A DNA stretch of 37,315 nucleotides from NCBI GenBank assembly GCA_017962495.1, contig JAGCVH010000029.1, forward strand, positions 1-37,315. The letters are read 5' to 3'. The notes under the pieces are model-generated. The model was not told the DNA's origin and did not search any database. It worked only from the letters and a program-made list of their open reading frames with translations. Position 1 is the stretch's first letter. Each line of letters starts with the position of its first letter. The stretch comes from Bacteroidaceae bacterium (GTDB taxonomy: Bacteria > Bacteroidota > Bacteroidia > Bacteroidales > Bacteroidaceae). The position numbers and the translations under genes were made by a program. This document shows, in pieces, positions 1 to 37,315 of the stretch.

Positions 1-20
1 CTTTTTCTCTCTTGCTTGTG

Positions 21-92
<72 letters not shown>

Positions 93-105
93 GTCGCTGT
101 GTTAA

Positions 106-181
106 TGGAGCGGAAGACGGGGCTCAAACCCGCGACCCCCAGCTTGGAAGGCTAGTGCTCTATCGACTGAGCTACTTCCGC
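106..181 (-). tRNA. tRNA-Gly (anticodon TCC)
   Basis: Minus-strand cloverleaf: the acceptor stem GCGGAAG pairs with CTTCCGC, the anticodon loop contains TCC (reads GGA/GGG), and the T-loop is GGTTTGAGCC. Discriminator T is followed by an encoded CCA (106-108), unlike the two Thr tRNAs. It is third in the Thr-Tyr-Gly-Thr cluster. Confidence 0.96.
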
Positions 182-213
182 AAAATCCGCAGTTTCCTGC
201 GTTGTTCAATATG

Positions 214-299
214 TGGTGGGTGGTGATGGATTCGAACCACCGAAGGCGTAAGCCAGCAGATTTACAGTCTGCCCCATTTGGCCACTCTGGTAACCACCC
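214..299 (-). tRNA. tRNA-Tyr (anticodon GTA)
   Basis: Minus-strand class II tRNA with a long variable arm, as expected for bacterial tyrosine tRNA. The acceptor stem GGGTGGT pairs with ACCACCC, the anticodon arm is CAGACTGTAAATCTG with GTA, and the T-loop is GGTTCGAATCC. Discriminator A is followed by an encoded CCA (214-216). It is second in the cluster. Confidence 0.96.
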
Positions 300-334
300 A
301 ACTTTTAATTTTTCAATGAGCGTAGGCGCTTTTG

Positions 335-408
335 AGCCTCTTGTCGGATTCGAACCAACGACCCCGAGATTACAAATCACGTGCTCTGGCCAACTGAGCT
401 AAAGAGGC
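335..408 (-). tRNA. tRNA-Thr (anticodon TGT)
   Basis: Minus-strand cloverleaf: the acceptor stem GCCTCTT pairs with AAGAGGC, the anticodon loop contains TGT (reads ACA/ACG), and the T-loop is GGTTCGAATCC. No CCA is encoded. It is the first gene of the tRNA cluster and lies about 40 bases downstream of a consensus promoter at 452-483. Confidence 0.96.
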
Positions 409-451
409 AATTTGCACGCCGAATTGTGGCCATTAAGCCGCTAATCGGCTG

Positions 452-483
452 CAAAATTAGGGATTATTTGCGAAACCGCCAAA
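452..483 (-). promoter_or_regulatory. Promoter of the tRNA(-tuf) operon
   Basis: On the minus strand the -33 box TTTG (480-483) and the -7 box TAATTTTG (452-459) are 20 bases apart. This matches the Bacteroidota housekeeping consensus TTTG-N19-21-TAnnTTTG. Transcription would start near 446. A small GCCG/CGGC hairpin (434-448) lies at the predicted start. The site is downstream of hpf, so the tRNAs can be expressed independently of the rpsU operon. Confidence 0.75.
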
Positions 484-498
484 AGATTAGGCGTTTTT

Positions 499-795
499 TT
501 AGCGATTTTTCTTATCCTTGTACTTTTCAAGCTGTCTTGTGAGCATATCGCAGCACTGATCGACGCCTTCTTCAAACGTATCGGCCACCTTTTGAGCATA
601 GAGCTCGCTACCGGGCACTGCAAGGCGAAGGGCTACCTCCTTGTTCATAGCCGTTTCAGGCTTCACAACTTTCAGTGATACTTCTGCCTTCTTTATTTCG
701 TCACAGAATCTGTTGAGTTTCGACACGCGCTTCTGGATGTAGTCTTGCAACTTTTCTCCAGCTTCGAAATGGATGGTCTGAACCTTTATTTCCAT
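499..795 (-). CDS. hpf: Ribosome hibernation promoting factor, short HPF type
   Basis: This 98-residue protein fits the single-domain HPF/RaiA (sigma-54 modulation protein) family. It begins with the typical MEIKVQTIHFEAGEKLQDYI strand-helix pattern, followed by the usual beta-alpha-beta-beta-beta-alpha order and a lysine-rich C-terminus (YKDKKNR). HPF binds the 30S decoding region and silences ribosomes when growth stops. It lacks the C-terminal dimerisation domain of long HPF. It is the last gene of the rpsU-xer-hpf group, 12 bases after the recombinase gene. The ATG at 795 directly precedes the conserved first strand, so the start is secure. Family assignment is from the sequence; the function is from the family. 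Confidence 0.93.
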   Translation of the reverse strand: MEIKVQTIHFEAGEKLQDYIQKRVSKLNRFCDEIKKAEVSLKVVKPETAMNKEVALRLAVPGSELYAQKVADTFEEGVDQCCDMLTRQLEKYKDKKNR

Positions 796-807
796 AGTTC
801 TAAACTT

Positions 808-1698
808 TTATTTGGCTCGCGGATGAGCCTGGTTATACATTCGTTTCAATTCCTCGAAGGTCGTATGTGTGTATATCTCTGTTGTGCTCAGGCTTTCGTG
901 TCCTAGCAATTCTTTTACGCTCTGCAGGTCTGCCCTATTGTTCAGCATGGCTGTCGCAAAGGAGTGGCGCAGCACGTGAGGCGAACATTTCTTCAGTGTG
1001 GTCACCATCGACAGGTATCGCTTTACGGTCTGGTATATCTGACCCGATTTCATTCGCTCTCCTGTCTTTAGGTTCACCAATACGGCATTGGTTTGTATGC
1101 GACCTGCCATTTCCTTTTCCAGCCTCTGCCGGTATTCGGAAAGAGCGTTTCTAAGTTCTTCGCCGAAAGGCACCACGCGCTGTTTCTGTCGTTTGCCGGT
1201 CACCTTGAACTGTCGCTCTGTCAAGTCCACGTCGGCCCAGTTAAGCCCGAATAGTTCCGAACGCCGTATGCCTGTTGAATAGAGGATAAGCAGAACCAAA
1301 CGGTCTCTCTGCCCTTTCAGGTCTTCGGAGAAATACTCTCCGTCCAGCAAGCTATCCATCTCCCCTTCCCTCACGAACTGCGGCAGAGGCTTGTCCTTTT
1401 TGGGGCCTTGCAACAGGTGTGTAGGGTCTTTCGCAACTACGCCAGAGCGAAGCAGGTAGCGGTAGAAGGACTTCAGTGCACTGAGTTTCTTACACACGGT
1501 GCGAGCGGTATTGCCCCGCTCCATGAGGTCCACCATCCAGTCGCGCACCACATCCTCGTCGAGGTTGGTCCATGTGAGGTTTTCGTCCTGCTCGTGCAGA
1601 TAGTTTTCCAACTCTTCCAGACATGTCTGGTAGGTGGTGACCGTCTGCGGTGTGCGGTTCACCTCACTTCTCAGGTACGCGAGGAAGGCATTGACCAC
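808..1698 (-). CDS. Tyrosine recombinase, XerC/XerD type
   Basis: The 296 residues match the usual Xer length of about 300. An N-terminal SAM-like core-binding domain spans about residues 1-85 and the catalytic domain about 105-290. The active-site set is visible: Arg145 in STGIRRSEL, Lys172 in the GKRQKQR hairpin, His241 and Arg244 in HVLRHS, His267 in LGHES and nucleophile Tyr276 in TEIYTH. Xer enzymes resolve chromosome dimers at dif. The gene sits 4 bases after rpsU and 12 before hpf, so it is cotranscribed with translation genes and is not on a mobile element. This housekeeping context argues against a phage or transposon integrase. XerC and XerD cannot be told apart from the sequence alone, and a role in inversions rather than dimer resolution is possible. 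Confidence 0.92.
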   Translation of the reverse strand: MVNAFLAYLRSEVNRTPQTVTTYQTCLEELENYLHEQDENLTWTNLDEDVVRDWMVDLMERGNTARTVCKKLSALKSFYRYLLRSGVVAKDPTHLLQGPKKDKPLPQFVREGEMDSLLDGEYFSEDLKGQRDRLVLLILYSTGIRRSELFGLNWADVDLTERQFKVTGKRQKQRVVPFGEELRNALSEYRQRLEKEMAGRIQTNAVLVNLKTGERMKSGQIYQTVKRYLSMVTTLKKCSPHVLRHSFATAMLNNRADLQSVKELLGHESLSTTEIYTHTTFEELKRMYNQAHPRAK

Positions 1699-1702
1699 AC
1701 GC

Positions 1703-1894
1703 TTAATCCTCTACGCGATTCAGCTGCTGAACGTAGATAGCACGCTCCTTGGCAAGGCGCTTCAGTACAGAGGGCTTGTCGAACTGCTGACGGGAACGGA
1801 GTTCCTTCATTATACCAGTTTTTTCAAACTTTCTCTTGAACTTTTTCAGGGCGCGCTCGATGTTCTCGCCCTCTTTTACAGGTACTACAATCAT
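1703..1894 (-). CDS. rpsU: 30S ribosomal protein bS21
   Basis: This 63-residue basic protein starts MIVVPVKEGENIERALKKFKRKFEKTG, the diagnostic bS21 beginning, and is rich in Lys/Arg helices. bS21 is part of the small-subunit platform near the anti-Shine-Dalgarno sequence; in Bacteroidota it helps to sequester that sequence, which fits the absence of clear ribosome binding sites in this window. It is the first gene of the rpsU-xer-hpf operon, about 70 bases downstream of a consensus promoter (1963-1994). The start ATG at 1894 agrees with the family start. Confidence 0.96.
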   Translation of the reverse strand: MIVVPVKEGENIERALKKFKRKFEKTGIMKELRSRQQFDKPSVLKRLAKERAIYVQQLNRVED

Positions 1895-1962
1895 TGTTTC
1901 TTTTTTAGTTTTTATTTGTTATTAATCTATCGTCTTATGGTAGTGGCCATTATTAGCGGGTG

Positions 1963-1994
1963 CAAAGTTACTGCCTTTTTTCCGATTGTGCAAA
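1963..1994 (-). promoter_or_regulatory. Promoter of the rpsU-xer-hpf operon
   Basis: Minus strand: the -33 box TTTG (1991-1994) and the -7 box TAACTTTG (1963-1970) are separated by 20 bases, matching the Bacteroidota consensus. The predicted start near 1957 leaves a leader of about 60 bases before rpsU. Confidence 0.75.
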
Positions 1995-2103
1995 CTTTAC
2001 CTCCATTTTTTATTTCTCTGTTTTCGTTAAAGGGATATTATAATAGGAATAGCGCGCGTACGCATATGCGTGAGAGAAGGTATAAGGGGCATTTGAAGAA
2101 GAC

Positions 2104-2195
2104 TTAGGCACGACTAACATCGAACCTAGGTTCAATCAGCATCGAATATAGGTTCAATCCACATCGAACATAGGTTCATTCAACAGAAAGCATAG
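2104..2195. repeat. 22-bp phased mini-palindrome array (5 units)
   Basis: This array fills most of the 390-base gap 1895-2284. A four-base core NTAG recurs at exactly 22-base steps: TTAG 2104, CTAG 2126, ATAG 2148, ATAG 2170, ATAG 2192. In four of the five units the core is flanked by arms that pair: GAAC/GTTC, GAAT/GTTC (one wobble), GAAC/GTTC and AAGC/GCTT. Spacers also resemble each other (AATCNRCATC). Unit sequences differ, so this is not an exact tandem repeat or a CRISPR. The rest of the gap holds the rpsU promoter on one side and a terminator on the other. Confidence 0.7.
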
Positions 2196-2227
2196 GCTTC
2201 TTGTTTTAGGCATGAAAGGGGAAGAAG

Positions 2228-2262
2228 AAAGAGCCCCTCCCACTTTTGGGGAAGGGCTCTTG
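2228..2262 (-). terminator. Rho-independent-type terminator of the subtilase gene
   Basis: Read on the minus strand after the subtilase stop codon, AAGAGCCCTTCCCC pairs with GGGAGGGGCTCTT around a short AAAAGT loop. The stem has 13 pairs with one G-T and is followed by a TTTCTTCTT pyrimidine run. Confidence 0.75.
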
Positions 2263-2284
2263 TTTAGACCACTCTTCGAAGTTT

Positions 2285-5200
2285 TTACTTTCCAAGTATG
2301 TAGTTTACCAATGCCGTCACATCGGCAATCGTGATATCACCATCCTGGTTCACGTCTGCAGCCAAATGGTCGTACTGCTCCTCTGTGTCCTTGCCCAAAA
2401 TGATGTTTACCAGAGCCGTCACATCGGCAATCGAAATCTCGCCATCGCGATTCACATCACCCAACAGCACAGGCTTCTTCAGTGAAGTCTGGAAGCCGAT
2501 TTCGCAAATGTAACTGCGATAGGTTGCAGCCTCCACCTTATATACTTTCGAGGCGTCAAGGTCCGTTGCCGAAAGGACAAACGTGCCTGATGTAGCGGAA
2601 TTGCTCTCGCTCTTCACTGCAGTTGACGAAGCTATAGGCGCCCCATCGCCATTAATCGTACATTCGAATACTTTTAATGTCGCAGGATAATTGCTATTGG
2701 TTCTACTCTGTCCCAATCCCAATAGCTTCACAGCCGTTGTATTGCTTACATAGAAAGATACCGTTTCCTGAGTGTAGTTGTTCCTTGAGTTGTACCCCAT
2801 TGCACGGGCACCCGCACTTGTAAAATAAGGAGAACTACCCAAAAGTTCATTATTGCCGTTCCAAGTTGTGCCTGCGTATTTGTTACTTGTGTTATTCACA
2901 TTACTCTCTATCCACTTCTGCGGATGCTCGTTGTAATAAGTTCCTACCCAAGCACCGTAAATAGGCAAAGTCAACCAAGCCACTTCATCCTCTTCATACT
3001 CAGTGTATTTGTATAAAGAGTTGACATAAGTCTCATTCCATCCCGCCTCGTCTATCGTCGCATACTTAGCTATGTTCAGGTACGGGTCACTGGCTGTTCC
3101 TCCGTCATAAGCCGAAGCCGATAACTGGATAGTCACTGGCTCTGCGCCTTCACTCGCAAGCGTCAGAGCACCAACATAAGTACCTTCCTGCGAGGCATTG
3201 AAGGTTATGGTCACCTCTGCCCCAGCTGCTATATCTTCGGCAGAAAGTGTTGCAGGATTAACACCAAACACCCCATTAGCATCAGCAAGAGTCAGATTCA
3301 CATCAGCATTAATGAAACGTCCTGTAACAACTACGTTCTGACTCAGTTCCGTATCGACATTGGCATTGAAGGTCAATGTTTGTTTATCGACAAGAATGGT
3401 TGGAGTTGCAGGTTCGGCTATACCTGAAAGGGTAAGAACAATATTCTCTGCGCCCTCACTACTAAGCGTGATGCTACCCGTGTAACTGCCTTCCTCCAAA
3501 GGATGGAAAGTCACCACGACCTCTGCCCCACTCATGGCTTCATTAGCAGGAATCGCGGTCTTATCCACACTGAAGACTCCGTTCTCATCATTAACGGTGA
3601 CGTCGACTTCGCCTTCAAGATACTTGGCACTTACAGTAAAGGTCTGTGCTCCCTCCGTCGTTGCATAGATAGCATCAAAGGCTATCTCTGTAGGTTCAGC
3701 CATAATGGTGGGCACCTTCACAACCTCGATCGGTGTCTGGAAGCCAATCTCGTATAGATATCCACGATATATGCTTGCTTCCACCTTGTATATCTTTGAT
3801 TCATCGAGGTCGGTGGCAGAAAGAGTGAATGTTGATGTTGAAGTACTTGTGAGATTCTTTGTTGCACTTGTCGAAGCATTTACAGAACCGTCAGCACCCA
3901 TCGTACACTCATACACCTTCAAGGCTGCAGGATAGTCACTGTTGACCCCGCTTCGTCCTGTACCATAAAGCCTTACTTCCGACACATTCGTTACATAGAA
4001 GGCAACATTACGTATTACCGTGTTTGATTGAGAGTTATTACTCAATGCACGGGCAGTGGCTGAAGTGAAGTATGTTGAACTACCTGCAAAGACACCTGAT
4101 GCATTCCACGATGTACCTGCATACGTGTTCTGGTTGTCCAGACTTGTCTCGATCCAAGTTTGTGGATGTCCGCTATTGATGGTTGAACTTGATGGAGAAT
4201 ACTTAGCACCAACAAACGCACCATATAAAGGCAAGGTCAACCAAGCAACCTCGTTATCCTCATCTTCATTATACCTATATATATTATTAACCAAGGCTTT
4301 TCTCCACCCCGCCTCATCTATCGTTGCATACTTGGCAATATTCAGGTATGCATCACTTGCAGTCCCACCATCACGTGCAGTAGCCGTTAGGTTGATGGTA
4401 ACACTTGCAGCTCCAGCACTTGCCAACAACAGAGAACCTTCGAAGATTCCTTCCTCTGCCGAGTTGAATGTTATGCTAACAGAAACGCCTTCTTCCGTTG
4501 CCTCAAATGAGCTCTTGTCCACAGAGAATACACCATTGGGGTCTGTCAATGTGGCTGCAACGTTACCTGTAAGGAAACGTCCACCTACGTTTATTGTCTG
4601 GGAAACCTCTTTGTCGAGCATTGCCGTAAACTCAAGGCTTTCCTTATCGGTAACGATGGTTGGAGTGGCGGCCTCAGCCGTTCCTGTCAAAGAGATAGTT
4701 ACATCCTCTGCGTTATTGCTCGACAACGTAATTGTTCCCGTCTGCGTACCAGCACTCGTGGGTGCATAGGTAACAGTAATCTCAGCAGAAGCCACGCCAT
4801 TGGATTGAGTGATTCGAGTCTTGTCAACACTGAACACATTGCTTCCACTCTTAGAGACAGTAATATTGCCTTCCAGATTTATGCCTGTAACAGATATTGT
4901 TTCAGTATAGGTTCTCGTGGCATAGCCCTCAAATGCGAATTCCGTCTTGTCTGTTTTTATCGTGGGAGAGGAACTTGCACCCAGAATATATTTAATACCT
5001 GCCAAAGCATCTATCTTACCTTGTCCAAAGTGCGAGGCATTCGCCCCTCTGGTGTACGAATCCTTGATAGCGGTTTCCCGCATCACTTCTTTGATGTCGT
5101 TCACCGTCATGTTCTTGCCAACCTCCTTTGCCGCCTGCAACCAAAGGGCCACAATGCCGGCTACAGTTGGCGTTGCCATCGAGGTTCCCTCCATACTACC

Positions 5201-7135
5201 ATACGGGTTAGTGGTATTTGAGTTGACTCGGTACATGCCATATTCGGCAGAGTTGCCATTAATATAACTAAATTCGCCAGACGTGTCATAGTGATTTACT
5301 GCAGATACAATAGTTGCACCTGGTCCTGTAATCCATGGGTATTGCACTCCCGTAGGGCTCTCTGAAGCCGTCGCATAACTCGAGAAATAAGCAATATCAC
5401 CGATGGTTGGGAAATCAGCCGACATACTGTGCGAGGTTCCATTATAGTCAGTCACACTATTTTTCGTGACATACGCACCTACAGAGATAACGTTGGCAAT
5501 GGTTGTCTCATCGCTGACACTCATATCGTCGGAACCCGCCTTCCAATTATATCCGCTGGTTGTCAAATGATTGGTGAAATAGCCATACGTGCCTCCCCAA
5601 ACGTCTACGACAGAGCTACCGCTGATGGGATAGACCTGAATGGCAAGCGTGTATTTACTCTTATAATACGTTTCACCATTCTTTGTGGTAGTCGTCACTC
5701 CTTGCGATGTAATACCATTAGAAGAATAAAGCAGAACCTGAGTCTTATTTGAAGTTACTTGGTCATAATAGACATAAAGCGTACCCGAGTAATACGTACT
5801 TAATCCGCTAACACTTCCAGCGGATGTCACTGTCACACTTTTTTTGACTTCGCCTGTACTAGCATCCAGCACATGAATCTTTATACCCAATTTGCTTACA
5901 CTCGTAGAGCGTGCCCATGCATTAGCTATGATTCCTTGGTAAAAGTATCCAGCATCCGTATTTATATAGGTAGCAGAGCGAAGTATTGTGTTCAAAGGGC
6001 TGCTACTGCTTGCAGTGCCACTTACATGATAGCCTCCACCTTCTCCATCCTTTGACTTTCCACCATCATTCGAAGAAGCAAAAAGTGCAATGTGATTAGG
6101 ATGACTATCACCAAATAGTGAGTTATAGACATCGGCCACATCGCCTGTGCCGTCATGCGGACCAAACTGACCGCCCCAACTATTGCTGACAACAACAGGC
6201 ATATTGTTATTATCAGCATATTGAACGATTTTTGATACAGCATTGGAAAGATAGGTGTCAGCCAATCCATTTACTCCAGCCAAATAAAGGTCTGCACCTG
6301 GTGCCATACCACCATAAGTAGCATTGGCATGATTATCAGTAACAGTCACACTTGAACCATTTACGATAACACTCGAACCGCCAGCAGTGCTGGAGGTGTG
6401 TGTACCATGGTCCTCCTCCGTGTCATCAGTTGTTGGACTGCTACTGCTAAAAGTGTCGTACTCTGTAGCGCTTCTTCCATTGTAGACATAAGCGCGTTTA
6501 ATACGATAATTGCCATCCTTATCTTTAAAAGCTATATGTTGGAAATCAATGCCAGTATCAATCACACCTAACAATACGCCTGTTCCATCATACTTCTTTG
6601 TCAGTCCTTCGGCAATAGCATCAGTAGAAAGCGTTAAAATGTCATCCGTATTCGTCTTCTGGCGTGCTACATTGGTCATCAGTTTCTTTAATGGCGACAC
6701 ATTGATTCGCTTTACCTTGCTAATGCCAGCAATCTCATCAATCTTATCAACAGGAATCAAGGAGGTGTAGAGTCCATTACTAAACTTCTCTTGAATAATA
6801 ACCCCCTGCGCCTCGACCTCGCTCACACCAGCAGCATCGGCCAAACGCAGGTAAGCGGCAATATATGCCTTCCCGTCAATGGTGTCAGGCAAAGCATAAA
6901 GACGATTTGCATGTCTGTTTTTACACTGCCATGTCACATCAACAGGAATTAACCCAAGTTTTTTCTCGGCTTGGGTTTCTCGCTCAAACGAAATCTCACC
7001 ATTCAACTCTTTAAGGAACATCTGTGTCGTCACCGACAGTTTCTCCTCATTTTGTGCAAACAAATGCAACGGCTGCCCTACGAATAGAGCAAGCATCATC
7101 AAAAACGCACTTTTCAGTGCAAATCTTCTTCTCAT
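2285..7135 (-). CDS. Secreted subtilisin-family (S8) protease with dockerin-like C-terminus
   Basis: This 1616-residue protein starts with a signal peptide (about residues 1-27, ending LFAQ). Subtilase active-site residues are all visible: Asp193 in VIDTGID, His243 in EDHGTHTSS, oxyanion Asn318 in SNSWGG and Ser652 in EGTSMATP. A large insert (about 360-540) separates Asn from Ser, as in C5a-peptidase-like subtilases. Ig-like strand-rich repeats follow, each with an FSVDK-type motif, and an about 205-residue module beginning NIAKYATIDEAGW appears twice. The C-terminus has two D-x-N-x-D-G dockerin-like repeats (about 1555-1616). It acts outside the cell as an endopeptidase; its substrate is unknown. 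It has its own promoter (7259-7289) and terminator, so it is monocistronic. I see no typical T9SS sorting domain, so the route of surface attachment is uncertain. Confidence 0.9.
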   Translation of the reverse strand: MRRRFALKSAFLMMLALFVGQPLHLFAQNEEKLSVTTQMFLKELNGEISFERETQAEKKLGLIPVDVTWQCKNRHANRLYALPDTIDGKAYIAAYLRLADAAGVSEVEAQGVIIQEKFSNGLYTSLIPVDKIDEIAGISKVKRINVSPLKKLMTNVARQKTNTDDILTLSTDAIAEGLTKKYDGTGVLLGVIDTGIDFQHIAFKDKDGNYRIKRAYVYNGRSATEYDTFSSSSPTTDDTEEDHGTHTSSTAGGSSVIVNGSSVTVTDNHANATYGGMAPGADLYLAGVNGLADTYLSNAVSKIVQYADNNNMPVVVSNSWGGQFGPHDGTGDVADVYNSLFGDSHPNHIALFASSNDGGKSKDGEGGGYHVSGTASSSSPLNTILRSATYINTDAGYFYQGIIANAWARSTSVSKLGIKIHVLDASTGEVKKSVTVTSAGSVSGLSTYYSGTLYVYYDQVTSNKTQVLLYSSNGITSQGVTTTTKNGETYYKSKYTLAIQVYPISGSSVVDVWGGTYGYFTNHLTTSGYNWKAGSDDMSVSDETTIANVISVGAYVTKNSVTDYNGTSHSMSADFPTIGDIAYFSSYATASESPTGVQYPWITGPGATIVSAVNHYDTSGEFSYINGNSAEYGMYRVNSNTTNPYGSMEGTSMATPTVAGIVALWLQAAKEVGKNMTVNDIKEVMRETAIKDSYTRGANASHFGQGKIDALAGIKYILGASSSPTIKTDKTEFAFEGYATRTYTETISVTGINLEGNITVSKSGSNVFSVDKTRITQSNGVASAEITVTYAPTSAGTQTGTITLSSNNAEDVTISLTGTAEAATPTIVTDKESLEFTAMLDKEVSQTINVGGRFLTGNVAATLTDPNGVFSVDKSSFEATEEGVSVSITFNSAEEGIFEGSLLLASAGAASVTINLTATARDGGTASDAYLNIAKYATIDEAGWRKALVNNIYRYNEDEDNEVAWLTLPLYGAFVGAKYSPSSSTINSGHPQTWIETSLDNQNTYAGTSWNASGVFAGSSTYFTSATARALSNNSQSNTVIRNVAFYVTNVSEVRLYGTGRSGVNSDYPAALKVYECTMGADGSVNASTSATKNLTSTSTSTFTLSATDLDESKIYKVEASIYRGYLYEIGFQTPIEVVKVPTIMAEPTEIAFDAIYATTEGAQTFTVSAKYLEGEVDVTVNDENGVFSVDKTAIPANEAMSGAEVVVTFHPLEEGSYTGSITLSSEGAENIVLTLSGIAEPATPTILVDKQTLTFNANVDTELSQNVVVTGRFINADVNLTLADANGVFGVNPATLSAEDIAAGAEVTITFNASQEGTYVGALTLASEGAEPVTIQLSASAYDGGTASDPYLNIAKYATIDEAGWNETYVNSLYKYTEYEEDEVAWLTLPIYGAWVGTYYNEHPQKWIESNVNNTSNKYAGTTWNGNNELLGSSPYFTSAGARAMGYNSRNNYTQETVSFYVSNTTAVKLLGLGQSRTNSNYPATLKVFECTINGDGAPIASSTAVKSESNSATSGTFVLSATDLDASKVYKVEAATYRSYICEIGFQTSLKKPVLLGDVNRDGEISIADVTALVNIILGKDTEEQYDHLAADVNQDGDITIADVTALVNYILGK
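2484..3079 (-). repeat. Internal module copy B of the subtilase
   Basis: Second copy of an about 200-residue module within the subtilase, from NIAKYATIDEAGW to EIGFQTS. It shares VAWLTLP-YGA-VG, YPATLKVFEC and LSATDLDASKVYKVEA with copy A, at 3732-4343. The two copies lie about 1.26 kb apart, each after an Ig-like pair, indicating duplication of a larger block. Confidence 0.8.
3732..4343 (-). repeat. Internal module copy A of the subtilase
   Basis: First copy of the NIAKYATIDEAGW...EIGFQTP module. It differs from copy B mainly by short insertions (for example SPSSSTINSGHPQ versus NEHPQ). Function is not recognised; position after Ig-like repeats suggests a binding or spacer module. Confidence 0.8.
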
Positions 7136-7258
7136 AAATAAAGTTAGTTAGTACTCTTTTTACGCTTTTCTAATACTTAATCTATCGCAACGTGTCTCAC
7201 GACAACGAAAGGATGATAGTCTTTAAGATTCCTTTGGGGTTTTTACGACAAATTCGTG

Positions 7259-7289
7259 CAAAGGTAACGCGTTTTTGCAATAAATCAAA
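7259..7289 (-). promoter_or_regulatory. Promoter of the subtilase gene
   Basis: Minus strand: -33 TTTG (7286-7289), 19-base spacer, -7 TACCTTTG (7259-7266), matching the Bacteroidota consensus. The predicted start near 7253 gives a leader of about 115 bases, long enough to hold post-transcriptional control, though no known riboswitch is recognisable. Confidence 0.7.
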
Positions 7290-7319
7290 ACTTTTTGCTT
7301 ACTTTATTCTAACAAAGAC

Positions 7320-7350
7320 AAAAAAAGCGTTGCAGGAAACCTGCAACGCT
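7320..7350 (-). terminator. Rho-independent terminator of mdh
   Basis: Minus strand: a perfect 11-bp stem AGCGTTGCAGG/CCTGCAACGCT with a three-base loop, followed directly by seven T residues. It lies just after the mdh stop and separates mdh from the subtilase promoter. Confidence 0.92.
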
Positions 7351-7372
7351 GTACCAAGCAAGGGATTTAGGG

Positions 7373-8362
7373 TTATACCAGGTTGGGATTGTCTTTACCC
7401 CATTCTTCGACTGCGGGGATGATGCCGAGACCAATAATTTCGTCGCGCATCTTCTGCAGGTGTTCGTATGAAGCTTGCAGGGCTGCCATCTCTTCCTCCG
7501 TACCCTCGGGGGCAGTGAAGTGAACGCCATCCTTGTCAATAACACTAGGCATTGCCATCATCACATTCTTGAAACCGAAAGCGTTGACGTAACAACCAGC
7601 AGGCCAAGTGAAGGGTTCGCCACCCATAGCACCTTCAATCATCTTAACGGCTTGATAGGCTGGGCTTTGGAAAGACGAACGGCCACGCAATTTGATGATA
7701 TTGCTACCACCCTGAGTGGTCATATGCTTAATCTCTGCCCAACGCTCTGCTGACAAGGGAAGTTCGCACAAGGGCTTACCATCGATCAAAGCCTTGCTGG
7801 CAAATACTGCCATCTGCTCACCGTGGCCTCCATAGGTGTAAGCCTTCGTAACCTTATCCTGCTGAACGCCGAACTCCTGTGCCAACTGCTGTTGCAGACG
7901 CGTGCTGTCGAGAGCAGCCAAGGAAGTCAACTGGTTGGGCTTCAAGCCAGAGTGAATCAGAGCGGTCAGAGCCGTAACATCAGCGGGATTGAAGATAACA
8001 ACCACATGCTTCACATCGGGACAGTACTTCTTGATGTTCTCACCGAAATCGGCTGCAATCTGACAATTACCCTTCAGCAAATCCTCACGGGTCATACCCT
8101 CCTTACGAGGAGCGCCACCACTGGAGATAATATACTTTGCACCTGTGAAAGCCTCTTCTGCATCTACCGTGTAAGAAAGGTTTGCACCTGGAATTGCGCA
8201 GTGGCACATCTCATCATAAACACCATGAACGCCGGGCTCATAGATGTCATACAAGCAAATGTTGGGAGTCAAACCCAGCATCAACACACTCTGAACCATG
8301 TTAGAACCGATCATACCACCGGCACCAACAATCACAAGTTTTTCGTCAGTTAAAAATGTCAT
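7373..8362 (-). CDS. mdh: Malate dehydrogenase
   Basis: This is a 329-residue NAD-dependent dehydrogenase of the lactate/malate family, interconverting malate and oxaloacetate in the cytoplasm. The Rossmann start LVIVGAGGMIGSN binds NAD. The mobile loop GGAPRKEGMTREDLL carries the arginine that selects malate over lactate. LDSTR corresponds to the family LDxxR substrate-binding motif, and GGHGEQM holds the catalytic histidine. I chose the ATG at 8362 (MTFLTDEKL): the frame can be read 28 codons further upstream, but that stretch overlaps the predicted -7 promoter box at 8403-8410 and does not resemble a protein N-terminus. It is monocistronic, with a strong terminator. In Bacteroidales this enzyme feeds the fumarate-succinate branch of fermentation. 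Confidence 0.94.
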   Translation of the reverse strand: MTFLTDEKLVIVGAGGMIGSNMVQSVLMLGLTPNICLYDIYEPGVHGVYDEMCHCAIPGANLSYTVDAEEAFTGAKYIISSGGAPRKEGMTREDLLKGNCQIAADFGENIKKYCPDVKHVVVIFNPADVTALTALIHSGLKPNQLTSLAALDSTRLQQQLAQEFGVQQDKVTKAYTYGGHGEQMAVFASKALIDGKPLCELPLSAERWAEIKHMTTQGGSNIIKLRGRSSFQSPAYQAVKMIEGAMGGEPFTWPAGCYVNAFGFKNVMMAMPSVIDKDGVHFTAPEGTEEEMAALQASYEHLQKMRDEIIGLGIIPAVEEWGKDNPNLV

Positions 8363-8402
8363 AATAATTAAGGTTAAATAATGATAAAACGTTTTTGTGG
8401 CA

Positions 8403-8410
8403 CAAATATA
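8403..8410 (-). promoter_or_regulatory. -7 promoter box of mdh
   Basis: The minus strand reads TATATTTG (TAnnTTTG), about 41 bases upstream of the chosen mdh start. No TTTG lies at the ideal -33 spacing (the nearest is 12 bases away), so only the -7 element is called. Confidence 0.5.
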
Positions 8411-8562
8411 ATAAATAATACTCAAATTAGCATCTTCATTCGCCAATTATTTCATAATTGTTTTGGTAAACTTCAATTCACAATGACTTATTACAACCAT
8501 CAAATTCAGACAAAACCACGAAATAATTGCGAAATGAAGGGGGCAGAATTATGAATTATTTG

Positions 8563-8570
8563 TATTTTTG
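8563..8570 (+). promoter_or_regulatory. -7 promoter box of the methionine sulfoxide reductase gene
   Basis: TATTTTTG matches TAnnTTTG and sits 21 bases before the ATG at 8592. It overlaps the alternative upstream ATG at 8568, which decides the start in favour of 8592. Two AATTATG-like heptamers (8547-8560) directly precede it. No good -33 box is visible. Confidence 0.5.
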
Positions 8571-8591
8571 CGATATAAATATCGTTTGAGA

Positions 8592-9092
8592 ATGGCCGAA
8601 CATTTAGAAATTGCCCAAGGAAGCAAGGCAGAGAAGTATGCCACACTGTTTCCACAAATACAAAGTGTGATAGAGGACGAACCCGACCTGATTGCCCGAA
8701 TGGCCAATGTGGCGGCTATGCTTCACGAAACATTCCACTTTTGGTGGACGGGCTTCTACCGAGTAGTTGACACCCCCAATCCTTCAAACAACCAAGCAAC
8801 CAAGCAACTTGTACTTGGTCCTTTTCAAGGTCCGTTGGCTTGCACCCGTATTCGTCGAGGACGGGGAGTTTGCGGTACGGCTTGGGACAAGGACACAACG
8901 CAAGTAGTGCCTGATGTCAACTTGTTCCCAGGTCACATTGCCTGTTCCTCAGCCTCGAAAAGCGAGATTGTTGTTCCCGTCCACGACAGTAAAGGTATGG
9001 TCGTGGCCGTGCTCGACATCGACAGCGCTGAACTCAACACTTTCGACGAGACCGATAGGGAATGGTTAGAGAAGATTGTAAATCTATTATGA
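8592..9092 (+). CDS. msrC: Free methionine-(R)-sulfoxide reductase, GAF domain
   Basis: A 166-residue single GAF-domain protein that reduces free methionine-R-sulfoxide in the cytoplasm. The family's three cysteines are present with the expected spacing of 10 and 24 residues: LACTRI (Cys84), GVCGTAW (Cys94) and HIACSSASKSE (Cys118). WWTGFYR and LDIDS are also family-typical. An extra segment of about ten residues, PNPSNNQATK, interrupts the usual short turn before LVLGPFQG; it is coded by an 8-bp tandem repeat (8777-8808). The start at 8592 is preferred to 8568 because the -7 promoter box overlaps the latter. The aminopeptidase gene follows after 24 bases, so they are probably cotranscribed. 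Confidence 0.93.
   Translation: MAEHLEIAQGSKAEKYATLFPQIQSVIEDEPDLIARMANVAAMLHETFHFWWTGFYRVVDTPNPSNNQATKQLVLGPFQGPLACTRIRRGRGVCGTAWDKDTTQVVPDVNLFPGHIACSSASKSEIVVPVHDSKGMVVAVLDIDSAELNTFDETDREWLEKIVNLL
8777..8808 (+). repeat. In-frame 8-bp tandem repeat inside msrC
   Basis: Units CAATCCTT, CAAACAAC, CAAGCAAC, CAAGCAAC. The last three units make 24 bases, exactly eight codons, so the reading frame is kept. They code for the extra SNNQATKQ turn of the reductase. Confidence 0.7.
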
Positions 9093-9116
9093 AGGACTTA
9101 AAACATCAAAAATACT

Positions 9117-11006
9117 ATGACAAAGATTGAGATTCTTCGCCAATGGCTCCACGAGCATGGGCTCTCTGCCTACATCTTCCCTAGCACTGACCCGCACTCA
9201 GGCGAATACATACCCGACCATTGGAAAACACGCGAGTGGATAAGCGGATTCAACGGATCAGCCGGCACAGCCGTAGTTACGCTTAAACGTGCCGCCCTTT
9301 GGACCGACAGTCGTTATTGGCTGGCAGCAGAAGACCAACTGGCAGGCACACCTTTTGAGATTGTACGTTGCCGTAGGAATGTGGCAACTGCCGAAGAGTT
9401 AATTGAGTGGATACGCAAAGAAGACACGCAAGGAGAAGGCCTAACAATCGGCATCGATGGTTGGTGCGTGACGCAAAGTTATGCCGAGAGCCTGCAGGAC
9501 GCGGTAGTCAAAGCGGGCTTGGCACTTCGCACAGACTTAGAACCGGCATCGGCGTTGTGGACTGACCGTCCTGCACTTCCCGTCTCTCCCATCGAGATTC
9601 AACCGATAAAGTATGCTGGCGAAACGGCAGAAAGTAAACTGAAACGTATTCGTGAAGCCGTGTATGAACAAGGTGCCAATGCCACCATCATTACTCAGTT
9701 AGACGAAATAGCATGGACTCTCAATCTGCGTGGGACAGACGTGCATTGCACACCAGTATTTGTGGCCTACCTTGCTCTGCTTCCCGACGAGACCATCCTG
9801 TTCACCAATCCAGACAAGATAACCCCCGAAACAGCAAGATACCTGTCCGACATACATGTCCAAACTCTACCTTACCAAGCCATATCCCAAAAGTTGGGGA
9901 AAAGCCATGCGCTGCGAGGTCTCCGTTTTCTCACTGACCCCGAAACGACGAATAATGTCATCTTTGAAATGTTGTGCCTTGCCGACACTATGGATAATCG
10001 TCCATCATTTCCCGATGACTTCTATGCCAACGCCGCCAACATTGCCATTGCTAATAGAGCTCCCATTACCTCACCTGTCATTGAACATTCAAGCCTCATT
10101 GCACCCATGAAAGCCATTAAGAATGAGGCGGAAATTGCAGGTTATCGTAGTGCTATGCGCAAGGACGGGGTGGCACTCGTAAAGTTTCTTAGGTGGTTAC
10201 TACCTGCCGTAGAAGCTGGGGGGCAAACCGAAATTTCTATCGACCAGAAACTAACTGGTCTGCGGGCTGAGCAAGCACTCTATCGCGACATATCCTTTGA
10301 CACCATTGCAGGCTATGGAGCACATGGTGCCATCGTTCATTATGAGGCTACACCCGAGAGCGATATCCCCCTTGAACCCCACGGTCTACTCTTGCTCGAC
10401 AGCGGTGCACAATATCAGGATGGGACAACCGACATAACTCGAACTATTGCCCTCGGACCACTTACTGAAGAAGAGTGCTCTGACTACACGCTAGTTCTCA
10501 AGGGACATATTCGTCTCGCCATGGCTAAGTTCCCAGCAGGTTCAAGTGGCACACAACTCGATGTGCTAGCTCGCTATGCGATGTGGCAACAAGGACTCAA
10601 TTTCCTGCACGGAACCGGCCACGGCGTGGGCTCTTATTTAAGTGTGCACGAAGGCCCCCATCAGATACGCATGAATTATATGCCAGCCCCTCTGGTTGCA
10701 GGAATGACACTGACCAACGAACCAGGCATCTACAAGGCAGGAAAGCATGGATGTCGCACAGAGAACACCCAACTCATCACCCATTACTGCGATAGCGAGT
10801 TTGGCGAATTCCTCCAGTTCGAACCACTTACCCTTTGTCCCATCGACACAAAACCAATCCGTCGTGAACTGATGACAACAGATGAGATTGAATGGCTCAA
10901 CAACTATCACCAACATGTCTATGAAGAACTCTCCCCTCTACTCGAAGACGAGGCTGACAAAAAATGGCTGAAAGAGGCAACACGAGCCATTGGAAGTGAA
11001 GAATAG
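9117..11006 (+). CDS. Xaa-Pro aminopeptidase (aminopeptidase P, M24B)
   Basis: A 629-residue peptidase that removes an N-terminal residue preceding proline; no signal peptide, so cytoplasmic. Two creatinase N-terminal-like domains (about 1-320) precede the pita-bread catalytic domain (about 325-560). The five metal ligands of the dinuclear site are visible: Asp428 and Asp439 in DSGAQYQDGTTDITRT, His502 in GTGHGVGSYL, Glu535 in TNEPGIY and Glu549 in RTENTQ. A C-terminal M24_C-like segment (FEPLTLCPIDTKPI) follows. It lies 24 bases after msrC on the same strand. Length is typical of the eukaryote-like, three-domain form common in Bacteroidota. Confidence 0.95.
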   Translation: MTKIEILRQWLHEHGLSAYIFPSTDPHSGEYIPDHWKTREWISGFNGSAGTAVVTLKRAALWTDSRYWLAAEDQLAGTPFEIVRCRRNVATAEELIEWIRKEDTQGEGLTIGIDGWCVTQSYAESLQDAVVKAGLALRTDLEPASALWTDRPALPVSPIEIQPIKYAGETAESKLKRIREAVYEQGANATIITQLDEIAWTLNLRGTDVHCTPVFVAYLALLPDETILFTNPDKITPETARYLSDIHVQTLPYQAISQKLGKSHALRGLRFLTDPETTNNVIFEMLCLADTMDNRPSFPDDFYANAANIAIANRAPITSPVIEHSSLIAPMKAIKNEAEIAGYRSAMRKDGVALVKFLRWLLPAVEAGGQTEISIDQKLTGLRAEQALYRDISFDTIAGYGAHGAIVHYEATPESDIPLEPHGLLLLDSGAQYQDGTTDITRTIALGPLTEEECSDYTLVLKGHIRLAMAKFPAGSSGTQLDVLARYAMWQQGLNFLHGTGHGVGSYLSVHEGPHQIRMNYMPAPLVAGMTLTNEPGIYKAGKHGCRTENTQLITHYCDSEFGEFLQFEPLTLCPIDTKPIRRELMTTDEIEWLNNYHQHVYEELSPLLEDEADKKWLKEATRAIGSEE

Positions 11007-11055
11007 CCCCTCTCCCCGCTCCCCCCGTTGGGAGGAGGGCTTGAAGAAAGAAAAT

Positions 11056-11095
11056 AAATCGTAAAATTGTGAAATCGTAAAATCGTAAAATCAAA
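11056..11095 (+). repeat. 8-bp tandem repeat before the carbonic-anhydrase-like gene
   Basis: Five consecutive octamers, AAATCGTA, AAATTGTG, AAATCGTA, AAATCGTA, AAATCAAA, ending two bases before the ATG at 11098. The repeat forms the whole translation-initiation leader of the gene. The same gap begins with an imperfect C/G-rich inverted repeat (11007-11040) that may be a weak terminator. Confidence 0.7.
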
Positions 11096-11097
11096 TT

Positions 11098-11676
11098 ATG
11101 GCCATAATTAAGAAACTCAACGGCATGCCAAGCCCGCGCTTTGGCAAGCACTGCTATTTCTCGGAAGGCGCTGTCATCGTAGGCGACGTGGAGATGGGCG
11201 ACGACTGCACCGTCTGGTTCAATGCCGTCGTTCGCGGTGATGTTCATTATATTAAGATAGGTAACCGCACCAACATTCAGGACAACTCCTGCCTCCACAC
11301 CCTCAACGGCAAAGCCCCCTGCATCCTGGGCGACGACGTCACCATTGGACACTCTGTCACCCTTCACGGTTGCACCATTCAGGACGGTGCACTCGTGGGC
11401 ATGGGTGCAACCGTGCTCGACCATGCCGTAGTGGGTCGTGGAGCCATTGTGGCCGCAGGAGCCCTTGTATTATCCAATACCCAGATAGGCGACGGCGAAC
11501 TCTGGGGAGGAGTGCCTGCCAAATTTATCAAGAAAGTCGACCCGGAACAGGCACAAGCCCTCAACAAGACCTATGCCCGTCATTACATCGAATACAGCGA
11601 CTGGTTCCGTGATGCCGACAGCGACCCGGCCAACACACAGCAAGTCACCACCAGCGAGGAATACAAACAAAAATAG
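11098..11676 (+). CDS. Gamma-carbonic-anhydrase-like hexapeptide-repeat protein
   Basis: A 192-residue left-handed beta-helix protein of the gamma-carbonic anhydrase/YrdA/PaaY group. Hexapeptide-repeat strands run from about residue 15 to 145, and FNAVVRGD contains the conserved Arg and Asp. Three candidate metal-binding histidines are present: His67 (CLHT), His85 and His90 (GHSVTLHGC), the last pair with the spacing of 5 known in the family. A helix (PEQAQALNKTYARHYIEYSDWF) packs against the barrel at the end. Members form trimers; several are active carbonic anhydrases, but many are inactive or bind CoA compounds, so the activity is only a family inference. It follows the aminopeptidase gene by 91 bases. 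Confidence 0.88.
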   Translation: MAIIKKLNGMPSPRFGKHCYFSEGAVIVGDVEMGDDCTVWFNAVVRGDVHYIKIGNRTNIQDNSCLHTLNGKAPCILGDDVTIGHSVTLHGCTIQDGALVGMGATVLDHAVVGRGAIVAAGALVLSNTQIGDGELWGGVPAKFIKKVDPEQAQALNKTYARHYIEYSDWFRDADSDPANTQQVTTSEEYKQK

Positions 11677-11815
11677 TCCCAAACACGCAATTGATTAGGG
11701 GAAATCAACCAACCGTTAAACGTTTTGCCATTGAGCATTAACAAACCTAAATCAGGCTTTATATTGATGTATGGTTTCCGCGCACGCGCACGCACTTAAT
11801 TTTTTTTTAAGCAAA

Positions 11816-11902
11816 AATCTACTGCATCTACTGCAAGAGGGGGTTAAATGATTGATTCCCATTGAGATACAATGCAGTAGATTCGTTTTCAAATCTACTG
11901 CA
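11816..11902. repeat. TCTACTGCA direct and inverted repeats
   Basis: The element AATCTACTGCA occurs at 11816-11826, as ATCTACTGCA at 11826-11835, inverted at 11873-11883 and direct again at 11892-11902. The last two form a perfect 11-bp hairpin with an 8-base loop. No T-run follows on either strand, so it is not an obvious terminator. The region 11677-11815 shows no gene; it holds a CGCACGCGCACGCAC alternating tract (11780-11795) and an A/T run. Confidence 0.65.
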
Positions 11903-12030
11903 AATCAGCTGATTCTAGGCAAAAGCAGGGGTTAGTCACGAACATGTCGCCTGCAAAAGGTCTCTCTTTATGATTGTCTTTCTTAGGAATGAGCACGAGA
12001 GAGATCAAGTGACGTACGGAACAACTAAGA

Positions 12031-12365
12031 GCATGTCGTTGTATCATTAATGTTACAAAGCGGAAGATATAGGAGCATGTCGTTGTATCACCTGTGTTAC
12101 AAACCGTAACGCTTATTTCCTTCTATGCATGATTGGGCAAGCAGGGGCGATAAGGCATAGGCCTTCTGACGATAAGACATAGGTCTTCCGGTGGAAACGC
12201 CTAGGAGGATAACTTTCGGCCCTTAGGAGGATAAGCCTCGGCTCGCAGGAGGAAGGAGCCGAACGCCTAAGGAGGAAAGACTGAACGTCGACATGAAAGG
12301 ATTGTCGCACGCCTTGAAACGAATATTGCACGACGTGAAACATTAATCTCACGCCGTGCAATATT
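12031..12365. repeat. Long array of 21-22-bp phased mini-palindromes
   Basis: Short dyads recur on a common lattice. Two 20-base near-palindromes, TTGTATCA...TTACAA (12039-12058 and 12083-12102), are 44 bases apart. Then come AAGGC-ATAG-GCCTT (centre 12158.5) and AAGAC-ATAG-GTCTT (12180.5), followed by CTAG, TTAG and GCAG cores at 12201, 12223 and 12245. These centres are 22 bases apart or multiples of 22. From about 12290 the step becomes 21 and the motif CACG-n-CGTG appears (12308, 12329, 12350). A larger perfect inverted repeat, AATATTGCACG (12322-12332) with CGTGCAATATT (12355-12365), closes the array. The minus strand can be read as an 76-codon frame from ATG 12343 to 12113, with a heptad-like pattern at its start, but it resembles no known protein. 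Confidence 0.7.
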
Positions 12366-12402
12366 TTGCAATATTATACCCTTTCCGGGTCTGTTCTATG
12401 GT

Positions 12403-12435
12403 GCAAAGATAGTAAAAAAAACTTGAATATCCAAA
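12403..12435 (-). promoter_or_regulatory. Consensus promoter directed into the repeat array
   Basis: Minus strand: -33 TTTG (12432-12435), 21-base spacer, -7 TATCTTTG (12403-12410). Both boxes match the Bacteroidota consensus as well as the rpsU and tRNA promoters here. Transcription would begin near 12397 and run through the array 12365-12031. It lies downstream of the arabinofuranosidase stop codon, so it does not serve that gene. Confidence 0.6.
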
Positions 12436-12517
12436 TGTTTCCGCCTAATTATTTCACGCCAAGCAGGCGAGGCATCTCCCGCCCATAATGGCGACCGAGT
12501 TCGCGAGAGCTTGCTCG

Positions 12518-15310
12518 TCAAGGAAGGCCCTGCGCCGCACGCAGCTGCTGCATGGCTTTGGTGATGAGGTCGCGAGTGCCTGAACCATCGTTGACATACT
12601 GCACCACCATATCGGCATAGTCAATGGCCTCACGCAAGGAAGCCGACTTATCACGAACACTCTTTGCCTGCGTCAGCAAGGGCAGGAGTTCGGACAGGTC
12701 TTCAGGTTCTGCCAGATTGCTTGGACGCATGGTGGCAAGGGCAGTCTTCAAGGCAGCAGTATCCTGACTCTGCATGGCCTCAAGCATACGACGATAGCCA
12801 TGAGGAGCCCATGCCTGACGGTCGGCTTCACGCTCGCGAGCCTGCTGCAAGAGTGTTGCCCATTCGCCTTGCGCGTTCTTCAACTTGCGCTTAATCTCGC
12901 CTTGATTCAAACGCAAGTAATGCGTGGCGCGACCCGTATGATAATAGTCGGGCAAGAAGCGACTGGCACCAATGCTAAGGGCGTAGAGAGGCGAACCCGT
13001 GCCATCGTCGGCAGCAGGAGCATCGATTGTGACATCGGAAAGGTTGGTCTGCAAAGTGAACTCGGCTTGCGACCAATTATGCACATCGGCAGAAGCCATA
13101 ACCAGCGGACCAAACATAAGGGCGCCTACCCATTGGGGTTGGAAGTGTACTTGTCCCTGCGCAGTAGTGGCAAGGTCCATCTTGTCGGGACCGTAATTAA
13201 CGTGCTTACCAAAAGGCATCACAATCTCCACGACATCCCCTTGCTTCCACTGGCGAAGAGGTATCTCGGCATAGCTGCAAGGTCGATAATGCTTGGCAAC
13301 GGAACGACCATTGAGACGGATGTCGAAGTCCTTGGTTGCCCAATAAGGAACACGCAGACGCATGGCAAAGCGACCACCCTGTTCTATGACGATGCGGCTT
13401 TGCTGGGCAGGCCATTCACATTCCTGACGGAACATGACGCCCTGAGCTCGCCACATGACCTGCGTTGGCAGATAGAGGGCGACCCAAAGGGTCTGGTCGT
13501 CAACGAAATAAGCCGCTTCCTGATATCGAGTGTGATTCTCTGCTCCTGTGCCTCCGCAACATGTGCTTTGTGGCGTCTCATTGCCAAAAGGCTTGCGGGC
13601 ATCGAGACCCACCGCATACTGATAGGTGACGCTATAGTGTTCGGGATTCACAGAACCCACTATCTGATTGTAAAGCAGGCGCTCGTAGTAATCCATCAGT
13701 CGGGCATCGTCGGGTGTATAAGTGTTCAGGTCCTTGGTAAGCTTTGCAAGGTTGTACGCGCAACAGGTCTCATTGATATCAGGATTAGGATGGATGTTGC
13801 GCCTATAGTCCGTCATCACATTGGTGTTCATGCTCAGCATTTGGCTATAAGGCTGACGGAACATCTCGCCATTTCCCACTCCTCCCATCGCATAGGCATA
13901 GCGCCCTTGAACAAGGTTCCAGAAGTTCATGGCCAGACGATAGTAGAAGGGATTCTCATTTCCGCGATATGAGCGCAGGGCACCCGTAATCATGGGGATG
14001 TGCTGGTTGGCATGTCGCGTGCGAATGTCATCGATGTTTCGACTTAGGGGTTGGAAGAAAGCGGGTGCGTCGAAGAAACTTGCGGCCTCCAAAAGACGAG
14101 CTTTCTCGTCCCCGTCATTAACCATCTCGGACAAGCGACTAAGCGACTCTGCCATTCCTCCTACCTCGCCAGCAATGTACATATTCCACATCTCATAGCG
14201 GTTGCCGGGACGCTGACGGCGTTGCTCGCGAGAACCTTCCGAATCGACGAAAGTGCGATAATGCAGACGATTCCACACCCATAGTCCCATATCCTTGGCA
14301 ATGAGCAAAGCCTTTTGGGCGACAGCCTTATCGTCGATGTTAAGAGCTATGTCGATGAGTCCTGCCAACTGTTTGTGGATGCTGTAATAAGGAGCCCACA
14401 CCCATTCCTCATTATTATAAGGACGATACATCTCGATGAGTACGGCGTGCTGGGCAGGGATGGCATTAAGATAGCCATATCCATAATGCTCCCAATCCTT
14501 CTTGTATTCGTCGAAGGCCTCCCAAGTGCCCTTCATGTATCGCAGTTCCGACTCAGGAGCCAGATCGCGGGCTTCCCAATAACGTCCAAGGGAATCGACC
14601 CACAGGAAAGTCCTTTCCTGAATGCGACGCAACTCATCAACCATGTGCGTGATGCGCTGGCGCAAGAGTGAACGAGTCTCTTCGTCCTGAGCTGAAGCAA
14701 AGGCGAAGGCAAGTGCTGACATATAATGACCCGACCCGTGACCCTTCAACTTTGTGGTAGGAGAATCCCAACCGTCAGCTTGAGGCCAACCAAGAGTGGA
14801 CAGTCCGTAAGTGTCACGATAATTGTAAAGCTGCTGGTCGGCATCCCACGAGAGCACTTCACGAATGAGCAGGTTGCGGTTGTGGGTCAGACGATTCTTA
14901 CCCGTAAGTTGCACATCAGCTAAGGGCAAGGGTTCAGCTTTGGGCTTAAAATCAGGAACGTCCTCAAGCGCCTCCACCACTTTCACACGAGCCTCAATGG
15001 GATAGCCCAGGTCGGTGGTATTATCGCCAATGACAAAGCCCTCGATGGTATATTCCGAACCAGCGGGATGAAGGGCAGGGTCTGCCTGTTCCTCCTCTGT
15101 CTTTCGAAGGGAATTGGTCCAACGTGTCTGTCGCCACTCACCGCCACCATCGCTGTAGTTCACCCATACTTGCCAAGGAAGATTGGGAACAGAACCCACA
15201 GCAACATTTACCTTCACGGGGTCGACATTACGAATCTGACGAGGCTTGCCAGCTGCGGCGAGCATGAGAAAACAAGAAAATGATAGAATGAGAAGAAGGA
15301 GGCGTTTCAT
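12518..15310 (-). CDS. Secreted GH127/GH146-type beta-L-arabinofuranosidase
   Basis: This 930-residue protein has a signal peptide (about 1-20) and an N-terminal Ig-like domain (about 30-115). A DUF1680 (alpha/alpha)6-barrel follows (about 130-640). The zinc-cysteine active site of the family is visible: Glu514 and Cys516 in NETCCAYN, and the Cys584-Cys585 pair in STCCGGTGAEN. In GH127 the corresponding Glu, Cys and CC residues bind zinc, and the first Cys of the pair is the nucleophile. A beta-rich domain (about 650-790) and a helical C-terminal segment complete it. It should remove beta-L-arabinofuranose from plant glycans in the periplasm or outside. GH146 rather than GH127 is likely because of the host group, but this needs a profile search. 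No SusC/SusD pair is nearby. Confidence 0.88.
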   Translation of the reverse strand: MKRLLLLILSFSCFLMLAAAGKPRQIRNVDPVKVNVAVGSVPNLPWQVWVNYSDGGGEWRQTRWTNSLRKTEEEQADPALHPAGSEYTIEGFVIGDNTTDLGYPIEARVKVVEALEDVPDFKPKAEPLPLADVQLTGKNRLTHNRNLLIREVLSWDADQQLYNYRDTYGLSTLGWPQADGWDSPTTKLKGHGSGHYMSALAFAFASAQDEETRSLLRQRITHMVDELRRIQERTFLWVDSLGRYWEARDLAPESELRYMKGTWEAFDEYKKDWEHYGYGYLNAIPAQHAVLIEMYRPYNNEEWVWAPYYSIHKQLAGLIDIALNIDDKAVAQKALLIAKDMGLWVWNRLHYRTFVDSEGSREQRRQRPGNRYEMWNMYIAGEVGGMAESLSRLSEMVNDGDEKARLLEAASFFDAPAFFQPLSRNIDDIRTRHANQHIPMITGALRSYRGNENPFYYRLAMNFWNLVQGRYAYAMGGVGNGEMFRQPYSQMLSMNTNVMTDYRRNIHPNPDINETCCAYNLAKLTKDLNTYTPDDARLMDYYERLLYNQIVGSVNPEHYSVTYQYAVGLDARKPFGNETPQSTCCGGTGAENHTRYQEAAYFVDDQTLWVALYLPTQVMWRAQGVMFRQECEWPAQQSRIVIEQGGRFAMRLRVPYWATKDFDIRLNGRSVAKHYRPCSYAEIPLRQWKQGDVVEIVMPFGKHVNYGPDKMDLATTAQGQVHFQPQWVGALMFGPLVMASADVHNWSQAEFTLQTNLSDVTIDAPAADDGTGSPLYALSIGASRFLPDYYHTGRATHYLRLNQGEIKRKLKNAQGEWATLLQQAREREADRQAWAPHGYRRMLEAMQSQDTAALKTALATMRPSNLAEPEDLSELLPLLTQAKSVRDKSASLREAIDYADMVVQYVNDGSGTRDLITKAMQQLRAAQGLP

Positions 15311-15317
15311 TGTGGAA

Positions 15318-15366
15318 AAGGTTTTTGGGGTTATGGGGTTATAAGGTTTTGAGGTTTTAAGGTTCT
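15318..15366. repeat. 8-bp tandem repeat upstream of the arabinofuranosidase
   Basis: Plus-strand octamers GGGGTTAT, GGGGTTAT, AAGGTTTT, GAGGTTTT, AAGGTTCT run without a break from 15327 to 15366. One more AAGGTTTT (15318-15325) lies one base out of register. The array ends 8 bases before the start codon on the minus strand, so it makes up the leader of the gene. The rest of the gap to waaA (15367-15450) shows only a small GCGCCCCTTTGGGC inverted repeat. Confidence 0.7.
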
Positions 15367-15450
15367 TGCTCCGCTTTGCTATGTAAGCGCCCCTTTGGGC
15401 CGAGCGGTGAGGTTAAAAGGTTGTACACCCCACTTTGGGGGAGAGTCCGT

Positions 15451-16677
15451 TTATAGTTTCAATGTCCTAAAGATAACGTCTGAGGCACCAGCATTACTGG
15501 TGATGTAGTCATGACAAACGGCACCACGAAGCGAACGTAACTGGTTGTCAGACAACAAGCGGTCGACCACTGCGTTGAAGAGCGTGGGACCAGTTATCTC
15601 GAAACATCCGCCCATGCGCAACAAGTCCTGAGCCTCACGGAAGCCCTTGTTGTTGGGACCTATCAACACAGGCACGCCATAAATGGCTGCTTCGGGTACG
15701 TTGTGAATGCCTTCGCCAAATCCTCCTCCCACATAAGCAATCTGCCCATAGCGATAGATGCTGGAGAGAAGTCCGAAGCAATCGAGAATCAGGCAATCGG
15801 CTTGGGCAACACTTTCCGCTGTGGCTTGGGTGTATCGTATCGAAGGACGGCTCAAGCGTTGCTCGATTTGCTGCAAATGTCGCTCGTCGATGACATGAGG
15901 AGCCAATATGAGCTTCATGTTGGGGTGGCTGTTGAAATAGGGAATGATGAGTTCCTCGTCAGGAGGCCAACTGCTGCCTGCTACAAAGACACAAGGGGCA
16001 TCGCTACAGAAGCGCTCCACCAAAGGCAATTCCTTGGCCTGATGAGCAATATCTATGACACGATCGAAACGAGTGTCCCCAACAATTGTCACATTGTTGA
16101 CATAACCCCGGCTGGCCAGCAACTGACGGCTTTGCTCGTCCTGCACAAAGAAATAGGTAACGTACTTGAGCACACGTGCATAGGGACGACCATACCAACG
16201 GAAGAATATCTTGTTGGGACGGAAAATGCTACTGATGCTATAAAAAGGGATGCCGTAGTGATGGCAAGCCCACATATAGTCCATCCAAAACTCATACTTT
16301 ATGAAGAAGGCCATCTCAGGGCGAATCAGATGCAGGAAACGATAGACGTTGCTGGGCGTGTCGAAAGGCAAGTAGCAAATGATGTCGGCACCCTGATAGT
16401 TTTTCCTCACCTCATAGCCTGAAGGCGAGAAGAATGTGAGCAAAATCTTGTATTCGGGATGTTCACGACGGAAGCGTTCCATCAAAGGGCGTCCTTGTTC
16501 GAACTCACCCAGCGAAGCCGCATGGAACCACACATAGCGCGCCTTCTTGTCAACTTTTTCCTTCAGAATCTTGAAGGCCTTTCGCTGACCACGAAGCATG
16601 GTACGAGCCTTTTCATGGAAAGGCGATACCAACATTACCATTAACTGGTAGAGATAAATCGCAATCGTGTAAAGCAT
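15451..16677 (-). CDS. waaA: 3-deoxy-D-manno-octulosonic acid (Kdo) transferase
   Basis: A 408-residue GT30-type glycosyltransferase that attaches Kdo to lipid A precursor at the inner membrane. An N-terminal hydrophobic helix (about 1-20, [20 protein letters not shown]) anchors it. HAASLGEFEQGRPL contains the conserved catalytic glutamate region. VAGSSWPPDEE and the C-terminal YVGGGFGEGIHNVPEAAIYGVPVLIGP are the family's nucleotide-sugar binding signatures. Its ATG shares one base with the gltX stop codon (TGATG, 16675-16679), which implies translational coupling. It is also called kdtA. Confidence is high from motif, length and membrane anchor. Confidence 0.93.
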   Translation of the reverse strand: MLYTIAIYLYQLMVMLVSPFHEKARTMLRGQRKAFKILKEKVDKKARYVWFHAASLGEFEQGRPLMERFRREHPEYKILLTFFSPSGYEVRKNYQGADIICYLPFDTPSNVYRFLHLIRPEMAFFIKYEFWMDYMWACHHYGIPFYSISSIFRPNKIFFRWYGRPYARVLKYVTYFFVQDEQSRQLLASRGYVNNVTIVGDTRFDRVIDIAHQAKELPLVERFCSDAPCVFVAGSSWPPDEELIIPYFNSHPNMKLILAPHVIDERHLQQIEQRLSRPSIRYTQATAESVAQADCLILDCFGLLSSIYRYGQIAYVGGGFGEGIHNVPEAAIYGVPVLIGPNNKGFREAQDLLRMGGCFEITGPTLFNAVVDRLLSDNQLRSLRGAVCHDYITSNAGASDVIFRTLKL

Positions 16678-18311
16678 CAGCCCAAGGTTTCTATGGCAAA
16701 CTGCATACGTCTCAAGGTCTCTTCCTTGCCAAGGAATGCCGCCAATTCATACATGTCCGGACCTTGTCCTGCACCCACCAGGCAGATGCGCCAAGCATTC
16801 CAGGGACGTATCCCACTCTCTTCCGTCCAAGGGTCTATGACTGCCTTCTGCCCTTCGACAGAAAAATCATCGATGGATTCGAGCACTTTTGCAAACTGAC
16901 GCATCTCGTCGGCAGTAGTTTCCTTGGCTTCGCCCAAGGTGGGTTGCACCTCAGCAGGGTTGGAACTTGTTCCGCTCTGCATTCGGTTTACACCACTTTT
17001 CCAATTCTTACGGATGAACTTATCCTCTCTGTCAAATGCCGTAGGTGCCACGAAGAAGAACTTGCACAAAGGCCACAAGTCACTCACGAAACTCACATTG
17101 CGTTTCTTCTTGTTGCCCTCGCCATCGACGTATTCGATAACCTTCAGTTTCATCATCCTTACCACCTCGGCCTCCTTCTCTGGAGTCGATTCGATACCTT
17201 CTGCACGAAGGATTTTGTCAAACTCAGGTGTCCAAGCCTCATCGGGAAGTTGCAAGAGGTACTGATGGTTGAACCAGGCGGCTTTGACATAGTCGAACTT
17301 GGCCCCGTTCTTCGAGCACTTTGAAAGGTCGAACAGGCGAATCATTTCGTCCATCGTCATCAACTCTTGGTCGTTGCCGGGGTTCCACCCTAACAAAGCC
17401 AAGAAGTTGCAGACGGCCTGTGGCAAATAGCCACGTTCGCGATAGCCACTGCTCACTTCACCCGTCTTGGGATCGTGCCATTCGAGCGGGAACACGGGGA
17501 AACCCAGCTTGTCGCCATCGCGCTTACTCAGCTTGCCGTTTCCGACAGGCTTCAGCAACAAAGGCAAATGGGCGAAACGAGGCATCGTATCCTCCCAACC
17601 GAAAGCACGATAAAGGAGTACATGAAGCGGAGCGCTGGGCAACCACTCTTCACCACGAATGACGTGGGTCACCTCCATCAAATGGTCATCGACAATGTTG
17701 GCCAAATGGTAAGTTGGCAACTGGTCGGCACTCTTAAAGAGCACCTTGTCGTCAAGGATGCTACTGTTAATCACCACATCGCCACGGATGAGGTCATCGA
17801 CATGCACGTCCTCGCCTGGTTCTATCTTGAACCGAACCACATATTGGTTGCCTTCGTCAATCAGACGTCTTACTTCCTCGCTTGGGAGTGTCAGGGAATT
17901 GCGCATCGAGTTTCGTGTGGAAGCGTCGTATTGGAAATTATCCACTTCCTTGCGTTTTGCGTCCAATTCTTCAGGAGTGTCAAAAGCGATGTAAGCCTTG
18001 CCACTGTCAAGCAATTGCTGAACATACCTCTTATATATATCCCTGCGTTCGCTCTGCCTGTAAGGACCATGCAGGCCTCCATAACTCACGCCCTCGTCGA
18101 ACTTGATGCCCAACCACTGAAAGGCCTCGATGATATACTCCTCGGCACCCGGTACGAAACGAGTGGAGTCCGTGTCCTCGATGCGGAATATCATGTCTCC
18201 CCCATGCTGGCGGGCAAAAAGGTAATTATATAAAGCCGTACGAACTCCGCCAATATGTAACGGTCCCGTAGGACTTGGGGCAAATCTCACCCTAACTTTT
18301 CTGTCTTCCAT
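16677..18311 (-). CDS. gltX: Glutamyl-tRNA synthetase
   Basis: A 544-residue class I aminoacyl-tRNA synthetase that charges tRNA-Glu in the cytoplasm. The first ATP-binding signature appears as [20 protein letters not shown] (HIGG form of HIGH, about residues 19-22) and the second as [16 protein letters not shown]-like and IEDTDSTR motifs are typical. The C-terminal half is the helical anticodon-binding domain. It is about 40 residues longer than many GltX proteins, with the extra length in the region [21 protein letters not shown]. It is the first gene of a gltX-waaA pair with a one-base overlap. A -7 promoter box lies 26 bases before the ATG. Confidence 0.96.
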
Positions 18312-18336
18312 TGTCTGCTTTTGCGTGTTTAATGTG

Positions 18337-18344
18337 CAAAAATA
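18337..18344 (-). promoter_or_regulatory. -7 promoter box of gltX
   Basis: Minus strand TATTTTTG, a TAnnTTTG match 26 bases before the gltX ATG. The -33 position is occupied by the heptamer repeat 18351-18385 and has no exact TTTG. Confidence 0.5.
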
Positions 18345-18350
18345 CTAAAT

Positions 18351-18385
18351 AATTATGAATTAAGAATTGTGAATTGTGAATTAAT
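18351..18385. repeat. 7-bp tandem repeat between divergent promoters
   Basis: Five uninterrupted heptamers, AATTATG, AATTAAG, AATTGTG, AATTGTG, AATTAAT, fill the space between the -7 boxes of gltX (minus) and the HD-phosphodiesterase gene (plus). They therefore cover the -33 regions of both promoters. Confidence 0.75.
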
Positions 18386-18388
18386 TCG

Positions 18389-18396
18389 TACTTTTG
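18389..18396 (+). promoter_or_regulatory. -7 promoter box of the HD-phosphodiesterase gene
   Basis: TACTTTTG matches TAnnTTTG, with ATTG (18366-18369) at a 19-base spacing as a one-mismatch -33 box. It lies downstream of the more distal ATG at 18369, so the start at 18414 is the usable one. Confidence 0.55.
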
Positions 18397-18413
18397 TGCA
18401 AAACTATACCACG

Positions 18414-20498
18414 ATGAGCCGTTTCAATCATTACAATAAGATTACATACCGCGGTTTCTTCAACCGCATGTTGGTCATCCTTCTGGGAATTGCCATTCTC
18501 GTTTTCTTCATGCCTCGAGGCAGTCAGGTGAAACTCGACATCAAGAAGGGACGCCCCTGGAACTACGGGACATTCATTGCCCGTGAGAACTTCCCCATAC
18601 TGAAGTCTGAGGAACTGCTGAAACACGAGGAAGACAGTTTGCTTGCCCTCTATCGTCCCATCTACGAGATGGATGCCGACTTGGCTGACCAGCAGATCAC
18701 GAACTTCCAGCAGACCTTCGACAACGACCTTCGCAATAGTGTCCCCGCCTACTATCGCAACCACATTTCGGGGAAACTGAAGGAGATATACAACCGAGGC
18801 ATTTTGCAAGCCACCGACTACGAGCGTCTGGTGGCAGAGAAGACTCAGGGAGTGGTCGTTTCCATCCAGAACATGGGGACCACCCTCGCCCTCAACGAGT
18901 TGTTCACACCCAAGTCGGCCTACGAATTCCTTATGCACGAAGCCGATTCAGCGCGTTTCCAGCGCAGTCTCCTGCAACGATGCAACCTCAGCCACTACCT
19001 CGAACCCAATCTCAGTTACGACAAGGAACGCTCGCAGTCGCAACTCGAGAACCTTCAGAAGCAACTTGTGCGCTATTCTGGGCAAGTCATTGCGGGACAG
19101 AAGGTGATTGACCAAGGCGATATCGTCGACGACCAGAGCTACAACATCCTCCGTTCGTGGCAGAACTATCAGGAAGGCCGCAAGCGTTCGGCAACGGAAC
19201 GCTTCAGTCAGGTGGGCGGACAGATCATCTACGTCACCATTCTACTCTGTTGCCTATTGGTCTTCTACAACCAGTTCCGAAGCGACTATCTGCAGCGCAC
19301 GCGCACCGTGCTGCTCATCACCCTGCTCACACTCGTCTTCCCGCTCATCACCTATGCCATTGTCAAGCACAGCCTGCTCTCTGTCTACATCATACCCTAC
19401 TGCATCCTGCCCATCTTCATCCGCGTCTTCCTCGACTCGCGATCGGCCTTCATCACCCACGTCATCAGCATACTGCTCTCAGCCATTGCCATAGCCTCGC
19501 CCTTCGAGTTCATCGTCGTGCAACTGGTGGCAGGACTTGTAGCCATCTACAGCCTGAGGCAGCTCTCGCAACGCAGCGAACTGTTCACGGCCGTGATGCT
19601 CGTCACCCTAGCCTCGCTCTGCGTCCATCTCTGCTTCGAGCTCGTGCGAATGAGCGTCTTCACGGGACAGGAGAAATACGATGTCGACACCTACATCTTC
19701 ATCATCATGAACGGCTTCCTGCTGCTCATCTCCTACCTGCTCCTGTTCCCCTTCGAACGCCTGTTCCGCTTCACCTCAAGCGTCACCCTTGTCGAACTCT
19801 CCAACACCAACAACGAAGTCTTGCGCCGCCTTTCCGAGGAGGCACCAGGCACGTTCCAGCATTCCATGCAGGTGGCCAACCTCGCGGCAGAAGTAGCCGT
19901 CACCCTGGGCGCCAAGAGCCAGCTTGTGCGCACCGGAGCACTCTACCACGACATTGGAAAGCTGGACGCACCAGTCTTCTATACCGAAAACCAGAGCGGT
20001 GTCAACCCTCACGACAATCTCTCCTACACCAAGAGCGCACAAATCATCATCAGCCACGTCAGGAAGGGGCTCGAGCTGGCCGAGAAATACAAGTTGCCCG
20101 AAGTCATCCGACAGTTCATCGCCACCCACCACGGACAGAGCAAAGCCAAATACTTCTACATCAAATACAAGCAGGAGAACCCCCTGCTGCAAGTCGATGA
20201 GAACTTTTTCACCTACCCTGGCCCCAATCCTTCCACCATCGAGCAAGCCATCCTCATGATGTGCGACTCCGTGGAAGCCGCCAGCCGCAGCATACCCGAG
20301 TACACCGAGGAGAACATCTCCACACTGGTCCATCGCATCATCGACAGCCAGGTGCAGGAAGGCTACTTCAACCACTGCCCCATTACCTTCCAGGACATTG
20401 CCACCACCAAGCAGGTGCTCACGGAGAAACTCATGACCATCTACCACACGCGTGTGCAGTATCCTTCACTTGAGACGCAGGCTCAAAAGCGAAGCTGA
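18414..20498 (+). CDS. Membrane HD-domain phosphodiesterase (7TMR-HD, PgpH-like)
   Basis: A 694-residue protein starting MSRFNHYNK. One N-terminal transmembrane helix (about 19-34, MLVILLGIAILVFFM) is followed by an extracytoplasmic 7TMR-HDED-like domain (to about 265). A cluster of hydrophobic helices (about 270-470) and a cytoplasmic HD domain come next. The metal-binding pair is His512-Asp513 in GALYHDIGKLDAP; HATHHG-like IATHHGQSKAKYF and MMCDSVEAASRS supply further ligands. In Listeria the related PgpH hydrolyses cyclic di-AMP; the same substrate here is a family inference. The upstream in-frame ATG at 18369 was rejected because the promoter overlaps it. It converges on the esterase gene, with a shared terminator. 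Confidence 0.88.
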   Translation: MSRFNHYNKITYRGFFNRMLVILLGIAILVFFMPRGSQVKLDIKKGRPWNYGTFIARENFPILKSEELLKHEEDSLLALYRPIYEMDADLADQQITNFQQTFDNDLRNSVPAYYRNHISGKLKEIYNRGILQATDYERLVAEKTQGVVVSIQNMGTTLALNELFTPKSAYEFLMHEADSARFQRSLLQRCNLSHYLEPNLSYDKERSQSQLENLQKQLVRYSGQVIAGQKVIDQGDIVDDQSYNILRSWQNYQEGRKRSATERFSQVGGQIIYVTILLCCLLVFYNQFRSDYLQRTRTVLLITLLTLVFPLITYAIVKHSLLSVYIIPYCILPIFIRVFLDSRSAFITHVISILLSAIAIASPFEFIVVQLVAGLVAIYSLRQLSQRSELFTAVMLVTLASLCVHLCFELVRMSVFTGQEKYDVDTYIFIIMNGFLLLISYLLLFPFERLFRFTSSVTLVELSNTNNEVLRRLSEEAPGTFQHSMQVANLAAEVAVTLGAKSQLVRTGALYHDIGKLDAPVFYTENQSGVNPHDNLSYTKSAQIIISHVRKGLELAEKYKLPEVIRQFIATHHGQSKAKYFYIKYKQENPLLQVDENFFTYPGPNPSTIEQAILMMCDSVEAASRSIPEYTEENISTLVHRIIDSQVQEGYFNHCPITFQDIATTKQVLTEKLMTIYHTRVQYPSLETQAQKRS

Positions 20499-20550
20499 CG
20501 GCCCGTGCTCCGGCGGGGTGATGGGCGTCAAGCCTATGTTCGTTGGACAT

Positions 20551-20586
20551 AAGATAAAGGTTCGAGTCGCCTCGAACCTTTATCTT
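20551..20586. terminator. Bidirectional terminator between convergent genes
   Basis: A perfect 16-bp stem (20551-20566 with 20571-20586) with a TCGC loop lies between the HD-phosphodiesterase gene (plus) and the tandem hydrolase gene (minus). The plus strand continues CTTTTCTTAT, and the stem base has several A-T pairs, so it can act in both directions. Confidence 0.85.
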
Positions 20587-20600
20587 CTTTTCTTATACAT

Positions 20601-22328
20601 TTATTTGATGAAATCCTGCAAAAATTCGCCGATGCGGTCAATCCAGGTGTAACTGCCCGTCCCGGGGGCTGCCATGGCGTGGAAGCCGTGCTGGCGGGTG
20701 GCCAGCGTGTGGAGTTCGCTCTGCACGCCCATGCTGCGCATCCTCTCCCACACCTTCACCGAGCCCATGGCGGCATAGCCGTCGGCATCGCCATGAATGA
20801 AGAGCACGGGCGCGGTCCTGAGGTCGAAACTGAAGTCGGGCACCAGCGCGTCATCATCGCCGTTCCCGCCATGGGTGTTTTCACCGTCCGCTCCGTCGGT
20901 CAGCACGTAGGCTGGATAGATGCCGATGCCCCACTGCACGTTGCAGGGGAGGCGGTCGATGGCGTCGATGGGCAGGTACGACTGATGCATCGACGAGGTT
21001 ACGCCCATCAGTGTCAGGTGCCCGCCTGCCGAACTGCCCATGATGCCTATCCGGTCGGGGTCGAGACCCAGGCTCGCGGCCTTGCTGCGCACGATGCGTA
21101 TGGCTCGCTGCAGGTCTTGCCACGCAGTGGTGTGCTTGGCAAGTCCTTCGGGTCGCGGCGTGCGGTATTTCATGGTGACTACTGTCATGCCTCGTTCGTT
21201 GAGGTAGCGGCGTGCGGGTGCCACCTCGAAGCCGTCGGGGCCGTTACCCATATATGACCCGCCAGAGTAGATGATTTGTATGGCTTTTGTCTTCAGTTCC
21301 TTGGGGAAATGCCACTCCAGATAGGGCTTGTCCTGCTTTTCCTGTGCGTCGGGCATCTTGCCTTCGGGCCACACGTCTTCCCTTACCACTTCCCTGCGTG
21401 CGTCGTCGCTGGTGAAACGGCTCATCAGAGGCACGGCACGCTCCAGCGGACCCATGTAACCCATCTGCCGCATGAACTCCACTGCACGATCCAGTCCGAA
21501 TGCTCCATGTCCCTTGCCGGGATACAGGTGCAATTCGGCGGGAATCTTACGCTTGCGCAACTCGCGGTAGATGAGTGTAGAACCATTGGGCGAATAGGGG
21601 TCGAGCCCACCGTGATGGATGCTGACGGGACACGTCTTTTCATCGAACTTGAAAAGGCTGGACAGACTGACGTCCACCCCATAGCCCTGACGCGTGGAAG
21701 GCGTACCTGTCTCACTGTCGTTTGTGGTGTAGGCAGGTGCATTCAGGACGGCCCAGTTGATGTGGCAGGGTACTTCGTCTAACTTGTCGATGGGTGCGTA
21801 GGCGGGAGTCTGCGAGTTAGCGGCCAGCAACATAGCCAGATGCGAACCTGCCGACATGCCTATGACACCTATCTTCTCAGGGTCGAAGCCACGTTTCTTG
21901 GCTTCACTGCGCACCATGCGCACGGCTCGCTGTCCGTCTTCCCATGCCGTCTGGTATATGGGAAGCACAACGGGTCGCGGTGTGCGATAGACGAAGTTGA
22001 CGCACTGGAAACCTAATTGCGTGAAGCGTTCGCGCCACATCTTGATGAGTCCCACGTCGCAGCACACCTCATAACTGCCGCCCGAGATGAGTATCATGCA
22101 TCCCTTCACGTCCGTAGCAGGTGCGTCGAACCATTCCAGATAAGCCACGCGGTGCTTGTCGGCTTTGAAGTCCTTCTGCCCCGCCTCGTCGGTCATGGCG
22201 GCAATCTGATGTCCCTGTGCGTCGGGCATCTTCCCCTTCGGCCATATCGTCTCGCGTTCCCATGCGGCGAGGTTCAGCACAGCGAAGAGGCTCACTGTCA
22301 ATAGCAAATAAAATCTTTTCAGTTTCAT
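20601..22328 (-). CDS. Secreted tandem alpha/beta-hydrolase (esterase-like, duplicated domain)
   Basis: A 575-residue protein with a signal peptide (about 1-22, MKLKRFYLLLTVSLFAVLNLAA). Two homologous alpha/beta-hydrolase domains follow, each opening with the same phrase (WPKGKMPDAQ and WPEGKMPDAQ). Nucleophile motifs are GMSAG (Ser159) and GSSAG (Ser433), each preceded by an oxyanion-type SGGSY; HGGLD...GKGHGAF and HGDAD...RQHGFH supply Asp and His. Both halves therefore look catalytically intact. The family includes acetyl-xylan and other carbohydrate esterases, but the substrate cannot be read from the sequence. I chose the ATG at 22328 because the frame upstream adds 26 residues that would bury the signal peptide. 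It likely acts in the periplasm or outside. Confidence 0.85.
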   Translation of the reverse strand: MKLKRFYLLLTVSLFAVLNLAAWERETIWPKGKMPDAQGHQIAAMTDEAGQKDFKADKHRVAYLEWFDAPATDVKGCMILISGGSYEVCCDVGLIKMWRERFTQLGFQCVNFVYRTPRPVVLPIYQTAWEDGQRAVRMVRSEAKKRGFDPEKIGVIGMSAGSHLAMLLAANSQTPAYAPIDKLDEVPCHINWAVLNAPAYTTNDSETGTPSTRQGYGVDVSLSSLFKFDEKTCPVSIHHGGLDPYSPNGSTLIYRELRKRKIPAELHLYPGKGHGAFGLDRAVEFMRQMGYMGPLERAVPLMSRFTSDDARREVVREDVWPEGKMPDAQEKQDKPYLEWHFPKELKTKAIQIIYSGGSYMGNGPDGFEVAPARRYLNERGMTVVTMKYRTPRPEGLAKHTTAWQDLQRAIRIVRSKAASLGLDPDRIGIMGSSAGGHLTLMGVTSSMHQSYLPIDAIDRLPCNVQWGIGIYPAYVLTDGADGENTHGGNGDDDALVPDFSFDLRTAPVLFIHGDADGYAAMGSVKVWERMRSMGVQSELHTLATRQHGFHAMAAPGTGSYTWIDRIGEFLQDFIK

Positions 22329-22454
22329 TCTTGCAATATTTATGGTTTGGCACGATAAAATTATGAAAAAACTATTGAACCTCAAAATCTTACTGCCAGA
22401 AATCAAGTGCGATGCCTTATTTAATCCCTTTCACTTCTTTTGGGGGGTAACAGT

Positions 22455-24974
22455 TTACATCGGATCAACGTCGAAGAAGAGTTGGGCAGAGCGATACTGG
22501 GGCTGGGAAAGCAGGTGGTGCTGAATCTGACGCAGGCGACGACGAGCGTCGGACATGCTGGCAGAGGTCTCGATCTTGAGGATGATCTGGCGACGCCACA
22601 ACTGAGAGACACGACTGATGGCAGGGGTGTCGGGACCAAGCACTCGAGTGCCGAACTGCTGGCGAAGAAGAGTGGCCATATCCGCAGCGAGACGGGCTAC
22701 GGTGGGATGGTCGCGATGTCGCAAATGGACATATATGAGACGCGAGAAGGGGGGATAGCGGAAGGCCTGACGCTCCTCGACCTGCGACTGATAGAAAGCA
22801 GGATAGTCGTTGGAGACAACCTGACTGATGAGAGGCAACTCGGGAGAGCGCGTCTGCATGATGACAAGTCCCTGCTGACGGCGACGACCAGCACGTCCGG
22901 CTACCTGCGACATAAGTTGGAAGGCTCGTTCGTAACTGCGGAAGTCGGGCTGGTTGAGCAAAGCATCGGCATTGAGGATGCCCACCACACTGACATGGTC
23001 GAAATCGAGTCCTTTGGTCACCATTTGTGTCCCGACAAGGATGTCGATATTACCACGCCCGAAATCGGCAAGCAAGCGTTCGTAAGCCATTCTACTGCGA
23101 GTGGTATCAAGGTCCATACGCCCCACACGAGCTTGAGGAAAATGTCGCTGTAGCTCTTCCTCAATACGTTCCGTACCATAGCCTACGGGCAGGAGTTCAT
23201 GACCCTCACACTGCGGACAGCGCTGCGGTATGGAATATGTGGAACCACAATAGTGACAAACCATCTGGCGAGATCCGTGATGCTGGGTGAGCGAGACGTC
23301 GCAATGGGTGCAACGCGGAGTCCATCCACACGTCTGGCACTCGACTTGTGGAGCATAGCCACGCCGATTCTGAAAGAGGATGACTTGTTGACGATGGTCG
23401 AGAGCCTCGCGCATGGCTTGAAGCAGAGGTGTGGAAAAAGCACCTTTCATCTCCTTTCGATGGCGTTGCTGACGGATATCTACGACCTGGATGCGAGGCA
23501 GCAGCACCTGTCCGTAACGCTCGGAAAGAGTGACAAGACCATACTTGCCTGACTGAGCATTGTGATAGGATTCGAGACTGGGTGTTGCCGTTCCGAGGAG
23601 AGTTTTTGCACCTAAATGGTGGGCCATAACAAGTGCCACATTGCGGGCATGATAGCGCGGGGCAGGGTCTTGCTGCTTGAAAGAGTTCTCATGCTCTTCA
23701 TCGACGATGACAAGTCCCAAGCGCTGGAAAGGCAGAAAGACGGACGAACGCACACCGACAATGATGTCATAGGGCTGTGAGGAAAGCTGTCGCTTCCAGA
23801 CTTCCACACGTTCGGCATCGGGATATTTCGAATGATAAACCCCCAGACGGTCACCAAAAACACGACGCAAGCGTTCGACGAGTTGAGCTGTAAGCACAAT
23901 CTCAGGCAACATGTATAGCACCTGACGGCCTTGGGCTATCTGCTCCTGAATGAGACGGATGTAGATTTCTGTCTTGCCACTGCTGGTGATGCCGTGCAGC
24001 AGACAGGTGTCGTGTTCGCGGAATGATGCATTAATCTCGTCATAAGCCGTTTGCTGGGCAGCAGAGAGGGAGATGGCTTTCCCTTCCAGAAGAGAAAGTG
24101 TATTATGACTTTCACCATTAGCGGTGGAGGCAATCCTCGACACTTCCTTCTCATACACCTCGAGCACACCGCGCTCCTTGAGACCACGGAAGGCTGCTTC
24201 GGACTGACCTTCCATCAGTGTCTGTTTCTCTACCTCTACAAGCAAGGAACGATTGCGAAGCGTGAGTGCAGCAGCGGCCTTCGAGAGGTCGAGATAGCGA
24301 AGCAGGAGGTCGGACTGACGCTGGGCTCGCTTCAGTTGGTCGAAGAGGTCGTTGAGACAGTCCTGACTGAAAAAGGTTTCCGTGAGACGCACGCAGTTGA
24401 CAGTGCGTGGACGATAGTTCTGACGCAACTCCTCATGCATCGACAGAGCACCTTTCTCCAACAGGTTTTTGACAATGGGCAGGACGTTCTTGACCTCGAC
24501 AACCTTTTGCAAGTCGAGGACTTTCTGCTTGCGCAGACATTCCATCAAGTCAAGCACATGCTGTTCCGCCTTTGTAAGACGGTCGTCGTCATTGTAATCT
24601 GGATTAAAGACAACCACGCTCTCGCTCTCCAACTTCAGGCCACTGGGCAATGCTGCCTTGTAGACCTCACCCAGATTGCAAAGGTAATAGTCGGCTATCC
24701 ACTGCCAAAGCCAAAGTTGTGAAGGAAGGAGGATGGGAGCGTCGTCGAGCAGATCGATGGCGTCCTTGAGTTGTTTCTCATCGCTGTATGATCCTTCGTA
24801 AACACGAAGGACGATGGCGGAATAAATCTTCTTGGAGCCAAAAGGAACAATGAGCCTACAGCCTGCCTCAACCCTGCCACGCATCGACTCGGGAAGGCGA
24901 TAGGTGTAGGTATCAGCCAGGGGAAGTGGCAGGATTACATCGGCTAAAAGAAATAGGCGAAGCGGACGTTCCAT
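22455..24974 (-). CDS. priA: Primosomal replication-restart helicase PriA
   Basis: An 839-residue superfamily 2 helicase that reloads the replisome at stalled forks. The N-terminal 3'-DNA-binding domain starts ADVILPLPLADTYTYRLP. Walker A is GITSSGKTE, Walker B is VDEEHENSFKQQ, and GTATPS is the motif III-like segment. The zinc module is complete: CQTCGWTPRCTHCD and CHYCGSTYSIPQRCPQCEG contain eight cysteines. GTQMVTKGLDF and QVAGRAGRR are the late helicase motifs. Its start codon lies inside the preceding barrel-protein gene (31-base overlap), so it is probably translated from the same transcript as the T9SS genes. Length is typical. Confidence 0.96.
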   Translation of the reverse strand: MERPLRLFLLADVILPLPLADTYTYRLPESMRGRVEAGCRLIVPFGSKKIYSAIVLRVYEGSYSDEKQLKDAIDLLDDAPILLPSQLWLWQWIADYYLCNLGEVYKAALPSGLKLESESVVVFNPDYNDDDRLTKAEQHVLDLMECLRKQKVLDLQKVVEVKNVLPIVKNLLEKGALSMHEELRQNYRPRTVNCVRLTETFFSQDCLNDLFDQLKRAQRQSDLLLRYLDLSKAAAALTLRNRSLLVEVEKQTLMEGQSEAAFRGLKERGVLEVYEKEVSRIASTANGESHNTLSLLEGKAISLSAAQQTAYDEINASFREHDTCLLHGITSSGKTEIYIRLIQEQIAQGRQVLYMLPEIVLTAQLVERLRRVFGDRLGVYHSKYPDAERVEVWKRQLSSQPYDIIVGVRSSVFLPFQRLGLVIVDEEHENSFKQQDPAPRYHARNVALVMAHHLGAKTLLGTATPSLESYHNAQSGKYGLVTLSERYGQVLLPRIQVVDIRQQRHRKEMKGAFSTPLLQAMREALDHRQQVILFQNRRGYAPQVECQTCGWTPRCTHCDVSLTQHHGSRQMVCHYCGSTYSIPQRCPQCEGHELLPVGYGTERIEEELQRHFPQARVGRMDLDTTRSRMAYERLLADFGRGNIDILVGTQMVTKGLDFDHVSVVGILNADALLNQPDFRSYERAFQLMSQVAGRAGRRRQQGLVIMQTRSPELPLISQVVSNDYPAFYQSQVEERQAFRYPPFSRLIYVHLRHRDHPTVARLAADMATLLRQQFGTRVLGPDTPAISRVSQLWRRQIILKIETSASMSDARRRLRQIQHHLLSQPQYRSAQLFFDVDPM

Positions 24975-25633
24975 GTCTGACCCTCCAAATTAACCTCGTT
25001 GATCTCGCCCATACGCCCAAGAGGAATGTTGTAGTTGAAACTGAACTGAACGTGACGCAAGAGATCGAGTCCTGCACCGATGTTCCAATCGAAGAAGGAA
25101 TGCTCGAACTTACCAACATCACCAATACGTTCACGGTCGACCAACCAATTCCACTGAGGTCCTGTGGCCAGATATAGAATGAAATTGGAATCTATCTTCC
25201 AATTATAACGCAGGTTAAAGGGGACGACGAACATGTGCATCTTCTTCTCGCGCAACTGTTCCTGTTGCTCGTAAGCCAGTTCGTTCTGATTGTAGAGAAG
25301 GGCGACGTCGAGACCCAGATTGGGCAAGGGGATGCGCGACTTTATCTTCAGTCCGACAAACCATCCCGTACGATTTTCGCGTGAAATCATTTCGCGTGAT
25401 GCAGAGAAATGACTCAGGTCGAGACCACCCTCAACGCCCCATTGCCAAGGTTTGTCCTTGTTCTTGTTTAGAGCCTCTTTGACAACTGGCAGAGGGACTG
25501 GAGTTTGGGCAGAAAGGCTTTCAATGGAAAATGGACAATGGAGAATGGACAATGAGCTATGACGCAAGAAAGGAATGCTGAAGCCGTTAAACCTCAACAT
25601 TCCAATCAATAATATCACTATTAATCTTTTCAT
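24944..25633 (-). CDS. Outer-membrane beta-barrel protein
   Basis: A 229-residue protein with an N-terminal hydrophobic start (MKRLIVILLIGML), then alternating amphipathic strands (GLKIKSRIPLPNLGLDVALLYNQ, MFVVPFNLRYNWKI, FSFNYNIPLG) and a terminal aromatic (FAYFF). This is the pattern of OMP_b-brl/PorT-type eight-stranded barrels. It may be a T9SS accessory, because it directly follows gldN (47-base gap), but PorT itself cannot be claimed from the sequence. The signal region is odd: residues about 26-37 (SLSILHCPFSIE) are coded by a 7-bp tandem repeat (25523-25557), which stretches the leader before the cleavage-like SLSAQ. It overlaps priA by 31 bases. Confidence 0.75.
   Translation of the reverse strand: MKRLIVILLIGMLRFNGFSIPFLRHSSLSILHCPFSIESLSAQTPVPLPVVKEALNKNKDKPWQWGVEGGLDLSHFSASREMISRENRTGWFVGLKIKSRIPLPNLGLDVALLYNQNELAYEQQEQLREKKMHMFVVPFNLRYNWKIDSNFILYLATGPQWNWLVDRERIGDVGKFEHSFFDWNIGAGLDLLRHVQFSFNYNIPLGRMGEINEVNLEGQTWNVRFAYFF
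25523..25557 (-). repeat. 7-bp tandem repeat inside a signal-peptide coding region
   Basis: Plus-strand heptamers AATGGAA, AATGGAC, AATGGAG, AATGGAC, AATGAGC, five without interruption, lie within the leader of the barrel-protein gene. Seven is not a multiple of three, so a gain or loss of one unit would shift the frame. Confidence 0.75.
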
Positions 25634-25680
25634 TACTCTCCTTTAAGATGTCTCTCTCCCTGGGGAGATCGAAAGGTGCT

Positions 25681-26736
25681 TTACCTCCTCTGACGCCTTG
25701 CACTAACGGTAGGAGCAGAAGAAGCGCGACTGCCCTTCTCTTTCTTCTCGGTAGCAGCAGAAGAACGGCGGTTGGTGGAACCCTGACTTACAGCCTTTTC
25801 CTTCGTCGTAGAGGTTGGACGACGCTTCGTTGACTTGGCCTTAGGCTGTTCAACTGCCACGCTGTCAAGGCTGTCGGCAAGCTCACGCTGGTGCCAGATG
25901 TTCTCCTCGAACTCGACAAGCTGGCGCTCGATCTTCTCCTGTTCCTTCTTCACCTTTACAGTGTCGGGCTCGTTAGCCAGCACCTTGCCTTGCATGTTGG
26001 CGGTCTTGTATATCTTGCCGTCATAGCGGTTCATGGTGAAGTAGTCGTCGGCTGTCATATTGGTGACATTGTTGAGGTTCGATGACATGATAGGCAAACG
26101 GCTCAGGTAGGGAGCAATGTCGTCGTACTTCATCCAGAAGAGAGGCTTGGTGGGTTCGCCTTCCTCAATCAGGATAGGACAAAGGGCGGTAACCTTGGCA
26201 TGATAAGTACCTGTGCGCTGGTCGAAGAAACTACTCTCCTTAATATAGTAACGTGTAATGTTGGCAGAGGGAATATCTGTGTCGGCAACAGTGTACTTAC
26301 CGTTGTCTTCCTCATAGTAAATATAACAGCGATCCAACACTTCCTTTACATCGGTTATTTTGTCCTTTTCGGCAAACGACTCACTTCCATCCAGATTGTA
26401 TTTATAGGCAGTCACGCGCTTGCTCAGGAACAGGCGGAACAAATAGGTGAAAAGGTTCACCTGACGATCAGTAGGTTCCACCGGATAGTAGAGCGGGGCG
26501 TTCTTATCGGCCATCAGGTCGAGCTGACGATAGATATCACGACGCCATACTACATCCTCAGGCATCTCGGCTTCAGTGGGAAACATGAGCGAAGCACGAT
26601 CGTTCTGCTGAGTAGTCGATTTTCCTTGCTGGGCAGCAGCATTGCTCGAGGTAACTCTGCTGCGCGCTGGCTGAGCAAACGACTGCGTCGAAATAAAAAA
26701 TGATATACTAAAAATTAAAAATGCAATGCGCTTCAT
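25681..26736 (-). CDS. gldN: T9SS periplasmic ring protein PorN/GldN
   Basis: A 351-residue protein with a signal peptide (about 1-22, ending SFAQ). The conserved GldN core runs from about 50 to 290 and includes VVWRRDIYRQLDLMADKNAPLYYPVEP and the YYIKESSFFDQRTGTYHAKVTALCPI region. With GldK it forms the periplasmic ring that couples the motor to the outer membrane. The C-terminal 58 residues (294-351) are low-complexity and basic, with 17 Lys/Arg and many Ser/Thr, ending RRQRR; I do not know whether this tail is typical. The gene sits fifth in porP-K-L-M-N. The 56-base gap to gldM carries CTTTTAT-type heptamers. Confidence 0.94.
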   Translation of the reverse strand: MKRIAFLIFSISFFISTQSFAQPARSRVTSSNAAAQQGKSTTQQNDRASLMFPTEAEMPEDVVWRRDIYRQLDLMADKNAPLYYPVEPTDRQVNLFTYLFRLFLSKRVTAYKYNLDGSESFAEKDKITDVKEVLDRCYIYYEEDNGKYTVADTDIPSANITRYYIKESSFFDQRTGTYHAKVTALCPILIEEGEPTKPLFWMKYDDIAPYLSRLPIMSSNLNNVTNMTADDYFTMNRYDGKIYKTANMQGKVLANEPDTVKVKKEQEKIERQLVEFEENIWHQRELADSLDSVAVEQPKAKSTKRRPTSTTKEKAVSQGSTNRRSSAATEKKEKGSRASSAPTVSARRQRR

Positions 26737-26738
26737 AA

Positions 26739-26777
26739 CTTTTATCTTTTATCTCATTTTTGTCTTTTATCTTATTC
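26739..26777. repeat. Imperfect CTTTTAT heptamer repeat between gldM and gldN
   Basis: CTTTTAT occurs at 26739 and 26746, then a variant CTCATTT at 26753, again CTTTTAT at 26764 and CTTATTC at 26771. It is less regular than the other arrays but of the same kind, and forms the leader of gldN. Confidence 0.5.
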
Positions 26778-26792
26778 TCTAATTCTCAAGGA

Positions 26793-28346
26793 TCAGTTCA
26801 CAATGACTTCCATCACACTGTTCAACGTACGTTCGATACCATCAGGACCCACAGCACGGACACGAGTGATGTAGAAACGCTTGCCACGACTCAACTGGCG
26901 GAGCATATTCTTCTGTCGGTCTGTGAATGCTGACGATTGGGCAATCTCAGGAACGGCATTACCCATATTGTCGTAGAAGACCATTTCGAAGCCCTTCACA
27001 GAGAATGGGATGTTCAGCAAACCGTCGTCGATGGCAGCACCCAAGTTGGTCATATTCATGAGATTTTGCTTCGAAATCTTGCCACCCAACAGATGGTCAT
27101 CGCCAATGGGGATGTATGCCGTCGGGTCGGGCAACTTACGAACACGGAAAGTGAACTTACCCATTTCCTGCACGCGTCCTTCCGTCTGTGCGGCAACGGT
27201 AACTACAGCCTCGCCTCCCACATTCGTCGGACGAGCAATATACTTGCCATCGCCCTTCTGTGTAAACGAACCACCCGACATGCTCACTTGCAGACGACTG
27301 CTGGGAATACCAGGTACACTGACGCTCATGGGATTATCGTAACCCGCATAGAGCACATTCATGATGTCGGCACTAACAGTGGCCGAAGGAGGAATTACGG
27401 TGTACTTCTGCTGGAAGTCGCGGCGAACCTTTTCACCACTACCATTTAAGGTCTCAATCCAACCTGTCAGTGTGAAGTCGCCAGTGGAGTTGCAAATGGT
27501 CTCATAGACACCATGATCGCTCTTGATTTCACGACCGCCGACAAAGATGGTAGGACGATTGGTAGTGTCCACTGCTGCCATGAAGATCTGTGCCGAGAAG
27601 CGACCACCCTGAACGATGGTCTGGGCATTGGGAACAACGTAGGCATTGACCTCGTTGACACGAATATCCTTCACGTCGATGTTGCTTACCAGTCCATGCA
27701 AGACTTCGCCTTCAGCATGGCGGACATCGTTTTGCAACTTTGTGAGAAGGGTAACAGCGGCAGATGTGGGCATGCTCTCGAACATGTATTCCTGCCAGTT
27801 TTTGCCTTCAGCTTTACCCTTGGCGGGAACCTCGGTATTCAGGTTACTCTCGATGATTTTGCGCTGTCCTTGGTCGGTCACCATCTTGGTAATGCGTTCG
27901 CGATAACTGTTGACGGCATCGTAGAGTTCCTTGCCACGACCCTTGTTGGGTGCGAGCATGACATTGGAAGAAGCCTCCAAGTCTTCCTGATTGCGAATAT
28001 TATGGACATCGCCGTCCTTGCCGTCGCTCTTCTTCACGATGGCAATCTTCAGTTCCTCGGCCAGATTATAGAGCGAGTCACTCATTTGTCGAACATACTG
28101 GGCTTTATCGTACCACTGCTTTACCTTCGTGGGATTAGCCTTCATCTGTTCGGCAAAATTCTTATAGATGCCCTCGTTGGTCTGAATGGCGTTTTGCGTT
28201 GCCAGTTCAATACCGTCGGAGACGATTGTGAAACCTTTCAATACGTCACTGCTGACGTTGAGGGCCAACATGGCCATCAGCACAACGTACATCAGATTGA
28301 TCATCTTCTGACGAGGGGTTATCTTTTTCTTTTTTATCTGAGCCAT
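26793..28346 (-). CDS. gldM: T9SS motor/stator protein PorM/GldM
   Basis: A 517-residue inner-membrane protein. A short cytoplasmic N-terminus rich in Lys (MAQIKKKKITPRQKMINL) is followed by one transmembrane helix (about 16-33, YVVLMAMLALNVSS) and a long periplasmic part made of one helical and several Ig-like domains (D1-D4 in known structures). NVSSDVLKGF directly after the helix is a strong GldM signature. It dimerises and, with GldL, forms the rotary proton-driven motor of the T9SS; its periplasmic end contacts the GldKN ring. Genes before (gldL, 45 bases) and after (gldN, 56 bases) confirm the context. Confidence 0.97.
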   Translation of the reverse strand: MAQIKKKKITPRQKMINLMYVVLMAMLALNVSSDVLKGFTIVSDGIELATQNAIQTNEGIYKNFAEQMKANPTKVKQWYDKAQYVRQMSDSLYNLAEELKIAIVKKSDGKDGDVHNIRNQEDLEASSNVMLAPNKGRGKELYDAVNSYRERITKMVTDQGQRKIIESNLNTEVPAKGKAEGKNWQEYMFESMPTSAAVTLLTKLQNDVRHAEGEVLHGLVSNIDVKDIRVNEVNAYVVPNAQTIVQGGRFSAQIFMAAVDTTNRPTIFVGGREIKSDHGVYETICNSTGDFTLTGWIETLNGSGEKVRRDFQQKYTVIPPSATVSADIMNVLYAGYDNPMSVSVPGIPSSRLQVSMSGGSFTQKGDGKYIARPTNVGGEAVVTVAAQTEGRVQEMGKFTFRVRKLPDPTAYIPIGDDHLLGGKISKQNLMNMTNLGAAIDDGLLNIPFSVKGFEMVFYDNMGNAVPEIAQSSAFTDRQKNMLRQLSRGKRFYITRVRAVGPDGIERTLNSVMEVIVN

Positions 28347-28391
28347 CTTTTTTCTAATGGACTATAATAATGGGCAATAGATATGTCGTAA

Positions 28392-29372
28392 TTACTTTTC
28401 TTCTTCCTGCTGTTGAGGAGTGATGGGACCTACCACGTTGACTGTGAGAGCCTTGATCATGCGGGCATAGACATTGTTCAGTTCCTCTATTTGCTGTGCC
28501 ATACGACGCGTCTGCTCATCGATTTGCTCGATGGTGCTAACTTGCTTGCTGATGTTGCGCAACTGCAATTCGTAGACAGTGGCAATGCCCGTAAGTGTGC
28601 GGTTGAGGTTCTCCATCTCCTCGCTATCGGTAGACATGCGTTCGGCTTGCTTCTTCACGCGACCCAGCACTTCTGTGAGTTCGGTCAGTTGCTCGGCATA
28701 GTTCTTCACGGCTTCCTCTACGGTTGCAGGATCGGTAGCCTGAATCTGTGCGGCTTCAGTAATGCCTGCACCGCCACCAACGACGCCACCGCCAATGACT
28801 CCGCCACCACCAAGGATGACTGGAGCACCGCCTCCGCCAACAACGACGGGCGAACCCTCGCCGACTTCGGCACCCTCGGCAGGAGCGCCACCGCCACCAA
28901 TGACTATAGTTCCGCCTGCGGGAGCACCACCGCCACCAATGACAACTGTGCCTCCTCCGCCACCAACGACAGGAGCTCCGCCTTCACCGACAACAGCCGC
29001 ACCGCCACCGCCGACAACGGCAGGACCGCCGCCACCGAGGATGACACCGCCACCACCGCCATTCTGTGCAGCAGCAGAAGCAACAGCAGCCAATTCCTCG
29101 ACCGTCTCGCTCGAGAGAGAAGCACCAGTGCCTGAAATCTCAGGAACCTTCTCCGTCACACGCTCGAAACCTGCAACGATGAACACAAACACCTCAGTTC
29201 CCATACCGATGAACAGCATCAGGTTGGCGCCTGGAAGGTGGGTCAGTTTAAACAATGTACCCAAGATAACGACGGCAGCACCCCATGAATAGGCATAGTT
29301 CATGAAGGTTTGGCCAGCCATTGTATCCATCCATTTCTGGATGATTTCTATCAGATTGAGTTTCTTTGCCAT
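28392..29372 (-). CDS. gldL: T9SS motor protein PorL/GldL with glycine-rich insert
   Basis: A 326-residue inner-membrane protein. Two transmembrane helices are seen at about 23-43 and 50-70. The second carries the conserved membrane glutamate (Glu60 in IGMGTEVFVF) known to be needed for proton-driven function. The C-terminal part (about 205-326) is a cytoplasmic helical region with coiled-coil tendency (VKKQAERMSTDSEEMENLNRTLTGIA). Between them, residues 105-203 form a Gly/Val/Ala-rich repeat of the kind GGGGAPVV; see the repeat entry. Five GldL subunits surround the GldM helices in known structures. Confidence in identity is high from the helices and gene order. Confidence 0.95.
   Translation of the reverse strand: MAKKLNLIEIIQKWMDTMAGQTFMNYAYSWGAAVVILGTLFKLTHLPGANLMLFIGMGTEVFVFIVAGFERVTEKVPEISGTGASLSSETVEELAAVASAAAQNGGGGGVILGGGGPAVVGGGGAAVVGEGGAPVVGGGGGTVVIGGGGAPAGGTIVIGGGGAPAEGAEVGEGSPVVVGGGGAPVILGGGGVIGGGVVGGGAGITEAAQIQATDPATVEEAVKNYAEQLTELTEVLGRVKKQAERMSTDSEEMENLNRTLTGIATVYELQLRNISKQVSTIEQIDEQTRRMAQQIEELNNVYARMIKALTVNVVGPITPQQQEEEK
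28764..29060 (-). repeat. Glycine-rich octapeptide repeat inside GldL
   Basis: About eleven degenerate units with consensus GGGG(A/P)(P/A)VV, mostly eight residues long with a few longer ones, coded by near-24-bp units rich in CCACCGCC on the plus strand. The segment has no lysine, arginine or aromatic residue. It is located between the membrane helices and the cytoplasmic helices of GldL. Confidence 0.9.
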
Positions 29373-29390
29373 GATATTGTGTATTCTTTT

Positions 29391-30875
29391 TTATTTCTTG
29401 GTCTTAGACTTAGTTGTAGCCTTCGATGGCTTGGGCTGTTTAGAGTTGTCAGTCACCATAGAACGAACGCAACGGAAACCGATGTACGAACGCGGTTGGT
29501 TCTGATACTCATAGGTACGCCAAGCCGAACGAATCATGCTTTCGGGGTCTTTCCACGAACCACCGCGCACGCTCTTCTTCTTCAGGCGATAGGGGTCTTC
29601 CTTCGCGGCATTGTACTTCAGTTCGGGGTTCATGTCGCTCATGCTCTCCACACCAGCCTCGGTGTAAACCGTACTTGTCCATTCGGCAACATTTCCAGCC
29701 ATGTCATAAAGGCCGTTGGAGTTGGAGCTGAAAGCGCCACACTTGGAAGTAATCAGACTTCCGTCCTCCGTGTAATTGCCTCGATCGGGCTTGAAGTTGG
29801 CATAGAAGCAATTCTTGTCGCTCTTGACATCGCCACTCTCCCAGGGGAAGGGATTGCCTTCCTTGCCACGTGCTGCATACTCCCATTCGATTTCAGAAGG
29901 CAGACGATAGCGTTGGATGTACTTAGCCTGACCGCCGATTCCCTTCAGCAGGAAGTTGGTGCGCCACATGCAGAAGGCATTAGCCTGTTCCCAAGTCACA
30001 CCCACAACGGGGTATTCGTCATAGGCTGGGTTGTTGAAATAGAGTTTCATATAACGCTCGTTGTCGGCGTTCTGGAAGTCGTTGACCCAGCAAGTGGTGT
30101 CTGGGAAGATGTTCACAATGTAAGTGTTGAGGAAGTCCCAAGGACCGGTCAACGGACGAGTAATCGTCTGACGAACAATCTTGCCGTCGTCGTCGATCCA
30201 CGCCGTATCCTTACTGATCATAACAGCCTGATTACGGATGGCATCGTGTGAAGCATCGGTGTTCAGGTCGCGTTCTTCAGGATTGAGGCGATACTTACGC
30301 TGGGCGGCAGCGGCATAGTCATAGATTTCATAACGGTAGTTCATCTGACTGGCATCCAGCATCTTAGTGCCGTCGATGGGATGAAAGACGTACACGCTCT
30401 CAATGGCACGCTGCTCGTCTTCGTTTGCCTTCTTCCAGGGGATAGCCTTGTTCCAGTTGAGGTAGGGAGTGATGGGGTTGCCATCTTTGTCCTCCTCGAT
30501 CTTGTAGGTCTCGTCGCCACCATAGGCAGGATCGGCCAGACGCTCACGAATAATGCTATCGCGAACCCAGTTGACAAACTGGCGATACTTGGCATTGGAA
30601 ACTTCAGTTTCGTCCATCCAGAAACCATCGACTGAAATGTCGCGCTTGGGGAACTCGGAGCCCCACAAAGTGTCGCTTTCTTCCATTCCAATCAGGAGTG
30701 AACCTTTGCGCACAGGAACCATGCCGAAGGGAGTAGGCTCAGAGAAAGCGCTACCTTTCACGCCCGTAACTTCGCCACCCATTGCGTTGGCCGAAGAACT
30801 GGAACCCATGCAGGCCGTCATAGCCCAACTCAGGGCCACAACTGCCAACAACATCAATATCGTTTTCTGCTTCAT
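29391..30875 (-). CDS. gldK: T9SS outer-membrane ring lipoprotein PorK/GldK
   Basis: A 494-residue lipoprotein with a lipobox at Cys22 (SWAMTAC). Most of the protein is a formylglycine-generating-enzyme-like fold: GSLLIGMEESDTLW, WMDETEVSNAKYRQFV, VVGVTWEQANAFCMW, RLPSEIEWEYAARG, NGLYDMAGNVAEWTS and the late VRGGSW and GFRCVR motifs are all present. The family uses this fold as a structural scaffold, not as a sulfatase activator. GldK pairs with GldN in the periplasmic ring below the outer membrane. It follows porP after 9 bases and precedes gldL by 18. Length and motif order are typical for Bacteroidota GldK. Confidence 0.96.
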   Translation of the reverse strand: MKQKTILMLLAVVALSWAMTACMGSSSSANAMGGEVTGVKGSAFSEPTPFGMVPVRKGSLLIGMEESDTLWGSEFPKRDISVDGFWMDETEVSNAKYRQFVNWVRDSIIRERLADPAYGGDETYKIEEDKDGNPITPYLNWNKAIPWKKANEDEQRAIESVYVFHPIDGTKMLDASQMNYRYEIYDYAAAAQRKYRLNPEERDLNTDASHDAIRNQAVMISKDTAWIDDDGKIVRQTITRPLTGPWDFLNTYIVNIFPDTTCWVNDFQNADNERYMKLYFNNPAYDEYPVVGVTWEQANAFCMWRTNFLLKGIGGQAKYIQRYRLPSEIEWEYAARGKEGNPFPWESGDVKSDKNCFYANFKPDRGNYTEDGSLITSKCGAFSSNSNGLYDMAGNVAEWTSTVYTEAGVESMSDMNPELKYNAAKEDPYRLKKKSVRGGSWKDPESMIRSAWRTYEYQNQPRSYIGFRCVRSMVTDNSKQPKPSKATTKSKTKK

Positions 30876-30884
30876 ATTTCTATT

Positions 30885-31826
30885 TTATAATAATCTCACA
30901 CTTTTATGTAGGTTCTTACCTTTCTTAAAGAGGTTCAGGTCGGTTTGGTATCCCAGCACCAGTTCGTGCGTTCCGTTCAAGGCACCGATGCCTTGCGTGT
31001 ACAATTCATAGGAGTAGCCTATGTTGATGCCGTGGAACGTGGTTCCCACCAAGACTGCGACGCTTATCGTCGGGCTGTAGGAGACACCTCCGTAGAGATG
31101 TATTTTCTCGCCATCGTAGGCCAGACGCGCAGTCACGTCGCCTCGCCATGCCTGCAAGTCGGTACGCAGGATTGCTGATGTGTAGAGGGCGTACTCAGGT
31201 TTCTTAAAACGGATGTTATATCCGCCTGTCAGATAATAGAGCCGACTCACTTGCACCTGATGCGTCTTGTCGTCGCCCAACTTGATGGCTGGTCCTGTCA
31301 GATGCATCGAACTTGCGCCCACATACCACACTTTCTTGTAAGTGTATCGCAGGCCTGCGTCCACGTCGACGCCTGTTCCGTTCACCTCGCTGCTGGCGAA
31401 TGCGGGGTCTCCGCTGTCGTTTACGTCGAGTTTCGACCCGTCGAATGTTTCGTTCAAGAATCCCACTCTCGCCCCGATGCTCAGCCTTCCGCCCCAAAGG
31501 GGTTGGTGATAGGCGTACTGGATGTACAACTTTTTGTTGGAGAAGAGACCTATCTTGTCATTCATGAATCCCACGCCAGCGCCATGTCGGGGACTCAGGA
31601 AGAAGAGTGGCAGGTCGGCAGTAGCAAGCATAGTTGATGGGGCACCTTCGAATCCCGCCATCTGCATGCTGTAGGCTCCTTGCACGTTGAGCTGTCCGTC
31701 CAATCCGCTTGTAGCGGGGTTGAAATAGGATTGCAGCGCCCAATAATTGGTGAACGCCGCATCGTACTGAGCATAGGCTCGCGCAGCCATCAGCACGCTC
31801 ACAACTAGCCACAACAGTCTTTTCAT
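30885..31826 (-). CDS. porP: T9SS outer-membrane protein PorP/SprF
   Basis: A 313-residue protein with a signal peptide (about 1-19, ending AYAQ), starting the mature part YDAAFTNYWALQSYFNPATSG, the signature of the PorP/SprF family (Q-[YF]-...-[YF]-NPA-x-AG). About 14 amphipathic strands are visible to the C-terminus. The family links the GldKN ring or its cargo to the outer membrane. It is the first gene of porP-gldK-gldL-gldM-gldN, the order known from Porphyromonas gingivalis. No consensus promoter could be found upstream, so the operon start is undetermined. Confidence 0.94.
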   Translation of the reverse strand: MKRLLWLVVSVLMAARAYAQYDAAFTNYWALQSYFNPATSGLDGQLNVQGAYSMQMAGFEGAPSTMLATADLPLFFLSPRHGAGVGFMNDKIGLFSNKKLYIQYAYHQPLWGGRLSIGARVGFLNETFDGSKLDVNDSGDPAFASSEVNGTGVDVDAGLRYTYKKVWYVGASSMHLTGPAIKLGDDKTHQVQVSRLYYLTGGYNIRFKKPEYALYTSAILRTDLQAWRGDVTARLAYDGEKIHLYGGVSYSPTISVAVLVGTTFHGINIGYSYELYTQGIGALNGTHELVLGYQTDLNLFKKGKNLHKSVRLL

Positions 31827-31950
31827 CCTTGTAAATAACGCGCCACCCCTTCGTATTATTGTGTGCGTACAATAAATAAATTAAGAATTATGCGCTTGGC
31901 TTAAGGAAGAAAGCACCGCAAGTGCTGAGCGTCGCAATAAAATGGAGCAA

Positions 31951-31971
31951 GAATTGTGAATAATGAATTAA
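31951..31971. repeat. GAATTGT-type heptamers before the second tandem hydrolase
   Basis: GAATTGT, GAATAAT, GAATTAA (31951-31971) directly precede and overlap the -7 box. An AATTAAG-AATTATG pair also lies at about 31878-31891. The sequence type is the same as at 18351-18385. The gap 31827-32024 also holds an AGCAC/GTGCT hairpin (31911-31926). Confidence 0.5.
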
Positions 31972-31976
31972 TTTTG
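31969..31976 (+). promoter_or_regulatory. -7 promoter box of the second tandem hydrolase gene
   Basis: TAATTTTG matches TAnnTTTG, 48 bases before the ATG at 32025. No exact -33 TTTG is found at normal spacing. Confidence 0.45.
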
Positions 31977-32024
31977 TAACTTTACACTCAGAAAGACGAT
32001 ATAAACCAACAAAAACTATTAAAA

Positions 32025-33797
32025 ATGAGAAAAGCATTGCTCTTTATTATGGCCCTCCTGCCTTTGGCAGGCATGGCTCAGCCACAAGGCGGATTCGGCG
32101 GTTTTCAGATGCCGCAAGTCAACTTGGAAACAAGTCAGCAGTGGAAGGATGTCAACTATGCAGGCGACGGCCAAGCCTTTCACACCTGCGACATCTACCT
32201 TCCCAAGCAGGAGAAGGCATCCTATCCCGTAGTCATCCACATCTACGGAAGTGCCTGGTTTAGCAACAACAGCAAGGGTGCTGCTGACCTGGGAACTATC
32301 GTTAAGGCTTTGCTCAATGCAGGCTACGCCGTAGTTTGCCCCAACCACCGTTCCAGCATGGACGCCAAGTGGCCGGCACAGATTCACGACATTCGTGCCG
32401 TCGTTCGCTTCGTCAGAGGCGAGGCTGCGAAATACCATTTCGACCCGTCGTTCATTGCCACCAGCGGTTTCTCCTCCGGCGGTCATCTGGCTTCCATCAC
32501 AGCCACCACGAGTGGAACCAAGCAAACCAAGGTGGGTTCGGTGGACATCGACCTCGAGGGTTCTCTGGGACAGTTTACCAACGAGAGCAGCGCCGTCAAT
32601 GCGGCTTGCGACTGGTCTGGTCCCATCGACCTCACAGCTATGGATTGTGGCGAACACATGACCATGGGCGACAACAGTCCTGAGGATGTTCTGCTCAACG
32701 CCAAACTTGCCACCGACCCCGATAAATACCTGAGTCTGAGCGCCACTACCTACGTGGACAAGAACGACCCTCCCGTCATCATTTTCCACGGCGAGAAGGA
32801 CAATGTGGTTCCTTGCTGCCAAGGTAAGAAGTTCTTCGAAGTGCTGCAGGCAGCAGGTGTCAAGACAGAAGCCACCTACGTGCCTGAGGGTGGTCACGGA
32901 ATGGGTATGTACAGCGAAGAGAACTTGCAGAAGATGGTACGCTTCCTCGATGCTGCCCGCGCTGGTCGTTCGCGCATCCTCGAAGATGGTGGAACCGGTC
33001 AGTACAAGGCCATCATGAAGGAAGATCCCACCCTGAAGGAGCACACCATACTCGTGCCACAGGACCTCGCTCCGTTCGATGCCAAACACCCGCTTCCCGT
33101 TCTGGTATGGGGCAACGGCGCATGCGCCAACTCGCCTTTCGAACATGTGAAATTCCTCAACGAGATTGCCTCACACGGCTACATCGTGCTGGCTACGGGC
33201 AACATCCCCATGACAGACGAATGGTACAGAGGTCCGATGTCCCGCTCGGAACAGCAAATCGAGTCCATCGACTGGATCATCGCCCAGAATGCCAATCCCG
33301 CTTCGCCCTATTACAACAAGATAGACGTCAAGAACATCTGTGTTGCAGGCATGTCGTGCGGCGGGCTGCAGACGCTCTACAACTGTGCCGACCCCCGCAT
33401 CAAGACACTCATGATCTGCAACAGTGGACTCTTCAAGTCGTCGAACGCCAGTCAGGCTGTCGGCGGAATGCCAATGCCCCCGAAGGATAAACTGAAGGAG
33501 ATTCACACCCCCATCATCTACATCCTTGGCGGTAAGACCGACATCGCCTACGAGAACGGTATGGACGATTTCCACCTCATCCAGCACGTACCCGCCTGCG
33601 CCACCAACTACCCCGTGGGTCACGGAGGCACTTACAGTCAGCCTCACGGAGGCGAGTTCAGCGTTGTCGCTCTGGCTTGGCTCGACTGGCAGTTGAAAGG
33701 CGACAAGAAGGCTGCCAAGATGTTCAAGGGCAAGAATTGTGAACTCTCGAAGCGCGACAAGTGGACTATCGAGAAGAACAAGAAGTTCGGCAAATGA
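32025..33797 (+). CDS. Secreted two-domain alpha/beta-hydrolase (esterase-like fusion)
   Basis: A 590-residue protein with a signal peptide (about 1-18, ending GMAQ). The first domain (about 35-315) is a BD-FAE/acetyl-xylan-esterase-like hydrolase: oxyanion-type IHIYGSAW, nucleophile Ser150 in SGFSSGGH, Asp in FHGEKD and His in PEGGHGMG. The second (about 330-590) is a different, chlorophyllase/PET-hydrolase-like hydrolase: VLVWGNGACAN, nucleophile Ser444 in AGMSCGGLQ, ILGGKTD and NYPVGHGGTY. The halves are not copies of one another, unlike the tandem hydrolase at 20601-22328. Role is probably deacylation of plant cell-wall glycans, inferred from the family and the neighbouring arabinofuranosidase. 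It is followed by a heptamer repeat and a shared terminator. Confidence 0.85.
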   Translation: MRKALLFIMALLPLAGMAQPQGGFGGFQMPQVNLETSQQWKDVNYAGDGQAFHTCDIYLPKQEKASYPVVIHIYGSAWFSNNSKGAADLGTIVKALLNAGYAVVCPNHRSSMDAKWPAQIHDIRAVVRFVRGEAAKYHFDPSFIATSGFSSGGHLASITATTSGTKQTKVGSVDIDLEGSLGQFTNESSAVNAACDWSGPIDLTAMDCGEHMTMGDNSPEDVLLNAKLATDPDKYLSLSATTYVDKNDPPVIIFHGEKDNVVPCCQGKKFFEVLQAAGVKTEATYVPEGGHGMGMYSEENLQKMVRFLDAARAGRSRILEDGGTGQYKAIMKEDPTLKEHTILVPQDLAPFDAKHPLPVLVWGNGACANSPFEHVKFLNEIASHGYIVLATGNIPMTDEWYRGPMSRSEQQIESIDWIIAQNANPASPYYNKIDVKNICVAGMSCGGLQTLYNCADPRIKTLMICNSGLFKSSNASQAVGGMPMPPKDKLKEIHTPIIYILGGKTDIAYENGMDDFHLIQHVPACATNYPVGHGGTYSQPHGGEFSVVALAWLDWQLKGDKKAAKMFKGKNCELSKRDKWTIEKNKKFGK

Positions 33798-33815
33798 AAT
33801 AGGCAGAGCTTAGTG

Positions 33816-33857
33816 AGTTAATAGTTAATAGATAATAGTTAATAGTTAATAGTTAAA
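33816..33857. repeat. AGTTAAT heptamer repeat (6 units)
   Basis: AGTTAAT, AGTTAAT, AGATAAT, AGTTAAT, AGTTAAT, AGTTAAA follow one another without a break just after the hydrolase stop codon and run into the terminator stem. Confidence 0.8.
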
Positions 33858-33893
33858 AGGAACCGAGAGCCCAATGGGTTTCTCGGTTCCTTT
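33856..33893. terminator. Bidirectional terminator between convergent genes
   Basis: AAAGGAACCGAGA (33856-33868) pairs perfectly with TCTCGGTTCCTTT (33881-33893), extended by GCCC/GGGT around an AAT loop. Three T residues end the stem on the plus strand and TTTAACTATT follows on the minus strand. It serves the hydrolase (plus) and the large surface protein (minus). Confidence 0.85.
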
Positions 33894-33957
33894 CATTTGT
33901 TATTTCGCCTTACCGACAAGAACAGTAAAGCCATAAAAGACGAGAGCCGAAGGCTTA

Positions 33958-36900
33958 TTACTCCGTCGGCTTGCCAAGAATCTTATTCACTAACGTGGTC
34001 ACATCGGCAATGGAGACTGTGCCGTCGCGGTTCACGTCGAAGCGATCATAGGCTTCATCTGTGGTGATTACCCAGGTAGTGCCCGTGAGGTCATCGCTGG
34101 AGACGGTGAAGCACAGGAAGTCGCCTTCGAGCGTCCCTTCAGAGGTGACATTGACACCGTCGCGGAGCACTTTCAGGGGGATAGTGCCGGTGGCATCCTT
34201 TAGTTCGATGCTCACGGTTCCGCCTACGATCACAATCCTGTGCTGGATGTCCATAACCTCTGACAGTAAGACATTTGTCTTTAGCAATTGAGGTTTATTA
34301 GCCGTTGCATCCACTAAATCCTTACTTTCTTTTAGCCCCAACCCTGTAATTTCTTTAACAGCATATATAACTGCTATTTTGTTTGTTCCATATCCAGTCA
34401 GATAGACGTCGAAGTTGGAGCCGACCTTTGTCAGGACGCGCAGTTTGGCTGAGGAGGCGGAAGTAATGGAGACGGAGGTGGCTAACGAGTTACAAGTGAG
34501 AGTGTCAGACTTTGCGCCGCGTGTGACGATGAGTTCTGCACCAATTGTGTTCTCGTTTCTCACCGCAGTCCACTGCATCTGGTTGCTTTGCTGTCCCACC
34601 AACCATATGGCGTCGGTAACTTGCATTTCTGGCACGATGAGCGAATAGGTGTTGCCTGAGAGCGTGAGCTCGGAGATGCGATCCTGACCGTCGCAGGAAA
34701 TCTGCGGAGTGGCGCCATTCACCTGAGGGAGGTCGAAGCGCACCGACTGCATGCCGGTGGCATTGATGTGGATATCGTTCACGCCAGAGTTCAGAGCATA
34801 CTGTTCTTCCTCTTCCTCATAGACGATGGTGAGCTTGGTCTCTTCCGGTAGGTCCTGCCCCACTACCGTCCAGTCGTAGCCAGTGACGACGTCCGCGTCC
34901 TTCTCGAAGAAGATGGTCCATCCGGATGCGTAGAAATAGGATTCATCGAAGAACTCGTAGTGGTAGGCGTCACCGTAGTATTCGAACTGACTGGTGACAT
35001 CCTCCCCGTCGCGGTAGGCGGTGAATTTCTCACCCTTTGCCAAGTTGATGGTCACGAAATGGTCATAATCGCTCTCGTCGTCCATGATGACGGTGGCTGC
35101 GCAATCGCCCGATAGTTCAGTGGAAGTCTCCCCGCTAAACCATACTTTGCTCTGGGTCGAGCCCTTGCAGACGATGCTCTGCTTGTAGCCGTCCTCGACG
35201 ATGGTTTCAGTCGGTCCCATGTCCACCAGGATGTTGTAGTCCTCCATGCCGAAATCATCGCCACCTCCCTGTTCCATATCGACGGTGAACGTGTAGGTGT
35301 TTGTTGTGGTGTCGTATGAAGTCCAGCTCAGGTAGTCGCCCCAGTAGATTCTTTCCGACCCCTCGTCATCCGCTGGCATGATATAACCCACGAGTAGGTT
35401 TCTCAGTTTCTGTCCCTTCAGTGGGGTCACCTCCAGCCTATAGCCCCATCCTTCATCCTCAGGCAGAGGAATGGCAATGCTGGTGATGGGGTTGACGCAG
35501 TTGATGGTCTGCTCGTAGCGGTACTCGTTTTCCCGATGGTCCCACTCCCAGAACTTGGTGAGTTTCACCTCTCCTTCGCCCATTCGCATCAGTGTGATCA
35601 CGGGGTCGGGAATGCTTTCTCCTTCTCCTTGTGGGATAACATAGGCATAGCTGAAACGCGCTGAACTGATTGACGGGACAGAGAATACGATTTCATAGTT
35701 CCCGTCCACAGGTGTGGGGAGTGTGATGTTCTGCGTAGTCCCTGTGTTATAGAGCGTCAGCTTCAGGTCGTTGTTCAATAGGTAGGGAGTTGCAGGCATG
35801 GTCAGCTTTACCTCAGATCCGTAGTCGCAATCGATGAACCCGTTGAAGATGTTTCCATAGTGACGCGTCCCATCGCGCCTAATTTCGTAGGTACCGGCAA
35901 TGTAGCCTTCGCCCCCGTTGAAAGTCACTCGGCATTGTTTGTGATTCGCATTCACTTTGTACGAAACATGCTCGTGCAGATCGCTTTCCTGATAGCCCAC
36001 CACACCTTCTTCCACCTCAAACAAGTCGTTTTCGTCGATGGGTTCGTCATTTCGTGTCAAGGTAGGCACGTCCTCTGTCTCAGGGTCGTACTCGCATGTC
36101 AAAAGGTAGTTCTCCCCAAGATTGCCAACCATACTCTTGTAGCCGTATTCCTTCCCAGTCACCGAGGGGGATGGAAGGGGGGTAGCGGAGCTATAATCCT
36201 TATTGCCAAGCGAATAGAGTTTCACGATGCGTTTACTATAGTTCCAAAACGCCAATGAATAATTCCAGGAGAAAGGCACGATAGCCTTGAAATCACTCCA
36301 CACAGCGGCATATTGCATACTCTCCTTGATATATTGGGGCTGTATGTGCATGGTGATCTGACTGGCATGAATGAACATACCCCCCGAGAGAGTGGGGCAA
36401 CCATCTGTGACATACACATCTGTAAGTGCGGGGAAATCGAATTTCCAGTCGTCTACAGTACCTGTCTGTCTGAATTTCGGCAGGCTAAGTGTCTTGAGCT
36501 TTGGCAGATTAAGATTGCTGAAATTCACGCCTCTGTCTTCGCCTGTCAAATCGTACAACCATATCGTAGTACCCCAAAAATTTTTATAAAATCTTTCAAT
36601 ATCAGCTCCGACTTCCGCGGAGAACGTGAGGCTTGTGATAATGTTATTCACATAACCATAGAAAGTTGCCGAGATGCCTTCTACAATATATTCTTGACCA
36701 CCGTTCGAAACATTCTTTGGTATCACACACTCTGCCGTGGTGACATTCTTCAGGGAAGTGATACGGGCAAAATGTCCTATGGTTTCTATACCGCCCGACG
36801 CATTAGGGGCGGTGGCCTTATAACCTTGGTATTCCACACCGTTTACATAGAACTTACCGCCTTCCGTCGTGTAGGTGACAATGGCAGCCGCGATGTTCTG

Positions 36901-36963
36901 AATGCCGATAAACATCAGCAAAAGCAGCAGGAATATACTCTTAAAGTTTTTCGTCGTTTCCAT
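33958..36963 (-). CDS. Large secreted protein with bL12-C-terminal-domain-like segment and dockerin-like repeat
   Basis: A 1001-residue protein with a signal peptide (about 1-27). The N-terminal third has leucine-rich, BspA-like features ([33 protein letters not shown]). The middle (about 300-840) is beta-rich and acidic, without a recognised family. Residues 851-920 look like a complete C-terminal domain of ribosomal protein bL12: [32 protein letters not shown] and closing [10 protein letters not shown] single D-x-N-x-D-G dockerin-like repeat (about 975-997) ends the protein. It probably acts at the cell surface or outside; the substrate is unknown. A -7 box lies at 37055-37062. The bL12-like part is coded by DNA of clearly lower GC than its flanks. 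Confidence 0.85.
34204..34413 (-). other. Ribosomal bL12 C-terminal-domain-like segment within the secreted protein
   Basis: Seventy codons (residues 851-920) reproduce the whole bL12 C-terminal domain pattern: FDV-x-L, G-x-NKIAVI, the helix [18 protein letters not shown], a proline-containing turn, a second helix and the last strand GGTVSIEL. In true bL12 the TGLGLKEAKDLV helix binds translation factors. Over 34261-34400 I count 49 G/C in 140 bases (35%), against 33/60 in 34441-34500 and 35/60 in 34141-34200. The frame is continuous with both sides. Confidence 0.8.
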
Positions 36964-37054
36964 AGTTCCTAGGGTTTAAATTGTTTCTCTATGCAATTTT
37001 ACTCAGAATGCCGAGCGAAGGGCTATTGGGTTATTGTTTTTAATCTATCCGATG

Positions 37055-37062
37055 CAAATTTA
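37055..37062 (-). promoter_or_regulatory. -7 promoter box of the large secreted protein gene
   Basis: The minus strand reads TAAATTTG, a TAnnTTTG match about 90 bases upstream of the ATG at 36963. No -33 TTTG lies at the expected spacing. Confidence 0.4.
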
Positions 37063-37135
37063 ATCAAATTTTCACAATAATAAGTGCTTTCATATCTTTT
37101 TTTCGCTATCTCTTTGATATCTCTTCTTTACGAAT

Positions 37136-37192
37136 GAATCCTTGTTCGCCTCGCTTCGTATACTTGTTTGTGGTCCTTCGAATACTTGTTCG
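37136..37192. repeat. 22-bp phased repeat (3 units) near the right edge
   Basis: GAATCCTTGTTCG (37136), GTATACTTGTTTG (37158) and GAATACTTGTTCG (37180) are spaced exactly 22 bases. In the last unit CGAA/TTCG arms flank the core; the first has one mismatch and the second is weaker. It lies in the non-coding end 36964-37315. Beyond it, 37200-37315 has three CTCGA(G/A) motifs (37259, 37275, 37288) at irregular spacing and no gene that I can recognise. Confidence 0.6.
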
Positions 37193-37315
37193 TGCGGTGA
37201 ACTTTCACATAGCAAGTCTGCGGGTAAGCGAGGAGAGAACCAAGCTTGTTTGAGGTCTCTCGAGCGGGAGCAGACTCGAGGTAAAGTCTCGAACGGAGTT
37301 CGTAGAGAATGTTGC

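Follow-up and report, generated by a model that had tools for sequence, protein, structure and literature searches.

Why would the domain with which the ribosomal stalk recruits translation factors sit in a protein that looks built for export? The question is raised by a 37,315-nt stretch of DNA from a Bacteroidaceae bacterium (assembly GCA_017962495.1, contig JAGCVH010000029.1), analyzed at its full length and referred to here as the “window.” A first-pass annotation, made from the sequence alone, had placed a C-terminal domain (CTD) of ribosomal protein bL12 (L7/L12) in a large multidomain protein encoded near the end of the window (Table 1).

Table 1. Features of the gene that carries the bL12 CTD; positions are those of the window.
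Feature	Residues	Position	Strand	Basis or remark
Multidomain protein, putatively exported, that contains the bL12 CTD	1-1001 (1001 aa)	33958..36963	-	ORF list; two other genomes of the genus have orthologues
Putative signal peptide	1-26	36886..36963	-	Hydrophobic stretch
bL12 (L7/L12) CTD	851-920	34204..34413	-	
Low-GC core	856-895	34279..34398	-	GC 0.35, GC3 0.225; codon-use test
Upstream segment with predicted beta strand, before the bL12 domain	836-850	34414..34458	-	Predicted-structure model
Downstream beta segment with RDGVNVTS motif	928-967	34063..34182	-	Resembles repeat unit of the host protein family
Dockerin-like tail	975-996	33976..34041	-	Dockerin_1 below cut-off

By sequence and predicted fold, the domain is a genuine bL12 CTD, as the first-pass annotation had proposed. 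The Pfam profile PF00542 matches it from end to end (profile positions 1–67 of 67) with 57.5 bits against a cut-off of 25.9 (E 1.7e-15), and the predicted structure has the CTD fold, lying 1.0–1.1 Å from bL12 CTDs. Sequence identity is 34–46% to the bL12 chains among the matches listed, with 43% to E. coli 1ctf. The genome also has its own rplL, a separate and ordinary gene on contig C101, whose product is 38% identical to the window domain. The protein as a whole differs from ribosomal bL12. It scores 55.5 with the bL12 equivalog profile TIGR00855, short of the cut-off of 84.4, in an alignment that begins at profile position 38; the N-terminal dimerization and uL10-binding domain is absent, and the stretch preceding the CTD is modeled as beta-rich. 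The start of the protein resembles a signal peptide, and one of four conserved lysines (65, 70, 81, and 84) is lost: position 70 is tyrosine, with 65, 81, and 84 kept.

The signal peptide and dockerin-like end reported at first pass fared differently. The N-terminus, with a mean hydropathy of 3.3 over 12 residues, is signal-peptide-like, and we infer from such sequence features that the host protein is probably exported. The tail scores 17 bits with Dockerin_1 for a cut-off of 22.9, over profile positions 2–23 of 57, and thus lacks both the Pfam score and the two repeats of a type I dockerin; 25 similar places elsewhere in the genome match the tail alone (E up to 0.01). The sole cohesin candidate in the genome, located in a 2,697-aa frame (G000:C30:52882-53358, L151), is marginal at 21.2 bits, or 24.2 with its neighbors, for a cut-off of 24.1, and may pair with the numerous dockerin-like tails. 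Elsewhere in the window, a 1,616-aa subtilase (S8) with Ig-like domains (2285–7135, − strand) does end in a full Dockerin_1 (46.7 bits). A type IX secretion cluster, porP-porK/gldK-gldL-gldM-gldN (25681–31826, − strand), lies ~2 kb from the host gene. Using tblastn, we found none of the window esterase, PorP, and GldK in the sequenced flanks covered of the two orthologues described below; with PorP and GldK missing there, the link to type IX secretion was set aside as evidence.

The host gene occurs in 3 of 139 genomes of the genus, many of which are incomplete. Besides the window’s genome, full-length orthologues are present in G008 (82% identity) and G103 (48%), and both keep a PF00542-type domain (58.6 and 62.9 bits, respectively), although that of G103 is only 40% identical to the window domain. 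Because both orthologues have it, the domain predates the split of these species, and so does any insertion. A paralogue in the window’s own genome, on contig C66, carries a divergent stretch resembling L12 at the corresponding place. This stretch scores 15.6 bits with a mixed bL12 profile (E 7.5e-4, set size 1000) and just 6.1 bits with an rplL-only profile, and Pfam makes no call there. No bL12 match was found in the part covered of a relative from G029. In the N-terminal part of the host protein (residues 30–250), the window and G008 are 59% identical; this part contains a second low-GC stretch (0.37–0.42; window 36484–36738, residues 76–160).

A fall in GC content over the domain had been noted at first pass, and it is real: beyond the low GC of the core (0.35), GC3 over the domain is 0.408 where 0.653 is expected (z −4.4 in the codon-use test). 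The same test gives 0.394 (z −5.1) for G008, 0.420 (z −2.9) for G103, and 0.439 (z −2.7) for the C66 paralogue. In a comparison across exported-type copies of the domain, strongly low GC3 (z −3.0 to −4.8) is seen in the three window-family orthologues alone; in other exported families, single copies show mild dips (L096, z −2.5; L112, z −2.3) or the opposite (L113, z +2.6). Low GC3 is a mark of the window protein family and not of the bL12 domain as such. Since the orthologues share it and other copies show it inconsistently, the dip is no proof of recent insertion. For want of consistently low GC3 in the other exported-type copies, the reading of the dip as a codon-level trace of insertion was set aside.

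Two readings would make the domain an accident of this one gene. An assembly or gene-call artefact might be suspected, since the draft genome is in 104 contigs, of which the window is one, and the first-pass annotation itself had allowed that the low-GC stretch could be an assembly error. This is barely credible: the frame is open, without a stop, and the same domain and architecture recur in two other assemblies, whose orthologues contradict the reading. A recent horizontal insertion of a low-GC piece of rplL into the window gene alone is unlikely. Besides the GC3 deviation, such an event is favored by the low dS of the domain between the window and G008 (0.061, vs 0.078 and 0.228 in the adjacent segments) and by a loop, TANKP in the window and TANGP in G008, that resembles VANGP, a three-residue loop insertion in the rplL of genome G163 (L048), 1 of 72 rplL compared. 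However, a tree that groups the domain with the G163 rplL is worse by 16 log units, albeit not rejected (p-AU 0.18), the C66 paralogue has its L12-like stretch at the matching place, and G008 and G103 have the same domain with the same low GC3, in G103 at the much lower identity given above. Given these orthologues, the proposal that the low GC reflects insertion from elsewhere is not supported.

Insertion of the domain within one beta repeat unit of the host is weakly supported. Against a profile built from units without an insert, the downstream half of the flanking sequence gives E 5.8e-6 (set size 1000), and the two flanks joined without the domain give E 1.5e-5. In a control in which the upstream part was shuffled, the number of shuffles, out of 50, that did at least as well was 23 for the window, 41 for C66, and 0 for G103. 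The support is weak because this control puts the signal in the downstream half; only in G103 does the upstream half have a sequence signal of its own. The model of the window protein has strands both before and after the bL12 domain, the former at model residues 143–149, which correspond to the upstream segment.

As a check, the first-pass annotation had proposed looking for other signal-peptide proteins with the domain. The domain does occur in further exported-type families, some with tandem copies, a recurrence that the first pass had not seen. A profile built from the three orthologues had two or more matches in 23 of 399 genomes of the family. We searched 21 of these (all except the window’s and G103), together with G008 and G394, with PF00542, and 18 of these 23 genomes have matches in frames of at least 471 aa. 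Across the family, such frames are present in at least 19 of 399 genomes, a count that includes the window’s and G103, excludes G008, and draws on genomes with more than one profile match.

The largest of these proteins are giants of genus g20, with frames of 4,670–4,974 aa and one 1,129-aa fragment at a contig end. Nine of the 10, the fragment included, have three to five bL12 copies; that of G202 has one match. The copies lie at the C-terminal end in all nine giants read, with spacers of 3–17 residues in eight. The start was read in the giant of G374, and export of the other eight would follow from kinship with it. The G374 giant (L105:273-14282, +), of 4,670 aa, has a signal-peptide-like start, leucine-rich repeats (LRRs), and five bL12 CTDs. 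Its copies add up to pass the TIGR00855 cut-off (214.4 vs 84.4), and it may therefore end up annotated by pipelines as “50S ribosomal protein L7/L12.” Smaller proteins include five of 471–499 aa in genus g6, where Cleaved_Adhesin was found in the one tested by Pfam and the related choice-of-anchor J in two tested by NCBIfam. Others are 632- and 886-aa frames with paired copies in G284, a 747-aa protein with Cthe_2159 matches in G272, a 783-aa protein with a dockerin in G381, and a 532-aa frame in G260. Eight of 10 further bL12-bearing frames measured have a signal-peptide-like start, the other two being a TIR and a caspase protein, and the six exported-type proteins scanned for partner domains have Cleaved_Adhesin, fn3, LRR_4, Cthe_2159, or Dockerin_1.

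Within the genomes sampled, exported-type copies were seen in the window’s family only. At the level of the order, 10 of 247 genomes besides the window’s have more than one PF00542 match. A second search, of these 10 and one odd case, placed the extra matches, all but a second rplL-sized gene in G554, in frames of 186–591 aa in which no leading signal peptide was seen; for L140 and L141, the position of the domain was the sole basis of this judgment. At the level of the class, where the orthologue profile covered 149 genomes with E up to 0.001, a single match in a frame >200 aa came from outside the window’s genome: an 859-aa frame (L154, genome G809) in which a bL12 CTD lies close to the C-terminus and no signal peptide is visible.

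How do the exported-type copies differ from the ribosomal domain? We aligned 72 rplL CTDs, 43 exported-type domains (from 22 proteins), and 11 other extra-ribosomal domains (from 7 proteins). The alignment was scored at the basic positions 65, 70, 73, 81, and 84 (E. coli numbering) and at nine core positions picked after the residue table had been seen. The counts leave out L144 and L145 (helix hairpins, partial), L146 (EF-Ts), partial hits from the genome’s own C78, the C66 insert, L106 (the same gene as L094), and the proteins of G454 and G402. The core is kept, with means of 8.74 of 9 positions in exported-type copies, 8.99 in rplL, and 7.82 in the other extra-ribosomal copies. The basic face is eroded: on average, 2.88 of 5 positions are basic in exported-type copies, where 28 of the 43 domains come from nine giants of one family and are not independent, vs 4.99 in rplL and 4.36 in the others. 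Position by position, in the order given above, K or R is present in 33, 27, 33, 10, and 21 of the 43 exported-type domains, in 72, 72, 72, 72, and 71 of the 72 rplL domains, and in 11, 10, 11, 7, and 9 of the 11 others. In 4 of the 43 exported-type domains, every one of the five positions is basic, and position 81 is basic in 1 of 28 copies from the giants. The window domain keeps K65, G79, L80, K81, E82, and K84. The tyrosine at 70 is shared with G008; in G103, positions 65, 81, and 84 are I, V, and Q, respectively.

These residues bear on a further suggestion of the first-pass annotation, that the domain mimics a ribosomal protein: an extracellular bL12 CTD might bind EF-Tu or EF-G that other cells display or release. 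EF-Tu occurs on cell surfaces, and the window copy retains K65, L80, K81, E82, and K84. According to the available text of one study (PMC10602876), the native CTD binds EF-Tu and EF-G, K65, K70, K81, and K84 are highly conserved, and changes of K65 or K70 to Q, or even to R, lower EF-Tu binding. The mimic reading is weakened by the tyrosine in place of K70 and by the eroded basic face of exported-type copies, with the replacements in G103 and the near-absence of a basic residue at 81 in the giants pointing the same way, and we consider it distinctly unlikely. The residues instead suggest that the window domain no longer binds translation factors.

The reading that we favor as probable is that, in this Bacteroidales family, the bL12 CTD serves exported proteins as a module that can be reused, with a spacer or partner-binding role; the reused stable fold listed among the first-pass roles thus appears the likeliest. 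Behind it stand the sequence membership, the predicted fold, the two orthologues, the recurrence, and a core kept while the basic face eroded. The domain would sit between beta segments as a compact alpha/beta unit of a surface or secreted protein with a signal peptide and a dockerin-like end. There, outside the cytoplasm, it would act as a spacer or partner-binding module within a protein resembling an adhesin, and with the core kept its surface could diverge freely. A core translation domain is clearly reused here in proteins of export type, recurrently enough for study: the predicted fold is intact, the surface is changed, and single and tandem copies both occur.

A selfish or neutral mobile domain, spreading among large proteins with no selected role, could also explain the recurrence. 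The host gene is found in three genomes of a genus sample with many incomplete ones, the window neighbors were not found in the flanks covered of the orthologues, and phage proteins with embedded bL12 domains have homologues that lack them, as the available text of PMC6375957 describes. One species pair also shows an excess of amino acid changes. When the window is compared with G008, 14 nonsynonymous and 3 synonymous changes fall in the domain and 65 and 69, respectively, in the rest of residues 440–1001 (Fisher p 0.0096), a difference that may reflect relaxed constraint; between the window and G103, the ratio for the domain is ordinary (0.34), with no such excess. The conservation of the core over 43 domains, the retention of the domain in three species, and the three to five copies in 9 of 10 giants, one a contig-end fragment, speak against this reading, and we think it improbable. 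More speculative still than the mimic or the mobile domain is that the exported bL12 CTDs of Bacteroidales, including the tandem copies, up to five of them, in the giant LRR proteins, form an extracellular capture module. If so, the factor-recruiting domain of the ribosomal stalk would seize EF-Tu, EF-G, or other proteins that are exposed on neighboring cells or set free by lysis.

Trees on 69 columns are compatible with one or several origins of the exported-type copies. One sets the rplL rows, together with Thermotoga maritima, apart from the exported-type rows (97/87), and another places one TIR-protein copy among the rplL. The free tree splits the three window-family rows, and topology tests reject neither a single exported-type clade (p-AU 0.56) nor a single window-family clade (p-AU 0.47).

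The bL12 family, embedded bL12 domains in phages, and cytoplasmic ClpS-L7/L12 reuse are already known. The phage proteins resemble those described here in that the domain lies within much larger polypeptides, but they are said to keep the factor-contact residues (PMC6375957, available text), whereas ours are bacterial, of exported type, and eroded on the basic face. Likewise, the available text of PMC12419801 describes extra-ribosomal reuse in the form of a “ClpS-ribosomal L7/L12 domain,” which there belongs to the cytoplasmic part of single-TM proteins, unlike the exported-type copies here. The window domain is 7–14% identical to ClpS rows. Among the literature matches listed, from a scope short of most subscription journals and of InterPro architectures, none describes exported bL12 CTDs, tandem copies, or an eroded basic face, and we do not claim that exported use is absent from print.

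Of 77 candidate stretches in a scan of viral sequences, one was confirmed: a 212-aa frame on an IMG/VR phage contig (L152:2650-3285, +) with a C-terminal bL12 CTD, matched over the bL12 part only. Non-exported, cytosolic-type copies in our set, which mostly keep the basic face (4.36 of 5), include two unusual architectures. A 360-aa protein of G461 (L104:1438-2517, −) joins TIR, bL12 CTD, and SEC-C, with a weak ThsB-type TIR match in PADLOC. A 584-aa protein of G628 (L155:4528-6282, +) combines EF-Tu domain 2, a caspase, and a bL12 CTD (24.6 bits for a cut-off of 25.9), and is possibly a translation-linked protease.
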